A DNA stretch of 64,000 nt from NCBI RefSeq assembly GCF_900103955.1, contig NZ_FNIL01000009.1:1-64000 (forward strand). The letters run 5' to 3'. Made by a program: the position numbers and the translations under genes. Positions 1 to 64,000 of this stretch are shown here, piece by piece (the first letter of the stretch is position 1; each line of letters begins with the position of its first letter). The notes beneath the pieces are model-generated. The model was not told the DNA's origin, did not search any database, and saw nothing but the letters and a program-made list of their open reading frames with translations. The stretch comes from Alkalicoccus daliensis (lineage in GTDB: Bacteria; Bacillota; Bacilli; Bacillales; Salisediminibacteriaceae).

Positions 1-150
1 GCAAATGCTTCCGGCGGTGAACGTTCATACCGCCTGTGGAAGAAGGAGGTCGGAAGATCCCGGAAGACGTTAGTCTACCCGGAGATCTCCTCCACGGCAG
101 GTCAGTTGCAGCGAATTCTTCTATTATTATCAACACTGAACATTAACAGA
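1..150. repeat. Dispersed intergenic repeat, family C (copy 1)
   Basis: This stretch has no convincing gene. It matches the reverse complement of about 61490-61640: both share CCTGTGGAAGAA, GGAAGATCCC, CCACGGCAGG and a tail resembling CATTAACAGA in the same order. Near the left edge GGCGGT and ACCGCC can form a hairpin. It looks like a degenerate palindromic non-coding repeat. The left boundary may lie outside the window. Confidence 0.6.
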
Positions 151-255
151 GCTAAATAAATAAAAGGTTTTCTGCAGGCGTTAAAAACCTTTCTATGTTT
201 AGTAGGAAGCATCACGGTCTGCCATAAAGAACATTTCATATAATAATTTACTGCT

Positions 256-271
256 GGTGATTTTTGTCACA
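256..271 (+). promoter_or_regulatory. Fnr/Crp-type operator upstream of fnr
   Basis: GGTGA-N6-TCACA differs by one base from the TGTGA-N6-TCACA consensus of Crp/Fnr regulators and lies 58 bases before the chosen fnr start. It suggests autoregulation under oxygen limitation, as known for fnr in Bacillus. Confidence 0.6.
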
Positions 272-328
272 TCCAATAGATTCAGGATGAAATACAATAG
301 GTGTAACATTAAGTACGGAGGGATTTTC

Positions 329-1054
329 ATGGGAAAAGAAGCAATGCTTGAAGTGCCAAAAAAACCATGTCAGAATACATTTCATTTTTCAGGGGAAAGT
401 ATGCAGGAGCTGCATCAGCTGATGTCAATTCAAACTTTCACTGCAGGAGGTATGCTGTTTAACAGAGAAGATACCGCAGGCTATTTGTTTTATATTATGG
501 ATGGAGAAGTGAAAATTTATAAAGAAACAGCGGATGATAAAGAATATGTACTGAGCTTTATGAGTACGGGAGATATATTTGGAGAATTAAACAGCTTTAC
601 GCAGCACCGGTATCATTTTAATGCCGTTGCAGAAATTGAAAGTAAAATAGGCGTTATTTGCAATAAAAGACTGGAAGAGAGAATGGAACAAAATCCCAGG
701 CTTTCCGGAGAATTTTTAAAATGGAGTTCTATGATGGAACAAATCGCGAGAGCAAAGCTGCAGGATTTAACGTTTTACGGAAAAAAAGGAGCTGTTTGTT
801 CCACTTTAATCCGTTTAGTGAATTCCTATGGAAGACAGGAAGGATCTGTGGTGAAAATCAAAAAGAAACTAAAAAATGGAGAACTGGGAAGCTACATCGG
901 TTCCTCCCGGGAAAACGTAAACAGAATACTCGCTTCCCTGAAAAAGGAAGGAGTTATTTCCCAGGAGGAAGGCTGTTTAGTAATCAATGATCTGGAATAC
1001 TTAAAACAGGCATCTCACTGTGAAAACTGTCTTCCAAGTATCTGCAGAATGTAA
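329..1054 (+). CDS. fnr: Fnr, anaerobic transcription regulator (Crp/Fnr family)
   Basis: A 241-residue oxygen-sensing transcription factor. The N-terminal half is a cyclic-nucleotide-binding-like beta barrel (FNREDTAGYLFYIMDGEVKIY, roughly residues 20-120). A dimerisation helix follows, then a winged helix with recognition helix SSRENVNRILASLKKEG. The C-terminus carries C231-x2-C234-x4-C239, the arrangement that ligates a [4Fe-4S] cluster in Bacillus subtilis Fnr. Asp146 in LQDLTFYGKKGA aligns with the aspartate that serves as fourth ligand there. The ATG at 329 is chosen over an in-frame start at 257 because a good CGGAGGG ribosome site precedes it and the longer form would run through the Fnr box. 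Length matches the family (about 238). No nar genes are in the window. Confidence 0.9.
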   Translation: MGKEAMLEVPKKPCQNTFHFSGESMQELHQLMSIQTFTAGGMLFNREDTAGYLFYIMDGEVKIYKETADDKEYVLSFMSTGDIFGELNSFTQHRYHFNAVAEIESKIGVICNKRLEERMEQNPRLSGEFLKWSSMMEQIARAKLQDLTFYGKKGAVCSTLIRLVNSYGRQEGSVVKIKKKLKNGELGSYIGSSRENVNRILASLKKEGVISQEEGCLVINDLEYLKQASHCENCLPSICRM

Positions 1055-1100
1055 AAGATACTGATGACGGCAGATTCATTACTGAGCGTAGTAACTCCTG

Positions 1101-1151
1101 AAAGTATAAGAAGCGTGCCTGGAATTCTCCAAGGCACGCTTCTTATACTTT
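1101..1151. terminator. Bidirectional rho-independent terminator, 20-bp stem
   Basis: Perfect 20-bp stem (1101-1120 with 1132-1151) and an 11-base loop. It lies between the convergent fnr and DUF2294 genes, and the latter's stop codon is inside the stem. Confidence 0.85.
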
Positions 1152-1844
1152 GCTGCTTGACTGCAGGGCGAGAATAATAAAACCAATGTCATTTTTAAAG
1201 TCCCAGTCCATAAAAGTTTCTACAATCGGCTTGTTAATAATTTTCTCCAGTCCTGCCTGGTAGAGCAGTTTCTTTTCTAATGGTCTTTTCACCAGTTTCA
1301 ATTCATCGGTAAAACCAGCTTTAATAAATTCCTTCTCAATCTGCACAAACACCCCGGATTTTCGTACTACGATAATTTGATCGTTAATCCAGTAGGATTT
1401 CGTGGAAGCAGGAGTTTTCTGTCCCCATTCACTCATTTCAATAATCGTTTGATTGAATTTTTTCTGATCAACAGAAGCGGGCCATGCAGGCTGAGTTATT
1501 TTATCTTCCGAGGATAAAATCCCTAAAATCATTCCGGTCTGCCGATGAATATTCCAGTCAAAATACATGTCCTGCAGATCAATATCTGCGATTGTTTGTA
1601 AGTTGTCGTGAATTTCAGGCATCAATTCCTGCATAAGAACATCTCTCGTTTCCTCTACGCGCTTCGTTTCCCGCTGCTTTACCAGTATTTTCTCCATAGG
1701 CGCCAGAAACCCTCGAAGGTGTATAACAAGAAAGGGTGAATAAAGGGCCACAAACACAGAAGTTGGTCCCTTGCCAAAATTATCACGAAGCATCTTTCCC
1801 ATGTAGCTTGCAATTTCTGTTTGTATATTTTTTTTATCTATCAT
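1143..1844 (-). CDS. DUF2294 / MpsC-family protein with two domain copies
   Basis: A 233-residue soluble protein that looks like two DUF2294 (MpsC-type) domains in tandem. The first begins IASYMGKMLRDNFGKGPTS and includes RGFLAPMEKIL and the R-x6-LMQELMPEI helix. The second, more diverged, runs from about residue 120 to the end. Members of this family accompany a membrane-potential/bicarbonate system in some Firmicutes, but no MpsA or MpsB partner is visible here, so the role is unknown. The ATG at 1844 is chosen over upstream in-frame codons because AAAGGAGAAG sits 4 bases before it. The gene stands alone. Its upstream region holds a palindrome nearly identical to the MhqR-like site at 61858, so control by quinone or thiol stress is a reasonable inference. 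Confidence 0.7.
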   Translation of the reverse strand: MIDKKNIQTEIASYMGKMLRDNFGKGPTSVFVALYSPFLVIHLRGFLAPMEKILVKQRETKRVEETRDVLMQELMPEIHDNLQTIADIDLQDMYFDWNIHRQTGMILGILSSEDKITQPAWPASVDQKKFNQTIIEMSEWGQKTPASTKSYWINDQIIVVRKSGVFVQIEKEFIKAGFTDELKLVKRPLEKKLLYQAGLEKIINKPIVETFMDWDFKNDIGFIILALQSSSKV

Positions 1845-1923
1845 TTTCTTCTCCTTTAAATGAACATCGCTGCTGAAATGGATTTTCGATATTAATATTT
1901 CCCGGTATGGCGGGGGTTTAAAC

Positions 1924-1939
1924 ATCTCGAAAGCGAGAT
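1924..1939. promoter_or_regulatory. MhqR-like operator before the DUF2294 gene
   Basis: ATCTCG-AAAG-CGAGAT is an inverted repeat with the same arms and spacing as ATCTCG-AATT-CGAGAT at 61859-61874. It lies 80 bases upstream of the DUF2294 start, in promoter range. Confidence 0.5.
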
Positions 1940-1962
1940 AATTTTTCAATTGTTTTTCCATA

Positions 1963-1996
1963 TAAAAAAGCTGCAAAGAAATTTTCTTTGCAGCTT
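1963..1996 (-). terminator. Rho-independent terminator on minus strand with no gene upstream of it
   Basis: A 13-bp perfect stem (1968-1980 with 1984-1996), 3-base loop and a run of U on the minus strand. No coding gene ends here. It could end a small RNA started near 2060, or insulate the DUF2294 promoter. Confidence 0.7.
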
Positions 1997-2525
1997 ATCA
2001 ATGAGCACTAACGTCTCTTGATTTCCACTTTGCTGTTCGCAGGGGATTATTATAATAATTGTAATTGTGTATGAATTATTTCTCTTATCCAATAACTTAT
2101 TTCCAGCTCTATCGTCTGTAAATACCGCTGCGGATAAAAGCTCAGGCTGTATATTTTTCTAAGTATGCCAAACTAATATAATATACTCGTATTTTTTAGG
2201 TTAAACTCTTTTATCATAATTTGCTTAAATAGAACAGTGGATTTTACGGATACCTCAGGCTCTTACAAAAATCCTGTCCATTACCTGCAAGCTTTTAAAA
2301 CAAGAATAATTCGCAGGGAGCAATTAATTGCACAATTAACTATATCGAAATTTAATATTTTTTGCAAGAGTCCTGCTGGGAATGCATAAAATATTTATTG
2401 ATTAAAAAGAGGAGGATTGTTTATATAATAGTCGCTTTCCTTCCTGTATACTAGAAGTATCTGTAATATTGAATTTAATGTTCTATAAATTCCACAGACG
2501 ATATTACGAAGAGGGAGCTTCCAAC
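1997..2525. other. AT-rich intergenic region, possible sRNA on minus strand
   Basis: No plausible ORF on either strand. On the minus strand a TATAAT-like box around 2047-2054 would start an RNA of about 85 bases ending at the 1963-1996 terminator. The remainder (2100-2460) shows nothing recognisable. Confidence 0.3.
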
Positions 2526-3545
2526 ATGACAAAAAATGAAACTATTAATATAGACGGTCTGCAATTCGGCTGGGAAACTCAAGAAGGTTTGTTTACCTAT
2601 GAAGGAGAAGATGCGGTACTTTTCTGGGTTACTACCGTAATGAGAGAATTTTTTGATGCTTTAGAAGAAGTGTCAGGGGAAGAAGCTGCAAGAGTTGTAC
2701 TGGAAACCACGGGCTTTCGTCAAGGTGTGGTGGTCGGAGAATATTTTTCCAATATGAAAAATGTGAATGTAGAGGAAGCGGCAGCATTAATCACAGCAAC
2801 TTATGCCTCTGCAGGCTGGGGGCTGGCTGAAATTCATAAGCTGGATATTGAAAATAAAACACTGGAAGTATATTTAAAAAACAGCTGGGAACATAAGGTT
2901 AACGTGGCACAAAAGAAAGAGCGGGGAGGAGATTTTCTGCCTGCCCATTATGCGGGTATTTTTACACAGATGTTCGGCCAGAATATTTGGTATGAAGTAA
3001 TTCACTATCAGCTGGAAGGATATGATGAAACTGTTATCCACTATTTTCCTTCGGAGGAAAGTGTAGAAAAAAATATTCACAGACTTGTCCGGCAGAAAGA
3101 AGCAGAGCAGATTGAACGACTGGAAGCTCTGGTAAAAGAAAAAACTGAAGATTTAAACCAGCTTATTAAGGAAATTTCTTCTCCTATTATTCCTGTGTTA
3201 GAGGAAATAGTAGTTATACCTCTTCTTGGTACCTATGATGAAGACCGGACAGGAGAATTACTGGAAAAAACCCTGGAGCAGCTTCCAAAATACAGAGCTG
3301 AATACATGGTGCTGGATTTAACAGGCTTAAATGATAACTTCACAGAGCACGCTGCCAGTCTGATTGAAAAATTAGGTGCAGCAGCTTCTTTGATCGGAAC
3401 TGAAACAATTATTGTGGGGATTTCCCCGCAAGTCAGCATGACGATACAGGAGAATGCAGTAGACCTGAAGAAATTCAATTGCTTTCATTCCCTGCAGCAC
3501 GGAATTCATTATGCGCTTGCACAAAAAGGACGAAGCATCCTATAA
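2526..3545 (+). CDS. RsbR-like STAS-domain stress sensor with V4R/XylR-N-like sensor
   Basis: A 339-residue cytoplasmic protein. Residues 1-190 resemble the XylR-N/V4R ligand-sensing region (VVLETTGFRQG, ITATYASAGWGLAEIHKLD). A coiled linker with many Glu/Lys follows at about 195-220, then a STAS domain starting EEIVVIPLLGTYDEDRTGE. The layout of sensor, linker and STAS is that of RsbR co-antagonist paralogs in the stressosome, which feeds SigB. Thr266 (LDLTG) and Thr306 (SPQVSMTI) sit in the two stretches where RsbR proteins are phosphorylated. The ATG at 2526 is preferred over an upstream in-frame codon because GAAGAGGGAG precedes it. No RsbS or RsbT gene is adjacent, so it probably joins a stressosome encoded elsewhere. 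Confidence 0.75.
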   Translation: MTKNETINIDGLQFGWETQEGLFTYEGEDAVLFWVTTVMREFFDALEEVSGEEAARVVLETTGFRQGVVVGEYFSNMKNVNVEEAAALITATYASAGWGLAEIHKLDIENKTLEVYLKNSWEHKVNVAQKKERGGDFLPAHYAGIFTQMFGQNIWYEVIHYQLEGYDETVIHYFPSEESVEKNIHRLVRQKEAEQIERLEALVKEKTEDLNQLIKEISSPIIPVLEEIVVIPLLGTYDEDRTGELLEKTLEQLPKYRAEYMVLDLTGLNDNFTEHAASLIEKLGAAASLIGTETIIVGISPQVSMTIQENAVDLKKFNCFHSLQHGIHYALAQKGRSIL

Positions 3546-3577
3546 ATCTTAGAAGAGGAATAAGCAGAACTGTTTAT

Positions 3578-3623
3578 AAAGCACCGGAGTCTGACAGGGT
3601 TTTACCTGCAGCTCTGGTGCTTT
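3578..3623 (+). terminator. Rho-independent terminator
   Basis: AAAGCACCGGAG pairs with CTCTGGTGCTTT and a T-rich tail follows, 33 bases after the RsbR-like stop. Confidence 0.75.
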
Positions 3624-3769
3624 ATTTTATCCTTTATTACATTAAAATATGAGTATTACAGAGAATGCCGGACTTTCCCCCATTTAAAACGGATCTACAA
3701 ATAAAACGCAGGAATAATACTTTATGGAGGAGGGAAAAGAAAATTATTCAGGAGAAGGAGGGAATCATA

Positions 3770-4402
3770 ATGAAAATTCCAGAATCACTTGCGAAAGAAG
3801 GAAGAAAAAAACTTGCTGATTATCCGGTGGAAGGGTTTGTATATGGAAGCGGCCCGCAAAATCCAGCGATGATGCTCGTAGGAGAAGCACCTGGAGAAAC
3901 AGAAATACATAACGGCATTCCCTTCAGCGGAAGAGCAGGGAAAGAGCTGATGAAATTTTTAGAAAAGCTGGGGCTTCAAAGAGAAGAAGTGTACATTACC
4001 GCTTCTGTCCGAAGCCGTCCCTACCGATGGGGGGAAAAGAAAGAGAGGGACGGCACTACTACCAAGCGAAAGTACAACCGGCCGCCTACAGCGAAAGAAA
4101 TCTATGCCCATGCGCCACTGCTTGATTATGAAATTGATCACGTAAATGCTCCAGTCATTGTGACGCTTGGAAATATCGGTTTACGACGCCTGAAAGGAAA
4201 AGATTATAAAATCACTGAAAGTCACGGGCAGTTGATTCAGGGACCCGTCCTTCGTGCTGACCCGGATGGATACAGCTGGACGGAAAAGGAATACCGGGTT
4301 TTCCCTACCTTTCATCCAGCTTCGGTTTTTTATAATCGGTCGCTGCAGGACAAAATAAATGAAGATGTTGAAACACTGAGAAACATACTGGCAGAAACGT
4401 GA
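3770..4402 (+). CDS. Family-4-type uracil-DNA glycosylase without Fe-S cysteines
   Basis: A 210-residue base-excision-repair enzyme of the uracil-DNA glycosylase superfamily. The active-site loop is VGEAPGETEIHNGIPFSGRAG (about residues 37-57) and the DNA-intercalating motif is FHPASVFYNRSL near the C-terminus, both typical of family 4. Family-4 enzymes normally bind a [4Fe-4S] cluster through four cysteines, including one in a VKCRP segment. This protein has no cysteine at all and shows VRSRP there, so it must be cluster-free. The ATG at 3770 has an AGAAGGAGGG ribosome site; an in-frame ATG at 3665 lacks one. The following SDR starts 76 bases downstream and may be cotranscribed. Confidence 0.8.
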   Translation: MKIPESLAKEGRKKLADYPVEGFVYGSGPQNPAMMLVGEAPGETEIHNGIPFSGRAGKELMKFLEKLGLQREEVYITASVRSRPYRWGEKKERDGTTTKRKYNRPPTAKEIYAHAPLLDYEIDHVNAPVIVTLGNIGLRRLKGKDYKITESHGQLIQGPVLRADPDGYSWTEKEYRVFPTFHPASVFYNRSLQDKINEDVETLRNILAET

Positions 4403-4477
4403 ACCTCTGCAGTGGAAGAAAAGTTATCACTTCTTATAGAGGGGGTAAAGAAAAGAAAAACTAAAGGAGCTGTAGAA

Positions 4478-5551
4478 ATGGCACAAAATCAGCTGGCTGA
4501 ATATCAGAGCAGACAGGAAAAAAGGCAGTCCCGCCATAAAAAAATCCCACTTAAAAAAGTTGCAAATCAGGTAATAGTTATTACCGGAGCTACAAGCGGG
4601 ATTGGTTTGTCTACTGCCAGAATGGCGGCTGCCAAAGGGGCCGCTGTCGTACTTGCTGCAAGAAATGAAGAAGCGCTGCAGGAGATAACGAATGAGCTGA
4701 GGGAACAAGGTGCATCAGCAGTCTGGGTTAAGGCAGATGTAAGCAGGGAGGAAGAAGTAAAACAAATTCTCGCAACCGCACTGGAGCAGTTTGGCCGTGT
4801 AGATACATGGGTGAATAATGCAGGTATCGCAATGTTCGGAGAGGCAGATGAAGTCAGTATCGAAGACCTTCGCAGCTTATTTGAAACGAACTTCTGGGGA
4901 GCTGTGTATGGCTCCAGAACTGCTTTGCAATATTTTAAAGAGCAGAGAAGTGCAGGCGCGTTAATTAATATGGGGAGCGCCTATGGAGACATGGGTGTGG
5001 TGCTGCAATCCGGGTATTCCGCTGCAAAGCATGCCCTGCATGGCTGGACAAAAAGTCTGCGGACAGAAATGGAAGCGAAAGGTCTTCCTGTTTCAGTAAC
5101 GTTAATTAATCCGGGAAAAATAGATACGCCGGTGAACGAACATGCCGCCAGCTATATGAAGCACCAGCCCGCACACCGAGAATTAACTTATCCGCCAAAA
5201 ACAGCAGCCGAGGCAGTACTGCACGCAGCAGAGCATCCGAAAAAAATAATCTATGTTGGCTCTCAGGCGCGTCTGGTCGGGCTTTTGGAAAACGGAGCTC
5301 CAAACCTGTCTGATAAGCTGATCGCGTTGCTGATGTCCAGAACACAGCATGCAGATAAACCTTCACAGGCAAAAGAAAATAATGCTTTATACAGGGCAGG
5401 GACAGGACAGAAAGAGCATGGGGAGCATCCCGGCTTGAAAAGGTCCACCAGCTGGTATACGAAAGCTTCAAAGCACCCAGTACTTACTTACCTTGCTTTC
5501 GCAGGTGCAGTGTGCGGGGCACTATGGACATTTCTTTCAAAAAAGCGTTAA
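4478..5551 (+). CDS. SDR-family oxidoreductase with C-terminal membrane anchor
   Basis: A 357-residue short-chain dehydrogenase/reductase. The Rossmann motif is TGATSGIG, NNAG follows, Ser lies in NMGSAYGD and the catalytic pair is YSAAK. The chain is about 100 residues longer than a classical SDR: after the catalytic domain comes a polar stretch, then a single hydrophobic helix (HPVLTYLAFAGAVCGALW) and a basic tail, predicting a membrane tether with the enzyme in the cytoplasm. The ATG at 4478 has AAAGGAGC in front; a GTG at 4412 has no ribosome site. The substrate cannot be told from sequence. Confidence 0.85.
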   Translation: MAQNQLAEYQSRQEKRQSRHKKIPLKKVANQVIVITGATSGIGLSTARMAAAKGAAVVLAARNEEALQEITNELREQGASAVWVKADVSREEEVKQILATALEQFGRVDTWVNNAGIAMFGEADEVSIEDLRSLFETNFWGAVYGSRTALQYFKEQRSAGALINMGSAYGDMGVVLQSGYSAAKHALHGWTKSLRTEMEAKGLPVSVTLINPGKIDTPVNEHAASYMKHQPAHRELTYPPKTAAEAVLHAAEHPKKIIYVGSQARLVGLLENGAPNLSDKLIALLMSRTQHADKPSQAKENNALYRAGTGQKEHGEHPGLKRSTSWYTKASKHPVLTYLAFAGAVCGALWTFLSKKR

Positions 5552-5573
5552 AAACAACTAAGCAGAATGCAAG

Positions 5574-5612
5574 CGCCCGCAGGAGAAAAAACACTTCTGC
5601 TGCGGGCGTTTT
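5574..5612 (+). terminator. Rho-independent terminator
   Basis: CGCCCGCAG pairs with CTGCGGGCG followed by TTTT, just after the SDR gene. Confidence 0.8.
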
Positions 5613-5639
5613 GTATATAAAGTTAAAAAACGGAAATTA

Positions 5640-5738
5640 TTAGCGGAAATCCCGTTTGTTTTCACGGCTGCGTGCTGCTATTGCATAAAACAAAAGTGAA
5701 GTAAGCGTTAGCAGCAGTATAAGAAGTGTGTTCTTCAT
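5640..5738 (-). CDS. Small single-pass membrane protein, 32 residues
   Basis: An ORF of 32 residues starting MKNTLLILLLTLTSLLF and ending with the charged tail ARSRENKRDFR. It is preceded by TAGGAGGATATGAGAA, a strong ribosome site. The composition (one hydrophobic helix, then a positively charged cytoplasmic tail) is that of a small membrane peptide. I do not recognise a family. It lies between a plus-strand terminator and the ndh stop codon, on the same strand as ndh but upstream-independent. Confidence 0.55.
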   Translation of the reverse strand: MKNTLLILLLTLTSLLFYAIAARSRENKRDFR

Positions 5739-5835
5739 TTCTCATATCCTCCTATTCCTATAGTAACGATTAAAAATAATACTCAAAATGCTTTCCGGGT
5801 TTCGAGGTCAAAGATGGAGGGTAGTTTACTTCAGT

Positions 5836-7047
5836 TTAAAACATTGTGAACTTTCCCTTTTTAAGCACCAGCGCCGGCCCTCCGAGCATCAATAAATATC
5901 TGTTATCAATCACGTTTTTCATCGCACGGGCTGTTTTGCCATATAATTTTGTGTTTGAAAAGATAGTGCCGCAAGCGTCACCACCGCCAAGGGATACGAC
6001 TACTCCCTTATCGGAAAAGTTAAACTCTTTCAGCCGTGTCTCGCCGCGGATAAGAAATTTTAAATTCTCAGCACAGGTTTCAGCTTCCTGTGTGGCAATC
6101 TGTGCAGTAGGTGGGTATGGTTTATTCAGCTCTTTGTTTGTAACCCAGGCACAGTCTCCCAATACAAATATATTTTCATCTTCTGGCATCCGCAGATCAT
6201 CATTTACGTTTACTTTTCCTTTAAAAACATTGAAATTTGAAGCAGTCAGTACAGAACTTCCCTGGACGCCTCCTGTCCATACAATCGTCCCTGCTTTAAT
6301 TTCCTGATTACCGGCAATTTTAATACCGTCAGAAGAACATTCTTCTATTTTTGTATTTGTTAAAAATTCGATTCCTCTTATTTTAAGGTTATTTTTTGTA
6401 TAATCGATAAGCTCTTCGTCAAATCCTGGAAGAATTGTGGGAGCCATTTCTACATTGATTATTCTTACTTTTCTACGGTCTATGTCGAATTTTTTGCAAA
6501 GCTTGGGGATGGAATCTGCGAGTTCTCCAAGAAACTCGATTCCAGTAAAGCCGCTGCCTCCGACAATAATATTTAATTTGCCGCTGTTTTCGTTTTCGCT
6601 TCGGTAGGTAGCAAATTGATATTCAATATGATGATAAATCTCCCTGCTGGAGTCAATGGAGCTGATAGAAAAAGAATGCTCGTCAAGACCAGGGATTCCA
6701 AAGGTGGCTTTTTCAAAGCCGAGTGCAAATACTAGGTAATCGTATTCCAATACACCGTTATCTAAAATTACCTGTTTTTCTTCTTTATTTACTTTTTGAA
6801 CGGTGTCATATACAAGACTTACACGCTTTTCACTAATAATATCACTTATCATTATTCGTGCCTGATTTTGGCTCATCGTTCCTGCCGCAACTTCATGCAG
6901 CCAAGTGGTAATATGATGATAATTATGTTTGTTTACAAGTGTGATTTCTGCTTCTTCCGGACCCAGTTTCTTCACGAGCCGCCTGGTTGTAATCATTCCT
7001 GCGTAACCAGCACCGAGTACAACTATTTTAGGTTTATGGTTTTGCAA
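5836..7047 (-). CDS. ndh: Type II NADH dehydrogenase (NDH-2)
   Basis: A 403-residue single-subunit, non-proton-pumping NADH:menaquinone oxidoreductase bound to the inner face of the membrane. It has an N-terminal FAD site (VVLGAGYAGM), a second dinucleotide site for NADH (IIVGGSGFTGIE), the FAD-binding FVLGDCAW segment and the quinone-site AQIATQEAE. Length matches Bacillus YjlD/Ndh (about 390-400). The start is TTG at 7047, preceded by GAGGCGGG; no ATG alternative keeps the FAD motif. It is monocistronic. In Bacillus this gene is Rex-controlled, but only a poor Rex-like site is seen upstream. Confidence 0.9.
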   Translation of the reverse strand: MQNHKPKIVVLGAGYAGMITTRRLVKKLGPEEAEITLVNKHNYHHITTWLHEVAAGTMSQNQARIMISDIISEKRVSLVYDTVQKVNKEEKQVILDNGVLEYDYLVFALGFEKATFGIPGLDEHSFSISSIDSSREIYHHIEYQFATYRSENENSGKLNIIVGGSGFTGIEFLGELADSIPKLCKKFDIDRRKVRIINVEMAPTILPGFDEELIDYTKNNLKIRGIEFLTNTKIEECSSDGIKIAGNQEIKAGTIVWTGGVQGSSVLTASNFNVFKGKVNVNDDLRMPEDENIFVLGDCAWVTNKELNKPYPPTAQIATQEAETCAENLKFLIRGETRLKEFNFSDKGVVVSLGGGDACGTIFSNTKLYGKTARAMKNVIDNRYLLMLGGPALVLKKGKFTMF

Positions 7048-7352
7048 AATTTACCCGCCTCTCTATAGTTTATTTTTTCCTCCCGTAACTTATTTCAGGT
7101 GAATTAAGTATGAGATTTGTTTCATATCACAAGGGAGATGTTCTATTTCTTTACCCTATAATAAGGAGAGTAGTACAAATTTCCGTGAGAAAATTTTACA
7201 AGCTTCAAATTCGTGAGACTTGAGTCATTTTCTAATGCAGATTACTACAACAAAGAACTAATCATGGAAGGATCCTCCATCACAGACGGCCTGCTCTCAT
7301 TCCGCTGCAGCCGCCCTTTTTATTACCGCTGGTGAGACTAGGTGATGACTAT
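7048..7352. other. Intergenic region upstream of ndh
   Basis: Promoter region of ndh on the minus strand. At about 7260-7330 there is a short GC-richer stretch containing GGATCC and CAGACGG that faintly resembles the dispersed repeats elsewhere. No gene is visible. Confidence 0.4.
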
Positions 7353-7387
7353 GAAAAAGAGCCTCACTTTATGAAAAGTGAGGCTCT
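7353..7387 (-). terminator. Minus-strand terminator, probably of the formamidase gene, displaced by an element
   Basis: A 13-bp stem (7358-7370 with 7375-7387) whose U-run lies on the minus strand. The only minus gene upstream is the formamidase ending at 7924, 537 bases away. The mobile-looking element 7389-7914 fills exactly that gap. Confidence 0.75.
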
Positions 7388-7388
7388 A

Positions 7389-7914
7389 CAGAGTGTTTAT
7401 AAAGTAAGGAAGCTTGTATTTTAATAATTTTTTATGCATAAGGTTCTCCACCGCTTACCTGCGGAACCTTGCCGACCGGTCTTCAGCTGTTTCTCCTGCC
7501 CTTGGGGCAGAAAAAAGGATCTTCAGACTGCGCTTCAATCCCGCTGTCACCACCGGACGCTATGGAGAATAAGTTTTTATAGAAAAAGCTGCGCTTGTAC
7601 CGGAGACGCTCTATAAAATCTAATCCTCTTTTTTCTCAGCTGCAGTCGCAGAAGGTCGACTCCTGGAGGATTTATAACGATTCTTATATCTTCCCAGGCG
7701 TTTTTACTGGAAAGATATAGTAAGCATGCGCGAAACCAGCCAATGATCTTGAAATCACTGGAAAGAGCTCTTTCCAGTGATTTGGCTGCGTGAAGCCATG
7801 CTCCTCTTTTAAGAAGGCAGGTTCGCGGAGAGAGTTCCTTCCGGAAAGCGTACCTTCAAAGGCAAAGCATAAAATTGCATAATTATACAGAAAAAACACT
7901 TTTTCAACAGTCTG
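7389..7914 (+). mobile_element. Non-autonomous terminator-adjacent element, family A (copy 1, 526 bp)
   Basis: A non-coding element homologous along its length to 45517-46052 in inverse orientation. Ends form imperfect inverted repeats: CAGAGTGTTTATAAAG at the left and, read inward from the right, CAGACTGTTGAAAAAG. Inside are hairpin modules such as AAATCACTGGAAAG/CTTTCCAGTGATTT. Shared landmarks include GGATCTTCAGACTGCGCTT, CGCTATGGAGAA and AAGAAGGCAGGTTCGCGGAG. No transposase ORF, so any movement depends on an enzyme elsewhere. It begins one base after a terminator stem. Confidence 0.75.
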
Positions 7915-7923
7915 ATAGCGAAT

Positions 7924-9000
7924 TTAATCCGGAAGGAAAGCTTCCTTTGGAATAGTAACGTGTATTCCTTTATTTTCATTTACCACCTGCGTAATGTGAA
8001 AGTCTGCTGCCACTGCGAGAAAAGAATAAGCTTCTTCTTTCGACAAATAATAAAACTCACAAAGAAATTGAATGGCTTTGAAGGAAGCTATCCGCGCAGC
8101 TTCATCCAGGTCGGGGTCAAATGCGTGGATCATCCATTCTTCATTTGTTTCCAGTATCGGCAACGGAAAAGAAAAGTCTTTTCTTACTTTTATCCGCAGT
8201 AAGCAGTTTACGGAAGCTTCTACACCTGTTCCGTTTAATTCACTGTCCCCTTGTGCAAGATGAGCATCGCCAAGCGAAAGGAGTGCTCCCTGATTCTGCA
8301 CAGGATAATACATAGTAGTGTCTGCACCAATTCTCCAATTATCAATATTCCCACCGAAGTTGGAGGGAGGAATTGTGCTGACTGGACCGTCCTCAGCCGG
8401 AGCAACGCCCATCGTTCCCATGTGAATTCTTGCAGGAACCTGCATCCCTTTTAATGTTTCCATACGCTCTACGTCATTCTTATGCAGAATTTTTCCATTC
8501 ACATCATAAGGGCCGGGATAATCATAAGCGAAATGCGGCGTGAGCCACTGCCCTTTATCATCGATTTTATAAACTGTCACTCTCTCTTTATTATGGAATT
8601 CTTCTTCTTCAAATAGGAATCCCCAGGGAGCTGATAAATTAGATCCGTAGGGTAGACGAGGTTCCAGGTCTAAAATCTGCACTTCAAGCATATCACCAGG
8701 CGCTGCATCTTCTACATAGATAGGCCCTGTAAGAAGATGGGGGCCGGGCTTGCGGTCTTCTTCCGGAATTGCAGCATAAATCGCCTGAATTCCATCGTCC
8801 ATCATCTTATCCGGGGCGTCCCCTGCATGATGGGTGACAGTTTCAGCGTAAACAAAGTCGCCTGACTTTATTTTCAGGGCAGGGGTAAGGGAGTTATCAA
8901 ATTTTCCCCAGTGAACTGTGTCTTTAGTTGCTTCTAAATAATGTACCTTGGCTTCTTTCATCTTATGTGACAGGGAAGATTTCAACGGTGAAAAGCGCAT
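7924..9000 (-). CDS. fmdA: Acetamidase/formamidase family protein
   Basis: A 358-residue amidase of the FmdA/AmdA family, hydrolysing formamide or short amides to ammonia and the acid in the cytoplasm. Family signatures are FVYAETVTHHAGD, LTGPIYVEDAAPGDMLEV near residue 90, RIHMGTMGVAP and PPSNFGGNIDNWRI, then SLGDAHLAQGDSELNGTGVE. The ATG at 9000 is chosen because AAGGAGGT ends 7 bases before it; a TTG at 9003 would be too close. The gene is alone. Its presumed terminator lies 537 bases beyond the stop, on the other side of a family-A element. Confidence 0.85.
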   Translation of the reverse strand: MRFSPLKSSLSHKMKEAKVHYLEATKDTVHWGKFDNSLTPALKIKSGDFVYAETVTHHAGDAPDKMMDDGIQAIYAAIPEEDRKPGPHLLTGPIYVEDAAPGDMLEVQILDLEPRLPYGSNLSAPWGFLFEEEEFHNKERVTVYKIDDKGQWLTPHFAYDYPGPYDVNGKILHKNDVERMETLKGMQVPARIHMGTMGVAPAEDGPVSTIPPSNFGGNIDNWRIGADTTMYYPVQNQGALLSLGDAHLAQGDSELNGTGVEASVNCLLRIKVRKDFSFPLPILETNEEWMIHAFDPDLDEAARIASFKAIQFLCEFYYLSKEEAYSFLAVAADFHITQVVNENKGIHVTIPKEAFLPD

Positions 9001-9442
9001 CAAGCAGACCTCCTTGTAATTTTACGTAATATTATAGGTTTTCCCACAAAAAGGATCCTGAAAACACAGGTATCCAGTTGCGCAGTTATTTTTTTCTGAA
9101 TATCAGCATTGAATAATTTAAAGAATCTTATAAAGCTACCAAGAAAGACAAAATTTTCTCACCACCGATGAAAGCTGATACTGCAGACATACGCGGGACA
9201 TATCTCCGTGAAACAGCGTGGAATCGTACAGTATAAAATGTACCTGTACGCAAGCAGATTACCGTGGTTTATGCCTAGAGAAAAATTGTGCATAAAGAAT
9301 TAGTAAGCGATCTCACAAAAAATAATATGTAAATCCTAAGTAATGAAAATAGACATAGGAGTTTAGTAAACGATAAATCGGGAAATCGTTAGAATAGTCA
9401 GCTTAAGACTTAACAAAATTTATTGAAAAGAGGGATGACATC
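9001..9442. other. Intergenic region between divergent fmdA and lipoprotein gene
   Basis: No ORF with a ribosome site. Only the SigB-like promoter at 9361 stands out; the rest is AT-rich with no recognisable element. Confidence 0.4.
9361..9385 (+). promoter_or_regulatory. Candidate SigB promoter
   Basis: GTTTAG-N13-GGGAAA against the SigB consensus GTTTAA-N12-15-GGGTAT/GGGAAT, 57 bases upstream of the YusW-like lipoprotein start. Confidence 0.5.
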
Positions 9443-10189
9443 ATGAAGAAATTTGCTATGAGTATCGGAGCCTTGGCAGTTGTAGCTGCAGGGTGCGGAA
9501 ATGATGGAGGAAACAATGAGACAGACACTGGAAACAATACAAACAACCAGAACGAAGAAGTAACAGAAGAGCCGGAAGCGAACCTGGCTGATAATGAAGA
9601 GAACAATGAAGGAAATAATATGAATAATGCGGAAGATAATACCGGATTAAATAATGAAAATAACGATGCCTTAAATGATGAAGGCAACATGGAAGATGAA
9701 GAAGAAGCGGAAGCAGTTATGGATCAGGATTTTAACAATTTTGAACTGAACGTAACGCTCGTAGATGATTCTCAGTGGGATTTCTCTTATACACCTGCTG
9801 AAGAAGAAGGTGAAGAGCCGGATGCAACAGTTTCCGGAGATGACCTTGAGCTGGAAGGCGAAAATGCAGTAGAGGAAATGGAAGCATATCTTTCCGAATT
9901 TAACGTAGATGCTGCAACGGACCAGGAAGATATTACTTCTGAAATTGCTGATACTTTTGACTTTAATGAGGATGACTTCCAGGAGTACAATCTGACAATC
10001 GACTTCGCTGAACAGGAAAACGAAACAGAGTGGAGCTGGAGTCAGGACGACGAAAACGGTGAAGATAATAACGCAGGAAATGCAGAAGAAACAAACAACA
10101 CAGAAGATAATGCAGCAGACGATACAGAAACAAATGATACAAATGCAGGAAACGATAACTTAGGAAATGACAATGCAGCTAACAACTAA
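9443..10189 (+). CDS. Acidic YusW-like lipoprotein
   Basis: A 248-residue secreted lipoprotein. The signal peptide MKKFAMSIGALAVVAAGC ends in a lipobox with Cys18. A linker of about 65 residues rich in Asn, Glu and Asp follows. A folded domain of roughly 100 residues (FNNFELNVTLVDDSQWDFSYTP to IDFAEQENETEWSW) resembles YusW. The tail is another Asn/Glu/Asp-rich stretch. Extreme acidity is typical of surface proteins in halophiles or alkaliphiles. Function is unknown. A GAGGGATG ribosome site precedes the ATG, a SigB-like promoter lies upstream and a terminator follows. Confidence 0.75.
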   Translation: MKKFAMSIGALAVVAAGCGNDGGNNETDTGNNTNNQNEEVTEEPEANLADNEENNEGNNMNNAEDNTGLNNENNDALNDEGNMEDEEEAEAVMDQDFNNFELNVTLVDDSQWDFSYTPAEEEGEEPDATVSGDDLELEGENAVEEMEAYLSEFNVDAATDQEDITSEIADTFDFNEDDFQEYNLTIDFAEQENETEWSWSQDDENGEDNNAGNAEETNNTEDNAADDTETNDTNAGNDNLGNDNAANN

Positions 10190-10217
10190 TATTTTATGAA
10201 GCAGTTTTAAAGCCTGA

Positions 10218-10247
10218 AGCCTGAAGTTTATCAGCTTCAGGCTTTTT
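10218..10247 (+). terminator. Rho-independent terminator
   Basis: AGCCTGAAG pairs with CTTCAGGCT followed by TTTTT, 28 bases after the lipoprotein stop. Confidence 0.85.
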
Positions 10248-10502
10248 CTGTGGTTGAATTTTAGATAAAACGAAAAAAGTGCCAGTGGAAGAAAGCATTG
10301 AGCAGGTATTTATTGAATTTTCTCTATCAACTGCAGCGTGTGATACAAAATAAAGTAAATAGATTAATGCTTTTGTATTTCTTGGGGGATAGGACTATAG
10401 AAATAGAATGGTATAATATAGTAAACTATTTAAAAAGAAGCTTTTAATAAATATCCATAACATTGTATAGAAAAGGCAGACAATAAATTATAGAAATTAA
10501 TT
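10248..10502. other. Intergenic promoter region of the GGDEF/EAL gene
   Basis: Contains an extended -10 box TGGTATAAT near 10410 but no clear -35 at 17 bases. No ORF. Confidence 0.4.
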
Positions 10503-10530
10503 TATATTATGCAGCATGCTGCATAATATA
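10503..10530. promoter_or_regulatory. 28-bp perfect palindrome before the GGDEF/EAL gene
   Basis: TATATTATGCAGC followed by its exact mirror complement gives a gapless 28-bp palindrome centred at 10516/10517. It ends 6 bases before the ribosome site, so it could be an operator for a dimeric repressor or form an mRNA hairpin controlling translation. Confidence 0.6.
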
Positions 10531-10553
10531 CGTTACAGGAGGTGGAGCAGACA

Positions 10554-12773
10554 ATGCATACACAATTACAGGCGGATCCTCATTATTTGTTTCAATTTTT
10601 CTCCAGACTGTATAAAATGGTATTTTTAATGAAGGTGACGGAAAAAGGCTATACATATGAAAAAGTGAGTGAAGAAGCGGCGATTCTGGCTTCCCTCCCT
10701 GAAGATTCTTTCGGAAAAACAATGGACGAAATCTATCCGAAACATATTTCAGCACCGCTGATTCGCCAGTATGACAGGGCTTATCAGGAAAAAGAGCCTG
10801 TATTCTATGCGGATAAAATGAATAAAGCAAATAATGCTGCAGCCTATGCTTCTTCTATTTTACTCCCCATTCAGGATAATGAAGGAGAAGTCCGTTATAT
10901 TATCAGTATGACTGCGGATTTAGCTGATCAGGCAGAAGCACAGTTAATTACCTCTATGGAAAATATAGATTATTTGACGAAGCTGCCGAACCTTGTAAGA
11001 GTAAAGTCGGAAATTAATGTATTATTGCACAAAGATACTCCACCGAAAATAGATGTTCTCTATTTAAATATTGATCGTTTTCGTCTTTTAAATGAACTGC
11101 TTGGGATTGAAGAAGGCAACTTTATGCTGCAGAAAGTTGCAGTAGAAGTAGGCGCTCTTCTGCCGGAAGATACAATTTTTGGCCGGGTGGATGGAGATGA
11201 GTTTGTCATTGTACTACTCGAACAAAATAAAGAAGATGTAATGAATATTGCATCCCAGGTACTGAATAAAATCAATTCTTTCAGCTATGTTGTAAAGGAA
11301 GTAGAGATACATTTATCTGCTTGCGTCGGAATCAGCTGTAACGCTGATAATGCCAATATGTTTATCTCAAACGCGTGTACTGCCATGCTTGAAGCAAAAC
11401 AGGAAGGCAAGAATGAAATTAAGATTTTCAGAGAAAACGATGCCGGAAAAAAATATATGGATGAATTGCTGCTGGAAGTAGAACTGATGAAAGCGCTGGA
11501 CAACAAAGAATTAACAGTGCACTATCAGCCGAAACTTCATATTGAAAGCGGAAAAGTAAACTATGAAGCTTTAGTAAGGTGGTTTTCTCCCCGGCTTGGC
11601 ACGGTTTCACCAGGAGAATTTATTCCTATAGCAGAAAAGTCTCCACTTATTGAAAGAGTCACTGCTTATGTGATGGAAATTGTCTGCCACGATATTTCTT
11701 CCCAGCCGGAAATATTTGAAGAAACAAAAGTATCGGTGAATCTTTCCGCTAATTTATTTGATGAAGCAATAATCCAGCGGACTCTGCTGACTTCTATTAA
11801 AAAATGCAAGCTTTCTCCCAAATTATTTGAACTGGAAATTACCGAGCGGATGCTTGTAAAAAATCCAACGCAGGGGAAAGCAATTATAGATCATCTGCGG
11901 AACCTTGGATTCAGTGTGGTGATTGATGACTTTGGAGTAAGTTATTCTTCATTAAATTATCTGAAAATGTTTACCCTGGATGGAATTAAAATTGATCAGG
12001 CTTTCGTACAGGATATCGATGAAAATATCGAAAAGAAAGAGTACGAAATAGTAGCCTTTATTATGCAGCTTGCAAAAAAACTGGAATTGTTTGTAACAGC
12101 TGAAGGGGTGGAGACCCAGTCACAGTTGCATGTATTAAAGGATCTTGGCTGCGATGAAGTACAGGGGTATTATTTGAGCAGACCGCAGCCGATTGAAAAA
12201 CTTTATGCCTCAAAAACTGAAGCTGTATTAAAAGTGAAAACTGAAGCTGCATTGCTTTATTCGGTGGAAGCTGCCGCAACATCAGATAAAGGAAGCACCA
12301 GGTCGATAGCTGAGGCGCTGAAAGAATTAAATATTTCAGCGGAAGAAAATGAAGCGGGGTATGACCGGATTACTAGAGCAGTGCGGGCATCTTTTCAAAT
12401 GCCTATAAGTTTTATCTCTTTTCTAACGGAAGAAAGTCAATGGCTGAAATCTGTGTCGGGACTGCCTGCACAAGCTCTTGAAACACGGGAGTTTCCGCTG
12501 GAAATGGGAATATGCCAGGCTATTGTATCGTCTGAAGAGGCCCTGGTTGTGCCGGATGTGCATGAGGATGATCGTTTTAAAAATAATCAGCTTGCCCATC
12601 AGTATGGTATACGTTTCTACGCAGGAGTGCCGTTAAGAACAAAGAAAGGCCTTATAGGAACGCTTTGCTTGATGGATATGTATCCCCGTACTTTTACGGA
12701 AGAAGAAAAATCTCGGCTGAATGATTTCAGCCACTGGGTTATTGCAGAGATGGCACAAGGTGGAAATAAATAG
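10554..12773 (+). CDS. Cyclic-di-GMP phosphodiesterase, PAS-degenerate GGDEF-EAL-GAF protein
   Basis: A 739-residue cytoplasmic signalling protein. Residues 1-130 look PAS-like; a GGDEF domain follows with the degenerate motif D213-GDEF (first Gly changed), so cyclase activity is doubtful. The EAL domain starts with EAL at 338-340 and keeps VNLSANLF, ELEITERM, IDDFGVSYSSL, IKIDQ and AEGVET, the metal- and substrate-binding set, so hydrolysis of c-di-GMP is likely. A C-terminal GAF domain (about 590-730) could sense a ligand. The ATG at 10554 fits the GGAGGTGG site; the GTG at 10542 lies inside it. Solitary gene. Confidence 0.85.
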   Translation: MHTQLQADPHYLFQFFSRLYKMVFLMKVTEKGYTYEKVSEEAAILASLPEDSFGKTMDEIYPKHISAPLIRQYDRAYQEKEPVFYADKMNKANNAAAYASSILLPIQDNEGEVRYIISMTADLADQAEAQLITSMENIDYLTKLPNLVRVKSEINVLLHKDTPPKIDVLYLNIDRFRLLNELLGIEEGNFMLQKVAVEVGALLPEDTIFGRVDGDEFVIVLLEQNKEDVMNIASQVLNKINSFSYVVKEVEIHLSACVGISCNADNANMFISNACTAMLEAKQEGKNEIKIFRENDAGKKYMDELLLEVELMKALDNKELTVHYQPKLHIESGKVNYEALVRWFSPRLGTVSPGEFIPIAEKSPLIERVTAYVMEIVCHDISSQPEIFEETKVSVNLSANLFDEAIIQRTLLTSIKKCKLSPKLFELEITERMLVKNPTQGKAIIDHLRNLGFSVVIDDFGVSYSSLNYLKMFTLDGIKIDQAFVQDIDENIEKKEYEIVAFIMQLAKKLELFVTAEGVETQSQLHVLKDLGCDEVQGYYLSRPQPIEKLYASKTEAVLKVKTEAALLYSVEAAATSDKGSTRSIAEALKELNISAEENEAGYDRITRAVRASFQMPISFISFLTEESQWLKSVSGLPAQALETREFPLEMGICQAIVSSEEALVVPDVHEDDRFKNNQLAHQYGIRFYAGVPLRTKKGLIGTLCLMDMYPRTFTEEEKSRLNDFSHWVIAEMAQGGNK

Positions 12774-12906
12774 GGAGTCTAGTCTGAAAATAGTTTCCTG
12801 GTATAAGCATACAATTCTATGCCCTATCTGCAACGGCATGGTGACAAGCATGGCAGATAAGCCAGGAAGGAAATACTCGAAAATTATTACATTATAAACT
12901 TTTTTG
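12774..12906. other. Structured 3' region of the GGDEF/EAL gene
   Basis: TTCCTGG near 12796 can pair with CCAGGAA near 12867, enclosing ATCTGC and GCAGAT arms. No ORF. It may be a long 3' hairpin; no RNA family is recognised. Confidence 0.3.
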
Positions 12907-12936
12907 AAAAACCGCTGAGTTTTCCAGCGGTTTTTT
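12907..12936 (+). terminator. Rho-independent terminator of the GGDEF/EAL gene
   Basis: AAAACCGCTG pairs with CAGCGGTTTT followed by TT. A family-A element begins at 12937, immediately after it. Confidence 0.8.
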
Positions 12937-13180
12937 CAGTGTGTTTATAAAGTAAGGAATTTTGTATATTTATGATTTGGTGTGTGTGGGTTCTCCTCCG
13001 CTTTCCGGTGAAAGCAGAGTATCTTACCGCATTTCAGATAAGAAGCTCCTTCATTCGTTTTTAACCAGGAAACAAGAGTGGCTATTTGGATGATATTGGT
13101 AAAAGGCAGAAACGCTCCTATATAAGTTAATTGCTGGGCCAGCAAATTAAGAAAACAACTGAAATGCAGAGGTATTTTTT
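12937..13180 (+). mobile_element. Degenerate or truncated family-A element (copy 3)
   Basis: The first ~80 bases (CAGTGTGTTTATAAAGTAAG, then GGTTCTCCTCCGCTTTCCGG) match the left end of the family-A elements at 7389 and 46052 (inverted). Beyond about 13015 similarity fades, so the right boundary is a guess. It abuts a terminator like the other copies. No ORF. Confidence 0.5.
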
Positions 13181-13239
13181 GTTAGGTGTCGAAAATACTA
13201 GGGAATAGAAGAACTGTACTTTTAGAAAGGAGCTTCTTC

Positions 13240-14766
13240 ATGTACGCAGTTACAAGAAAAGAAATGCGCAAAATGGATCAGTATGCCATAAAGCAAATTG
13301 GAATGCCAAGTATGGTACTGATGGAAAATGCGGGGAGAAATGCAGCGAAGGAGATTGCTTCTTTTGCTGGAGATAGACTGAAGAAATGGGCGGTGCTGAT
13401 CGGAAAAGGAAATAACGGCGGAGATGGGATCGTGACTGCTAGGCACCTGCAGGAATGGGGGTTTGAGCCAACGCTGATTTATGCAGAAGATCCGTCAGCA
13501 TGTAAAGGAGAGGCCGCGCAGCAGCGCGACATTGCTTCAGCGTTTAATCTTCCGTCGGTTATTTATAAAAAGGAGCAGATAGCCTGGGAAGCATTTGATG
13601 GAATTATAGATGCATTATTAGGTACGGGAAGCAGCGGGGCACCAAAAGAAGTTTATGCTTCACTGATTGAAGAAGCAAATACAAGTGAATTACCGATCGC
13701 AGCGATGGATATTCCGAGCGGACTGGACGCTGACACGGGAGCCGTACAAACACCATGTATACAAGCAGCTCTTACGACAACTTTTGCTTATACTAAACGT
13801 GGTCTCGAACAGTATCCTGGAAAAGAAGCAGCTGGAATAGTGAGCACTTGCCCGATTGGACTGCCTGCTGATTTTGCAGCAGCTTTTCAGGTGCAGACAT
13901 TTCTTGCAGATGCAGAAAGTATTCAACAAAGATTTCACATGAATCTGCTTTCTCCAGTCAGGCCGGCAGATTCCAATAAAGGCACCTTCGGTCACGTACT
14001 CGTCGCGGCCGGAACCCGGCAGATGGCAGGCGCTGGATTAATGAGCGCGGCTGCAGCACTAAAAACAGGGGCAGGACTTGTCAGCTGGGCAATGCCTGAG
14101 CGAGTACTGGAAGCGATGCTAGGGAAACAGCCGGAAATAATGCTGCAGGGGGTAGCGGATAAAGATAAAGGGGACTGGTCCGCAACTTCTGCAAAAGATA
14201 TAGCAGCACTGCTCGATGGAAAACAAGCAGGCGTAATCGGTCCAGGGATGGGTAGATGGAAAGGGGACACAGACTGGCTGAAGCATATATGGAGGCAGAC
14301 AGCATGTGCGCTTATATTAGACGCTGATGCATTAAATATTCTTGCAGAAGCAGGCATCGAAAGCTTTCCGGAACGAGAAGGTCCAGTGCTGTTAACTCCT
14401 CATCCAGGCGAAATGGCGCGGCTTACAGGAAAATCAGTCAAAGAAGTCCAGGCAGACAGAATTGAAATTGCCAGAGAGTTTGCTGTGAAGCATGGAGTTA
14501 CACTGGTGTTAAAAGGAGCCCGTACTCTTACAGCAGCTCCCAATGGAAATGTCACCATTAACACTACAGGAAATCCTAAGATGGCAACAGGAGGCACCGG
14601 CGACGTACTGGCAGGGGTGATCGGAAGTCTGACAGCGCAGGGGATGCATGCAGAGCAGGCAGCAGTATGCGGCGTGTATCTCCATGGAAGAGCAGGCGAT
14701 ACCGTTGCCGGGAAACGTCCGGAGTCCCGCTCGTTAACGGCCTGGGATATTATCGAAACTTTATAA
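13240..14766 (+). CDS. nnrD: Bifunctional NAD(P)HX epimerase / dehydratase (NnrE-NnrD fusion)
   Basis: A 508-residue metabolite-repair enzyme that restores NADH and NADPH from their hydrated forms. The N-terminal ~215 residues are the YjeF/NnrE epimerase domain (MVLMENAGRNAA, GKGNNGGDG, MDIPSGLDADTG). The C-terminal ~285 residues are the ADP-dependent dehydratase (GVIGPGMG, LILDADALNIL, LLTPHPGEMARLTG, TGGTGDVLAG). ATG at 13240 follows AGAAAGGAGC; an earlier in-frame codon at 13186 lacks a ribosome site. The fused order is normal for bacteria. The SRAP gene follows about 58 bases later. Confidence 0.9.
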   Translation: MYAVTRKEMRKMDQYAIKQIGMPSMVLMENAGRNAAKEIASFAGDRLKKWAVLIGKGNNGGDGIVTARHLQEWGFEPTLIYAEDPSACKGEAAQQRDIASAFNLPSVIYKKEQIAWEAFDGIIDALLGTGSSGAPKEVYASLIEEANTSELPIAAMDIPSGLDADTGAVQTPCIQAALTTTFAYTKRGLEQYPGKEAAGIVSTCPIGLPADFAAAFQVQTFLADAESIQQRFHMNLLSPVRPADSNKGTFGHVLVAAGTRQMAGAGLMSAAAALKTGAGLVSWAMPERVLEAMLGKQPEIMLQGVADKDKGDWSATSAKDIAALLDGKQAGVIGPGMGRWKGDTDWLKHIWRQTACALILDADALNILAEAGIESFPEREGPVLLTPHPGEMARLTGKSVKEVQADRIEIAREFAVKHGVTLVLKGARTLTAAPNGNVTINTTGNPKMATGGTGDVLAGVIGSLTAQGMHAEQAAVCGVYLHGRAGDTVAGKRPESRSLTAWDIIETL

Positions 14767-14808
14767 ATGAAAAACTTGCATCTTGCATAAGAGCAGAAAA
14801 TTCTAAAG

Positions 14809-14818
14809 AAAGCAGGTG
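14809..14818 (+). promoter_or_regulatory. Shine-Dalgarno site that decides the SRAP start
   Basis: AAAGCAGGTG differs by one base from the ideal AAAGGAGGTG. Its core ends 8 bases before the ATC at 14825. The only conventional start candidate, GTG 14816, lies inside this site and so cannot use it. Confidence 0.65.
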
Positions 14819-14824
14819 GACATT

Positions 14825-15490
14825 ATCTGCGGAAGATTTACTTTTATAACCGATATTGAGACCCTTGGATTAAGGTATGATCTGGGCAATGCTGAAAAGA
14901 TTGAAACGGCGCCAAGATACAATGTAGCTCCTACGCAGTCTATTGTAACTATTGTGCATGACGGAAAGCATCATAAAGCAGGGAAACTGAGATGGGGGTT
15001 AATACCAAGTTTTGCAAAAGACACAAAGATGAGCGCGAAAATGATCAATGCAAGAGCAGAGACACTTGATGAAAAACCTTCCTTCAAAAAACTTCTGTCC
15101 AGACGGCGCTGCGTTATCGTTGCAGACAGTTTCTATGAGTGGAAAAAGATAGAAGGTAAGAAGCAGCCCTACCGTATTCAAGTGAAAGACCAGCCGATTT
15201 TCGCGATGGCAGGACTGTGGGACCGCTGGCAATCGGAAAATGGAGAAGAAATAAACTCCTGTACGATTATTACAACTGAAGCAAATGATTTCATGCAGGA
15301 CCTCCACCACCGGATGCCGGTCATTCTTTCGAAGGAAGCAGAAAGTATCTGGCTGGACCGCAGTGTAACAGAAGCGGAAAAGCTGAAGCCGCTGCTTCAG
15401 CCATTCGCAGGAGAGATGACTGCCTATGAAGTTCCTGTCACTGTAAACTCACCACAAAATGACGATCCTTCTGTTATTGAAGCTGTTTAA
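14825..15490 (+). CDS. SRAP-family abasic-site protein (YedK/HMCES-like) with non-canonical ATC start
   Basis: A 221-residue protein that crosslinks to abasic sites in single-stranded DNA through an N-terminal Cys2. Family residues are visible: CGRFT at the very start, APRYNVAPTQ, LRWGLIP, MINARAET, FYEWKK (catalytic Glu) and HHRMPV (His). In this family the cysteine must directly follow the initiator Met, which is removed. Here the codon before the TGC is ATC, preceded by ATT; no ATG, GTG or TTG is available there. The GTG at 14816 would give MDIICGRF, burying the cysteine. The ribosome site supports 14825. Either initiation uses AUC (or AUU), or one base changed from ATG by mutation or sequencing error. 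Confidence 0.8.
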   Translation: MCGRFTFITDIETLGLRYDLGNAEKIETAPRYNVAPTQSIVTIVHDGKHHKAGKLRWGLIPSFAKDTKMSAKMINARAETLDEKPSFKKLLSRRRCVIVADSFYEWKKIEGKKQPYRIQVKDQPIFAMAGLWDRWQSENGEEINSCTIITTEANDFMQDLHHRMPVILSKEAESIWLDRSVTEAEKLKPLLQPFAGEMTAYEVPVTVNSPQNDDPSVIEAV

Positions 15491-15491
15491 A

Positions 15492-15573
15492 TTAAAGGCT
15501 GCCTTGAAAATAATAACTTTGTTTGAAAGAAGTAATACCGCTGCTGCACTTTCGGAGAGGCTTACCCAAGGGC
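15492..15573 (+). repeat. Dispersed repeat, family B (partial copy)
   Basis: Starts two bases after the SRAP stop with TTAAAGGCTGCCTTGAAAA and continues through CACTTTCGGAGAGGCTT and CCCAAGGGCTTG. These match the reverse complement of 52813-52956. The far inverted end is not present here. Confidence 0.65.
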
Positions 15574-16115
15574 TTGTTCTCGACTAATTTCTCTCACAGG
15601 GCACGGCTTCCATCGATCCACAGACAGCAGGGCAGAGACCGCCATGCTGTCTTGAAGAACCAGGATCGATTCCGCTCGTGCTTCGTGACCATGCCACTTG
15701 GATTCTCCAACTGCGCTCGTGCTTCCTCTCCTTCGTTACACAGCAGTATTAATTTTCATACTTCATGGTGCAGATTTTCTGCATGAAGGTTTCTGTTATT
15801 GTTCGTTCTTCCCTTTGTAAAACCGAAGCAGAGAAATGCTTCTATTTCAAATTCTTTAACAACAAAAGCGCAGGTAAGGCAGTTTTTCAAAACGCCTGCG
15901 GGAAAAGAAAGCGAGAAGGTCGATGGTTCGTCTCGAACTGTAAACGAACTCGGGAAGCAGGTGGGAAGGAAGCTGGGAAGGAAAGTCGGTCATTGTCTTT
16001 CTTGGATTGGCTGCGTGGAATCCTGCTTGTGGGGCAGCGGAAGGATTCCTCCGAGTCAGACATAGAGTCCCAGGCTTTAACAGAGCTAACTGTAAAGAGA
16101 AAAGGAGGCTGTGAT
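15574..16115. other. Long intergenic region with palindromic repeat sequence
   Basis: No believable gene although frames are open. GGAATCC near 16018 can fold on GGATTCC near 16044, and CCATCGATCC near 15609 mirrors GGATCGATT near 15662. This looks like a patchwork of degenerate non-coding repeats in front of the DinB gene. Confidence 0.45.
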
Positions 16116-16631
16116 ATGGAATTTTCAATTAAACAGAAAAAAGGCTTTCCGGAAAAAATAGGAGAATTGGCAGCGATGATGGAGATAACAAGAGATCTGA
16201 CATTGTTTGAGGTAGCAGAATTTACGGAAGCTGAACTGGATATGATAGACGATAAAGGGTCAAACTCTATAGGTGCGCTGTTAATGCATATTGCTGCAAT
16301 AGAATTTGTTCATCAAGTGATTACTTTTGAAAACAGAGATTTAAATGAGGAAGAACAAAAGAAGTGGGGAGCTGCACTTGAATTAGGAGAAAGAGGAAGA
16401 AAAGCATACTATGGCCAGCCGCTTGATTACTATACAGATATCCTTGCAGAAGTGCGAAAAAACACGCTGCAGCAGATGAAAAAACAGCAGGATAGCTGGC
16501 TGTATGAAGAGGGTGAATGGGATAACGGGATAAAGCACAACAATTATTATCTATGGTTTCATGTAATAGAGGACGAAATCAGCCATCGTGGCCAGATTCG
16601 GATGATGAGAAGATTATTTGACCATGCATGA
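16116..16631 (+). CDS. DinB-family protein
   Basis: A 171-residue four-helix-bundle protein of the DinB/DUF664 group, many of which bind a divalent metal and act as thiol-dependent transferases. Candidate ligands are His in LLMHIAAIEF and the pair in WFHVIEDEISHRGQI. The ATG at 16116 sits 7 bases after AAAGGAGG; the long open frame before it is repeat sequence. It is first in a likely three-gene run with the amidinotransferase and macrolide-kinase-like genes (gaps of 73 and 48 bases). Substrate unknown. Confidence 0.8.
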   Translation: MEFSIKQKKGFPEKIGELAAMMEITRDLTLFEVAEFTEAELDMIDDKGSNSIGALLMHIAAIEFVHQVITFENRDLNEEEQKKWGAALELGERGRKAYYGQPLDYYTDILAEVRKNTLQQMKKQQDSWLYEEGEWDNGIKHNNYYLWFHVIEDEISHRGQIRMMRRLFDHA

Positions 16632-16704
16632 AATAAAAAGTGATGGAATAACGGAGGTAAAGGTCACAGTGAGGAAGCGCTGTAATACCGGGGAGGAAGA
16701 AAAA

Positions 16705-17661
16705 ATGGAAAATAAGTCACTGAAGCAGGTGAAAGTACAGGGGGAGCGCTGGTTCCCAGCAGAAACAACATTCGCGGAAGAAATGAAAGAACTTTGGGGA
16801 GACTGGTACTGTGATTCAGAAGTAACAAAGCTTCGGTCTGTGCTGCTGCACAGACCTGGAAAAGAGTTAGAAGGAATTACTGAAGAGAATTTTTCGGAGT
16901 ACCGGTTCAGGGGAGCGATAGATGCAGAAAAGGCGAGAAAAGAGCAGGACGCGCTTGCTGATATATACCGTGAGCACAATGTAGAAGTACATTATGTAAA
17001 AGGGCAGCGCGAAGACAAGCCTAACGCCATGTTTCTTCGTGATTTAGTTTTTATGACTCCGGAAGGAGCGATTATCTGCCGCCCGGCAATTCCTGCAAGG
17101 CGGGGAGAAGAGAAAGCAGTGGCACAGACGCTTGCATCTCTTGGTGTTCCTATCATAAAAACTATAAATGGAGAAGGTTTCTTTGAAGGAGCCTGTGCGA
17201 TGTGGGTAAATCGGGAAACAGTGGTAATAGGAACGGGAAGCAGAGCAAATGAAGCCGGTGCTTCCCAGGTTGAGGCGGAGCTTCGCAACATTGGGGTAAA
17301 GAAAATTATTAAAACACAAATTCCCTATGGCTCCATTCATTTAGATGGATATATGAATATGGCTGATACAAACAAGCTGGCAGTCTTTCCATGGCATCTT
17401 GCCTATGACTGCGCAAAAGCTCTTATGGATGCAGGAATAGAACTGATAGAGGTTACGGATATCCAGGAACTTAAAGAAGGAATGGCGCTAAACTTTGTCA
17501 CGCTGGAACCTGGGAAAGTAGTAATGCCGTCAGGAAATCCGAATACAAAAAAGCTACTGGAGGCTCATGGGATTGAAGTACTGGAAACAGAACTTGGAGA
17601 ACTCATGAACGGCTGGGGCTCTATGCATTGTATGTCTTTATTTTTAAAGCGGGACGCCTGA
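16705..17661 (+). CDS. Amidinotransferase / arginine-deiminase-family enzyme
   Basis: A 318-residue guanidino-group-modifying enzyme fold. It starts like arginine deiminase ([17 protein letters not shown]). Catalytic landmarks are MFLRD, FEG at 160-162, His212 in SIHLDGYMNMAD and nucleophile Cys309 in GSMHCMSL. The usual FEGGD is FEGAC, so an Asp that normally contacts the guanidinium is a cysteine (Cys164); substrate may differ from arginine. Distinct from the true arginine deiminase at 57712, with which it shares only the general fold. The ATG at 16705 follows GGGGAGGAAG. Could be a dimethylarginase-like or amidinotransferase activity; not resolved. Confidence 0.75.
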   Translation: MENKSLKQVKVQGERWFPAETTFAEEMKELWGDWYCDSEVTKLRSVLLHRPGKELEGITEENFSEYRFRGAIDAEKARKEQDALADIYREHNVEVHYVKGQREDKPNAMFLRDLVFMTPEGAIICRPAIPARRGEEKAVAQTLASLGVPIIKTINGEGFFEGACAMWVNRETVVIGTGSRANEAGASQVEAELRNIGVKKIIKTQIPYGSIHLDGYMNMADTNKLAVFPWHLAYDCAKALMDAGIELIEVTDIQELKEGMALNFVTLEPGKVVMPSGNPNTKKLLEAHGIEVLETELGELMNGWGSMHCMSLFLKRDA

Positions 17662-17709
17662 GCTGTACTATTGAAAAACAAAACGATCATTAAAGAGAGG
17701 ATTCACTTT

Positions 17710-18612
17710 ATGAGACCGGAAGAAATAAAAGATTTAGCAAAAAAACATGGAATTGAGATAAAACTGGAGACGCTTCAAATCAATGATTCTGGACTTGATT
17801 TCATTGTGGGCTTAGGAACAGATACGATGGGGATGGCCTGGATATTAAGGGTTCCAAGAAGAAAAGATGCAGTCAAGGCTGCAGAAGTGGAAAAAAGACT
17901 TCTGGAAGCAGTAAAATCAGAGGTGCTAGCAGAAGTTCCGGTATGGATTATATTTCATGAAGAATTAATAGCTTACCCACAGCTGACAGGGAAACCTGCA
18001 GGAACAATTGATCCCAAAACACAGTCCTATCAGTGGGAGATAGATGTGGAAAATGTACCTGAGTCATTTCATCGTACGCTGGCACGTGCAATGGTATCAC
18101 TGCATCAGATAAATGATTCAGCACGATGGAAAGAAGCTGGAATTACTGTGGAACAAGTCGTCGAGCTCAGCAGCAGTATGCGCAGGAGGATGGAAAAAGT
18201 GAAGCAGGAATATGAGATACACCCTGAACGATGGGACCGCTGGCAGCAATGGCTGAATACGGAAGAGATGTGGCCTCCTTTTACCGGCCTGGTGCATGGA
18301 GATCTTCATGCAGGACACATCATGGTCGATAAAGACGCCAATGTGACAGGGTTTATTGACTGGACAGAGGCAAAAATTACTGACACCAGCATCGATTTCA
18401 CTGCTCACTATATGACATTTGGTGAAAGCGGCCTGGACAAGCTCCTCACCTGCTATGAAGAATTTGGCGGGAAAACTTGGACTCGCATGAAGGATCACAT
18501 TCTCATGCGTGCGGATGCTTTTTCAATAGATGTAGCTGAATTTGCCGCCCGTTCAAGTTTAAAAGAATACAAAGAAATGGCAGAGAAAGAGTTGAAGTCC
18601 CCTCCTGCATAA
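17710..18612 (+). CDS. Macrolide 2'-phosphotransferase-like (Mph/APH) kinase
   Basis: A 300-residue aminoglycoside-phosphotransferase-fold kinase. The order of motifs fits the Mph family: MAWILRVPR with the ATP-binding Lys/Arg region, catalytic loop VHGDLHAGHIMVD, and GFIDWTEAKITD as the metal-binding loop, followed by DFTAHY. Chromosomal Mph-like enzymes of about 300 residues are common in Bacillus and inactivate macrolides with GTP. No drug specificity can be inferred here. The ATG at 17710 follows AGAGAGGATT. It ends a run with the DinB and amidinotransferase genes and is followed by a terminator. Confidence 0.75.
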   Translation: MRPEEIKDLAKKHGIEIKLETLQINDSGLDFIVGLGTDTMGMAWILRVPRRKDAVKAAEVEKRLLEAVKSEVLAEVPVWIIFHEELIAYPQLTGKPAGTIDPKTQSYQWEIDVENVPESFHRTLARAMVSLHQINDSARWKEAGITVEQVVELSSSMRRRMEKVKQEYEIHPERWDRWQQWLNTEEMWPPFTGLVHGDLHAGHIMVDKDANVTGFIDWTEAKITDTSIDFTAHYMTFGESGLDKLLTCYEEFGGKTWTRMKDHILMRADAFSIDVAEFAARSSLKEYKEMAEKELKSPPA

Positions 18613-18622
18613 ATAAAAAACA

Positions 18623-18675
18623 GAAGAAGCCCCGGGCACAGATCAGGTTTGATATGCTCGGGGCTTCTTTTATTT
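18623..18675 (+). terminator. Rho-independent terminator
   Basis: AAGAAGCCCCGGGCA pairs with TGCTCGGGGCTTCTT, then T-rich tail. It overlaps the stop of the broken minus-strand ORF. Confidence 0.85.
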
Positions 18676-18824
18676 TCGGTATTTTTCACGCGGAGGATCA
18701 GTACGCTTACTGCCAGCCTTAGCGATCAATAACTGGCCGACCGTAACAGCAAGTGCTAATAAAAGGATCAAATCAACAATCGTCTGTCCGGTGCCGCCAA
18801 AAGGTAAAGTTTCATGATATGCAT
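18670..18824 (-). pseudogene. Small membrane-protein ORF broken near its start
   Basis: A strongly coding-like reading frame (49 residues if repaired) has GGTGQTIVDLILLLALAVTV as a membrane helix followed by a basic tail ending REKYRK. The ATG next to the AAAGGCG ribosome site, at 18824, is out of frame with it. Removing 5 bases right after ATG CAT restores a full frame, and the length (155) is exactly 50 codons plus 5. A small insertion from a CAT-AT-CAT duplication is the simplest reading. The rest of this gap to 18981 shows nothing. Confidence 0.4.
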
Positions 18825-18981
18825 CGCCTTTCTATTAGACATTTGTACTCGTCTGACAGATAGAGGATTGATGAACGAGCATGCTGATGCTATTATTCCA
18901 TACCCATTTTAAGGGAATTTATGCAGAAGCTGAAATTTTTAAGTATAAAGTCTTAATTGTTAACATTCAGATGAAAATAAG

Positions 18982-19902
18982 TTAAATGTGGTCCGGCTCT
19001 TCTAAAAAGATTTCTTCTAAAGACGGCTGATCCACTTCTGCTTCATAAATATCTACTTCCAGCATCATAATTCTTTTCAGCAAAGAAGGGATAGCTTCTT
19101 CAGAAGAAACCTCGACAAATAAATAATTTTTATCCCAGGAGTGGGAAAGCTTTGCTTCATCCAGAGAACTTTTCAGCCTTTTTTTATCCACTTCTTCCAG
19201 CTCGGAGGAGGTTTTCAGCCGGACAGTAAAAGTCGCAGAAAATTTCCGCTGTAATTCATAAAGAGACCCCTGCAGGGAAATTTCTCCTTCTTTCATAATC
19301 GCAATCTGTGTGCAGATTTTTTCTACTTCATCCAGATTGTGCGAAGTCATAAAAATAGTTTTTCCCTGCTCATGCAGTTGAATAATCAATTTCTGCATGT
19401 GAATTACCGATTCTGCATCAAGTCCGGAAGTCGGCTCATCAAGAATCAGCAGTTCCGGATCGTGAATCAATGCCTGCGCTACACCCAGCTTTTTTTTCAT
19501 CCCAAAAGAATAGGTGTGAAGTTTTTTCTTTCTATCTTCCCAGAGACCAACTGTTTCCAGTGTTTCTTCAATTTTTAATCTGCTGGCTTTATTTCCTGAA
19601 AGGCGGCTGAAATAAGAAAGGTGCTGTACAGCGGACATATCATCATAAAAGGAAGAATAATCCGGAAGAACCCCAATACGGTACTTATTTGCATCGATTC
19701 CTAAATTTTCTTCAAATAAATATACTTCTCCGGAAGTCGGCTTCATAATATCCGTCAGCATATTAATAAAAGTGGATTTTCCGGCTCCATTGCGTCCAAG
19801 AAACCCGAAAATTTCTCCCTGTGCTACTTCCAGGGTAATCTTATTTACGACAACTTCTCCTCTGAATGCTTTCGTTAAGTTTTCTGTGCGGATTACTCTC
19901 AT
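18982..19902 (-). CDS. ABC transporter ATP-binding protein
   Basis: A 306-residue ATPase of the ABC-2 exporter type. Walker A is GRNGAGKST, the Q-loop region reads GVLPDYSSFYDDMS, the signature is YSFGMKKKLG (a variant of LSGGQ), Walker B is LLILDEPTSGLD and the switch His lies in MTSHNL. A C-terminal ~90-residue extension is common in this subfamily. Its start overlaps the permease stop by one base (TAATG), implying translational coupling. The exported substrate is unknown. Confidence 0.85.
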   Translation of the reverse strand: MRVIRTENLTKAFRGEVVVNKITLEVAQGEIFGFLGRNGAGKSTFINMLTDIMKPTSGEVYLFEENLGIDANKYRIGVLPDYSSFYDDMSAVQHLSYFSRLSGNKASRLKIEETLETVGLWEDRKKKLHTYSFGMKKKLGVAQALIHDPELLILDEPTSGLDAESVIHMQKLIIQLHEQGKTIFMTSHNLDEVEKICTQIAIMKEGEISLQGSLYELQRKFSATFTVRLKTSSELEEVDKKRLKSSLDEAKLSHSWDKNYLFVEVSSEEAIPSLLKRIMMLEVDIYEAEVDQPSLEEIFLEEPDHI

Positions 19903-20585
19903 TAGAAATCCCTCCCCTGAAATATTTTCGTTGAGAGAGCAAGCAATAATAAGCCGATTAGAAATGGAATTGCCATATAGATAAAATCAAACTGGAAGTA
20001 ATAATATGGCGTAAAGAACTTGAACCAGTTAATGTATATATTTTCAGAGAGTACCGCCCAAACTGATAAAACAGGAATGGTAAAAGCTAAGATAATTCCG
20101 AGAAACATAGACAGACTGGAGCTTCTTATCACTACAGAGAGAAACAGCGTGAGAGAAATGCAGTAAAAAATAAATATAAGAAATTCAAGAAAAGCAGTAA
20201 AGAAAAACCTTTCTGAAAAATAGCTGATGATAAGAGTGGTTATTAACAGAAGAATAAACCAGTAGGCCAGAATGCCGAATAATTTTCCCATAATGATATC
20301 ACCGCGGGAAGCCTTCGTAACAAGAAACCTGATCGTACTGGATTCTACTTCTTTATTTACCGAATTATGAGAAAGAGTTAATACAAAAAGCAGGCCGAAT
20401 GACAAGATGGATGCAGAAAGTCCAGCTGCATAGGGTGCGTTTGTAGAAAGACCTTCAAACCCTTCAGGGATAAGTTCTGCTCCCTGTGCAATTAAATAAG
20501 CAGTAGCAGTAAGTACGGCAATCAGAAAGTAAGGGCGGACTCCTTTAAATAAATCCCTAAATTCTCTATAGCCAATCGTCCACAT
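19902..20585 (-). CDS. ABC-2 type permease
   Basis: A 227-residue integral membrane protein with about six hydrophobic helices, first starting around YFLIAVLTATAYLIA. A cytoplasmic stretch SVNKEVESSTIRFLVTKASRGDIIMGK is typical of ABC-2 permeases such as NatB-like exporters. It precedes and overlaps its ATPase. The ATG at 20585 has GGAGGGAAATGT nearby. Monopartner exporter; cargo unknown. Confidence 0.8.
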   Translation of the reverse strand: MWTIGYREFRDLFKGVRPYFLIAVLTATAYLIAQGAELIPEGFEGLSTNAPYAAGLSASILSFGLLFVLTLSHNSVNKEVESSTIRFLVTKASRGDIIMGKLFGILAYWFILLLITTLIISYFSERFFFTAFLEFLIFIFYCISLTLFLSVVIRSSSLSMFLGIILAFTIPVLSVWAVLSENIYINWFKFFTPYYYFQFDFIYMAIPFLIGLLLLALSTKIFQGRDF

Positions 20586-20934
20586 ACATTTCCCTCCTTA
20601 AAGTTACTTGTGCTGGTATTACTTATGATGATAGCAGAACCTTGTGGATTTTGCTTCTTAAATAAGGGGCCGCCGGTTTACGCTTTGTTCTTACAGCTGT
20701 CAAACAAAAGAAAGTCTGCTTCTATCACGAACAGTGCTGTCAGAAAAGGCACGCAGGCGTACCTTTCTTATATTAACACCGGTCTTAAACCAAGCCTAAA
20801 AGAAAAAGTTTTTCCGCATTTTATTGAGGGAATGATTCAAACAGCAATGGTGCTTTACGGAATATGTTAGGAGGTTCAAAGAGCCGGGAAGTGGGAATAG
20901 ATTATTAGAAATTGAAGAATAGGGAGGAAACGAA
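20586..20934. other. Intergenic region before a small stress-type ORF
   Basis: An open plus-strand frame of 86 codons (20610-20870) lacks a ribosome site and family resemblance; I do not call it. The notable feature is the SigB-like promoter at 20874. Confidence 0.4.
20874..20898 (+). promoter_or_regulatory. Candidate SigB promoter for a 36-residue protein
   Basis: GTTCAA-N13-GGGAAT, close to the SigB consensus, ends 36 bases before the small-protein ATG. Confidence 0.55.
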
Positions 20935-21045
20935 ATGAAGTACACGAAAAACGAAATCTACCTAATGCTGGAACACCTTGATGAAGAAGAACTAAGACTT
21001 GTATACCGATTTATTAACGAACTAAAAGGCAGAGAAGAAAAATAA
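20935..21045 (+). CDS. Small acidic helical protein, 36 residues
   Basis: MKYTKNEIYLMLEHLDEEEL is followed by RLVYRFINELKGREEK. A strong ribosome site (AGGGAGGAAACGA), a SigB-like promoter and a terminator make this a complete small gene. The pattern LEHLDEEELRLVYRFI recurs in short Firmicutes proteins and in tails of some regulators, suggesting an amphipathic helix pair for protein contacts. Function unknown. Confidence 0.7.
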   Translation: MKYTKNEIYLMLEHLDEEELRLVYRFINELKGREEK

Positions 21046-21059
21046 CAATATAAAATAAG

Positions 21060-21095
21060 AATAACAGCGTCCCAATAAGAAGGGACGCTGTTATT
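21060..21095. terminator. Bidirectional rho-independent terminator
   Basis: AATAACAGCGTCCC pairs with GGGACGCTGTTATT, serving the small ORF on plus and the flavin-reductase gene on minus, whose stop lies at its edge. Confidence 0.85.
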
Positions 21096-21630
21096 ACAGG
21101 TTAAATCCTTTAAAAGGCAGTGTAAGAGGACCGGTCATATAATCCTCTTCTCTTTCAGCAGATAAATATTCGACATTCAGATTTTTTTTGTCAGGATGAA
21201 GTGCCTTTGCATCGACAATATCACCAACTGCGATGACAAAATCTCCATTATCGATAAGAGAGTGAACCTTGCAGTCAAAGTAAGCGACAGCGTCTTTTAA
21301 AATAGGCGTACCCGTTTCTGCATAAATAAAATGTTCTTCCCCGATTTCTTGAATCGACTGATTGCCGGAAAAGAACTTATCATGAAATTCTTCCTGATCC
21401 GCTGCCGCCAGACTGAGGGCCCACCTTCCAGAATTTTTTACAATCTCTGTTCCTTCAAACTCTTTCGGAAAACAGGTCAGCATTCGCGGCGGGTGATGGG
21501 AGCACTGGGTAGTCCAGCAGCCAAAGTGGAAGTGGGCACGCTTGTCATCAGAAGTAGATACAAAAAAGACGCCCCGGGAGCGGAGCCCGTAAATCTGGCT
21601 GTATTTATCTCTGCTTTGATTAGAATCCAT
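21094..21630 (-). CDS. Flavin-reductase-like FMN-binding protein
   Basis: A 178-residue split-barrel flavoprotein of the flavin-reductase-like group. The order of segments is typical: an N-terminal beta strand RGVFFVSTSDDKRAHFHFGCW, PPRMLTCFPKEFEGTEIVKNSGRWALSLAA, a K/N-rich loop DKFFSGNQSIQEIG, then AVAYFDCKVHSLIDNGDFVIAVGDIVDAK, the dimer strand. Reduced flavin would be supplied to a partner or used directly; no partner is adjacent. ATG with TGGAGGAGT upstream. Terminator shared with the facing gene. Confidence 0.75.
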   Translation of the reverse strand: MDSNQSRDKYSQIYGLRSRGVFFVSTSDDKRAHFHFGCWTTQCSHHPPRMLTCFPKEFEGTEIVKNSGRWALSLAAADQEEFHDKFFSGNQSIQEIGEEHFIYAETGTPILKDAVAYFDCKVHSLIDNGDFVIAVGDIVDAKALHPDKKNLNVEYLSAEREEDYMTGPLTLPFKGFNL

Positions 21631-21753
21631 GTGTTACTCCTCCAGTAGCAGGCTTCTTGAAAATTCAGTAGAAGAGCCGCATATTTTTTATAAAAAAAAC
21701 TCGTTCCTGCATTCAGGTTTTCTGCTGAAGGAACGAGAAAGATTTTATTTACG

Positions 21754-22260
21754 TCAGCGATCATTTTCTTTCGTGTCAGGATGATTGCTGTTCTTTTTTT
21801 CGTTCTCATCCTGGGAAAAGTTTTCTTCGGTGGAAGGAACGACTCTGCCGTCAGGAACTTCCACTCCCTTTGGAGTTTCTTCTGCGAGCACGACAATTTT
21901 GCCGCTGTTTACTTCAGCTTCGTACTGCTCTGCCTCTGTGTCTGTGAGTCCAAATGCTGTAAACACCTGCGGACCCGTAGCTTCTGCAGCTTCTTTTTCC
22001 CCTTTATTATCGGCCTCTCCTTTAAATGTTTTTTTCACTTTCTCCCAGAAGGAAGGATCTTCAGCGTCTTTTTCAGATCTGCCTTCGGTTGTTTCTACGT
22101 TGACATCCATATCTTCTTCCAGCCAGGAAGTGTGCTCGTTTTTATTGGCAATAATGTTGATTGTATGCGGCTGATGTCCATCGAACTTTAAGTCATTTAC
22201 TGTTTTTAAAACTTCCTCTTTTGTTTGATATACGCCGACAACTCTTTTACCCACGTTCAT
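21754..22260 (-). CDS. General stress protein, YflT domain
   Basis: A 168-residue soluble protein with the YflT/GSP17M domain at the N-terminus: RVVGVYQTKEEVLKTVNDLKFDGH, then NEHTSWLEEDMDVNVET, then the conserved FWEKVKKTFKG and a C-terminal GLTDTEAEQYEAEVNSGKIVVLAEE. The tail is acidic and polar, unlike family members of about 110-130 residues. B. subtilis YflT is SigB-controlled; molecular role unknown. A second copy lies just upstream on the same strand (22377). Confidence 0.8.
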   Translation of the reverse strand: MNVGKRVVGVYQTKEEVLKTVNDLKFDGHQPHTINIIANKNEHTSWLEEDMDVNVETTEGRSEKDAEDPSFWEKVKKTFKGEADNKGEKEAAEATGPQVFTAFGLTDTEAEQYEAEVNSGKIVVLAEETPKGVEVPDGRVVPSTEENFSQDENEKKNSNHPDTKENDR

Positions 22261-22376
22261 ACCTCCTTCATTTATTACGTGCCGATTCCTTAGCAGAAGA
22301 GCAGGAGAGATATCCGCTCCTGTAAATCTGCCGTGATAAAAAATTAACTATTAAATTAAAAATCTTTTACTTCTGC

Positions 22377-22775
22377 TTAAATGCGCGCAGAACCGGAAGA
22401 ACTGTCAGGAACGAGCAGCAGAAATCTGCCATTGCTGACGTCTGCTTCATACTCCTGGGCAGCTGCTTCGTTTAATCCATACTTTGTTAAGTCCATTTCG
22501 CCGGCTTTCTGCCCCTCGCCGGAAAAATCCGTTTGTCCCTGAAATACAGCTTTTACCTTATCCCAGAAAGAAGTTTCCGGACCTTCAACTGCATCAGGTT
22601 TATTCTCCATCGTTTTTACGTCAGCGCCCGTTTTATCTTTCAGCCAGGAAATAGAAGCATTTTCATTAGCTACAAGAAAAAGTTCTTCTGGGGCGTACCC
22701 TTCCTGCTGAAGATCTTCGGCAGCTGCTTTCACTTCTGCTTCTGAATCATATACGCCAATTACTTTTCTGCTCAT
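22377..22775 (-). CDS. General stress protein, YflT domain (paralog)
   Basis: A 132-residue protein paralogous to the one at 21754, with KVIGVYDSEAEVKAAAEDLQQ, SISWLKDKTGADVKTMENK, FWDKVKAVFQG and GLNEAAAQEYEADVSNGRFLLLV in the same order. A good SigB-like promoter sits about 60 bases upstream, in agreement with the known stress control of this family. It and the 21754 gene are separated by 116 bases and may form one transcript. Biochemical function unknown. Confidence 0.8.
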   Translation of the reverse strand: MSRKVIGVYDSEAEVKAAAEDLQQEGYAPEELFLVANENASISWLKDKTGADVKTMENKPDAVEGPETSFWDKVKAVFQGQTDFSGEGQKAGEMDLTKYGLNEAAAQEYEADVSNGRFLLLVPDSSSGSARI

Positions 22776-23148
22776 TCAAGACATCCTCCTTATACGCTTT
22801 TTAAATGATCGGTATATTTGTTGATATAGAAACTATTCCCATAACGAATCATCTGAAACTTCGTTCTATTATTTTCCCTGCTTGCCAGGCTGCAAAATAA
22901 TATACACATTCAAAACATAAAGGATTTCAATCATGCAGGACCTTCAATTAACGGTGACGAATATAAAAGTAAAGTAATAAAGTCACAGTGTTACAATACA
23001 TAGAGTTTTGCATTATAAGGTGCAGTTGAAAAGGAGAAAGAAGATAGTGATTCCAGATTTTTGTTGCTAAGAAGGGAGCTTTCCAGGGAGGGATTCAGCT
23101 AGTCATTGTAAAGATTCTTCAAAAAATAAAAAAGTCAGGGGGAGGCAA
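22776..23148. other. Divergent intergenic region
   Basis: Contains the minus-strand SigB-like promoter (22835) and the upstream region of the penicillin acylase gene. No ORF with a ribosome site. Confidence 0.4.
22835..22859 (-). promoter_or_regulatory. Candidate SigB promoter for YflT paralog
   Basis: On the minus strand GTTTCA-N13-GGGAAT, a near-consensus SigB promoter, about 60 bases before the start at 22775. Confidence 0.7.
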
Positions 23149-25671
23149 ATGAGAAATGTATCTACATATAATCGAGAGTACAAATCTTTTTTTCAACGAA
23201 GATGGGTAAAGGCTCTGTTATGGATAGGGGCGGTAATAGCAGTATTGATCATTCTTGGGCTGTTTGCAGCAAACTGGTTTGTGGGGAAAAGCCACCCGGA
23301 ACTGGACGGAGCAGTTTTGGAAGCTCCAGTTTCTTCAGAAGTAGAAGTAGTGCGTGATGACCGCGGCGTCGCGAAAATTATTTCTTCAGATATAGAAGAT
23401 TTATTTTTTGCGCAGGGATATGTAATGGCGCAGGATCGATTATTTCAGATGGATATGACAAGGCGTCTGGCAGGGGGGAAACTCTCGGAGGTTGTAGGGG
23501 AAGCGGCACTGGAAAGTGACAAATACTTTCGTACATATGGGATGCACCGTGCAACTGAAGCATTAACTGAGGAATTTGACCAGGAAACAAGGGAGATAGT
23601 AGAGGCTTTTGCAGCTGGTGTCACTGCGTATATTGATACAGCTTTTGCAGAAGGAGAGCAGCCGCTGGAATTTCGTATCCTCGGTTACGAGCCTGAGCCA
23701 TGGACGATAGAAGATACTGCAATTGCAGTGAAATATATGGGATATACTCTCACAGGGAACTTTGAAGATGAATTAAAGAATTATGAACTCCTGCGAATGC
23801 TCGGACCGGAAGCGGCGCAATTATTTCCTGACTATCACCGGCATGAAAATTTCCCTGTAATCGGCCAGGAAGCTGCTCCACATAATGATGAAAGCACAGA
23901 GATTGAATTCTTTGAAGAGAACGGATTCGCACAGGCGCTTTATTTAGAAGAGGTAGAAGAGCTGCTTAATTTTGTACCTGATACCTGGAATGGAAGTAAT
24001 AATTGGGCAGTAAGCGGAGAATACACGGAGAGCGGGATGCCGATGCTCGGAGATGACCCGCACCTGGGGCTTGCCGTTCCAAGTGTTTGGTATCAGACAC
24101 ATCTGGAGCTGGAAGATGATTTTCATTCCATCGGGGTGACAGTGCCGGGTATACCGGGCGTCGTTTTGGGGCATAATGGCAAAGTCAGCTGGGGAGTAAC
24201 ATCTATGTCAGCTGATTATGAGGATGTTTTTCTGGAGCAGGTGAACCCGGAAGCACCGAATGAATTTTTATTTGATGGAGAATGGGAGGAAGCGGAATTA
24301 ATTGATGAAGAAATCTATATAGAAGGAGAAGAGGAGCCCTATATTCACCGGGTGGAAATCACGAGAAACGGACCGGTCATGAATAAAATAATGGAAGAAG
24401 GACCATACCAGGCGTTTTCTCTCAGATGGAGCGGATTGGAAGCTGGAGAGGAGCTGAATGGAATTCTCCGTTTAAACCGTGCTGAAAACGCGGAGGAGTT
24501 CGCAGCCGGGCTGGAAGGATTCGTCACGCCGGGGCTGAGCTGGGTATTCGCTGATACAGAAGGAAATATCGGCTACCGCGGCCAGGCATTGCTGCCAGTG
24601 AGAAATGAGTCAGATGGAAGGCTGCCGGTCCCCGGCTGGGAGCCGGAATATCAGTGGGATGGTTTTGTCCCGGCAGAGGATCTTCCTGCGGTGATGAATC
24701 CGGACAGCGGCTATATTATGACAGCGAATCACAGCCCGATAGATGAAACTTACGAGTATGAAATCGGGCGCAGCTATTTTCCTTACCGAGGTCTGCGGTT
24801 AGAAGAAATGATAGCGGAGAAAATTACAGCAGAGAAGCCCTTTACGCTGGATACAATGAAAGAAATGCAGCTGGATGTAACCAATACACAGGCGCGTATG
24901 CTCGTGCCGCTGATGACAGAAGCTGTAGCAAGGTGGGACAGTGACACAGAAGAAGCGAGCAGTATGGACGGAGAGGAACTGGACGAACTGTCCGCACTGG
25001 AACAGGAAGCGCTCGATCTGTTGCAGGAGTGGGACTATACAGAGAATGCAGACAGTGCAGAAGCACTAATATGGCAGATCTGGTATGAAACACTGCCGGA
25101 AGCAATGTTTGAACGGTACCTGCATGTAGAAGTGACAAACCATTTATCACGGCATTTTGCACTGGAAGAAGCTGCGGATCATCCGGAAGGAATATTATTT
25201 GGATTTTTGGATGAAAGGTGGCACGTATCTTTCGCACAGGCAGCAAGGGAAACTTTTTATGAAGCAGTTACCCGGGCAGAGGAAATGCAGGGGGGAGATA
25301 CGGACAGCTGGGCGTGGGGCGACTGGCATGCCGTGAAGATTGAACATCCTCTGGGAGCAGTCTGGCCTTTAAATCACCTGCTGAATGTGGAAGGAGAGGG
25401 AATCGGGGGAAGCGGCTTTACTCCTGGCGCAGCAAGCTATGATATAGAAACAGGTGCTGCAAACCACGGTGCAGGCTGGAGGTTTATTGCTGATCTTGCT
25501 TCTCCGGACACGCATTATGATGTGAACATTCCAGGACAGTCCGGGCAGTGGCGGTCTCCGTATTATGACGACCAGCTGGAAGATTGGACAGCAGGAGAAT
25601 ATGAACAAATGATTTATGATAAAGAAGAACAGGAAGATATGGACCGGGTAAGGTTCATTCCGTCAGAATAA
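23149..25671 (+). CDS. Penicillin-acylase-family Ntn hydrolase, membrane-anchored
   Basis: An 840-residue amidohydrolase precursor. An N-terminal membrane helix at about residues 20-42 (ALLWIGAVIAVLIILGLF) would anchor it outside the cell. The alpha-chain region has RDDRGVAKI and AQGYVMAQDRLFQMDMTRR, standard for the family. Autocleavage would expose Ser283 in NGSNNWAVSG as the N-terminal nucleophile of the beta chain; GVTSMSADYEDVFLEQ and the tail ANHGAGWRFIADL are also conserved. Such enzymes act on beta-lactam side chains or acyl-homoserine lactones, so the natural substrate is open. Strong GGGGGAGG site. A PPOX-type flavoprotein follows. Confidence 0.9.
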   Translation: MRNVSTYNREYKSFFQRRWVKALLWIGAVIAVLIILGLFAANWFVGKSHPELDGAVLEAPVSSEVEVVRDDRGVAKIISSDIEDLFFAQGYVMAQDRLFQMDMTRRLAGGKLSEVVGEAALESDKYFRTYGMHRATEALTEEFDQETREIVEAFAAGVTAYIDTAFAEGEQPLEFRILGYEPEPWTIEDTAIAVKYMGYTLTGNFEDELKNYELLRMLGPEAAQLFPDYHRHENFPVIGQEAAPHNDESTEIEFFEENGFAQALYLEEVEELLNFVPDTWNGSNNWAVSGEYTESGMPMLGDDPHLGLAVPSVWYQTHLELEDDFHSIGVTVPGIPGVVLGHNGKVSWGVTSMSADYEDVFLEQVNPEAPNEFLFDGEWEEAELIDEEIYIEGEEEPYIHRVEITRNGPVMNKIMEEGPYQAFSLRWSGLEAGEELNGILRLNRAENAEEFAAGLEGFVTPGLSWVFADTEGNIGYRGQALLPVRNESDGRLPVPGWEPEYQWDGFVPAEDLPAVMNPDSGYIMTANHSPIDETYEYEIGRSYFPYRGLRLEEMIAEKITAEKPFTLDTMKEMQLDVTNTQARMLVPLMTEAVARWDSDTEEASSMDGEELDELSALEQEALDLLQEWDYTENADSAEALIWQIWYETLPEAMFERYLHVEVTNHLSRHFALEEAADHPEGILFGFLDERWHVSFAQAARETFYEAVTRAEEMQGGDTDSWAWGDWHAVKIEHPLGAVWPLNHLLNVEGEGIGGSGFTPGAASYDIETGAANHGAGWRFIADLASPDTHYDVNIPGQSGQWRSPYYDDQLEDWTAGEYEQMIYDKEEQEDMDRVRFIPSE

Positions 25672-25713
25672 ATGCCAGAGAAAATAATCTCTGCAAAAGG
25701 AGAGTCATCTGTA

Positions 25714-26337
25714 GTGTGGAAAAATATTATACAATCAAAAGCAGAGCTGCGTGAATTGCTGGGAGAACCAAGTGAACTGGCGCAAAATAAGGTGATTGAC
25801 CGCTTGGATGAGCACTGCAGAAACTTTATCGCGCAATCCCCGTTTGTTCTGCTGGGGACCTCCGGCATCAGCGGCAGAGGTGACGTGTCCCCGCGTGGTG
25901 ACGCGCCGGGTTTTGTGAAGGTAGTAAATGAAAAGCACCTGGTGATTCCCGAACGTCCGGGAAATAAAAGGGTGGATTCACTGCAGAATATACTGGAAAA
26001 CCCTCAGGTAGGGCTGCTGTTCTTTATACCGGGTCTGGGGGAAACACTTCGCATTAATGGAAAAGCAGTGATTCTTAAAGATCCTGAGTTGCTGGAGACT
26101 ATGGCAGTGAATAAAAAAGTGCCACTTCTAGGAATAGGAGTAGAAGCAGAAGAATGCTTTATTCACTGTGCCAAAGCGTTTAAAAGATCGCAGCTTTGGG
26201 AGCCGGAAAGCTGGCCGGAGAAAGCAGCGCTTCCTTCTGCAGCCAGAATGATAAAAGCACATGCAGACCTGGAGAAAATGACGGAAGCAGAGTTAGAAGA
26301 CCGGCTTCAGAAAGGTTATGAACAGAAGCTTTACTGA
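25714..26337 (+). CDS. PPOX-type FMN-binding flavoprotein (MSMEG_1061-like)
   Basis: A 207-residue pyridoxamine-phosphate-oxidase-fold protein: CRNFIAQSPFVLLGTSGISGRGDVSPRGD forms the FMN-binding barrel start, then VIPERPGNKRVDSLQNILENPQVGLLFFIPG and LRINGKAVI. The family's exact reaction is not known; F420- or FMN-dependent redox is typical. GTG at 25714 follows AAAGGAG; the ATG at 25672, which touches the acylase stop, has no ribosome site. Probably cotranscribed with the acylase. Confidence 0.75.
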   Translation: MWKNIIQSKAELRELLGEPSELAQNKVIDRLDEHCRNFIAQSPFVLLGTSGISGRGDVSPRGDAPGFVKVVNEKHLVIPERPGNKRVDSLQNILENPQVGLLFFIPGLGETLRINGKAVILKDPELLETMAVNKKVPLLGIGVEAEECFIHCAKAFKRSQLWEPESWPEKAALPSAARMIKAHADLEKMTEAELEDRLQKGYEQKLY

Positions 26338-26403
26338 CATTGAGTCATTTTCTCAAAGGCATCATCTTCCCATCACAAAATAAAAGGACACAGCCGGACA
26401 CGC

Positions 26404-26440
26404 TGAAAAACCTTTCTCTAAAAAAGAGAAAGGTTTTTCA
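26404..26440. terminator. Bidirectional rho-independent terminator, 15-bp stem
   Basis: TGAAAAACCTTTCTC and its exact complement flank a 7-base A-rich loop between the convergent flavoprotein and YflT genes. Confidence 0.9.
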
Positions 26441-26475
26441 GGAGGGCCATAGAATATTTTTCCCGTGTGAAGCAA

Positions 26476-26820
26476 TTAAAAGTCGACTTCATCCTGATTT
26501 GTAACAACGAGCAGCGTTTTTCCTTTATCAAGCTCTTCTTCAAGCTCGTCTGCTTTGTCGGAAGATAGACCAATTTCTTTCATCTTCGTACGAAGTTTGT
26601 CTCCTTTATTGCGGAAAACATTCTTCAGCGTTGTGCCTACACCGATTTCACTAACCCCGATTTTATTTGCATCAGTATTTTTACGGTTTCTGCGTTCATG
26701 ACTGTTATCATGGCTCAGTATATAAATATCATCGTCAGAGACACCGCTTTCCCGTAAATTGTTAATAGATTCATTTAGTGTTTCGTCATTGTGAAACAGT
26801 TTCCATTTTGGACTGCTCAT
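26476..26820 (-). CDS. YflT-domain general stress protein (third, divergent)
   Basis: A 114-residue protein at the short end of the YflT family. It keeps the alternating pattern (LFHNDETLNESINNLRESGVSDDDIYILSHD, then LKNVFRNKGDKLRTKMKEIGLSSDKADELEEELDKGKTLLVV). The W of the other two copies is lost. It faces a divergent SDR gene across an intergenic region that holds two back-to-back SigB-like promoters. Function unknown; stress role inferred from family. Confidence 0.7.
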   Translation of the reverse strand: MSSPKWKLFHNDETLNESINNLRESGVSDDDIYILSHDNSHERRNRKNTDANKIGVSEIGVGTTLKNVFRNKGDKLRTKMKEIGLSSDKADELEEELDKGKTLLVVTNQDEVDF

Positions 26821-26879
26821 ATTATTGCCTCCTTTAGTTAATTAAGTAAAGACTGGACAGGACTGCCACTACTATCTGC

Positions 26880-26905
26880 TTACCCTTTCCTGCGAAAAAT
26901 AAATC
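26880..26905 (-). promoter_or_regulatory. Weak SigB-like promoter for YflT copy 3
   Basis: On the minus strand GATTTA-N14-GGGTAA; the -10 is good, the -35 poor. Confidence 0.35.
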
Positions 26906-26937
26906 TAAAGAAATTCTTAATGGCTCTTTTTCAGCAA

Positions 26938-26963
26938 GTTTCCTTTAGCGCAGAACTGGGTAG
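26938..26963 (+). promoter_or_regulatory. Candidate SigB promoter for SDR gene
   Basis: GTTTCC-N14-GGGTAG, 44 bases before the SDR start at 27008. Confidence 0.6.
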
Positions 26964-27007
26964 AAGAGAGACATGCAGGATAAACTTTTAAAGGTGGTTT
27001 TCATATA

Positions 27008-27754
27008 ATGGACTGGAATAATAAAACGATAGTAATTACAGGAGCAAGCAGCGGTATTGGAGAGGCAACCGCAGCCCGTTTCGCGAAGGAAGGAGCAAAT
27101 GTTGTACTGGCAGCCAGACGGGAAGAACGCTTGGAAGAAATAAAGCAGCGATTTATCGATTCTCCGGGAACGGTGGATTATAAACCGACAGATGTGACTT
27201 CCCAGCAGCAGATGGAAGAGCTGATATCATTTGCAATAGACAGATTCGGCCAGGTGGATGTCTTATTTAATAACGCGGGACTAATGCCTCTCAGCTTTTT
27301 GGAAAAGAAAAAAGTAGATGAGTGGGATAAAATGATCGATGTGAATATTAAGGGAGTATTATATGGAATCGGTGCAGTGCTGCCGCATATGAAAGAGCGG
27401 AACAGCGGACATATTCTTACTACTTCTTCTATTGCAGGGCACGAAGTAATGCCCGCAGGCGCAGTTTACTGCGGTACAAAATTTGCTGCACGAGTGATTA
27501 TGGAGGGACTTGGCAAAGAATTAGCGAGTACTGATATTCGCACCACTTCCATTTCACCTGGAGTAGTGGATACAGAATTAATGGATTCCATCTCTGATGA
27601 TGATGCACTTAACATGATGAAGGAAGGCCTTGCGAAAAGTGAAATGACTCCTCTTAAAGGAGAGGATATTGCAGAAGCAGTATTCTATACAGTAAATCAG
27701 CCTTCACATGTAGATGTAAATGAAATTATTATCCGGCCGACGAAGCAGGGATAA
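27008..27754 (+). CDS. SDR-family oxidoreductase
   Basis: A 248-residue classical short-chain dehydrogenase: TGASSGIGEATA (NADP site), AARREERLEE with the Arg pair favouring NADPH, NNAGLMPLS, Ser in TTSSIAGHE and YCGTK as the catalytic pair. The general type is YdfG/serine-dehydrogenase-like; the substrate is not determined. The SigB-like promoter suggests a stress role, consistent with SigB-dependent SDRs in B. subtilis. Ends at a shared terminator with hpt. Confidence 0.85.
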   Translation: MDWNNKTIVITGASSGIGEATAARFAKEGANVVLAARREERLEEIKQRFIDSPGTVDYKPTDVTSQQQMEELISFAIDRFGQVDVLFNNAGLMPLSFLEKKKVDEWDKMIDVNIKGVLYGIGAVLPHMKERNSGHILTTSSIAGHEVMPAGAVYCGTKFAARVIMEGLGKELASTDIRTTSISPGVVDTELMDSISDDDALNMMKEGLAKSEMTPLKGEDIAEAVFYTVNQPSHVDVNEIIIRPTKQG

Positions 27755-27773
27755 TCAGTGAAGATAGAAAAAG

Positions 27774-27812
27774 AGCCCGTTCTCCGGCAAATAACTGGAG
27801 GCGGGCTTTTTT
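27774..27812. terminator. Bidirectional terminator
   Basis: AGCCCG pairs with CGGGCT, with an inner CTCC/GGAG extension, between the convergent SDR and hpt genes. Confidence 0.75.
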
Positions 27813-27816
27813 CAAT

Positions 27817-28353
27817 TTATGCATCTTCCGTTTTTTTCACGCTTGCAATATAAGGAAGCTGGCGGTACTGCTGTGCGTAGTCGATTCCGTAACCGACAAT
27901 AAATTCATCAGGAATAACAAAACCTACATAATCAATCGGAAGATCTACTTTACGGCGCTCCGGTTTATCAAGCAGTGTGCATATCGCCATTTTTTTCGGC
28001 TTGTGCATCTTCAAGTGATCCATCAGGAAATGGAGCGTTAATCCACTGTCGACTATATCTTCTACCACCACTACATTTTCACCGGTAATATTACTGTCAA
28101 GGTCTTTCAAAAGCCTAACTTTTCCTGTCGTGTGTGTTTGATTTCCGTAACTTGATACAGAAATAAAATCCACCTGTACATTATTTTTAAACTCACGCAT
28201 CAAATCTGCAGCGAACACAAAAGATCCTTTTAATACAGCGATAATTACTACTGGTTCATTGTTAAAGTCTTTCTCAATTTCTGCAGCAAGTTCTTTTACA
28301 CGCTGTTTAATCTGCTGCTCAGACAACATCGTATCGTTAATTTCGTAACCCAT
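27817..28353 (-). CDS. hpt: Hypoxanthine phosphoribosyltransferase
   Basis: A 178-residue purine-salvage enzyme making IMP/GMP from PRPP. The PRPP loop is VVVVEDIVDSGLTL, with the earlier LKGSFVFAADL and the catalytic loop SVSSYGNQTHTTGK. Start ATG at 28353 with AAAGAGGGT. Unlike the usual tilS-hpt-ftsH arrangement in Bacillus the gene stands alone between an SDR and an NTF2-like gene, so it may be a second paralog or a relocated copy. Confidence 0.9.
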   Translation of the reverse strand: MGYEINDTMLSEQQIKQRVKELAAEIEKDFNNEPVVIIAVLKGSFVFAADLMREFKNNVQVDFISVSSYGNQTHTTGKVRLLKDLDSNITGENVVVVEDIVDSGLTLHFLMDHLKMHKPKKMAICTLLDKPERRKVDLPIDYVGFVIPDEFIVGYGIDYAQQYRQLPYIASVKKTEDA

Positions 28354-28481
28354 AGCTCGTACCCTCTTTCCTATGTAGAATCACTTAGTATTCTACTGCC
28401 TCCTGAGGAGAATGTAAAATTTTCTTTCAATAGATCCGGAAATTCGATAAGCTTGGATTATAAAGATGGAGGGATTAAATC

Positions 28482-28850
28482 ATGAAAACGAAAAACCATA
28501 TTTTTTTAGAGGAATTTAATGAGGCATTCGCAAAAAATGATATAGCGCACATATTGGAAAGCATTACAGATGATATTACCTGGAAAATGGCTGGAGATAT
28601 CACGCTTCATGGCAAAGAAGAAGTAGAAAAAGCGCTGCGCGCTATGGAAAATCCTCCACAGGTGGAACTTGCACTGGATCGTTTATTTATTCATGGGAGA
28701 GATGCGGCAGCGAACGGTATTATTACGATGACCAAGGAGGATGGCACGGTAAAAAAATATGAATTTTGTGATGTCTATGCCTTTCATCAGTATAAAGGTG
28801 GCAAAATACGTAAACTGACTTCGTACGTGGTAGAAGCGAAAGAAGAATAG
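28482..28850 (+). CDS. NTF2-like / SnoaL-type small protein
   Basis: A 122-residue cone-barrel protein: FNEAFAKNDIAHILESITDDITWKMAGD, then HGKEEVEKALRAM, then EFCDVYAFHQYKGGKIRKLTSYVVEAK, the order seen in the SnoaL-like superfamily. Such proteins bind small hydrophobic ligands or act as hydrolases/isomerases. Ribosome site GATGGAGGGA. Monocistronic with its own terminator. Confidence 0.75.
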   Translation: MKTKNHIFLEEFNEAFAKNDIAHILESITDDITWKMAGDITLHGKEEVEKALRAMENPPQVELALDRLFIHGRDAAANGIITMTKEDGTVKKYEFCDVYAFHQYKGGKIRKLTSYVVEAKEE

Positions 28851-28860
28851 GAGTTTGAGA

Positions 28861-28890
28861 AAAGTGCTTCAGAGAATTGAAGCACTTTCT
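28861..28890 (+). terminator. Rho-independent terminator
   Basis: AAAGTGCTTC pairs with GAAGCACTTT, immediately upstream of the first ArsR box. Confidence 0.75.
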
Positions 28891-28894
28891 ATAT

Positions 28895-28910
28895 ATCAAA
28901 AATATTTGAT
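28895..28910. promoter_or_regulatory. ArsR-type operator 1
   Basis: ATCAA-AAATAT-TTGAT, an inverted repeat just upstream of the arsR -35 box. Confidence 0.7.
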
Positions 28911-28917
28911 TTAATAC

Positions 28918-28946
28918 TTGTATTTTTAAGTAAGGCAGTTTATATT
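28918..28946 (+). promoter_or_regulatory. SigA promoter of arsR
   Basis: TTGTAT-N17-TATATT, bracketed by operators 1 and 2. Confidence 0.7.
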
Positions 28947-28953
28947 TATATTA

Positions 28954-28969
28954 ATCAAAAAAAATTGAT
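28954..28969. promoter_or_regulatory. ArsR-type operator 2
   Basis: ATCAA-AAAAAA-TTGAT between the -10 box and the arsR ribosome site. Confidence 0.7.
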
Positions 28970-28985
28970 GTAAGGAGAGCTGATT

Positions 28986-29294
28986 ATGCGATTTGAAATT
29001 CCATTGCAGCAAACAGACTTTAAAGCCTATGAAAAGAAATTCAAAGCTTTGGCTGATGAAAAAAGACTGCATCTCTTGTCTATTCTCTGCCAGGAAGGTC
29101 CGGCCTGTGTATGCGATCTGACTGAAAAACTGGAACTGCCGCAGTCAAAACTGTCCTACCACTTAAAAATACTTATGGATGCAGAGATGCTTGTCCGGGA
29201 AAAGCGGGGGACTTGGAATTACTATTCTATTAACAGCGAAGTGATTGACCACCTCTTATCAGAGCAACTCTGCTGCGTTTTCCGCCCGGCTTAA
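28986..29294 (+). CDS. arsR: ArsR/SmtB-family metalloid-responsive repressor
   Basis: A 102-residue winged-helix repressor. ADEKRLHLLSILCQEGPACVCDLTEKLELPQSKLSYHLKIL spans the DNA-binding core; CVCDL in helix alpha-3 is the arsenite-binding pattern of ArsR. Two extra cysteines near the C-terminus (EQLCCVF) could be a third ligand. Stop lies inside a GC-rich hairpin (GCCCGGCTTAAGCCGGG) that may act as weak attenuator before arsP. Four matching operators surround the gene. Confidence 0.88.
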   Translation: MRFEIPLQQTDFKAYEKKFKALADEKRLHLLSILCQEGPACVCDLTEKLELPQSKLSYHLKILMDAEMLVREKRGTWNYYSINSEVIDHLLSEQLCCVFRPA

Positions 29295-29318
29295 GCCGGG
29301 TGCTTTCAAGGATTAAAC

Positions 29319-29334
29319 ATCAAAATAATTTGAT
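29319..29334. promoter_or_regulatory. ArsR-type operator 3
   Basis: ATCAA-AATAAT-TTGAT in the arsR-arsP gap. Confidence 0.65.
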
Positions 29335-29345
29335 GTAATCAATAT

Positions 29346-29361
29346 ATCAAAAATAATTGAT
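29346..29361. promoter_or_regulatory. ArsR-type operator 4
   Basis: ATCAA-AAATAA-TTGAT, 11 bases before the arsP start. Confidence 0.65.
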
Positions 29362-29372
29362 GAAATGAGGTA

Positions 29373-30248
29373 ATGGAAATGGAAGTACTGCAGAGCTTTT
29401 TTGCAATCATGGTGAAGTTAACAGTTTTATTCGTTGGAATTTCTTTTGTACTGCACTTGTTTCAAGTATTTATTCCTTATGAAAAAATGGAAAAGTGGCT
29501 GCGGCAATCGAACCCGGTAACGGGAGGAGTGGTTGCCCTGACTTTTGCTTTTTTCACACCTTTTTGTTCCTGCTCTACCATCCCTGTAATTGTCAATCTG
29601 CTGAAAAACAATGTACGGTTTGGAACAGTGATGGTATTTTTATTTGCGTCTCCGGTGCTGGATCCCACGATACTCACGATTATGGGTGTCATTATGGGAT
29701 GGGAAACTGCTGTTATGTATACGATACTTACTTCTCTTATTGCTTTGACAATTGGACTGGTGCTGGAAGCTTTCGGCTTTGAAAAATCTCTGAAGCCGGT
29801 AGTAATGAGAGAACCAAACAGGAAGAAAACCAGCTTTTCCCCAAAACGGGCCTGGCTGGAAACTTGGAAAACGATGAAAACGGTCTATCCCTACTTGCTT
29901 ATCGGTGCTGCAGTTGGAGCAGTTATCCACGGCGTCGTCCCTGCGGAATTTATCAGCACCTATTTCGGCGGAGATGCATGGTGGCTGATCCCGGTGGCAG
30001 CCGTGGCAGGAATTCCGCTTTACATCCGGCTTTCCAGTATGATTCCTATTTCGCAGGTGCTGATCGTGAACGGGATGGCGCTTGGTCCCGTCATGGCAAT
30101 GATGATCAGTTCGGCCGGGGCAAGCCTGCCGGAATTAGTGCTCTTAAAGTCTATTTTTAAAAGGGAACTGATAGCTGTATTTGTAGTATCTGTAGTGGCA
30201 ATGTCTACAATTTCAGGCTTTCTGTTTTATTGGACGCAGTGGCTGTAA
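29373..30248 (+). CDS. arsP: ArsP-family permease (organoarsenical efflux type)
   Basis: A 291-residue membrane protein of the ArsP/DUF318 permease family with about eight helices. The signature is FFTPFCSCSTIP (two cysteines flanking Ser) followed by ASPVLDPTIL and, in the second half, the repeat-like IPLYIRLSSMIPISQVL. ArsP exports trivalent organoarsenicals; a general metalloid role is possible. It sits 78 bases after arsR with two further operators, so it is probably controlled by the same repressor. Confidence 0.82.
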   Translation: MEMEVLQSFFAIMVKLTVLFVGISFVLHLFQVFIPYEKMEKWLRQSNPVTGGVVALTFAFFTPFCSCSTIPVIVNLLKNNVRFGTVMVFLFASPVLDPTILTIMGVIMGWETAVMYTILTSLIALTIGLVLEAFGFEKSLKPVVMREPNRKKTSFSPKRAWLETWKTMKTVYPYLLIGAAVGAVIHGVVPAEFISTYFGGDAWWLIPVAAVAGIPLYIRLSSMIPISQVLIVNGMALGPVMAMMISSAGASLPELVLLKSIFKRELIAVFVVSVVAMSTISGFLFYWTQWL

Positions 30249-30428
30249 TTATCGTTTGGGAAATCCCCTTCTTTCTGCGTAAGAAACGCAGAGGAAGCAG
30301 ACCTGCATCGGCGTGCCGGTTTCATCTTCGTATTTTTGCGTTTCATTTGATGGACGCTTACAAAAGTAACATGTCTTTTTCACGAAGACGCCCTGAATTT
30401 TTTGTTTTAATCTGGTGAAAGTACCCAT
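30249..30428 (-). CDS. Small zinc-ribbon-like protein
   Basis: A 59-residue protein with CYFC and CFLC pairs about 25 residues apart in the middle, a pattern expected for a zinc ribbon. It opens with a basic N-terminal segment (FTRLKQKIQGVFVKKT). The ATG at 30428 is 9 bases after AAAGGAAG; a TTG at 30434 is possible. It ends one base after the arsP stop with no terminator between, which is unusual for convergent genes. No family recognised. Confidence 0.65.
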   Translation of the reverse strand: MGTFTRLKQKIQGVFVKKTCYFCKRPSNETQKYEDETGTPMQVCFLCVSYAERRGFPKR

Positions 30429-30549
30429 CGGCAATATCTTCCTTTCAAATATGCTGAGCTCTATTTTATCATCTTTGAGGAAGCTCCTCTTTCTTTTTGC
30501 TTAGGCTCTCTTCAAGCTTAGTTGAAGGGAGAGCATTAGACGAGATGAT

Positions 30550-30574
30550 GTTTATACGTAAATGTGAGGGGAAT
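30550..30574 (+). promoter_or_regulatory. Candidate SigB promoter for SDR gene
   Basis: GTTTAT-N13-GGGAAT, 41 bases before the SDR start at 30616; the best SigB match on the plus strand. Confidence 0.7.
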
Positions 30575-30615
30575 AAGACACTTATCACAATTACCGTAAA
30601 CAGGAGGCATATAGC

Positions 30616-31401
30616 ATGAGTAAAACAATATTTTTTACAGGTGCCGGAACAGGCCTGGCAAAAGGAGCAGCAATAGGGTTAGCCAAGGAAGGGCACAAAA
30701 TCATTGCATCAGTTGAAAATCATCCGCAGATTACCTCTTTAAGAGAAGCGGCAGATAGAGAAGGCGTAGAAATGGAAATCTTTAAGATGGATATTACTAA
30801 TCCAGCAGACCGAGCACGGATGGACCGCTATGATTACGATATTTTCGTAGCAAATGCAGCTGTGAACGAAGGCGGACCGCTGGGAGAAGTGCCGATGTCT
30901 GCATTCCGCAATTTGTTTGAAGTGAACGTGTTCAGTACGCTCGAGACTGCCAGGATCGCCGCAGCACATTTTGTGGAAAAACGCAGCGGTAAGATTATTT
31001 TTATGTCCTCGATGGCCGGACTGATGTCTTCTGGCTATGTTGGACTCTACGCAGCATCCAAACATGCGGTGGAAGCAATCGCCAAGGCCATGTACGATGA
31101 AATGCAGGAATTTAACGTACAGGTGGCGACCATCAATCCAGGGCCGTTTGCCACTGGATTTAATGACCGGGCAGTAGAAGAAAAATGGGAATGGTATGAT
31201 GAAGATGTGCACTACTCGCCGAAAGATAAAATGAAAGAAAAGGATAAAGGCACCGAAAACCAGTTTGACCCGGAAGATATGATTGCAAAAATGGTAGAAA
31301 TTATTCCTAAAGACTCTCATAAATTCCGTACTGCCTATCCAGAGGAAACAGCAGAATCAATGCGCGAAGAGGAAAAGGAAAACTGGGAAAAAGAAATCTA
31401 A
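30616..31401 (+). CDS. SDR-family oxidoreductase
   Basis: A 261-residue short-chain dehydrogenase: TGAGTGLAKGAA (cofactor site), NAA instead of NAG, Ser in MSSMAGLMSSG and YAASK as catalytic pair. An additional charged segment (DKMKEKDKGTENQFDPEDM) lies near the C-terminus. ATG preceded by CAGGAGGC. The SigB-like promoter indicates general-stress expression. Substrate unknown. Confidence 0.85.
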   Translation: MSKTIFFTGAGTGLAKGAAIGLAKEGHKIIASVENHPQITSLREAADREGVEMEIFKMDITNPADRARMDRYDYDIFVANAAVNEGGPLGEVPMSAFRNLFEVNVFSTLETARIAAAHFVEKRSGKIIFMSSMAGLMSSGYVGLYAASKHAVEAIAKAMYDEMQEFNVQVATINPGPFATGFNDRAVEEKWEWYDEDVHYSPKDKMKEKDKGTENQFDPEDMIAKMVEIIPKDSHKFRTAYPEETAESMREEEKENWEKEI

Positions 31402-31507
31402 AATCAAGTGGAAAATCCGGAGGTGTAACAGCCTGCGGATTTTTTACTGTGAAATGAGAGGCTGTGGTAAAATGAGGAAAATACTTTTGGAGAGGAAATT
31501 GTGAAAC

Positions 31508-32107
31508 ATGGAAACACTGCGTATTTTCAATGAAAACTATCAGCAAATTGGGGAAATGAGCAGAGAAGAAGTCCACTGGACCGGAACATGGCACGAGACA
31601 TTTCATTTGTGGATTCTTACAGTCGAAGAAGACAAAGAATATATTCATTTTCAAGTGCGAAGCCAGTCAAAAAAAGATTTCCCTGGGCTGCTTGATATAA
31701 CTTCGGCAGGTCATCTGCTTGCATCTGAAAAAAAGGAAGACGGTCTGAGAGAAGTAAGAGAAGAAATAGGACTCTTACTGGAACTGCAGGAACTGGATTA
31801 CATAGGACTGCTGAATGATGAACTTTTACTGGAAGATTTTCAAGATAGAGAAATGTGTCATACATATTTTTATAGAGCTGCTGCAGAAATATGGGTTTCT
31901 TACCGATTTAATGAAGAGGTCCAGGGGATGGTTAAAATAGAAAAGAAAGCATTCCGTCAATTATGGCAAGGGGAGATAAATAAAATAGAAGGGACCAGCT
32001 TATCCCACAAAGGCGATGAGTCTGACGGTAAATCAGTCTCATTAACAAAAAGAGATTTCGTTCCACATTCGGATTCCTATATGAGAAGAGTTTTAAACGC
32101 AATATAA
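31508..32107 (+). CDS. Nudix hydrolase
   Basis: A 199-residue Nudix protein of the isopentenyl-diphosphate-isomerase-like branch. The Nudix box is GHLLASEKKEDGLREVREEIGL, with the standard G-x5-E-x7-RE-x2-EE-x-G pattern. The N-terminal YQQIGEMSREEVHWTGTWHETFHLWIL is typical of this branch, where substrates are nucleotide diphosphates or similar. ATG at 31508 with GGAGAGGAAATTGTG upstream. Confidence 0.85.
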   Translation: METLRIFNENYQQIGEMSREEVHWTGTWHETFHLWILTVEEDKEYIHFQVRSQSKKDFPGLLDITSAGHLLASEKKEDGLREVREEIGLLLELQELDYIGLLNDELLLEDFQDREMCHTYFYRAAAEIWVSYRFNEEVQGMVKIEKKAFRQLWQGEINKIEGTSLSHKGDESDGKSVSLTKRDFVPHSDSYMRRVLNAI

Positions 32108-32141
32108 TAACTTCAACAGATGATGGAAGGGAATGAATGAA

Positions 32142-32261
32142 ATGGAATTTTTCATATTTTCACTTGCCGCAGCAGGATTTGCGCTGCCTGCCTTAACTTC
32201 TCACAAAGTAGAAAAACTGGAAAAACAAATCGAGCAGCTGGAAGAGAGGTACAGAAAATGA
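32142..32261 (+). CDS. Small membrane protein with coiled tail, 39 residues
   Basis: MEFFIFSLAAAGFALPAL is a membrane segment, followed by a short coiled-coil (KVEKLEKQIEQLEERYRK). Its TGA overlaps the ATG of the following GNAT gene (ATGA), so the two are translationally coupled. A GGAAGGG site lies about 10 bases before the chosen ATG at 32142; ATG 32133 is too close. No known family. Confidence 0.6.
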   Translation: MEFFIFSLAAAGFALPALTSHKVEKLEKQIEQLEERYRK

Positions 32262-32827
32262 AACCGATTCTCTTTGATTTTCCAAACCAGTTTGAAACAG
32301 AAAATTTATTCATCAGACTGCCGCTTCCCGGCGATGGGGAAGCAGTATATGAAGCAAAAAAAGCATCAGCTGAACAATTGAATTTATGGCTGCCGTTTAT
32401 CCCGACAGATGAAGAGCCGGAGAAAACCGAAGCGAATATCCGGGATGCTTATGCGAAATTTATGATGCGCGAAGATCTGCGGTTACATATATTTTTAAAA
32501 CAGTCGCATCAATTTATTGGCTGTACAGGACTTCACCGCATTGACTGGAGCATTCCAAAATTCGAGATCGGATATTGGATGGATATACGCTGGAGCGGAA
32601 GAGGCTACATGACGGAAGCTGTCGAGGGAGTAACGAAGTTTGCAGCTGAAACCCTGCGGGCGAAACGCGTGGAGATCCGGTGCGATACACTTAATACGAA
32701 AAGCAAAGCGATCCCGGAAAGATTAGGATTTGAGCTGGAAGCTGTATTGAAAAACGATAAAAGAGATCCAGCGGGAGACCTGAGGGATACTTGTGTATTC
32801 GTTAAAATATGGGAGGATGAAAATTGA
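32258..32827 (+). CDS. GNAT acetyltransferase (RimJ/RimL-like)
   Basis: A 189-residue acetyl-CoA-dependent N-acetyltransferase: FETENLFIRLPLPGDGEAVYEAKK at the start, IGYWMDIRWSGRGYMTEAV for acetyl-CoA binding (R-x2-GRG) and ERLGFELEAVLKND in motif B. Similar to Bacillus YdaF-type ribosomal-protein acetyltransferases. Coupled to the upstream small ORF. Target unknown. Confidence 0.85.
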   Translation: MKPILFDFPNQFETENLFIRLPLPGDGEAVYEAKKASAEQLNLWLPFIPTDEEPEKTEANIRDAYAKFMMREDLRLHIFLKQSHQFIGCTGLHRIDWSIPKFEIGYWMDIRWSGRGYMTEAVEGVTKFAAETLRAKRVEIRCDTLNTKSKAIPERLGFELEAVLKNDKRDPAGDLRDTCVFVKIWEDEN

Positions 32828-32980
32828 CTGAATAAAGATTCTGTTATAGATAATGAAGGCATACCGTAAAACTGCATCCTGAGCGAATCATCGAAAGCCT
32901 TAATTTTCAGAAAGTAAACATCATTTCCCTTAAACAAGGGTAATATTAAATGAACTTACTTTTAAGAAAGAGGTGGTTTC

Positions 32981-33487
32981 ATGTCAGAATTTAAGCTGGG
33001 ACAGCAGGTGCCGGAAATTTCCCTGCCGGCAGCTTCCGGAGAAACCTATCACTTATCAGAAGATCAAAAGAAAAGAGAAGGCTGGAGATTTATTGTCTAT
33101 TTCAGAGGCTCCTGGTGACCAGCATGCAAACAGGATCTGGAAGATCTTGCAGCGAACAAGAGTTACTTTGATAAACACAACATTCACTTCACAGCTGTTT
33201 CTACAGATTCAGAAGAAAATCTGAAACAGTGGCAGGAGGAAAATAACTTTCCATTCCCATTACTCGCTGACGAAAATTTTGCGCTGCTCCATGATTATGG
33301 AGTGTATCTGCACGATGATGAAGAAGCACCGTATAAGGATGAGGGAAAACATGGGGAACCAGCTGTGTTTCTGCTCGATGAAGAAGGGAAACTCCTTTAT
33401 CAGCAGAAGCAGACGAGTCCTTTTGGAAGACCTGACGCAAAAGAATTACGGAAAATAGCAGCTTATATTAAGAAGAATTTAAAATAA
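32981..33487 (+). CDS. Probable selenoprotein: peroxiredoxin-like (AhpC/TSA) with UPAC redox motif
   Basis: Read through one in-frame TGA (33116-33118, codon 46) this is a complete 168-residue thioredoxin-fold protein: FKLGQQVPEISLPAASGETY, FIVYFRGSW-U-PACKQDLEDL, AVSTDSEENLKQW, FPFPLLADENFALLHDYGV, HGEPAVFLLDEEGKLLYQQ. The TGA sits exactly where relatives carry the first cysteine of CPAC, leaving Cys49 as the second redox residue. Coding quality is equal on both sides, AAAGAGGTGG precedes the ATG, and no in-frame restart with a ribosome site exists. A hairpin 12-31 bases after the UGA fits the bacterial SECIS pattern. Selenocysteine is therefore the best reading; a nonsense mutation or TGC misread as TGA is the alternative. 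No Sec machinery genes are in this window. Confidence 0.75.
33131..33149 (+). promoter_or_regulatory. Candidate bacterial SECIS hairpin
   Basis: CAGGATCT (33131-33138) pairs with AGATCTTG (33142-33149) as 8 continuous base pairs including one G-U, with loop GGA. The loop starts 20 bases after the UGA. Bacterial SECIS elements typically have a short apical loop with a G in its first two positions, about 16-37 bases after the UGA. Confidence 0.6.
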
Positions 33488-33491
33488 AAAT

Positions 33492-33530
33492 GTCCGGGTA
33501 CCTCATAAAAAGAGATACCCGGACTTTGTT
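33492..33530. terminator. Bidirectional rho-independent terminator
   Basis: GTCCGGGTA pairs with TACCCGGAC between the convergent selenoprotein and subtilisin genes. Confidence 0.85.
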
Positions 33531-34663
33531 TAATTATTGACAGCATCCGCTGCCTGAATGAGGCCATTTCCGTAATCACGCGCGGAGCCTAATGGCAAGG
33601 CAGTACTATTAAGAAGCTCCCGAAGCTCTGAATTAGAAAGCTCAGGACGGGCCTGCCATACCTGTGCAGCGACACCTGCGACATGTGGAGCCGCCATAGA
33701 GGTGCCGTTGAAAGACTGATAGTTGTTTCCCGGCGTAGTGCTGCGTATGTCCACTCCAGGTGCAGATATTTCTACTGCAGGTCCGGCACTGGAGAAAGAA
33801 GCAGTATTGTTATTCGCATCTACTGCCGCAACAGCTATCGCTGAATCATACTGTGCAGGATATCCTACTGTATTAAAAAAGCCTAATCCTTTCCCGCTGT
33901 TTCCGGCAGCAGCGACTACAAGTGACCCTTCCTGATAGGCAAGATCAGTGAATTCTTCCAGGATGGAAGACCCTTGGGAACCACCGAGGCTCATATTAAT
34001 AATGTCTATGTCATTTGCGATCGACCATTCAATTCCCTCTGCGATTCCAGCAAGAGAACCGCTGCCCTCGTTACTAAGTACTTTTACTGCATAAAGGTCA
34101 GCTTCCGGCGCTGCACCAAGGACGCCGATATCATTGTCCAACGCTGCAACAGTTCCGGCAACATGAGTTCCATGTCCGTTTTCGTCATAAAACGGATTTG
34201 AATTTGCGGAATCTGTAAATACAGAATAGCCTCCCTGAATGTTATCGTATAAGTCCTGATGATTGATATCGATTCCCGTGTCAAGGACAGCTACGCTCAT
34301 TCCTTGCCCGCGAAAGCCAAGGCCCTGTACATCCAGAGACTGTACCTGCTCAATTCCATAAGGAATATCCTGCAGTGTGTGAACTTCGGCATTTTCATCT
34401 AATGCTGCTACATGTGGGTGTTTTTCCATTGCTTCTGCCTGTTCTTCTGTTAACTCCACCAGGTGCACCGGAAGGTAATTGTATTCATGCAGAATGTCTT
34501 CGTTATCTACACCGAAGGCATTAAGCAGGCCGGCTTCTGCCGGTCCGTCGAACTGGATTAAGTACTCCTCCTTATCATTTCCGTTGTCTTGGGGTGCAGC
34601 ACTGACATGAAAAGGCGCAGCAACGAGAGCTGCAGTAAAAGTTCCGAGAATAAGCTTTTTCAT
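33530..34663 (-). CDS. Secreted subtilisin-family serine protease (S8)
   Basis: A 377-residue preproprotease. A signal peptide (MKKLILGTFTAALVAAPFHV, cleavage near SAA) is followed by an inhibitor-I9 propeptide (EYLIQFDGPAEAGLL to about residue 95) and the catalytic domain. The triad is Asp128 (VAVLDTG), His164 (NGHGTHVAG) and Ser322 (NGTSMAAPH). The mature part is rich in Asp/Glu, as in halophilic or alkaline proteases. It begins 24 bases after the PapR-like peptide gene on the same strand and is probably cotranscribed with it, so it may belong to that signalling circuit. Confidence 0.92.
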   Translation of the reverse strand: MKKLILGTFTAALVAAPFHVSAAPQDNGNDKEEYLIQFDGPAEAGLLNAFGVDNEDILHEYNYLPVHLVELTEEQAEAMEKHPHVAALDENAEVHTLQDIPYGIEQVQSLDVQGLGFRGQGMSVAVLDTGIDINHQDLYDNIQGGYSVFTDSANSNPFYDENGHGTHVAGTVAALDNDIGVLGAAPEADLYAVKVLSNEGSGSLAGIAEGIEWSIANDIDIINMSLGGSQGSSILEEFTDLAYQEGSLVVAAAGNSGKGLGFFNTVGYPAQYDSAIAVAAVDANNNTASFSSAGPAVEISAPGVDIRSTTPGNNYQSFNGTSMAAPHVAGVAAQVWQARPELSNSELRELLNSTALPLGSARDYGNGLIQAADAVNN

Positions 34664-34687
34664 CCAATCATCCTTTGCTGTAAGATA

Positions 34688-34834
34688 TTAGTCTTCATAT
34701 GGTAAATCCATTGGCTCAAAAACATCTTCGTACGGCAGATCGGCAGGCTCAATAACACTGTTTCCTGAGGCTGCATTTACGGTTCCTGCGCAAATAAAAG
34801 AAAATAATAAAGTGAAAATAAAAAATCGCTTCAT
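34688..34834 (-). CDS. PapR-like secreted signalling-peptide precursor, 48 residues
   Basis: Forty-eight residues: a signal peptide (MKRFFIFTLLFSFICAGTV, cleavage near NAA) and a tail containing two copies of a motif, EPADLPYED and EPMDLPYED, separated by VF. The active PlcR pheromone of Bacillus cereus is ADLPFEF or its LPFEF core, and PapR precursors also have 48 residues, so ADLPYED is a convincing relative. The ribosome site AAAAGGAGGTG is near perfect. The gene is divergent from a PlcR-like regulator 71 bases away and followed by a subtilisin gene. In B. cereus papR lies downstream of plcR in the same direction, so the arrangement differs. Confidence 0.75.
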   Translation of the reverse strand: MKRFFIFTLLFSFICAGTVNAASGNSVIEPADLPYEDVFEPMDLPYED

Positions 34835-34868
34835 GGTATTTCACCTCCTTTTAAAAGTAAGATATAGT

Positions 34869-34885
34869 AAAAGAAAAGTTCTTTT
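34869..34885. promoter_or_regulatory. Palindrome in the peptide-regulator divergent promoter region
   Basis: AAAAGAA-AAG-TTCTTTT is a 7-3-7 perfect inverted repeat centred between the two divergent starts. It is not a PlcR box (TATGNAN4TNCATA) but is a candidate operator for this regulator. Confidence 0.45.
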
Positions 34886-34905
34886 TAGAGAAATGGGTGG
34901 TACAT

Positions 34906-35799
34906 ATGAACAGTGAGGAGCTCGGCCGGACAATTGCGAAAGTGCGGAAGCAGAAATCAATGTCTCAAAAGCAGCTTGCCGAAGGAATCTGCACGCAGGG
35001 TGCAATTTCTCAAATTGAAAAAGGAACAATGGTGCCAAAAGTAGATACGCTTTATTTTCTGGCACTTCGTCTTGATGCACCGCTGAATTATTTTATTGAG
35101 GTGTTCATAGAACCTGATTATGAAGAAAGGGATAAGCTGGCAGGTGAAATCGAATCTGCCGCGAGAGAACGTCAGCATGAGCATATTTATCAGCGGATCA
35201 CAGAGCTTTATCAGACACAGGACAAGTTTGAAATTTCTCTCTCTTATTATTTGCGCTGGTTTTATACAGTAAGTAAATTTCATACAAGTCGAATTTCCGC
35301 TGAAGAAGCGATTGAAAAACTTCGTCTCCTGCTGCAGGAAGGGGACGATACCAATATCCGCCGGCACCACCTTCACCTGAGAATTATGAATACACTTGCT
35401 TATCTCTATGCACTGGAAGGGAGTACAAAGCAGAGTTTGTACTACCAGGATAAAATCCTGCAGACCCAGGTGATAACTTCCTCCGCAGCAAATGAACTCG
35501 ATTATGATGTTTTTCTCATCCGGGTCATGTACAATAAAGCAAAAATGCTGTATGACACGAATCAGATCAGTAAATCTCTGGAAGTTATTGAGCAGGGAGT
35601 CGCAAGCTCAATTGAAAAGGAAAATATGTCACTGCTCGGCCAGCTGTATTATTACCGGGGCCAATGTCTGGAAAAGGATGATGGAGACGAAGAAGAAATA
35701 AAAGAATCTTATCAAAGAGCACTGCTTTTCTTTGAAATTTTAAATAAAAGAGCTTACTCGAAACTTGTCTGGGAACATAAAGAAGCTTTTCTGGTCTAA
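34906..35799 (+). CDS. PlcR/NprR-like HTH-TPR peptide-sensing regulator
   Basis: A 297-residue RRNPP-type regulator. An N-terminal XRE-type helix-turn-helix (LGRTIAKVRKQKSMSQKQLAEGICTQGAISQIEKG) is followed by ~230 residues of helical repeats consistent with TPRs (for example LRIMNTLAYLYALEGSTKQSLYYQDKIL and YNKAKMLYDTNQISKSLEVIEQG). The HTH phrase QKQLAEGICTQ and overall length match PlcR of the B. cereus group (285). Such regulators bind a reimported short peptide; the PapR-like gene next door is the obvious ligand source. The ATG at 34906 follows GGGTGG; a GTG at 34897 is less likely. Confidence 0.82.
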   Translation: MNSEELGRTIAKVRKQKSMSQKQLAEGICTQGAISQIEKGTMVPKVDTLYFLALRLDAPLNYFIEVFIEPDYEERDKLAGEIESAARERQHEHIYQRITELYQTQDKFEISLSYYLRWFYTVSKFHTSRISAEEAIEKLRLLLQEGDDTNIRRHHLHLRIMNTLAYLYALEGSTKQSLYYQDKILQTQVITSSAANELDYDVFLIRVMYNKAKMLYDTNQISKSLEVIEQGVASSIEKENMSLLGQLYYYRGQCLEKDDGDEEEIKESYQRALLFFEILNKRAYSKLVWEHKEAFLV

Positions 35800-35943
35800 A
35801 TGAAATTTAGCTGGAAAGCTTTTTGTTATATTCAGAATAGTGCCAATAGGTAAAATAAACAATAATTGAAGCAGTATTAAATATTAGTTTACTAATAAAT
35901 GAAAATTTTCATGAGCAGAAATGTGATGGAAAGGAGGATTTCT

Positions 35944-36783
35944 GTGCGTACAGAGAAGGAAATGATGGCAATAATTCTTGGAGCAGCGGAGCAGGAGGAA
36001 AAAATAAGAACAGCAGTATTGAATGGTTCACGGGTGAATAATTTGGCAAAGAAAGACCACTGGCAGGACTACGATATTGCTTATATCGTAACCGATATAG
36101 AAGATTTGCTGTTAAGGGAGAACTGGCTGGAGCAATTTGGAGAAATACTGATTATGCAGAGGGCGGATGATTTCTCACTCTCATCAACAGCAAAAAAGAA
36201 GAGTTATACTTTTCTTATGCAGTTCACAGATGGGAACAGAATTGATCTCACACTTGTTCCGCTTGAGGAAAAAGAAAGTTTTTTGAAAAGGGATTCCCTC
36301 ACAAAAATCCTGCTGGAAAAAGATCAAGCGCATCCTCTCCCGCCCCCGGATGACAGCTTCTATTGGATAGAGCAGCCATCAATAAGCAAATACCGTGACT
36401 GCTGCAATGAATTCTGGTGGGTCTCTTTATATGTGATAAAAGGATTGGAGAGAGGAGAACTGCTGTATTCAATGGAACATTTGAATATTATGCGGGAAAT
36501 GCTGCTGCAAATGCTTGATTGGAATATTGGAAGTAAATATGATTTTAAAGTCAGTACGGGAAAAAATCATAAATTCATACAGCAATTTTTGACACAGTCC
36601 CAATGGAAAAGCTTGCTGCAGACATACCCGCAGGCACTGCCGGATGCTCAGCTGAAAGCTTTTTGGAAGATGGTTCATTTATTCGAGGAAGCAGCCGACG
36701 AAGCAGCTGCACAATTCCAGTATCCCTATAATTCTGCAGAGGCAGAAAATATAAAGGATTTTATTCGGAAATCTTTCCTATGA
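35944..36783 (+). CDS. Aminoglycoside 6-adenylyltransferase-like protein (Ant6/AadK)
   Basis: A 279-residue nucleotidyltransferase of the Ant(6) family: RTEKEMMAIILGAAEQEEKIRTAVLNGSRVN, then DHWQDYDIAYIVTD (metal-binding DxD), IMQRADDF and RIDLTLVPLEE. Chromosomal AadK-type enzymes adenylylate streptomycin. GTG at 35944 gives the family's usual N-terminus and follows AAAGGAGG; the ATG at 35899 adds unrelated residues. Whether it confers resistance is not determinable. Confidence 0.8.
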   Translation: MRTEKEMMAIILGAAEQEEKIRTAVLNGSRVNNLAKKDHWQDYDIAYIVTDIEDLLLRENWLEQFGEILIMQRADDFSLSSTAKKKSYTFLMQFTDGNRIDLTLVPLEEKESFLKRDSLTKILLEKDQAHPLPPPDDSFYWIEQPSISKYRDCCNEFWWVSLYVIKGLERGELLYSMEHLNIMREMLLQMLDWNIGSKYDFKVSTGKNHKFIQQFLTQSQWKSLLQTYPQALPDAQLKAFWKMVHLFEEAADEAAAQFQYPYNSAEAENIKDFIRKSFL

Positions 36784-36813
36784 ACGAAGTTCCTCACTCT
36801 ATTTTTCATAAAA

Positions 36814-36850
36814 AACCTGTCTTCCTCCATTACTCGGAGGAAGACAGGTT
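36814..36850. terminator. Bidirectional terminator, 15-bp stem
   Basis: AACCTGTCTTCCTCC pairs with GGAGGAAGACAGGTT between the convergent Ant6-like and permease genes. Confidence 0.88.
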
Positions 36851-36851
36851 A

Positions 36852-37862
36852 TTAAGAAGATTTCCGGAGCAGAAGGTAAATAAAATAAGGTGCTCCGAGA
36901 AGAGAAACGACAATACCTGCAGGAAGTCCATCCGGATCCACAATATTTCTTCCCACGGTATCAGCTAGAACTAATAACCACGCACCGACAATCATCGCCA
37001 CAGGTATGAGCCTGCGGTGATCTGACCCAGTTAAAGAGCGTGCGATGTGAGGAGCCATAAGCCCGACAAAAGCAATGCCGCCGGTGACAGAGACAGCAGA
37101 GGCTGCAAGAGCGACAGCAGCAGCCAGCAGGCTGATCTGCGTCCGCTTCATTGAGACACCGGCTCCCGTAGCAACTGCGTTGCCGAGCCCAATAAGATTC
37201 AAGGCTCTTGCCTGGTAGAAGACAAACGGTATGAGCAGCAGCAGCCAGGGAAGCAGCGCAAGCACAAACGGCCAGTCCGTTCCCCAGATATTTCCCGCAA
37301 GCCATTTGGCAATGAATTCCACCTTTACTCTTTCAGCCCCGGAGATAAGCACAATCATTGCACCGGATAAGGCAAGAGAAAAACCTACCCCAATCAGAAT
37401 AAATCTTGTAGGATGAAGTCCAATATTTTTTTCATATGCGAATAAGTAGATTAAGCCCGCTGTTAAAAAGGCGCCGAGAAAAGCAACTAACGGAAGTACA
37501 TAAATAAATGAACCTGCTGATACGGGGAAAAACAAGAAAAATACAGCTACTGCCACTCCTGCACCTGCATTTATTCCTACGATCCCGGGATCAGCCAGGT
37601 CGTTTCTCGTAAGCCCCTGCAGAATCATCCCTGATAAAGCAAGTGCTGCCCCGGCAAGCAGAGTAATAAATATTCTCGGCAGACGCACGGAAAACAAAAC
37701 AAAAGACTCTGCAAAAGTGCCGTCTCCAAGCAGTACTGGAAGTATTCGTGAATAAGGCAAAGTAGCATATCCAACCCCTGTACTTACAACCATCGTAAGG
37801 AGCAGGAGGGCAAATCCTCCGAAAAGTAAAATAGTAAAGGGAATTCTCTTTACACTGTTCAT
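36852..37862 (-). CDS. FecCD-family siderophore permease
   Basis: A 336-residue permease with about ten helices for iron-siderophore import. Characteristic stretches are RLPRIFITLLAGAALALSGMILQGLTRNDLADPGIVGINAGAG and FVGLMAPHIARSLTGSDHRRLIPVAMIVGAWLLVLADTVGRN. Last gene of the operon. The chosen ATG (37862) has GAAAGGAGG in front; it overlaps the upstream permease stop by four bases. Confidence 0.9.
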   Translation of the reverse strand: MNSVKRIPFTILLFGGFALLLLTMVVSTGVGYATLPYSRILPVLLGDGTFAESFVLFSVRLPRIFITLLAGAALALSGMILQGLTRNDLADPGIVGINAGAGVAVAVFFLFFPVSAGSFIYVLPLVAFLGAFLTAGLIYLFAYEKNIGLHPTRFILIGVGFSLALSGAMIVLISGAERVKVEFIAKWLAGNIWGTDWPFVLALLPWLLLLIPFVFYQARALNLIGLGNAVATGAGVSMKRTQISLLAAAVALAASAVSVTGGIAFVGLMAPHIARSLTGSDHRRLIPVAMIVGAWLLVLADTVGRNIVDPDGLPAGIVVSLLGAPYFIYLLLRKSS

Positions 37863-38866
37863 AGATTTTTTCCTCCTTTCTTCACAATCCAAAGAAAGAA
37901 AGGAAGGCCGAGAATAGCTACAAGCGCTGCTACCGGTGTTTCATATGGAGCATTGATTGTACGGCCGGCAGTATCAGCAAATAACAGGAATGCCGCGCCA
38001 ACAATAGCAGACATCGGAATAATCATCCGGTAGTCAGTGCCGACGATGCTGCGTACAATGTGAGGGATCATCAGTCCGATAAATGCCATGTTTCCAACAA
38101 GTGCTACGGCTGTCCCGGCAAGCAGAATGACAAGAACGAACAGCAGCGCTTTAATAAGCTCCGTCCGCTGGCCGAGCCCGGTAGCTACATCTTCATTCAG
38201 GTTAAGTATCGTCAGCTGTCTGCTGAGAAGGATGGCTGCCAGCAGGCCGACAAGAATAATAGGAGAAATCAGCTGCAGCTGGCTCCAGCTTGTACCGATT
38301 AAGCCGCCGGCGGTCCACATTGATACGTCTTTTGAAATTCCAAAAAGAAGCCCCAGCCCTTCTGCCATTGCGTGAAAAAATGCAGTTACGGCAGCACCTG
38401 CAAGAACAATGCGAAAAGGGGAAACCGGACCGCGGGCTGCTTTATTCACGCCGAAAACGATCGCGGCCGCGATCGTTGCTCCTGCCATACATGCAAGCAT
38501 TAATCCAAAGTAATTAGATCCCGGGAAAAATGCAAGCATGACGGCAAGCGCTAAATTTGCCCCTGCGGTAAGCCCGAGAAGTCCAGGCTCTGCAAGCGGA
38601 TTTCTTGTCATGCCCTGCATAATTGCTCCCGAAACCGCAAGTGCTGCCCCGGTAACTGCTGCTCCAACCTCACGAGGAAGCCGTATATCACGGATAATTG
38701 CGTAAGTCTCTCCACTTTCCCTCGTAAAAACAGCCCTCCATACATCGGTTCTGCTGATATCTGCAGCTCCCAGAATAAGGGAAAGATAAAACATCACCAG
38801 AAGCAGCAGGACGGCTGCTGGAAAATAAATTGTCATTGAAGCAGTGCGGCGGGATAAACCAAACAT
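37859..38866 (-). CDS. FecCD-family siderophore permease (partner)
   Basis: A 335-residue permease pairing with the 36852 gene as a heterodimer in the membrane. Signature: LPREVGAAVTGAALAVSGAIMQGMTRNPLAEPGLLGLTAGANLALAV and MIPHIVRSIVGTDYRMIIPMSAIVGAAFLLFADTAGR. The ATG at 38866 fits GAAGGAGC better than that at 38884. Preceded by a hairpin at 38914 between binding-protein and permease genes. Confidence 0.9.
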   Translation of the reverse strand: MFGLSRRTASMTIYFPAAVLLLLVMFYLSLILGAADISRTDVWRAVFTRESGETYAIIRDIRLPREVGAAVTGAALAVSGAIMQGMTRNPLAEPGLLGLTAGANLALAVMLAFFPGSNYFGLMLACMAGATIAAAIVFGVNKAARGPVSPFRIVLAGAAVTAFFHAMAEGLGLLFGISKDVSMWTAGGLIGTSWSQLQLISPIILVGLLAAILLSRQLTILNLNEDVATGLGQRTELIKALLFVLVILLAGTAVALVGNMAFIGLMIPHIVRSIVGTDYRMIIPMSAIVGAAFLLFADTAGRTINAPYETPVAALVAILGLPFFLWIVKKGGKNL

Positions 38867-38913
38867 TGGGAAGCTCCTTCGCATTTCTTTAAAAATAAGT
38901 AAGTATAAGTTGT

Positions 38914-38962
38914 CGAAAAGCTGTCCAGCTTCTCTGTCGAGGAGAAAGCAGACAGCTTTTCG
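38914..38962 (-). terminator. Intra-operon hairpin / attenuator
   Basis: CGAAAAGCTGTC pairs with GACAGCTTTTCG between the binding-protein stop (38978) and the first permease. It has no long U-run and probably permits partial read-through, keeping the binding protein more abundant. Confidence 0.5.
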
Positions 38963-38977
38963 TATTTAAAACAGAAT

Positions 38978-39994
38978 TTATTTTAGGAATTCTTCTTCAA
39001 AAACATCCAGCTGATACTCAAGTGTCACAGGGTCATTGAAGTAAAAGGACATGGCATCTACTTCAATTACATTTCCTTCAGCTACCGCAGGAATATTTTG
39101 ATATGTTTCTGTTTCCTGGAAAGAATTATCCGTATCTGCTACTTTACTGAACACCATGTAGTCTCCCGCAAATTCAGGAAGTACTTCTGCAGATAGTGCA
39201 TAGTAACCTTCTTCCAAAGCCATTTCTTCTACCTTCTCCGGCATGCCAATTTCCATTTCCTGATAAAGAATTTCTGTGCCGCGTCCCCAGTTATCGCCGA
39301 AAACATACAGCTGCTTATCGAAGTTTTCAAATACAGAAATCGTTGCATCTTCGCCGATTTCCGCTTTAATTTCTTCACCTAAAGCAGACGCTTCTTCGCG
39401 GAAATCGTTTACCCAAGCAGAGGCTTCTTCTTCTTTGTTCAGGACTTTTCCTATTTCAATATGCTGCTCCAGATAATCAACGGCACCGTATTCAAAAGTA
39501 ACTACCGGTGCAATTTCTTCCAGCTGTTCAACATTATTAATATTATTCAGGCCGAGAATAAGGTCGGGCTCAAGTTCGATTAATTTTTCAAGGCTTTCAT
39601 CCGTTACTTCTTCTACACCTTCGAGCTGTTCTTCAAATTGCGGGTTATTCATGCTCCATGAGTCTACACCGACGAGTGGTACATCAAGCGCCATCACGTT
39701 CCCTGCAAAAGTTGATAATACAGCTACGCGCTGAGGATCAGCAGGAACTTCTACCGGGCCATTTTCAGATTCATAAACAATGGTATCAGAGCTGCTTTCA
39801 TTTTCTTCGGCATTAGCATCTTCATTATTGGACGCAGCTTCTTCATTCGTATTTTCATCGGCTGCATTGTTTACGTTTACGCTGTTATTGTCTGCAGTTC
39901 CATTATTATCTGCAGCATTGCTGCCGGAATCGCCGCATGCTGTCATGCTAAGCGCGAGCAGCGATAGAGTAGTAACCATGATCGTACGTTTCAT
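38978..39994 (-). CDS. Iron-siderophore-binding lipoprotein
   Basis: A 338-residue lipoprotein capturing ferric siderophores outside the cell. Signal peptide with lipobox LSMTAC, then an Asn/Glu/Asp-rich linker of about 50 residues, then a PBP of the FhuD/FepB type (VPADPQRVAVLSTFAGNVMALDVPLVGVD; EKLIELEPDLILGL; DPVTLEYQLDVFEEE). ATG 39994 has GAGGAG 7 bases before; it overlaps the ATPase gene by 47 bases in another frame, an unusual extent for this operon class. The substrate siderophore is unknown. Confidence 0.88.
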   Translation of the reverse strand: MKRTIMVTTLSLLALSMTACGDSGSNAADNNGTADNNSVNVNNAADENTNEEAASNNEDANAEENESSSDTIVYESENGPVEVPADPQRVAVLSTFAGNVMALDVPLVGVDSWSMNNPQFEEQLEGVEEVTDESLEKLIELEPDLILGLNNINNVEQLEEIAPVVTFEYGAVDYLEQHIEIGKVLNKEEEASAWVNDFREEASALGEEIKAEIGEDATISVFENFDKQLYVFGDNWGRGTEILYQEMEIGMPEKVEEMALEEGYYALSAEVLPEFAGDYMVFSKVADTDNSFQETETYQNIPAVAEGNVIEVDAMSFYFNDPVTLEYQLDVFEEEFLK

Positions 39995-40790
39995 TTTCAT
40001 TCTCCTCTTTAAGTAAGTGATATGTCATGCACATTGGGCACCCTGTGCGCGGGTCTTTTCCTATAAGTGCTTCTATATTAAAAACATGGCGCAGAACATC
40101 TGCTTCTATCACAGTGTCACTTGTTCCTGTTTTTACTACTTTTCCTTTTTTCATTGCGATCAGAAAATCTGAGAATCGTGCAGCCTGGTTTAGGTCGTGG
40201 AGCACCATAACAATCGTACGGTTTTCTTCTTTATTAAGTTTCTCCAGAAGTTCCAGTACTTCAAGCTGGTGAGCCATATCTAAGTAAGTAGTAGGTTCAT
40301 CAAGAAAAATTAATTCTGTATCCTGTGCAAGCGCCATAGCAATCCATACACGCTGCCGCTGGCCTCCGGACAAGCCATCAACCAATTGGTCTTTAAATTC
40401 GCTCGTTCCAGTCACTTCCATGGCCCAGTCTATTCTTTCCCGGTCCAATCTGGAAAGACGCCCAAAAGCACGCTGATGCGGAAATCTGCCGTAGGAAACA
40501 AGCTCGTAAGCAGTTAACCCATTTGCCCCCTGCTGTGTTTGTGGAAGAATTGCCATCTGCCTGGCTAATTCTTTGGAAGGCATCTCATGGACAGCTCTGC
40601 CGTCAATTGTAATGCTTCCTTTATGAACGGGCAGAAGCCGGGTGCAGGCTTTCAGTAAAGTAGACTTGCCACAGCCATTCGGTCCGATGATGGTAGTGAT
40701 CTGCCCATCTGGTATCTGTACAGAAAGATTTTCTATGATAGGGGTATCCCCGTAGCTTACGTCAATAGAAGCTGCTTGAATTCTGCTCAT
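39948..40790 (-). CDS. Siderophore ABC transporter ATP-binding protein
   Basis: A 280-residue FepC/FecE-type ATPase: Walker A GPNGCGKST, QMAILPQTQ Q-loop, signature LSGGQRQR, Walker B LIFLDEPTTYLD and switch LHDLNQAA. First gene of the operon (ATPase, binding protein, permease, permease). C-terminal GCPMCM could bind a metal or sense redox. The Fur box upstream makes it iron-repressed. Overlaps the binding-protein gene by 47 bases. Confidence 0.9.
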   Translation of the reverse strand: MSRIQAASIDVSYGDTPIIENLSVQIPDGQITTIIGPNGCGKSTLLKACTRLLPVHKGSITIDGRAVHEMPSKELARQMAILPQTQQGANGLTAYELVSYGRFPHQRAFGRLSRLDRERIDWAMEVTGTSEFKDQLVDGLSGGQRQRVWIAMALAQDTELIFLDEPTTYLDMAHQLEVLELLEKLNKEENRTIVMVLHDLNQAARFSDFLIAMKKGKVVKTGTSDTVIEADVLRHVFNIEALIGKDPRTGCPMCMTYHLLKEENENETYDHGYYSIAARA

Positions 40791-40826
40791 TTTCCTACCG
40801 CCTTTCAAATTAATTGAAAAAACAAT

Positions 40827-40841
40827 TGATAATGATTCTCA
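40827..40841. promoter_or_regulatory. Fur box between siderophore operon and YcgT-like gene
   Basis: TGATAAT-G-ATTCTCA, the 7-1-7 Fur core, 36 bases upstream of the ATPase gene and within promoter range of the divergent reductase. Confidence 0.75.
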
Positions 40842-41007
40842 GTTTCAGTTACAATGAATATCATAAGACGAATGAGAACGGTTGTCAACTGGATTTCGGG
40901 AAAAACATTCTTTTAAATATGAAGGAATTATACCTGACGAATTGAGAATTAACGGCACTGTCAAGAGTGTCCCAGTATAATCTGAAGCAATGAAGGGATG
41001 ATTGGAA

Positions 41008-42051
41008 ATGACAATAAAAGACGTAACCGTAATTGGTGGAGGCCCGGCTGGTCTATATGCTGCATTTTACAGCGGTGTAAGAGGGCTGCAGACAAGAATC
41101 GTTGAATCACAGGCAGAACTCGGCGGTAAAGTTCGTCTTTACCCTGAAAAGATGATATGGGATGTCGGAGGGGTGCCGCCGGTTACTGGAGAAGGATTCA
41201 GAAAAAATTTAATTGCCCAGGGCCTTACCTTCGATCCTGAAGTAATGCTTCAAACGACTGTGGAAGATATTAAAAAAAGAGAAGATGGCATATTTGAAGT
41301 GATTACGGCAGAAGGAGAAAGCCTGCTGTCACGCAGCGTGGTAATCGCAGCAGGGGGAGGAATTATTACTCCGCAGCGGCTGGAAGTGGAGGGAGCCGAA
41401 CGTTTTGAAATTACGAACCTTCACTACACTGTGCAGTCTTTAAAGACATTTAAAGATAAAACAGTTCTTATCTCCGGTGGAGGGAACGCAGCAATCGACT
41501 GGGCAAACGAACTGGAAGGTATTGCGAAAAATGTTATTCTCAGCTGCCGGAATGAAACACTGAAGGCGCATGAATCTGAAGTGGAAAAATTAATGTGCTC
41601 CACGATAGACTGTCAATTTCTTACCTCTATTCAGAGACTGATTGCAGATGAGGAAGGAACGCTGATAAAGCAGGTAGAATTAAAGTGCGGAGAGGAAGCA
41701 GGCAAGATAATGGAAGTGGATCACGTACTCGTTAACCACGGATATGAACGGGAACTTGCATTTCTTAAGGAAAGTTCTCTCGGCCTGGAAATGTCGGAGC
41801 ATCAGAGAATTACTGCCGATGCAAATGGTAAAACGAATATACCGGGTATTTTCACTGCGGGGGATGTGATGGACCATGAGGGTAAATTAAATCTGCTTGC
41901 CGGCGCGTTTCAGGATGCAGCAAACGCTGTAAATGCAGTGAAAACATATCTCGAACCGGATGCAAATGCAAAAGCTATGGTATCCTCTCATAATGAGATT
42001 TTTGCAGCGAGAAATAAGCAGCTGAAAAAGCAGGCTGCTCTCTCTCACTGA
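41008..42051 (+). CDS. Ferredoxin/flavodoxin-NADP reductase-like protein (YumC/YcgT type)
   Basis: A 347-residue thioredoxin-reductase-fold flavoprotein lacking the CxxC of thioredoxin reductase: FAD site GGGPAGLYAAFYSG, NADPH site LISGGGNAAIDWA, FTAGDVMDHEGK near the C-terminus. In B. subtilis YcgT is Fur-controlled and thought to help release iron from siderophores. The Fur box shared with the siderophore operon supports the same role. ATG 41008 follows AAGGGATGA; a TTG at 41002 is less good. Confidence 0.8.
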   Translation: MTIKDVTVIGGGPAGLYAAFYSGVRGLQTRIVESQAELGGKVRLYPEKMIWDVGGVPPVTGEGFRKNLIAQGLTFDPEVMLQTTVEDIKKREDGIFEVITAEGESLLSRSVVIAAGGGIITPQRLEVEGAERFEITNLHYTVQSLKTFKDKTVLISGGGNAAIDWANELEGIAKNVILSCRNETLKAHESEVEKLMCSTIDCQFLTSIQRLIADEEGTLIKQVELKCGEEAGKIMEVDHVLVNHGYERELAFLKESSLGLEMSEHQRITADANGKTNIPGIFTAGDVMDHEGKLNLLAGAFQDAANAVNAVKTYLEPDANAKAMVSSHNEIFAARNKQLKKQAALSH

Positions 42052-42057
42052 GAATAA

Positions 42058-43251
42058 TCATTTTCTCTCCATATATTTTGCGACCGGATGGATGGCAAAA
42101 CTTTGCACCAGGAGAGAAAGAATAATGATACTGAAACTGATTGCTACTATTACTTCACTTGCGGATCCGCCAGCTTCCTGTACTTTTAAGATGAGGTAGA
42201 CGGAAATAGCTCCCTTCACACCGGAAATACTTATAAGAAATCGTTCTTTGCGGGAAGAGGAGTGCTTGGAAGGTGCAAGCATAAGGACTCCTTCTACAGT
42301 AGCCCACCGCAGCACCACCATATAGATAAACAGGATTCCTGCAAGTACCCAGTAGCTGTGAAGTAAAGACGGAGCAGCAAGAATACCGATAAAGAGAAAA
42401 AGAAGTGACAGAATCGACAGCTCCAGGATTTCCCAGAATCCATCCAGGGCCTCTCGAAAATGCGCTTCTTTTTTACTTTGATAAAAAGTGTGTGAAAGCA
42501 CCAGGCCGGCTGTCACTACAGCCAGGACTCCTGAGACGTGCACAGCCTCCGCCAGGAGAAACACAGCATAGGCCAGGACAATGCTCAGCATAATTTGATA
42601 GCTCTGTTCATGGGTGAAATGAACTGCCTGGCTAAAAAGCCACCCGCCTATGAACCCGATTGCAACACCGCCGAGAGAGACGAAGAGCAGTTCCGTCCCT
42701 GCTTCGAGAAACCCGGGAGGCTGCTGCTGGGTATACCAGCTGAGAATAAGTGTAAAAGCAACGATGCTCGTCCCATCATTTATCATAGACTCCCCCTCTA
42801 CCACAGAGGTGACGAGCTCATCATTTAAATCAGCGGAAAGAATATTCACTACAGAAACAGGGTCTGTGGGAGTAAGAATTGCCGCAATTAAAATGGCCGC
42901 CGCAAAACTTAGGGAAATAAAAAATCCTGCAGTGGCATAAATAGCGATGCCAGTCAGCAGTATTGCAGCTGCAATACCGAAAGTGCTGAGACAAATAATC
43001 ATACTTTTATACCGATTCAGCATGGAAGTTGGAAATTGATAGGCACTTACAAATAATAATGCAGGCAGCATCACATGATATATAAATTCTTCAGAAATCG
43101 CGAGCTGAGAAAATACCGGTATCACCGATAAAGCCAGGCCAATAAGTACGAGAACTGGAGGAGCAGGAAATGCTTCTTTTTTTTGATCGAGTGTATAAAC
43201 TAAGTAGCCGATGAATAATAAAATGAGATATGGATATACTTCCTGCAGCAT
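42058..43251 (-). CDS. CPA1-type Na+/H+ antiporter (NhaP-like)
   Basis: A 397-residue membrane protein with about twelve helices. ILTPTDPVSVVNIL and VVEGESMINDGTSIVAF carry the acidic residues used in cation exchange in CPA1 antiporters; GVKGAISVYLILKV near the end is also conserved. Role in sodium extrusion and pH homeostasis would suit a halophile/alkaliphile. ATG 43251 after AAAGGAGG. Solitary. Confidence 0.85.
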   Translation of the reverse strand: MLQEVYPYLILLFIGYLVYTLDQKKEAFPAPPVLVLIGLALSVIPVFSQLAISEEFIYHVMLPALLFVSAYQFPTSMLNRYKSMIICLSTFGIAAAILLTGIAIYATAGFFISLSFAAAILIAAILTPTDPVSVVNILSADLNDELVTSVVEGESMINDGTSIVAFTLILSWYTQQQPPGFLEAGTELLFVSLGGVAIGFIGGWLFSQAVHFTHEQSYQIMLSIVLAYAVFLLAEAVHVSGVLAVVTAGLVLSHTFYQSKKEAHFREALDGFWEILELSILSLLFLFIGILAAPSLLHSYWVLAGILFIYMVVLRWATVEGVLMLAPSKHSSSRKERFLISISGVKGAISVYLILKVQEAGGSASEVIVAISFSIIILSLLVQSFAIHPVAKYMERK

Positions 43252-43512
43252 AGAAATCCTCCTTTGAAAAGATATCACTTACATAGTAATACCTTTTATA
43301 GAAAAAAATAAAGCAAGAGAAATTTCCCTGGATCATGCACGCTGAATTTTCAAGTTTATTATAATTTACCAGCTGCAGCTGATGAAACCTGTTTTGTCAC
43401 TGCTTATCTGAACGGATCTTTATAAAGAAGAAACAGACTTAATTTCGCATGTTTTGACTTTACTTTTCTAAGGAATAGTAAAAGACAATAACTTTTGAAG
43501 GAGGCCGAAAAG

Positions 43513-45468
43513 ATGGGATTAAACGTAACACAAAAAATTATTAAAGATCATCTGGTCACTGGCGAAATGAATCCTGGAGAAGAAATCGGGCTAAAGATTG
43601 ATCAAACACTGACGCAGGATGCTACTGGGACGATGGTAATGCTTGAACTGGAAGCGATGGGTGTCGAACGTGCGCAGACAGAGGCATCCGCACAGTATGT
43701 GGATCATAATATGATCCAGGCAGACAGCAGAAACCCGGACGATCACTTGTTTCTGGAGAGCGCGGCGAAGAAATTCGGGCTGCACTTCAGTGCTGCCGGC
43801 AACGGCGTCAGTCATCCTGTTCATATGCAGCGCCTGGCTAAGCCCGGGCAGACATTATTAGGTTCAGACAGCCATACATGTGCAAATGGATGTATGGGCA
43901 TGCTTGCGATGGGAGCAGGAGGCATTGATGTAGCACAGGCGATTGCAGGGGAACCCTTTAATGTAAAGATGCCGAAAGTATGGGGGATTTACTTAACTGG
44001 AAATTTACCTGACTGGGTAAGTGCAAAAGATGTCATCCTGGAACTGCTGCGCCGGCATGATGTTAAAGGCGGTGTAGGAACGGTAATGGAATACTATGGT
44101 CCAGGCCTTGAAAATCTCAGTGCAATGGACCGGCACGTGATCGCAAATATGGGAGCAGAGCTTGGTGCTACAGGAACCGTTTTTCCATCTGATGAAGAAA
44201 TTAAACGGTTTCTGAAAAGTCAAAAGCGCGAAGAAGACTGGATTGAACTGAAAGCGGATGAAGATGCAGTTTATGATTTCGAAGAAACTGTGAATCTCTC
44301 TGAATTGGAGCCTTTAATCGCAAAACCTTCCAGTCCCGGCAACGTAGTGCCTGTGACAGAAGTGGAAGGAGAGGAAATATATCAATCTTATATTGGTTCC
44401 TCAGCGAATCCGGGGTATCGTGACTTTGCAGTAGCAGCAGAAATTGTAAAAGGGAAAGCAATTGCTGCCGGTACTTCATTTGATATTAACCCAACCTCAA
44501 GACAGATGCTTGCAGATCTAGTGGCAGATGGACATGTAGCCAGTCTGCTCGCTGCTGGAGGAAGACTGCACCAGGCAGGCTGTAACGGCTGTATTGGTAT
44601 GGGGCAGGCGCCTGCTACCGGAAGGAACAGCCTTCGTACGACGCCGCGTAACTTTCCCGGCAGGTCCGGAACGAAAGAAGACAGTGTTTTCCTGTGCAGT
44701 CCTGAAACTGCAGCAGCTTCTGCGTTAACAGGAAAAATTACAGATCCGCGTACTTTGGAAATGCCTTATCCGAAAGTGAAAGATCCTGATGAGCCAAAGC
44801 TGGACTTTAAGCTTCTTACAGATCCTCTGCCACTCGAAGAAGCTAAAAAGATAGAACTGCAGCGCGGACCAAATATTGCAGCGATTCCAGAAATGGAAAA
44901 GCTGCCTGATGAATTAAAAGTTCCGGTAATCTTAAAGCTGGGAGATAATGTGTCTACTGATGACATTCTTGCCGGCGGATCCCGTGTACTTCCTTTCCGC
45001 AGTAATCTGCCGGAAATCAGTAAGTTTTCTTTTGAAATGCTGGATGAAACATATTATGACCGGACAAAAGAAATGGAATATGAGCAGGGGCATGCAATTA
45101 TCGGCGGGGTAAACTATGGCCAGGGTTCCAGCCGGGAACATGCAGCACTTGCTCCGAGGTTTCTGGGGCTGCGTATAGTCATCGTTAAGGACTTCGCAAG
45201 GATTCATTGGCAGAACCTTGTAAACTTTGGTGTTTTACCTCTTACTTTTAAAAATGAAGCAGACTACGATGATTTACAGCTGGGTGATGTTATCGAAGTA
45301 ACAGATATCAGAAATTCACTCGAAAAAGGAAATGATATTCCAGCTTATATTGCAAAGAAAGATAAAAAGATGGAACTGGAACACGCTTTATCGAAACGCC
45401 AGGTGGAAGTTCTCGTTGAAGGGGGACTCATCAACTGGATTAAAGAAGGAAAGAAAAAATTACAGTAA
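43513..45468 (+). CDS. Aconitate hydratase of the short (Clostridium/archaeal) type
   Basis: A 651-residue [4Fe-4S] hydro-lyase. Cluster cysteines lie in GSDSHTCANG and GCNGCIG. The C-terminal swivel domain has GDNVSTDDILAGG and NYGQGSSREHAAL, typical of aconitase/IPM isomerase. Bacillus CitB is about 909 residues; this is the ~650-residue form found in clostridia and archaea, so it may be a second aconitase or a homoaconitase-like enzyme. ATG 43513 after GAAGGAGG. Followed by a terminator. Confidence 0.85.
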   Translation: MGLNVTQKIIKDHLVTGEMNPGEEIGLKIDQTLTQDATGTMVMLELEAMGVERAQTEASAQYVDHNMIQADSRNPDDHLFLESAAKKFGLHFSAAGNGVSHPVHMQRLAKPGQTLLGSDSHTCANGCMGMLAMGAGGIDVAQAIAGEPFNVKMPKVWGIYLTGNLPDWVSAKDVILELLRRHDVKGGVGTVMEYYGPGLENLSAMDRHVIANMGAELGATGTVFPSDEEIKRFLKSQKREEDWIELKADEDAVYDFEETVNLSELEPLIAKPSSPGNVVPVTEVEGEEIYQSYIGSSANPGYRDFAVAAEIVKGKAIAAGTSFDINPTSRQMLADLVADGHVASLLAAGGRLHQAGCNGCIGMGQAPATGRNSLRTTPRNFPGRSGTKEDSVFLCSPETAAASALTGKITDPRTLEMPYPKVKDPDEPKLDFKLLTDPLPLEEAKKIELQRGPNIAAIPEMEKLPDELKVPVILKLGDNVSTDDILAGGSRVLPFRSNLPEISKFSFEMLDETYYDRTKEMEYEQGHAIIGGVNYGQGSSREHAALAPRFLGLRIVIVKDFARIHWQNLVNFGVLPLTFKNEADYDDLQLGDVIEVTDIRNSLEKGNDIPAYIAKKDKKMELEHALSKRQVEVLVEGGLINWIKEGKKKLQ

Positions 45469-45485
45469 ATAGTCTATTGAATAAA

Positions 45486-45516
45486 GAAAGCAGAGAGCAA
45501 AAGGCTCTCTGCTTTT
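45486..45516 (+). terminator. Terminator of the aconitase gene and left arm of a 31-bp direct repeat
   Basis: AAAGCAGAGAGC (45487-45498) pairs with GCTCTCTGCTTT (45504-45515) around a 5-base loop. The same 31 bases recur, with one mismatch in the loop, at 46053-46083, directly flanking the family-A element. Confidence 0.85.
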
Positions 45517-46052
45517 CAGGCTGTGGAATAAGTTTTTTTCTGTATAAATATGTGCTGCTATGCTTTTGTCTCCGAAGGTTCGCTTTCCGAAGGGAACCCT
45601 CTCCGCGAACCTGCCTTCTTAAAAGAGGAGTATGGCTTCACGCAGCCAAATTACTGAAAAGCAAAGAGCTCTTTCCAGTAATATCAAGATCATTGGCTGG
45701 TTTCGCGCATGCTTACTATATCTTCCTAGTAAGAAGACCTGGGAAGATATAAGAATCGTTCAAATCCTCCAGGTATCGACTCTTCTGCCACTGCAGTATG
45801 ATTAAGGGAGGCAATGGTTTTATACGAAACCGCAGAGCTACGAACACTTTTTCTTCGGAAATAACTTTTCTCCATAGCGCCCGGCGGTGACGCCAGTGGG
45901 ATTAAGCGCAGTCTGAAGATCCTTTGTAATGCCGGCAGGCATTGCAAATAGCTGAAGACTAGCCCCACGGCAAGCTTCCGCCGGAAAGCGGAGGAGAACC
46001 TATACACAGCAAATCATAAAAATACAAAAGTTCTTACTTTATAAACACGCTG
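45517..46052 (-). mobile_element. Non-autonomous terminator-adjacent element, family A (copy 2, 536 bp)
   Basis: Homologous to 7389-7914 in inverse orientation. Read on the minus strand it begins CAGCGTGTTTATAAAG; its other end is CAGGCTGTGGAATAAG. Inside: GGATCTTCAGACTGCGCTT, CGCTATGGAGAA, GCATGCGCGAAACCAGCCAA and the AAGAAGGCAGGTTCGCGGAG module. No ORF with a ribosome site. It is bounded exactly by a 31-bp direct duplication of a whole terminator hairpin, strong evidence of transposition. Confidence 0.8.
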
Positions 46053-46083
46053 GAAAGCAGAGAGCAAGAGGCTCTCTGCTTTT
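46053..46083. repeat. Right arm of 31-bp target duplication (terminator hairpin copy)
   Basis: Differs from 45486-45516 by one loop base. It lies between the element and the GltS-like gene and can also form a terminator hairpin. Confidence 0.75.
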
Positions 46084-46163
46084 TGTCTACTTTTATTTTA
46101 ATGATATGGCCCTGCCTATTATCCGGGCAGGAGCTTTAAACAAAACAGCGCACAGCAGCTTGT

Positions 46164-47570
46164 TTACTTTTTCCCGAAATAGAAGATACCGAAGATCAGC
46201 CAGAAAAGCGTCATCAGTACAGATCCAATTAAGAAAGGTACCGCACCAAACTGAAAGATTAAGGGCATTGCCGCAGCTGTAACCAGGCCACCGCCCACGA
46301 AAGGCTCAAACAAAATTTGTTTATATCCGAAACCTTCCATCGCTGGAGATTCGTTGTTCGGGTCTGCTACTTTCATCAGCAATAAACCGGTTGCCGCAAT
46401 ACCTGTTGCCTGCCCAAAGTCACCTAAGCCCCTTTCAAACCAATAGGTGGGTATCATTTTGGGAGCCAGGATAAGAAAAGCAAAAACGTTCCATACAATA
46501 CCTACCGCTGCCAGCAGTAAGAATGCAGCCAGATTATCTCCGATAACTGCAATGGAAATGGTAGCCAGCGCACTGACAATCAAAATATCCAGCGATAAGC
46601 CGCCAATACGGTTAATAGTTTTCCGGTCAATTACTTTAAACCGGTCATACCGGTCAGAAAACAGCTGCACGATAATCCCCCCGATCATAGCAAGCGGAAA
46701 CAGCGGAACATATTCGAATAGATAAACATCGGTTGCTGCACCGTAGGTTACTTCTTCCAGCCATACGAGCGCTTCCAGCAGCAAGAAACCTATCCCTATC
46801 GCAAGTCCAACGTAAGCCAGATGGAGAGAAAATGGATCTACAGACTCCGGCCGGGTAGTCATATCAGCACTCGCATCTCTGTTATGCAGCTCAACAATAC
46901 CGCTTCTCCCCTGATCAGATAAAGAAGCTTTACCCCCGACGAATTTTGCAGTGCCCCTGCGTGCCCCTATGTTAATTAAAATAATACCGATAATAACACC
47001 GCTTAAAATACCAATCGTAGCAAGCCCCACGGAAAGATCATAGCCTTCTGCAAAACCGAGATCATTAAAAGTGTCTCCTAATCCGGCTGCAGTACCGTGT
47101 CCCCCGACAAAACTTATTTCAATAAGCGCCCCTGCCAATGGATTAGTACCGAAAAAGGGAGTAAGTATGAGAATAACAAGCAGCAGCCCAAAGACATACT
47201 GCCCAAAGGAAACCATCTGCCCCATAGCAAGCTGCGGTCCTCCAATAATCCACACTTTTTTTAAGCTGGGAAGAGTAGTTCCCAGAAATAAAGAAGCGAA
47301 TACGATATTAATAAATAATCCAGGGAGAGCTGCCCATACCTCTATAATAAAATCAGGCAGCAGCCCCTGTGCCAATGGATGATCTGGTGCAAAAGCAGCA
47401 ACAATACTGCCAAGTACTTCCGGTCCTACCAATAAAGCAATCATTCCTGCAATAATTGAAGAAGGTAAAAATAATTTCTGCAGCAATCTGGAGTAAACAC
47501 GAATCCATTTTCCGATGATGATAAATACACCTAAAATAACAAATGCCAGGCCTACTTCATTAGGGCTCAT
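46164..47570 (-). CDS. GltS-type sodium:glutamate symporter
   Basis: A 468-residue inner-membrane transporter. Features of the ESS family: LLQKLFLPSSIIAGMIALLVGPEVLG near the N-terminus, SFVGGHGTAAGLGDTFNDLGF in one half and a related FERGLGDFGQATGIAATGLLLMK in the other, as inverted-repeat signature motifs. Longer than E. coli GltS (401) because of an internal polar loop. Na+-driven glutamate uptake would fit osmotic adaptation. Substrate inferred from family only. Confidence 0.85.
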   Translation of the reverse strand: MSPNEVGLAFVILGVFIIIGKWIRVYSRLLQKLFLPSSIIAGMIALLVGPEVLGSIVAAFAPDHPLAQGLLPDFIIEVWAALPGLFINIVFASLFLGTTLPSLKKVWIIGGPQLAMGQMVSFGQYVFGLLLVILILTPFFGTNPLAGALIEISFVGGHGTAAGLGDTFNDLGFAEGYDLSVGLATIGILSGVIIGIILINIGARRGTAKFVGGKASLSDQGRSGIVELHNRDASADMTTRPESVDPFSLHLAYVGLAIGIGFLLLEALVWLEEVTYGAATDVYLFEYVPLFPLAMIGGIIVQLFSDRYDRFKVIDRKTINRIGGLSLDILIVSALATISIAVIGDNLAAFLLLAAVGIVWNVFAFLILAPKMIPTYWFERGLGDFGQATGIAATGLLLMKVADPNNESPAMEGFGYKQILFEPFVGGGLVTAAAMPLIFQFGAVPFLIGSVLMTLFWLIFGIFYFGKK

Positions 47571-47718
47571 AAGATTGTTTCTCCTCTCTTAGAAAGTAAA
47601 TACTGTTAATATCAACCAAATACCCTTTCCTTCAAGAAATTCTCCCAAAATATACTATAATAATGTGTAAAAAATTAGTGGGGTTGAGGCAATTTCATAA
47701 TAAAAAATCAGATAATTT
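47571..47718. other. Intergenic region upstream of the symporter
   Basis: AT-rich sequence with a TATAATAATG-like stretch around 47657; nothing else recognisable. Confidence 0.35.
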
Positions 47719-47883
47719 AAAACGAACAATAGAGGGTCCCTTCGTTATAGACGGATGCTTTCCCGAGGGCTTGTCTTCAGCTAAATAGGACGATAAAAAC
47801 CTTCGTCCTATTGGATCTTCAGACAGCGCTGATCCTCCGGGAGTCACCGTCTGTTACTACGGAATACCTATTAAAAACGAACA
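47719..47883 (+). mobile_element. Foldback element, family D, with 10-bp direct repeats
   Basis: AAAACGAACA occurs at 47719-47728 and at 47874-47883, flanking a 145-base palindrome-rich body whose ends are imperfect inverted repeats (ATAG ... AGACGG ... CCCG-AGG from both sides). An inner hairpin is AGGACGA ... TCGTCCT. No ORF. Typical of a miniature inverted-repeat element with a target duplication. Confidence 0.6.
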
Positions 47884-48184
47884 TTAAATGTTTATTGTCA
47901 ATGAACGTTCGTCAATTCTCCTTGAAAATGTAATTATGAAATTGGCTCGGGTTATATAAACAAAGTCCTCCTGCCAATTGCGCCGCAAAATAAAGTCTGG
48001 CAGAGGAAGCAAGGCTGTTAAAAAAGTGATTAGCACTCGGCAGAGTCGAAGCCTTAACTGATGCCACGATGAAGTACAATCAATGACGAACGCTGCTGCA
48101 GAAGCACACTCACGTGTGATAGAAGTAAAGAAGGGGAACATACTTAAGAAAAGCGCAGAAATTATAGACGGGGGGATTTCGAAA

Positions 48185-48364
48185 ATGAATTATTTCCGCT
48201 GGCTTTGGATGATATCAGGAGTGCTGACACTTGGAGCAGGAATAGCCGCTGTGATAAATGAGGATGCTTTTTTTGGCACTCTCGTAGTAATTGGAGTTTT
48301 ATGCACAGCAATTTCCTTTTATTTAGATCGGAGTATTACTAAAGGAAAAGAAACAAATAAATGA
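48185..48364 (+). CDS. Small two-helix membrane protein, 59 residues
   Basis: MNYFRWLWMISGVLTLGAGI and DAFFGTLVVIGVLCTAISFYL form two membrane helices, followed by a basic tail. Ribosome site GGGGGGATTTC precedes the ATG at 48185; an earlier in-frame ATG at 48083 has none. Unknown function; between a family-D element and a lipoprotein gene. Confidence 0.6.
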   Translation: MNYFRWLWMISGVLTLGAGIAAVINEDAFFGTLVVIGVLCTAISFYLDRSITKGKETNK

Positions 48365-48644
48365 TTATTCAACTTTGAAAGTGGGCTGCAGGAATTTATC
48401 AAGCTGTCTACAAAGAGGGATGTACAGCGACATACAGTAAGATAATGGGAATAAAATTATTTTAGAAACAGTAGGAATTCTCATAGATTTTCAGCAAAAA
48501 TTTATATGGAATTAACAAACCTTAGTAACTGTATATATTGCATTTCATACTTTTTTACATTTTTTTAGATTTTAAATGGATTTTTTCACCCAATTTTATG
48601 TCTATAATTATAGTGGAAAAATAATTCAGAAAAGGGTGTATTAA

Positions 48645-49376
48645 ATGAAAAAATCAGCTTTAACAATTGCAGCACTGGCTGTCGTGCCAATGGCGCTGGC
48701 AGCCTGCTCTCCCGAAAATGAAGAAAATAACAATACCGGAGAAAACGTCAACGAGCAGAACGAAAACGCTGCTGAAGAAAATGCAGCTAACACAGAAGAT
48801 ACGAACGCTGAGAATGAGAACAGCAATGAGGAAGAAGCGGGGGGAGAAGCAGAAGACCTGGCTGCTGAATACGATCTTGAACTCACAACCGAAGAGGGAG
48901 ATGGAAGTGCTCCGGAAATTTCCCAGGAAGAATTGGAAGAAGTATTCATGATGATATCCAATCTGCAGGAAGGGGCAGTCCTCCCGTTTGAAGAATCTCC
49001 ACAGGCAGGTGAAATTGAAGAATCAGGGGAAGCAGAGGGGCATTATCTTATTCCCGGAACAGAAGAAAGCAGTGCTGATCCAAGGATGACGGTAAGTTTC
49101 TCTTATGAAATGGGAGGAGATCTGGAAGACGAATCCCGTGTACCGTCCTTTGAAGGAGTAGACAATGCAGAAACGAATTTTGAAGGTCCGGACTATCTGA
49201 CCTGGAATGAATCCAGTGTAGAAACTGAAATCACACGAGCAGACACAGCAGTTGAATTTACTGCAGCAGGTGAATGGATGCTGGAAGCAGAATATGAAGG
49301 TGAAACTATCACACTGAATGAGCCGAGCGAATGGATCGCTGAGTACGGAGCAAGCACACTTGCCGGGATAGAATAA
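48645..49376 (+). CDS. Acidic lipoprotein of unknown function
   Basis: A 243-residue secreted lipoprotein: signal peptide MKKSALTIAALAVVPMALAAC with lipobox LAAC, then a ~50-residue Asn/Glu-rich linker, then a beta-rich domain (ELTTEEGDGSAPEISQEELEEVFMM to the C-terminus TLNEPSEWIAEYGAS). No family recognised. Its organisation parallels that of the YusW-like lipoprotein at 9443. Very acidic throughout. Ends with a terminator. Confidence 0.7.
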   Translation: MKKSALTIAALAVVPMALAACSPENEENNNTGENVNEQNENAAEENAANTEDTNAENENSNEEEAGGEAEDLAAEYDLELTTEEGDGSAPEISQEELEEVFMMISNLQEGAVLPFEESPQAGEIEESGEAEGHYLIPGTEESSADPRMTVSFSYEMGGDLEDESRVPSFEGVDNAETNFEGPDYLTWNESSVETEITRADTAVEFTAAGEWMLEAEYEGETITLNEPSEWIAEYGASTLAGIE

Positions 49377-49381
49377 ATGAT

Positions 49382-49427
49382 AATAAGGAGAGTCAGAAGA
49401 TAATTCTTCTGTCTCTCCTTATTTTTT
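49382..49427 (+). terminator. Rho-independent terminator
   Basis: AATAAGGAGAG pairs with CTCTCCTTATT with an inner CAGAAGA/TCTTCTG extension and a T-run. Confidence 0.88.
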
Positions 49428-49462
49428 GGGGGAAGCTCTGTATATGAAGTCTTTAGGCGCAG

Positions 49463-49858
49463 TTATACACCGGTATCGCTCGCCTGACGGGTGAACCTCA
49501 TTAAATTCCCCTGCAGCATTTGCAGCAGTTCGCTGGTATCATTGACATCATCAATATGCATCACTACTTCTCCAGCTTCAAATAAAATAAGGCATGGGAG
49601 TGACTCAGCTTCAAAATGTAACGGGACCTCCGGATGGTCTGAAGCTGCAACTACATGCGTTTTCAGCAGCTTGGAGGAGCTGATATCAATAAGCGCATTG
49701 AAATATGGATGGTTGTTTTCGTCTTCAGTTTCTTCTATAAGTACAATAGCATGAAGTGAATCTTCATTTGTAAGTTCTGGAATAATTTCATATATATCTG
49801 CTGACTTACAGCCGAAGGAAACAGCTGCTAAAAAAATTAGAAGTATTAAAATTCTCAT
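49463..49858 (-). CDS. Thioredoxin-fold-like lipoprotein
   Basis: A 131-residue lipoprotein: MRILILLIFLAAVSFGC gives the signal peptide and lipobox. The mature part has ALIDISSSKL, then LPCLILFEAGEVVMHIDDVNDTSELLQML, which resembles the cis-proline strand and last helix of thioredoxins, but no CxxC is present, so it is probably redox-inactive. ATG 49858 follows GAAAGGTTGAG; the ATG at 49897 would place the lipobox too far inside. Function unknown. Confidence 0.6.
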   Translation of the reverse strand: MRILILLIFLAAVSFGCKSADIYEIIPELTNEDSLHAIVLIEETEDENNHPYFNALIDISSSKLLKTHVVAASDHPEVPLHFEAESLPCLILFEAGEVVMHIDDVNDTSELLQMLQGNLMRFTRQASDTGV

Positions 49859-50104
49859 GTGTCTCAACCTTTCCACGTTCTCTCTAATGTCTATCATAAG
49901 ATGAAAAAGATAAAAATATGCAAAAGTTACCTAATAATAATATAATTGTCATATTTCTGATAAATACAAAGATTTCTTTCATCAGTATGTAACATGATAA
50001 CCGTCTTTAACGTATAAGTTATCGTACAGCAATTCATTTGTTAATATGGAAAAGAACTATAAATCCAACACTTTAAAAATAAGCAGACAAAAAGAGGGGA
50101 ATTA

Positions 50105-50764
50105 ATGAAAAAGTTAATATACATGAGCAGTGGCGTAACCTTCGTACTTGCAATCGCAGCAATTTTTTTCGTGCTGCTGTATGCAATGTCCGTATACACT
50201 TCTGATAATGAAGTAGAAGAAGAGCTCCCTGTAGAGGAGGAAAGAGAAATATATATTGCACAGGAGGAGGTGCCGCAGGAATTTATTGATGTATACCAGG
50301 AAGCGGAAGCAGAATATGATGTTCCCTGGGAGCTCCTTGCTGCCCTTCACCGGGTGGAAACAATATTTTCTACCATGGATCCCCTTATAAGTCCGGCAGG
50401 TGCGGAGGGACATCTCCAGTTTATGCCCTGCACCTGGACTGGATGGGGGCATCCGACCTGTGGAGAGTTAGGATTGGGAGACATTCCGGAAGAAGAAAAA
50501 ACAGACCCGGAAGCAATTGAGCGATACGGCGGATACGGTGTGGATGCTTCGGGAAGCGGAGAAGCAGATCCTTTTGATATAGAAGATGCTGTTTTCAGTG
50601 CGGCAAATTATCTTGCACTTGCCGGTGCAGCTGATGGAGATCTCGAAGGGGCTGTCTATGATTACAATCGAGCAGACTGGTATGTGGAAGATGTGCTCGC
50701 TTATATGAGAGCTTACGAAGCTGGGTATGAATTATTTGATCTGGAAGAAAGACAGGAAGGATAA
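50105..50764 (+). CDS. Membrane-anchored lytic-transglycosylase-like protein
   Basis: A 219-residue protein with an N-terminal anchor (YMSSGVTFVLAIAAIFFVLL) and an SLT/lysozyme-like domain. Signature: DVPWELLAALHRVETIF (catalytic Glu), GHLQFMPCTWTGWGHPTCGE and AVFSAANYLALAGA with the final YDYNRADWYVEDVLAY. It resembles the muramidase half of CwlT, active on peptidoglycan outside the membrane. ATG after AAGAGGGG. Followed by a weak hairpin. Confidence 0.82.
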   Translation: MKKLIYMSSGVTFVLAIAAIFFVLLYAMSVYTSDNEVEEELPVEEEREIYIAQEEVPQEFIDVYQEAEAEYDVPWELLAALHRVETIFSTMDPLISPAGAEGHLQFMPCTWTGWGHPTCGELGLGDIPEEEKTDPEAIERYGGYGVDASGSGEADPFDIEDAVFSAANYLALAGAADGDLEGAVYDYNRADWYVEDVLAYMRAYEAGYELFDLEERQEG

Positions 50765-50822
50765 AAGATAGCTCAGCCTGCCTAAAGAAATTCTTTCGGG
50801 AAAGACCATAAATTATTAAAAT

Positions 50823-50865
50823 AAAGGCTCTGTTAACGATCCGTGTTAATAGGTGGAGCCTTCGC
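50823..50865 (+). terminator. Weak terminator-like hairpin
   Basis: AAGGCTC pairs with GAGCCTT across a long loop; only moderate T-richness follows. Confidence 0.4.
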
Positions 50866-50952
50866 TTTTCATGAGTACAAAATTGCTTTATACTGATAAA
50901 TAGTTTCGTAAGTCGAAATATTCGAAATTATTTTAAAGGAGGAAGGCAGCAC

Positions 50953-52755
50953 ATGGTAAAAGAAACCTTACATCGGAATCAAATTCCTGAAGAAGAAACC
51001 TGGAACTTAAAGGATTTATTTGAAAGTGAGGCAATATGGAAAAGTGAAGTGGAAGCAGTGCCGAAAGCACTTGAAAAAGTCACTGTTTATAAGAATAGAG
51101 TGGGTGAAAGTGCAACTGACCTGCTGAACTGCCTGGAAGCATGGGATTCTCTTTATACACAGCTTGTACGTGTAGCAACCTATGCAAGCTTAAAAGAATC
51201 ATCCGATGGCGGAGATCCGGAAAATCAGTCCAATTCATCAAAAATAAACAGTCTGGCTGCCGAGGTAAAAGCGAAAACCTCCTTTATAAAATCAGAAATT
51301 TTAGCATTAGATGAAAGCACCCTCCAATCCTTCCTGAACGAAGAACCTGCATTGGAAGATTTTCATAAAACACTGGCAGATTTGTTTGAACAAAAGCCGT
51401 ATCAACTTTCTGCAGAGGCGGAAAATATTCTTGCTTCGTTCAGTGAAATTCATGAGGCCCCATTTATGATCTATGAACGCAGTAAAACTTCGGATATGCG
51501 TTTTCCTTCCTTTACTACCAGTGACGGAAAAACACATCCGCTGACGTTTAACACTTTTGATAAATATGAGGGAGATACAAGCGCAGAGGTTCGCCGCGAA
51601 GCATATAAAACTTTCACGGAGACTCTTCGTTCCTACCAAAGTACATATGCTGCAACTTATGCGACAGAAGTAAGAAAGCAGGTAATCGAGTCACGTCTGA
51701 GAGGTTACGGTTCTGTCACCGAAATGCTGCTGCTTGAGCAGCAGGTTTCAGAAGATATGTATCACCGCCAGCTTGACACTATCCAGGAAGAGCTTGCCCC
51801 TCATATGCGTCGCTTTGCTGCGCTGAAGCAGCGGGTATTAGGTCTGGAGCAGATGACGTATGCAGATTTAAAAGCACCGTTAGATCCTGATTTTGATCCG
51901 GAAATGACTTACGAAGAAGCAGGAGAGCTTGTACTGGAGTCCCTGCAGGTAATGGGACCGGAATATATGGATTTTATGAAAAAAGCACTTGATGAACGCT
52001 GGGTGGACCGTGCAAACAATCATGGGAAACGCTCGGGAGCTTTTTGTTCAAGCCCTTACGGTGTGCATCCCTACATTCTGCTTACCTGGAATAATTCCAT
52101 GCGGGATGCGTTTACCCTCGCGCATGAATTAGGACATGCCGGCCACTTTAGCCTTGCAGGACGCTATCAGCGCATTTCCAATACACGCCCTTCACTGTAC
52201 TTTATTGAAGCGCCGTCAACGATGAATGAAATGCTCCTCAGCCAGCATATTCTAAAAAAATCGAATGATGTTCGTATGAGGCGCTGGGTTATTTTACAGT
52301 CCCTCGGCACTTATTATCACAATTTTGTCACCCACATACTCGAAGGGGAACTCCAGCGTCGTGTGTATAAGCATGCGGATCAGGATACACCGATCACAGC
52401 CAGCTTATTGAATAAGGAGAAGCATGATGTAATTTCATCGTTCTGGGGAGATGCGGTAGAAGTAGATGAAGGTGCAGGACTTACCTGGATGAAGCAGCCG
52501 CATTATTATATGGGATTATACCCTTATACTTATTCTGCAGGTCTTACAGCTTCCACAGCAGCCGCCCAGATTTTTCAGGAAAAAGGACAGCCTGCAGTGG
52601 AGAATTGGATCGCCGCATTAAAAGCGGGAGGTACGAAAAAACCGCTTGAGTTAATGCAGCTGGCAGGGGTCGATATGACAACGAAAGAACCAATACAGAA
52701 AGCAGTCGCATATGTGGGATCTTTAGTTGACGAACTAGAAAAAAGCTTCCGCTGA
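50953..52755 (+). CDS. pepF: Oligoendopeptidase F (M3B metallopeptidase)
   Basis: A 600-residue cytoplasmic zinc peptidase that trims short peptides. The zinc motif HELGH lies at 391-395 (LAHELGHAGHFSL), with the third ligand Glu in EAPSTMNEML. The N-terminal PepF domain (EETWNLKDLFESEAIW; YASLKESSDGG) and C-terminal GLYPYTYSAGLTAS are family hallmarks. Length is typical (about 600). Strong AAAGGAGGAAG site. Confidence 0.92.
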   Translation: MVKETLHRNQIPEEETWNLKDLFESEAIWKSEVEAVPKALEKVTVYKNRVGESATDLLNCLEAWDSLYTQLVRVATYASLKESSDGGDPENQSNSSKINSLAAEVKAKTSFIKSEILALDESTLQSFLNEEPALEDFHKTLADLFEQKPYQLSAEAENILASFSEIHEAPFMIYERSKTSDMRFPSFTTSDGKTHPLTFNTFDKYEGDTSAEVRREAYKTFTETLRSYQSTYAATYATEVRKQVIESRLRGYGSVTEMLLLEQQVSEDMYHRQLDTIQEELAPHMRRFAALKQRVLGLEQMTYADLKAPLDPDFDPEMTYEEAGELVLESLQVMGPEYMDFMKKALDERWVDRANNHGKRSGAFCSSPYGVHPYILLTWNNSMRDAFTLAHELGHAGHFSLAGRYQRISNTRPSLYFIEAPSTMNEMLLSQHILKKSNDVRMRRWVILQSLGTYYHNFVTHILEGELQRRVYKHADQDTPITASLLNKEKHDVISSFWGDAVEVDEGAGLTWMKQPHYYMGLYPYTYSAGLTASTAAAQIFQEKGQPAVENWIAALKAGGTKKPLELMQLAGVDMTTKEPIQKAVAYVGSLVDELEKSFR

Positions 52756-52768
52756 AAATAAAATTACT

Positions 52769-52808
52769 GCCCCTTCATGAGATGAAAATTTATTGGAGGG
52801 GCTTTTTA
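52769..52808 (+). terminator. Terminator of pepF
   Basis: GCCCCT pairs with AGGGGC followed by TTTTTA; a family-B element starts five bases later. Confidence 0.65.
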
Positions 52809-52812
52809 TAAT

Positions 52813-52956
52813 TTAAGGCTGCCTTGAAAACAGCTTTTTATTAGAAGGTATGTCAAGATGCTCCCCTCCCGGCAAGCCCTTGGGGAAGCCTCTCCGAAAG
52901 TGAAGCAGTATTATTACTTCTTTTCAGCAAAATTTTATTTTCAAGGCAGCCATTAA
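52813..52956 (+). mobile_element. MITE-like element, family B (complete, 144 bp)
   Basis: Bounded by inverted repeats TTAAGGCTGCCTTGAAAA and TTTTCAAGGCAGCCATTAA. The body (CAAGCCCTTGGGGAAGCC, CGAAAGTG) matches 15492-15573 in inverse orientation. No ORF. It lies just after the pepF terminator. The remaining 183 bases to the next gene show nothing. Confidence 0.75.
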
Positions 52957-53139
52957 AGAAAAAGTACCATAGAATTATTTTTTTATGGGAATTCACAGGC
53001 GAAACCAGGGAAAATAGGAGGAAAATGGATCTTTGAAATAGAAGGAAGTAATGAGCTCTGCAGGCAGAAGAAGTGCTTGCACCAGGAGAAATGCGTTTGG
53101 ATGAATTAAAAACAGACATTTAAACTAGGAGGAAATATA

Positions 53140-53475
53140 ATGAATAAGATATTGGGAGCCGTGGGCGCAGGTGCAGCAATTATTGGCATTATTGGAGCTG
53201 CAGCTTACTATTTGAACAGTATGGAAGTATTCGTGATTACAAGCTTAATAGTAATTGCTCTTCTTTTTATCCCCTTGTTAGTTCAATTGATGAAAATAAA
53301 AGGAGGAAGTAAACCTACACTGTTCGGAGCCTCAAAACCGGGTTCTTTCTCTACGATAAGCCATGCTCAGGAAAAGGGAGAAACAAGAGTGCCGGAAAAA
53401 GTTTATATTGCAGCTATCGCCGGACTTGCGGCGCTTCTTATCTTCCTGCTCGCAGCAGCCATACAGCTCCTTTAA
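53140..53475 (+). CDS. Membrane protein of unknown function, 111 residues
   Basis: Three hydrophobic helices: GAGAAIIGIIGAAAYYL, EVFVITSLIVIALLFIPLLV and, near the C-terminus, VYIAAIAGLAALLIFLLAAAI. A polar loop lies between helices two and three (SKPTLFGASKPGSFSTISHAQEKG). AGGAGGAAATATA precedes the ATG. A small broken ORF follows after 15 bases. No family recognised. Confidence 0.65.
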   Translation: MNKILGAVGAGAAIIGIIGAAAYYLNSMEVFVITSLIVIALLFIPLLVQLMKIKGGSKPTLFGASKPGSFSTISHAQEKGETRVPEKVYIAAIAGLAALLIFLLAAAIQLL

Positions 53476-53490
53476 AGAAAGGGTGATTCT

Positions 53491-53667
53491 TTGGCATCTC
53501 TAAAAAAGAAAAAATACCAGACTTAGTCAAGGAAACTTTTGCTCTTGCTGCTTACATTATTTTATACTGCAGTCTGCACTTTTCTTTATAAAGAAATTAC
53601 CGCAGAGGAGAAAGAGAAGAACAAATGGCAGGGCAGGAGTAATTTCCGGCTGGAAGTATACCTGTGA
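53491..53667 (+). pseudogene. Small membrane-protein ORF interrupted by amber stop
   Basis: From TTG at 53491 (after AAAGGGTGA) codons read MASLKKKKYQT, then TAG at 53524, then SRKLLLLLLTLFYTAVCTFL and a basic/acidic tail ending EVYL before TGA. The phase is open apart from that single codon, with a membrane helix after it. It looks like a 58-residue membrane protein with a nonsense mutation. Alternatives: chance frame. Confidence 0.35.
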
Positions 53668-53699
53668 AAAGCGCTAATATTAATATCTTTTAATACCTG

Positions 53700-53738
53700 A
53701 AAGAACTGTTCTGGTAAGCAATCAGAACAGTTCTTTTT
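53700..53738. terminator. Bidirectional terminator
   Basis: AAGAACTGTTCTG pairs with CAGAACAGTTCTT, between convergent genes. Confidence 0.85.
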
Positions 53739-53747
53739 AGTGGGCTA

Positions 53748-54452
53748 TTATTTTAATTTCACAGGTGTCTTTTTAATTATCTGGAGTACAGCCGCACTCG
53801 TCAGAGCAGTAAGGCCGAGAGTGAGAAGTAAAGCCAGGGGAATTGGTACATCAAATTGATGTAAACCGGTGCCGAAAAAAGCAAATTCCGTCTCCCAGAT
53901 AATGCTCTCCAGCAGGAGAATAAATAAACCTGCTGCTACAAAACCAAGTCCTCTCAGCCAGCCAAAACGATAAAACCCTGAAGTAATTATCATGCCGAGA
54001 GCATAGTAGAGCATGAGCGTGAAAGAGTAAGTGAAAAAAGCGGAAATACTGTAAGTCAGCATGGTTGTTTCATTGATCGCTGAAACGGCAGGGAGACCCG
54101 GGCGAATCAGATGTTCCAGGCCGCTGATAAGAAAAACAAGTACTGTAAGAGTAAGAGCTACAAGAACAAACGCTGTGATAGAAGATTGAAAAAACAATTT
54201 TCTCGTCTTTCCGTATTCTATAAACATTCCGAGAAACACATATACAGACATAAGACCAGCCACAAGCATGAAAATTTTATTGGATTGATAAGCAAATTCA
54301 ACAAATGAAGTAAGAGGGGTTTCTGTCTCTGGAAAATAAATTTCTATAAAGTACATGCCGATCCGAATCAGTGCTATTATCCCGACAAACCAGTACAGCC
54401 ATTTCAGCTGCTGAAAATATAAGTTGCCGGTGTTTCTTTTTATTTCATTCAT
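53748..54452 (-). CDS. Membrane protein, probable permease of YtrA-type ABC operon
   Basis: A 234-residue membrane protein with about six helices (WLYWFVGIIALIRIGMYF, KIFMLVAGLMSVYVFLGMF, ITAFVLVALTLTVLVFLI and others) and a short basic C-terminus. It overlaps the ATPase gene by 8 bases, implying coupled translation and partnership. Likely the permease; no clear substrate. Operon order: GntR regulator, ATPase, permease. Confidence 0.75.
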   Translation of the reverse strand: MNEIKRNTGNLYFQQLKWLYWFVGIIALIRIGMYFIEIYFPETETPLTSFVEFAYQSNKIFMLVAGLMSVYVFLGMFIEYGKTRKLFFQSSITAFVLVALTLTVLVFLISGLEHLIRPGLPAVSAINETTMLTYSISAFFTYSFTLMLYYALGMIITSGFYRFGWLRGLGFVAAGLFILLLESIIWETEFAFFGTGLHQFDVPIPLALLLTLGLTALTSAAVLQIIKKTPVKLK

Positions 54453-55326
54453 CTGATTCCGCTCCTTTCGTTAAATTCGTAAATACATCCTGTACAGTCA
54501 CATTGCCAATTTTGAGCCCCTCATTTTCTATTTCCTGTATTAATGCGTCGTTAAGTTCTTCAAAAACAATAACTGATTTGGTCCCTCCAAGCTGCTGTTC
54601 TTTTAATACCTTCATATTGGCTGAGAGACGATCTACTCTTGATGCTTCGCCGGTGATGGAAGCTCCTTGTGACAGTAGCTCTTCATAGCCTTTATGAAGC
54701 AGGAGTTTTCCTTTGTGTAAGATAATAACTTCATCAAACAAATGCTCCATCTCTGAAATTAAATGTGTGGACAACAGAATGATGCGCGGATCCTTCAGTT
54801 GCTCCTCAAGAATTATTTCATAGAAAAGCTCCCTTGCAGGGGCGTCCATCCCGGTATAGGCTTCATCGAAAATAGTAATGGGAGCTTTCGTGGCCATTCC
54901 TTTAATCACCTGAAAAATCGAAGCCATCCCTGTGGAATGTTTATGCATCGGTTTCTTCAGGTCAAGCTGGAATCGATCAGCTAAAGAGAAGGCGAAATCA
55001 AGATCAAAGTTCGGCATAAACTTCGACGCCTCATTTAATATATCTTTTCCTTTCTCATATTCATCTTCAAATTTTCTCTGGAAAGTAAAGTGCACGTGCT
55101 GTGTCTGCTGCACATTTTCAAATAATGTTTCATCATTCAGCGTAAGTGAACCGCTCGTTGGCATTTTATAGTTAGCGAGGAGCGAAAGGAGAGAAGTTTT
55201 TCCCGCCCCATTTCTGCCGAGTAATCCATAAATTCCCGGCTGATGAATACTGAAAGAAATATCAGTTAAAGCCGTCTGCCTGCCGTAAATAAGATTTACA
55301 TGGTCCAGCTCAATTTTCATAGTCAT
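54445..55326 (-). CDS. ABC ATPase of YtrA-type operon
   Basis: A 293-residue ATPase: Walker A GRNGAGKTS, a poorly conserved signature HSTGMASIFQV, Walker B ITIFDEAYTGMD (Glu replaced position is Ala-adjacent) and switch STHLISEM. Similar to ATPases paired with GntR-type regulators in antibiotic- or envelope-stress exporters. ATG at 55326 after AAAGGGAG; it overlaps the regulator gene by 17 bases. Confidence 0.82.
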   Translation of the reverse strand: MTMKIELDHVNLIYGRQTALTDISFSIHQPGIYGLLGRNGAGKTSLLSLLANYKMPTSGSLTLNDETLFENVQQTQHVHFTFQRKFEDEYEKGKDILNEASKFMPNFDLDFAFSLADRFQLDLKKPMHKHSTGMASIFQVIKGMATKAPITIFDEAYTGMDAPARELFYEIILEEQLKDPRIILLSTHLISEMEHLFDEVIILHKGKLLLHKGYEELLSQGASITGEASRVDRLSANMKVLKEQQLGGTKSVIVFEELNDALIQEIENEGLKIGNVTVQDVFTNLTKGAESDE

Positions 55327-55699
55327 TGTAAAGTCTCCCTTTCTTTTCACGGATTAAAGAAATTAACTCTTCCTCAGATATATGAAGCTTCTCTGCTTCT
55401 CTTAAAAACTCAGTAATGTGCTCTTCTGCAAACACTCTGCGGCGTTTAGCAATAAGTTTTTCTTTTGCTTTTTCCGATACAAACATACCGACACCTCTTT
55501 TTTTAAATAATATTTCTTCCTCTACGAGTTCGGTAACGCCTTTCGCGATGGTAAGGTGATTAACTTTATAAAAAGCTACGAGCTCATTTGTGGAAGGGGC
55601 TTTATCCCCTTCCTGCAGCCGATCATCCAGTATCTGGTCTTCAATTTCTTCTTTGATCTGTTTAAAAATAGGCTTTTTAGAATGAAAATCTCTGCTCAT
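55310..55699 (-). CDS. GntR-family (YtrA-like) repressor
   Basis: A 129-residue regulator: winged helix IFKQIKEEIEDQILDDRLQEGDKAPSTNELVAFYKVNHLTIAKGVTELVEEEILFKKRGVGMFV and a short helical tail typical of the YtrA subfamily. Such repressors control the ABC genes downstream; induction is often by cell-wall-active compounds. A 20-bp palindrome upstream (55727) is the likely operator. ATG with AAAGGTGGTGAT in front. Confidence 0.88.
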   Translation of the reverse strand: MSRDFHSKKPIFKQIKEEIEDQILDDRLQEGDKAPSTNELVAFYKVNHLTIAKGVTELVEEEILFKKRGVGMFVSEKAKEKLIAKRRRVFAEEHITEFLREAEKLHISEEELISLIREKKGRLYNDYEN

Positions 55700-55726
55700 T
55701 CAATATCACCACCTTTAGTTATAAGG

Positions 55727-55746
55727 TTATATAGTTATGTATATAA
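55727..55746. promoter_or_regulatory. Palindromic operator of YtrA-like operon
   Basis: TTATATA-GTTATG-TATATAA, 28 bases before the regulator start. Confidence 0.55.
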
Positions 55747-55925
55747 GTATATATCAAAATAAAATTATGTCAATTATTTCATTCTATATTTGAAATAACT
55801 ATTCAATACGAGATGAAAAATTAATTCAAATAATTTAAAAAACTCTTTTCATTTATACATTTATTTCATATGATAAGAAGAGTATCATTTATCATAATTC
55901 AAATTACCTAATAGGGGGCGTGTTT

Positions 55926-57410
55926 TTGGTGAGAAGTGTATCAGAATTGAAGTTGATTGATTTGAAGACGAAAAATTTAATTGCGGTCTGCCTTTTTAGC
56001 CTGGCTCTTGTAGCAGGGTCTTTACTTAATTTATTTACACAGCAGTGGGTCACAATGGTTATTTACCTGGGGTTATTGTTCACTATCGTCATCATTTACT
56101 GTCTTTTTACCTATTTACTGCATAAGCCTTCCTATTTTCCTATATTTCTAGTAATTATTGCTTATAGTTTTGCAACAGCAGCGATTTTTATTATGGGTGG
56201 CGGCTTCGGCGTAGGAACAATTTATTTTGCGCTGCTTTTCTTGTCGACGGTTCATTTATACCGCTATGTATTTTTCATTGGCTTTATTGCAGGAGCTGCG
56301 GGACATATTATTAATGCTTATTTCAGTACAGTGAACGCTGCTGAACTGCAGGCAAACCTTCCGACAATTTTTATCTCTTATATGCTTGCCGGAATACTTG
56401 CCTATGCGATTCTCAGTCTTAGTCTGAAACAAACAAAACAGCTTGATCTTTATTTGCAGCAAAGTGAAAAAGACGCAGCTGAGAAAGAAGCAGAACGCCA
56501 TGAATTGCAGGAACAGGTGAATCATCTTGTAAATGAAATCTCAGAAATGAGCAGCAGAATTCAGGATAATATATCTGCACAGTCAGAAATGGCGATTGCA
56601 GTAAATGAAATCGCTGTAGGGACGACTTCGCAGAGTGAGCAGATCCAGTCAATTTCCACAGACTCATCTAATATGACTGACAGTATGCAGCACATTCGTT
56701 CAGAAGCTGACAAGCTTGCAGCAGTATCTATCTCTGCAGAAAAAGGTACGAAAGAAGCAGTAGAGCGTTCCAGAGAATTAAATCAGGAAATGGAAGCCTA
56801 TGAAAAAGAACTGTATGAATTAAATTCGAATTTCCAGCGGCTTACCGAAAAAATTCAGGAAACAAATCTTTTATCTGAGGATATTATTCAAGTGAGCGTG
56901 CAAACGAATTTACTCGCTTTAAATGCTTCTATAGAGGCAGCAAGAGCAGGAGAAGCAGGGAAGGGATTTGCTGTGGTGGCGGACGAAATCCGTAAGCTTG
57001 CAGAAACCTCCAACACTGCAGCAGAAAAAATCACTGCAAATCTGCGGGAAGTTAACAGTACGAATGAAGAAGCCCTTGTGCAAATGAAGAAAAGCAGCCA
57101 GACAGTTACTTCTCAAAAAGAACGAACCACTTCCGTGGGAACGGCACTGCAGGAGCTGGAAAGTGTGATGAGTGAGATCCAGCAGACATTAAAATTCTTT
57201 AGCCAGCGGGCTGCTTCTACAGAAGAAACCTCAAAGAAAATTGATGCTACTACTTCAGATTTTGCTTCTGTCATAGAAGAAGCTTCTGCTGGAGCAGAAG
57301 AGGTAAGTGCAACAATTGAAAATTTAAATGAGCAGAATTCATGGATCGGCGCACAGATGAAAGAAACAGAAGCAAGAGTGAAAAGTCTGGCGCGTACGGA
57401 AACAAATTAA
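55926..57410 (+). CDS. Methyl-accepting chemotaxis-type receptor without external sensor
   Basis: A 494-residue signal transducer: about six closely spaced N-terminal helices (residues 15-180) with almost no extracellular loop, then a coiled-coil signalling region. The receptor tip is [33 protein letters not shown], exact for MCPs; no HAMP is obvious. It may sense membrane state or energy. The start is uncertain: TTG 55926 gives the best spacing from AGGGGG; GTG 55929 is possible. Followed by a terminator. Confidence 0.85.
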
Positions 57411-57446
57411 ATGCTGTATTTGCAGAAAATATTATAATTAGTGCTG

Positions 57447-57487
57447 AACAGCCGTGCCTGAAAAGTAAAAGGGCACGGCTGTTTTTT
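57447..57487 (+). terminator. Rho-independent terminator
   Basis: AACAGCCGTGCC pairs with GGCACGGCTGTT followed by TTTT. Confidence 0.88.
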
Positions 57488-57711
57488 ATGTCTTTATAAA
57501 AAGTGCATGGTAAATTTCGTGAAATATATCGAAAGGAAAGAGTTTTTAACAGTAGAAGAAAGGGAAAATACAAAGATATTCTGTTTTGTATGCTTATTCT
57601 TTTAGGTTCTTTTATCAGAAGCATAGAATAAGAAAGATAACCTGACAGAAGAATGTAATTAATCTCGTATAAAAGATAAGCTGTAAGAAATGAGTATCAG
57701 GAGGAGACCGT
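57488..57711. other. Intergenic region upstream of arcA
   Basis: AT-rich; no Fnr box or ORF seen. Ribosome site CAGGAGGAG just before arcA. Confidence 0.35.
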
Positions 57712-58938
57712 ATGAAACAGCCAATTCAAATTAACTCTGAAATAGGAAAACTGACTTCTGTTCTGCTGCACCGACCGGGAAAAGAAATTGAAAACTTAAC
57801 ACCCGACTCGATGGAGCAGCTTTTATTTGATGATATTCCTTATCTTCCCGCAATGCAGAAAGAGCATGATTTTTTTGCAGATGCATTGCGGCAGAGAGAT
57901 ATTGAAGTTCTTTATATTGACCAATTAATGATCGACACTTTTGAGACAGAAGAAGTAAAAAGATTGTTTGTAGACCGAATGCTGCAGGAATCCCGTTTAA
58001 CAGCGAATGGATCATCTGAAGCACTGAAAAATTATTTGCTGGAAATGGATTCAAAGCAGCTGATTGACAGTATGATCGCAGGTGTATTAAAAGAGGACCT
58101 GAAGGAACAAAAGAAACAGCATTTATATGAAATGATGTCCCGTCACTATCCATTTTATCTGGATCCTATGCCGAATCTTTACTTTACCAGGGATCCCGCT
58201 GCAGGAATCGGTTCCGGCATTTCCATTAATCCGATGAGCCAGCATGCAAGGCAGCGTGAATCTCTGTTTGTAGAGCATATCATTCATCATCACCCTCGTT
58301 TTGCTTCTGCGGACACTCCTGTCTGGATGGATCGAAACTTTGACTTTCCTATTGAAGGGGGAGATGAACTCGTATTGAGTGAATCGGTCCTGGCAATTGG
58401 GGTGAGTGAAAGAACTTCCGCAAGAGCTGTAGAGCATATTGCGAAAAACCTGTTCAATGGAAACAGCAAAGTGGAAAAAGTTGTAGCAGTGGAAATTCCT
58501 AAAAAACGCGCTTCTATGCACTTAGACACTGTATTTACAATGGTTGATTATGATCAGTTTACTACGCACGCCCAGGTGGTGGATAAGGATGGACATATGA
58601 ATATCTTTATTCTGGAAAGAGGGGACCCGCTGCGCATTTCAAAAAGAACCAATTTAAAAGAAACGCTGAAGGAAGTATTAAAGCTTTCAGAAGTGAATTT
58701 AATTCCTTGCGGGGGAGAAGATAAAATAGCCTCTGCGAGAGAGCAGTGGAACGATGGCTCCAACACACTCGCAATAGCTCCAGGAAGCGTAGTAACTTAC
58801 GAAAGAAATTACGTCTCTAACGATCTGTTAAGGGAAAACGGAATAGAGGTAATCGAAGTGCAGAGTTCTGAACTTGTACGAGGAAGAGGAGGACCGCGCT
58901 GTATGAGCATGCCGCTTACAAGAGAGCCTTTAAAATAA
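57712..58938 (+). CDS. arcA: Arginine deiminase
   Basis: A 408-residue enzyme converting arginine to citrulline and ammonia. Full family motifs: [53 protein letters not shown] and the nucleophile Cys397 in [10 protein letters not shown]. Normally part of arcABDC for ATP generation and ammonia release; here it stands alone with its own terminator, so partners must be elsewhere or its role is acid/ammonia homeostasis. Note the related but distinct enzyme at 16705. Confidence 0.93.
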
Positions 58939-58956
58939 ATGAGTGAATAACATATA

Positions 58957-58986
58957 AAAAAGAAGCCTGGGGAAGGCTTCTTTTTT
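58957..58986 (+). terminator. Rho-independent terminator of arcA
   Basis: AGAAGCC pairs with GGCTTCT followed by TTTTTT. Confidence 0.85.
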
Positions 58987-59314
58987 GTGAACTGCAGAGT
59001 ATTCCCAGAACTTTTTCAAAGGTAAGAAGGTAGCCGGCGGGGCAGGGCCGGTCAATTTATTCTCTAAACAAGCCGGGCTGGGCAGTTTAGAGTTTCATGG
59101 CGTTTTCCTTCGATAATTTACTAAGGGGAAAAGAGTGTCCTGTAATATTTCTGCAGTTCCAACCAAAATGAGATTTGATATAAGCGTAACGCTAAAAAAA
59201 GAGAGATTCAAGAATCACTAGAAATATAAATATTAGTTTACTAATATTTAAACGGAGAAAAGAGAAAAACTTCCACATTCTCTTTCCATAGCAGCTTTTT
59301 TTCAGAGAAACATA
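58987..59314. other. Intergenic region between convergent arcA and SDR with structured block
   Basis: CTCTAAAC (59062-59069) pairs with GTTTAGAG (59085-59092), and CCGG at 59034 with CCGG at 59048, forming a compact GC-rich fold in an otherwise AT-rich gap. No ORF and no riboswitch class recognised. Confidence 0.4.
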
Positions 59315-60028
59315 TTAAAAAGGATTCGTCCCCCACATTGCAGCGGTTTTAATGAAGGTACGCTGTTCCAATTTCAACTGGGAGACCATGTATTCTGCTA
59401 AGTCTTCGGCCTGCATGAACTTATCAGGATTTCTTTCCCCATCCCCTCTGGTTAAGTCTGTTTCTACCAGGCTGGGTGTTAAAGCGCTGACTCGTATGTT
59501 ATAGTGGCGCACTTCCTGCATTAAAGATTCACTGAGACCAAGAACAGCGAATTTTGAAGCACTGTAGGCGCTGGATCCTTTTGTTCCTTTTAACCCGGAC
59601 ATGGAAGAGATATTAATAATGTCCCCTTTATTTTTTTTCATCATACCCGGCAGCGCAGCTTTCGTAATATGCACCGTTCCCATTACATTTACCTGAAATA
59701 CTTTTTCCCACTCTTCTGTGGAAATATCCAAAAAATCACCTTTTGTTCCGATACCGGCATTATTAATAATGATATCAAAAGCGCCAAGCTCATCTTCCAG
59801 CTGCTTAACGGCTTGTTGTACTTCTTCCTCTTTTGAAATATCTACTCCTGCAGAAGCAAAACTGATATCCGCATCTGAGAGCTCTTCTATGATTTCCTGG
59901 AGACTTTTTTGAGAGGTAGCGATCAGTCCAAGATGAACACCTTCTTTTGCCAGCGCTCTCGCTGCAGCCTTTCCAATTCCTCTGCTTGCGCCAGTGATAA
60001 GTGCGGTTTTTCCTTTTAATGACTGCAT
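59315..60028 (-). CDS. SDR-family oxidoreductase (FabG-like)
   Basis: A 237-residue 3-oxoacyl-reductase-like SDR: TGASRGIGKAAA, NNAGIGTKGDF, Ser in ISSMSGLKG and YSASK. The Arg in TGASRG favours NADPH. The C-terminus (FIKTAAMWGTNPF) ends early relative to FabG. It is 6 bases downstream of the CNNM gene, on the same strand, and so probably cotranscribed. Substrate unknown. Confidence 0.85.
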   Translation of the reverse strand: MQSLKGKTALITGASRGIGKAAARALAKEGVHLGLIATSQKSLQEIIEELSDADISFASAGVDISKEEEVQQAVKQLEDELGAFDIIINNAGIGTKGDFLDISTEEWEKVFQVNVMGTVHITKAALPGMMKKNKGDIINISSMSGLKGTKGSSAYSASKFAVLGLSESLMQEVRHYNIRVSALTPSLVETDLTRGDGERNPDKFMQAEDLAEYMVSQLKLEQRTFIKTAAMWGTNPF

Positions 60029-60034
60029 TTTTTA

Positions 60035-61303
60035 TTATTCTCCTTCCGGAATATCTTCCTTTGTAACTTTTGAGACCTGGACCCGGTAAACTCTCCGGTC
60101 ATCAGATTCCAAAATTTTAAATTTGGTGTCCTGATAATACAAAGTCTCTTCTGTTTCTGGAATACGTTCATACTGTTCAGATATCCATCCGCCAAGGGAA
60201 TGGTAACTGGAATCCGGAACTTCTGAATTCAACAAATCCATTGTTTCATCCAGTGGATAATCACCATGGACGCTGTATGAATTTATTCCGGTTTTCACTA
60301 CCAGAGGTTCTGCAGCATCGTGTTCATCGTAAATTTCTCCCACGAGCTCCTCCAGAATATCTTCCAGTGTAATTAAACCTGCAGTACCGCCGTATTCATC
60401 AATTACAATTGCAATGTGAGATTTTTCCCGCTGCAGTTTCGGCAGAAGTTTGTGTATTTTCATCGATTCTACCACAAGAATAGGAGGCTTAATCAACGAT
60501 CTTATATCCACAGAACCTTCAATAAAAGCCGTGAAAAACTCTCGTTCATATAAAATTCCTACAATATTATCTATACTTTCTTCATATACAGGGATACGGG
60601 AAAAGCGCTGCTCGATAAATATATTTTTTATCTCTTCTGCGTTCTCATTTATGTCAATCGTAATCATATCTGTCCGAGGACGAAACACTTCAGAAATTGT
60701 TATCTCGTTAAAATCGAATGAACGATGTACAAGTTCCCTTTCTGTATGATCAATTACGCCTTCTTCTTCACTGATGTTCACCATCATTTTAAGTTCTTCT
60801 TCCGTAACAGAAGGGTCTGTCCGCTGACTTCCAATCAACTTGTATACAAATTGTTTTAAGAGCAGTAACAGCTTGTTAAAAGGAGCAGCCAGAATCATTA
60901 AGAACAAGATAATAGGTGCAATCTTCGCAGAGAAAGTTTCTGCATATTCTTTCGCAAGAGATTTCGGCATAATTTCTCCAAAGATTAAAACGAGAAGCGT
61001 TACAACAAACGTACTGATAAAAACACCAAGGTTCGGTCCGAAAAGCATTGTGGAAACCTGCGCAGAGATTGTAGCAGCAGCAATGTTCACAAGATTATTT
61101 CCTATCAATATAGTAGAAAGAGCTTCGTCGAAAGAATTAATAATTTTTAATGCTTTGTCTGCTCCTTTACTTCCATTGTCCACCATAGACTGTAAACGAA
61201 TTTTATTCGCGCTCGAAAGTGCCGTCTCCGAGGACGAAAAGAAAGCGGATAAAAAAAGCAGAGAAAAAAACAAAACAATTAACGGTATTGGAACATCTTC
61301 CAA
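60035..61303 (-). CDS. CNNM-domain transporter with CBS pair (CorC/HlyC-like, MpfA-type)
   Basis: A 422-residue membrane protein. The CNNM transmembrane domain (SSSETALSSANKIRL; LIGNNLVNIAAATISAQV; GEIMPKSLAKEYAE) is followed by two CBS domains (about 205-330; RSDMITIDIN-like segment and IDEYGGTAGLITLEDILEELVGEI) and a CorC/HlyC C-terminal domain. Members export Mg2+ in Firmicutes. Start is TTG at 61303 with GGGAGTGA in front. Upstream region carries a dispersed repeat. Confidence 0.88.
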   Translation of the reverse strand: MEDVPIPLIVLFFSLLFLSAFFSSSETALSSANKIRLQSMVDNGSKGADKALKIINSFDEALSTILIGNNLVNIAAATISAQVSTMLFGPNLGVFISTFVVTLLVLIFGEIMPKSLAKEYAETFSAKIAPIILFLMILAAPFNKLLLLLKQFVYKLIGSQRTDPSVTEEELKMMVNISEEEGVIDHTERELVHRSFDFNEITISEVFRPRTDMITIDINENAEEIKNIFIEQRFSRIPVYEESIDNIVGILYEREFFTAFIEGSVDIRSLIKPPILVVESMKIHKLLPKLQREKSHIAIVIDEYGGTAGLITLEDILEELVGEIYDEHDAAEPLVVKTGINSYSVHGDYPLDETMDLLNSEVPDSSYHSLGGWISEQYERIPETEETLYYQDTKFKILESDDRRVYRVQVSKVTKEDIPEGE

Positions 61304-61489
61304 CGATAGTCACTCCCAGTACAAAATTTGGTTTTAAAGCTACCTTTATATTACAACACTTCTAAATAATAAGCAGATAAAATAATCAATTTTACAAATT
61401 TATACTTAAGAACATGTGAACGAACTTTCAGAATTCCAATGTACAAATAATTAACGAAGATGTATGCAGATAAATATTTCAGTTAATAT
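61304..61489. other. Intergenic region upstream of the CNNM gene
   Basis: AT-rich promoter region with no recognisable feature. Confidence 0.3.
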
Positions 61490-61725
61490 ACAGTTCTGTT
61501 AATGCTAATTGTTGGCATAAGAAAACTTTGCTGCCACTGGCCTGCCGTGGATGAGCGCCTCCAGTTCCTCGTTTGACTGCGGGATCTTCCCAGCTCGTTC
61601 TTCCACAGGCTGTGTGCACTTTCACCGCGCACTGGCGCAACCGGCCAAATGATCTTAAAGTCATCTTCACACTCTTAGTGAAGATGGCTGCTGCGGATAA
61701 ATCCTTCAGCTGGCCGCCTCTTTCA
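61490..61725 (-). repeat. Dispersed intergenic repeat, family C (copy 2) with family-A-like module
   Basis: Minus-strand sequence from about 61630 matches 1-150 of the window. The adjoining segment (CCGGCCAAATGATCTTAAAG and ACTCTTAGTGAAGATGGCTGC) resembles the hairpin module inside family-A elements at about 7738-7795. Non-coding. Confidence 0.6.
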
Positions 61726-61823
61726 TCCCCAGAATTTATTGTATGAAACTGGCATCAGTAAATAAACTTAAAAGTGACAATTACAGCTGCCAGACTTAGG
61801 TTCATAATGTAAAATCGTCTTAG

Positions 61824-61852
61824 TTGACAGAGGGAAACGAGTAAGATATATT
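61824..61852 (+). promoter_or_regulatory. SigA promoter of the dioxygenase gene
   Basis: TTGACA-N17-TATATT, essentially consensus, with the MhqR-like operator 5 bases after the -10 box. Confidence 0.75.
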
Positions 61853-61857
61853 ATAAA

Positions 61858-61875
61858 TATCTCGAATTCGAGATA
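61858..61875. promoter_or_regulatory. MhqR operator
   Basis: TATCTCGAATTCGAGATA, an 18-bp perfect palindrome that equals the MhqR consensus as I recall it from B. subtilis. It overlaps the expected transcription start, where a repressor would block initiation. Confidence 0.8.
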
Positions 61876-62073
61876 AATTTCTATTTTTTTGGCTTTACTA
61901 AAATTCAGTTTTGTTTTTATATGGTTCCGCAGGTGGTTTCATCTGTATAGAGCTGTTAGGAAATAAAGCCATGAAAAGTTATCAAATCCCTGCATTGCTA
62001 TTTAAAAGTAATTTACTCAGGGAAAAGGATAGATATAAATACAATTTACTTTCACTTACAGGAGGCTACAATA

Positions 62074-63057
62074 ATGAAAGGATTAAAAGGACTTCACCAT
62101 GTGACGGCAATTACAAGCAGCGCGGAAAAAAATTATGAGTTTTTCACATATGTGCTGGGCATGAGGCTTGTAAAGAAAACAGTAAACCAGGATGACATTC
62201 AGACGTATCATTTATTTTTTGCGGATGACAAAGGCAGTGCGGGAACTGACATGACATTTTTTGATTTTCCAGGCATCCCCAAAGGAAGCCATGGCACAAA
62301 TGAATTGTATAAAACCGGATTCCGGGTTCCGAATGATGCCGCGCTGGATTATTGGGAGAAGAGATTTGACCGCCTTAATATTAAGCACCGCGGCATAAAA
62401 AAATTATTCGGCAAACAGACATTATCATTCAGTGACTTCGATGATCAGCAGTATATGCTTATATCGGACGAAAATAATTCCGGTGTTGCAGCGGGGGTTC
62501 CATGGAAGGAAGGACCAGTCCCTGCAGAATATGCTATTACCGGGCTCGGCCCGATGCATATACGCATCGAACCATTTGAAGGATTTAAAGAAGTGCTTGA
62601 AAAAGCATTTGAATTTAAAGAAATCGACAGCGATGGATCTCTGCATTTATTTGAAGTGGGTGAAGGCGGGAATGGGGCTTCACTGATTGTAGAAAAAAAC
62701 GTAGTGCTTCCCGCTGCACAGCAGGGATACGGGACTGTTCATCACATTGCCTTCCGTGTCGCTGACAGTGATGTCCTTCACCAGTGGATTGACCGGCTCC
62801 ATGGCTTCGGGTTTCAAACATCCGGCTACGTAGACAGGTTCTATTTTGAATCGTTATATACAAGAGTAGCACCGCAGATCTTATTTGAACTGGCAACAGA
62901 CGGCCCTGGATTCATGGATGATGAACCTTATGAGACATTAGGTGAAAAACTTGCGCTGCCTCCAAAATTAGAGCCGAAAAGAGAAGAAATCGAAAATTAT
63001 GTCCGGCATATTGATACAGTGCGCAGCACAAAAACATTTGAAAAAGAATATGAATAA
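62074..63057 (+). CDS. mhqO: Ring-cleaving dioxygenase, MhqO/MhqA type (glyoxalase/VOC fold)
   Basis: A 327-residue two-module VOC-superfamily enzyme, believed to cleave hydroquinones or related aromatic compounds. The first module starts LKGLHHVTAITSSAEKNYEFFTYVLGMRLVKKTVNQDD; the second contains GTVHHIAFRVADSDVLHQWIDRL and YFESLYTRVAPQILFELATDGPGF, giving metal-binding His and Glu. In B. subtilis MhqR represses paralogs of this gene and quinones induce them; the perfect operator upstream agrees. The 5' leader is about 200 bases. AGGAGGCTACA before ATG. Confidence 0.88.
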   Translation: MKGLKGLHHVTAITSSAEKNYEFFTYVLGMRLVKKTVNQDDIQTYHLFFADDKGSAGTDMTFFDFPGIPKGSHGTNELYKTGFRVPNDAALDYWEKRFDRLNIKHRGIKKLFGKQTLSFSDFDDQQYMLISDENNSGVAAGVPWKEGPVPAEYAITGLGPMHIRIEPFEGFKEVLEKAFEFKEIDSDGSLHLFEVGEGGNGASLIVEKNVVLPAAQQGYGTVHHIAFRVADSDVLHQWIDRLHGFGFQTSGYVDRFYFESLYTRVAPQILFELATDGPGFMDDEPYETLGEKLALPPKLEPKREEIENYVRHIDTVRSTKTFEKEYE

Positions 63058-63070
63058 AGACGGCCTGAGC

Positions 63071-63104
63071 AGAAAAAACAGCCTCTGCACAGGCTGTTTT
63101 TTCT
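63071..63104 (+). terminator. Rho-independent terminator
   Basis: AGAAAAAACAGCCT pairs with AGGCTGTTTTTTCT. Confidence 0.88.
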
Positions 63105-63245
63105 GTTTTCAGCTTTCTTGTTCTTCTTCGGTAAATGATTTAACAAAATCGACACAAATTTATTTTGATTAATGAAACTTTCTAGAAGGTGGAGCGTAGA
63201 TCATGTATAATACGTAAAGATAGATTGTTTAGGGGAGGCAGTATA

Positions 63246-64000
63246 ATGGGCAAGAGAGTCATGCTATTTATTTTAACAAACATACTCGTTTTAACGACGA
63301 TTGTGATTGTCTGGTCTTTAATTGTTTCTTTCACTGATATTAGTGGAAACATTACAGGCGCAGGCGGAGAAATTGATTTAATTTCTATTGGTATCTTTAG
63401 TTTACTTATAGGTTTCGCGGGTTCCTTCATCTCGCTCGCCATGTCGAGATGGGTAGCCAAGAAAATGATGAAAGTGAAAGTGCTCGATCCTGATGGAAAT
63501 CTCACACGCCAGGAAAGAGATGTTGTAGATAAAGTACACAAATTTTCGCGTGCGGCAGGCTTAATGCATATGCCGGAAGTTGGGATATATCAATCACCGG
63601 AAGTAAATGCTTTTGCTACAGGTCCTTCAAAAAAACGTTCACTGGTCGCTGTATCCCAGGGGCTGCTGCAGTCTATGGATGACGACGCAGTAGAAGGTGT
63701 TATCGCGCACGAAGTAGCACACGTAGCTAACGGAGATATGGTAACAATGACGCTGCTTCAAGGGGTAGTAAATACATTTGTAGTATTCTTTTCCCGTATT
63801 GCCGCAATTCTTGTTTCCCGTCTTGTACGTGCTGAAATGCAGTTTATTGTACGGTTTGCAGCGATTATTATTTTCCAGATTCTCTTTTCGATTCTTGGAA
63901 GCATGGTCGTTATGGCATTCTCCAGGTATCGTGAATTCCACGCTGACCGCGGAGGTGCGGATCTTGCAGGCAAAGACAAGATGGCACACGCACTTCGTTC
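63246..64000 (+). CDS. htpX: HtpX membrane metalloprotease (partial, runs off the window)
   Basis: The first 251 codons of HtpX, a zinc protease for quality control of membrane proteins. Two N-terminal helices ([37 protein letters not shown]), zinc motif HEVAH at 155-159, two more helices, and the third ligand region [14 protein letters not shown]. The ATG follows TAGGGGAGGC. An extended -10 (TGTATAAT) lies about 38 bases upstream. Stop lies beyond the window. Confidence 0.93.

Follow-up and report, generated by a model that had tools for sequence, protein, structure and literature searches.

The first 64,000 nucleotides of an Alkalicoccus daliensis contig (C3:1-64000, here called the window, in a genome of 3.78 Mb in 28 contigs) contain a peroxiredoxin (Prx)-like gene with a UGA in its redox motif, which raises the question of whether this codon has broken an ordinary cysteine gene or is read as selenocysteine (Sec). 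A reading of the sequence alone had described one TGA at 33116 in an otherwise intact frame, and the frame and its translation bear this out. With the UGA as Sec (U46), positions 32981-33487 of the forward strand yield a product of 168 residues ending at a TAA stop, and the single in-frame TGA (33116-33118) is codon 46, in the context FRGSW-U-PAC. The features of the locus are as follows.

32970-32976, forward strand: GAGGTGG, a putative Shine-Dalgarno-like sequence 5' of the ATG, read off the sequence
32981-33487, forward strand: predicted Prx-like selenoprotein gene (frame, translation and AhpC-TSA match of 5.8e-26)
33116-33118, forward strand: codon 46, UGA (predicted Sec), at the first of the redox positions in UPAC; TGA in seven distinct genes
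33125-33127, forward strand: TGC codon of Cys49, the partner Cys (profile alignment to Aeropyrum pernix 2cx3 and homologue rows)
33131-33149, forward strand: candidate bacterial SECIS apical hairpin of 8 bp with loop GGA at 33139-33141 (hairpin test and synonymous conservation; the hairpin alone is non-significant)
33492-33524, no strand assigned: terminator-like 13-bp hairpin between the selenoprotein gene and a convergent subtilase gene, scored by the scan on the reverse strand only

The terminator scan found one such hairpin, against a mean of 0.7 in shuffled sequences. Elsewhere in the window, positions 28986-30248 hold a gene for an ArsR-type regulator and, after it, one for an ArsP_1 permease.

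The AhpC-TSA match (PF00578) of the read-through protein spans the TGA, covering residues 7-140 with 91.3 bits (cut-off, 26), and PF13911 ranks third among its Pfam matches at 30.4 bits; no NCBIfam model reaches its cut-off for this protein. Downstream of the TGA, no in-frame ATG, GTG, or TTG occurs until the GTG at 33302, 62 codons away, and therefore no restart site lies nearby, as had been claimed.

The predicted Cys at codon 46 of homologues was found in 107 of 118 fetched rows (65 TGC and 42 TGT), and the remaining 11 rows have TGA. These rows are a fetched subset, comprising 80 of the 227 profile matches and the best-hit loci of the family and order searches, and they represent 98 distinct contexts, 7 Sec and 91 Cys; four of the 11 TGA rows repeat a record already counted, which leaves 7 distinct genes, and duplicates occur among the Cys rows as well. 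Besides the A. daliensis gene, five TGA genes with 62 to 74% identity occur in three congeners and Salibacterium aidingense, the carriers within the genus being A. daliensis, Alkalicoccus chagannorensis, one further congener (G002), and A. saliphilus, which has two copies. The two A. saliphilus copies lie about 41 kb apart, and the second is diverged and has a weaker hairpin (-1.1 kcal/mol). The seventh TGA gene, 49% identical and otherwise open in frame, is that of Aneurinibacillus tyrosinisolvens LL-002. Thus, a UGA aligned with the homologue Cys is kept between species.

The search of the GTDB family gave matches in 8 of 35 genomes at 1e-20, with no stop in those of A. luteus, G009, G022, and G025. 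At the level of the order, 102 of the 397 sampled genomes matched, with S. aidingense (74% identity) as the one additional TGA genome and four weaker matches having an internal TAA or TAG; within the family of S. aidingense, 6 of 29 genomes matched and TGA was found in S. aidingense alone. Only 2 of 398 genomes in the phylum sample matched at 1e-15, A. daliensis included, and this sample therefore gives little information on Sec forms outside Bacilli. A plasmid search returned 83 matching records, all below 60% identity. A contig scan with the single protein as the query found no relative; a profile scan recovered the relatives.

A TGA is one base away from the Cys codons TGC and TGT, and an otherwise ordinary Cys gene, its downstream part dead, could show it through either nonsense mutation or an error in sequencing. 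However, seven distinct genes share the TGA at this position, including those of named independent assemblies, which also makes an error to be corrected by resequencing at 33116 very unlikely, and purifying selection persists 3' of the TGA. Among the six closely related Sec genes, pN was lower than pS on both sides of the UGA in all 15 pairs (pN of 0.04 to 0.36 and pS of 0.60 to 0.92 before it; pN of 0.08 to 0.23 and pS of 0.44 to 0.89 after it). A broken Cys gene is, on this evidence, scarcely credible.

The sequence-only reading would have fallen with the absence of selA, selB, selC, or selD, and all four are present in the same genome, clustered on contig C15 over about 6 kb.

C15 424984-425076, reverse strand: tRNA-Sec gene (selC), 59.2 bits, ARAGORN anticodon tca
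C15 425207-427054, forward strand: selB, 387 bits (cut-off, 242)
5448-6515 of the fetched C15 locus (L002), reverse strand: selD, 408 bits (cut-off, 125)
C15 429851-430948, forward strand: selA, 446 bits

The tRNA-Sec gene is the sole match in the genome above the cut-off of 47. The selD gene has one in-frame UGA of its own (KAGUGCK); Sec-containing SelD is common, with 38 counted in Table 1 of PMC1794560. Because the whole Sec machinery is in the genome and the same codon is kept in relatives, it is almost certain, as a prediction, that the UGA at 33116 is read as Sec.

The A. daliensis genome contains 10 PF00578 matches, 9 of them above the cut-off, and 4, including that of 32981-33487, have one in-frame TGA. 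The three additional TGA candidates, seen in this one genome, each have a hairpin of 6 to 7 bp with a G at loop position 1 or 2.

C11:64005-64379: candidate Prx-type selenoprotein, TPGU-IKEL (TxxU pattern)
C11:24535-24858: candidate Prx-type selenoprotein with a lipoprotein-like signal sequence, STU-QVC
C24:11927-12220: candidate Prx-type selenoprotein, HLGU-PIC; its best NCBIfam model is SelL-related (85.6 bits; cut-off, 120)

Four matches to PF00384 (FdhA-like, molybdopterin oxidoreductase) contain no TGA within the match, and the TGAs at two of these loci fall in an upstream extension of the frame. The PF00384 frames have Cys at the site where FdhA carries Sec. In total, five selenoprotein genes are predicted, SelD and four of Prx type; TGA forms were searched in PF00578 and PF00384, and more selenoproteins may exist.

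The hairpin claimed after the UGA is present, with 8 bp, the loop GGA, and distances of 12 nt from the UGA to the stem and 20 nt to the loop. The best evidence for a putative RNA element at this place is, however, synonymous-codon conservation and not the hairpin. At shared residues, the six Sec genes use the same codon in 101 of 123 cases in codons 47-58, compared with 696 of 1483 at all other positions; of the windows of 12 codons, the one from codon 49 onward scores best. In codons 49-58, the same codon is used in 89 of 98 cases (91%), against 299 of 625 (48%) in codons 20-45 and 61-100, an excess that is not to be counted as six independent events, the six main Sec genes being of common ancestry. 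Control sets of six, drawn from 50 Cys genes thinned to <85% identity, never reached this excess (0 of 2000 random sixes and 0 of 50 nearest-neighbour sets).

A hairpin of at least 5 bp whose first or second loop base is G, by criteria set by the authors on the model of a bacterial SECIS rule, occurs in 7 of 7 Sec contexts versus 23 of 91 Cys contexts, and 6 of 7 versus 10 of 91 have TGGA at the loop; the Aneurinibacillus gene has its own 7-bp hairpin with the loop GGU. The hairpin was not unusual against dinucleotide shuffles (z of -0.14 to -1.78), an equally long stem arose in 307 of 2000 synonymous recodings of the Prx-like gene, no compensatory pair changes were found among the six genes, and an Rfam scan of the gene gave five sub-threshold matches and none at the cut-off. 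As stand-alone proof, the hairpin was rejected on the shuffles, the recodings, and the lack of covariation. For the other Sec stretches, equally long stems arose in 186 (C11:64005), 319 (C11:24535), 8 (C24:11927), 1886 (selD), and 255 (Aneurinibacillus) of 2000 recodings, and only the C24:11927 hairpin stands out among the six stretches. The test, which requires an ungapped stem with G in the loop, finds a stem of just 3 bp in the A. daliensis selD and is thus not a complete SECIS model.

The non-significance of the hairpin by itself would suit a UGA that is read in some other way, such as by near-cognate suppression, or that serves as a regulatory stop, in either case without Sec. However, the TGA occupies the redox-Cys position of homologues, the genome has the Sec machinery genes with a UGA in selD itself, and three other Prx-type genes of the genome have TGA at redox positions, which together make such a reading very improbable. 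Under the Sec reading, SelB and tRNA-Sec would decode the UGA, a putative RNA element within the gene, immediately 3' of it, would direct Sec insertion, and some ribosomes would presumably terminate there.

The sequence-only reading had also held that such a selenoprotein would be uncommon in Bacillaceae. This does not apply to Sec decoding, which is common in the GTDB family of A. daliensis, as SelA is found in 28 of its 35 genomes; what is restricted there is the Sec form of the Prx-like protein. SelA is present in all six genomes with the TGA form and in 6 of 11 distinct Cys-form genomes tested (A. luteus, G022, G025, G065, G361, and the Paenisporosarcina genome G436), the five without it being G009, G172, G106, G063, and G391. 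The direction is as expected, the sample is small, and SelA presence discriminates poorly between the two forms. A selenocysteine synthase has been reported in A. tyrosinisolvens (PMC7996765).

In a tree of 97 proteins, six Sec genes cluster together (100/98), and the same cluster includes the Cys form of A. luteus on a long branch. The TGA gene of Aneurinibacillus is placed among Cys genes. At least three changes between Cys and Sec are required on this tree, which does not itself fix their direction. The likely history is that Cys was converted to Sec twice, separately, and Sec reverted to Cys once, the long-branch placement of A. luteus being unsure, and the Aneurinibacillus TGA is probably a separate Cys-to-Sec change. 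A. luteus has the Cys form despite its SelA, on a very long branch within the Sec group, possibly as a return to Cys. The A. daliensis and Salibacterium genes are sisters (95/56), a relationship that, along with the scattered distribution, points to a possible transfer from one genus to another.

The protein is predicted to be an atypical Prx, with the Prx fold and a thioredoxin-like UxxC site. An AlphaFold2 model (pLDDT of 93.3; pTM of 0.89) has PrxQ/BCP and other Prx proteins as its top structural matches (Foldseek, 1.4e-13) and superposes on 3hjp with a Z score of 22.8 and an rmsd of 2.4 over 158 aligned residues. A profile alignment to A. pernix 2cx3 pairs Sec46 with Ser, Cys49 with Cys, and Arg42 with Pro; by this alignment, the Sec would stand at the thioredoxin-like first position, and Cys49, not Sec46, would match the 2cx3 Cys, which is taken to be peroxidatic. 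U46-P-A-C49 would then be the active-site motif of a thiol oxidoreductase with a Prx fold, in which Sec46 may attack a peroxide or a disulfide, Cys49 may resolve Sec46 through a selenenylsulfide, and a reductant of thioredoxin type may reset the enzyme. In the authors' judgement, a peroxidase is somewhat favoured over a disulfide reductase.

Thioredoxin-like CxxC sites use their first residue as the nucleophile. The roles could nevertheless be divided otherwise, with Sec inserted but Cys49 peroxidatic and Sec46 resolving, or with the protein acting as a thioredoxin-like disulfide reductase and not as a peroxidase. The 2cx3 alignment points this way, and RGSWUPAC has neither the Pro nor the Thr of the Prx motif, which PMC13188914 writes as PxxxTxxU for Sec peroxiredoxins. 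However, Sec occupies the first position of the site in two separate places in the tree, and these options, taken together, are serious but less likely than not.

UxxC Prx-like selenoproteins had been described as known in other bacteria, and they are an established predicted class in the surveys cited here: eight PF00578 proteins with three Cys-to-Sec events in PMC1794560, Prx-like selenoproteins in 28 organisms in Table 3 of PMC5029168, and further entries in the tables of PMC13188914 and PMC9312934 and in PMC2398784. By its sequence, the A. daliensis gene would belong to this class, and the added interest lies in the host and in the number of Prx-type candidates in this one genome. It shares the PF00578 family and the UxxC motif, with Cys at codon 49 in all 118 rows, with the Prx-like thiol:disulfide oxidoreductase selenoproteins (UxxC/UxxU; reference WP_010940744.1), a likeness at the level of family and motif. 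Cys-to-Sec conversions are recorded for that class in Table 1 of PMC1794560 and in the tables of PMC13188914 and PMC9312934. Its listed carriers include deltaproteobacteria and one clostridium (PMC1794560), marine metagenomes, and Asgard archaea (PMC13188914), whereas the carriers here are Bacillaceae.

Sec peroxiredoxins (TxxU; PrxU) have the Prx fold and PF00578 in common with this protein but place Sec at the second redox position, not the first; the protein scores 36.9 bits with the NCBIfam PrxU model (cut-off, 270) and has UxxC in place of T/SxxU, with Cys49 at the peroxidatic position. The cd02970/AhpC-TSA_2 selenoproteins in PMC13188914 and PMC9312934 are also AhpC/TSA-like with U first, but their motif is UxxS, and PF13911 is only the third match here. 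Similarity to the SelL-related redox protein family NF040769 is weak over the full family (49.3 bits), below the cut-off of 120. For Bacillales, Table 2 of the 2006 survey (PMC1794560) gives three selenoproteins in three families. Among the open-licence texts listed, neither selenocysteine nor selenoprotein was found together with Alkalicoccus or Salibacterium, which does not imply absence from print.

Gene callers that end genes at UGA would truncate this gene or call it broken, and so overlook a redox enzyme that is conserved in these bacteria. In the argument of PMC1794560, a Cys-to-Sec conversion is possible only where the Sec trait and FdhA are already present, and in organisms that lack FdhA the trait may be kept by Sec-containing SelD. 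It is an evenly balanced proposition that Alkalicoccus and its relatives have a Prx-fold selenoproteome, made up of SelD and four Prx-type proteins (UxxC, TxxU, lipoprotein-like UxxC, and SelL-like UxxC) with no Sec FdhA found, in which selenium redox enzymes, not formate dehydrogenase, would maintain the Sec trait, with repeated Cys-to-Sec conversion and transfer between genera. With a SelD of Sec type, FdhA-like genes that lack a Sec codon, and four Prx-type candidates, this genome would be a direct test case for the maintenance of the Sec trait, and the Sec and Cys forms within one genus would provide natural pairs for measuring the benefit of Sec to the enzyme.
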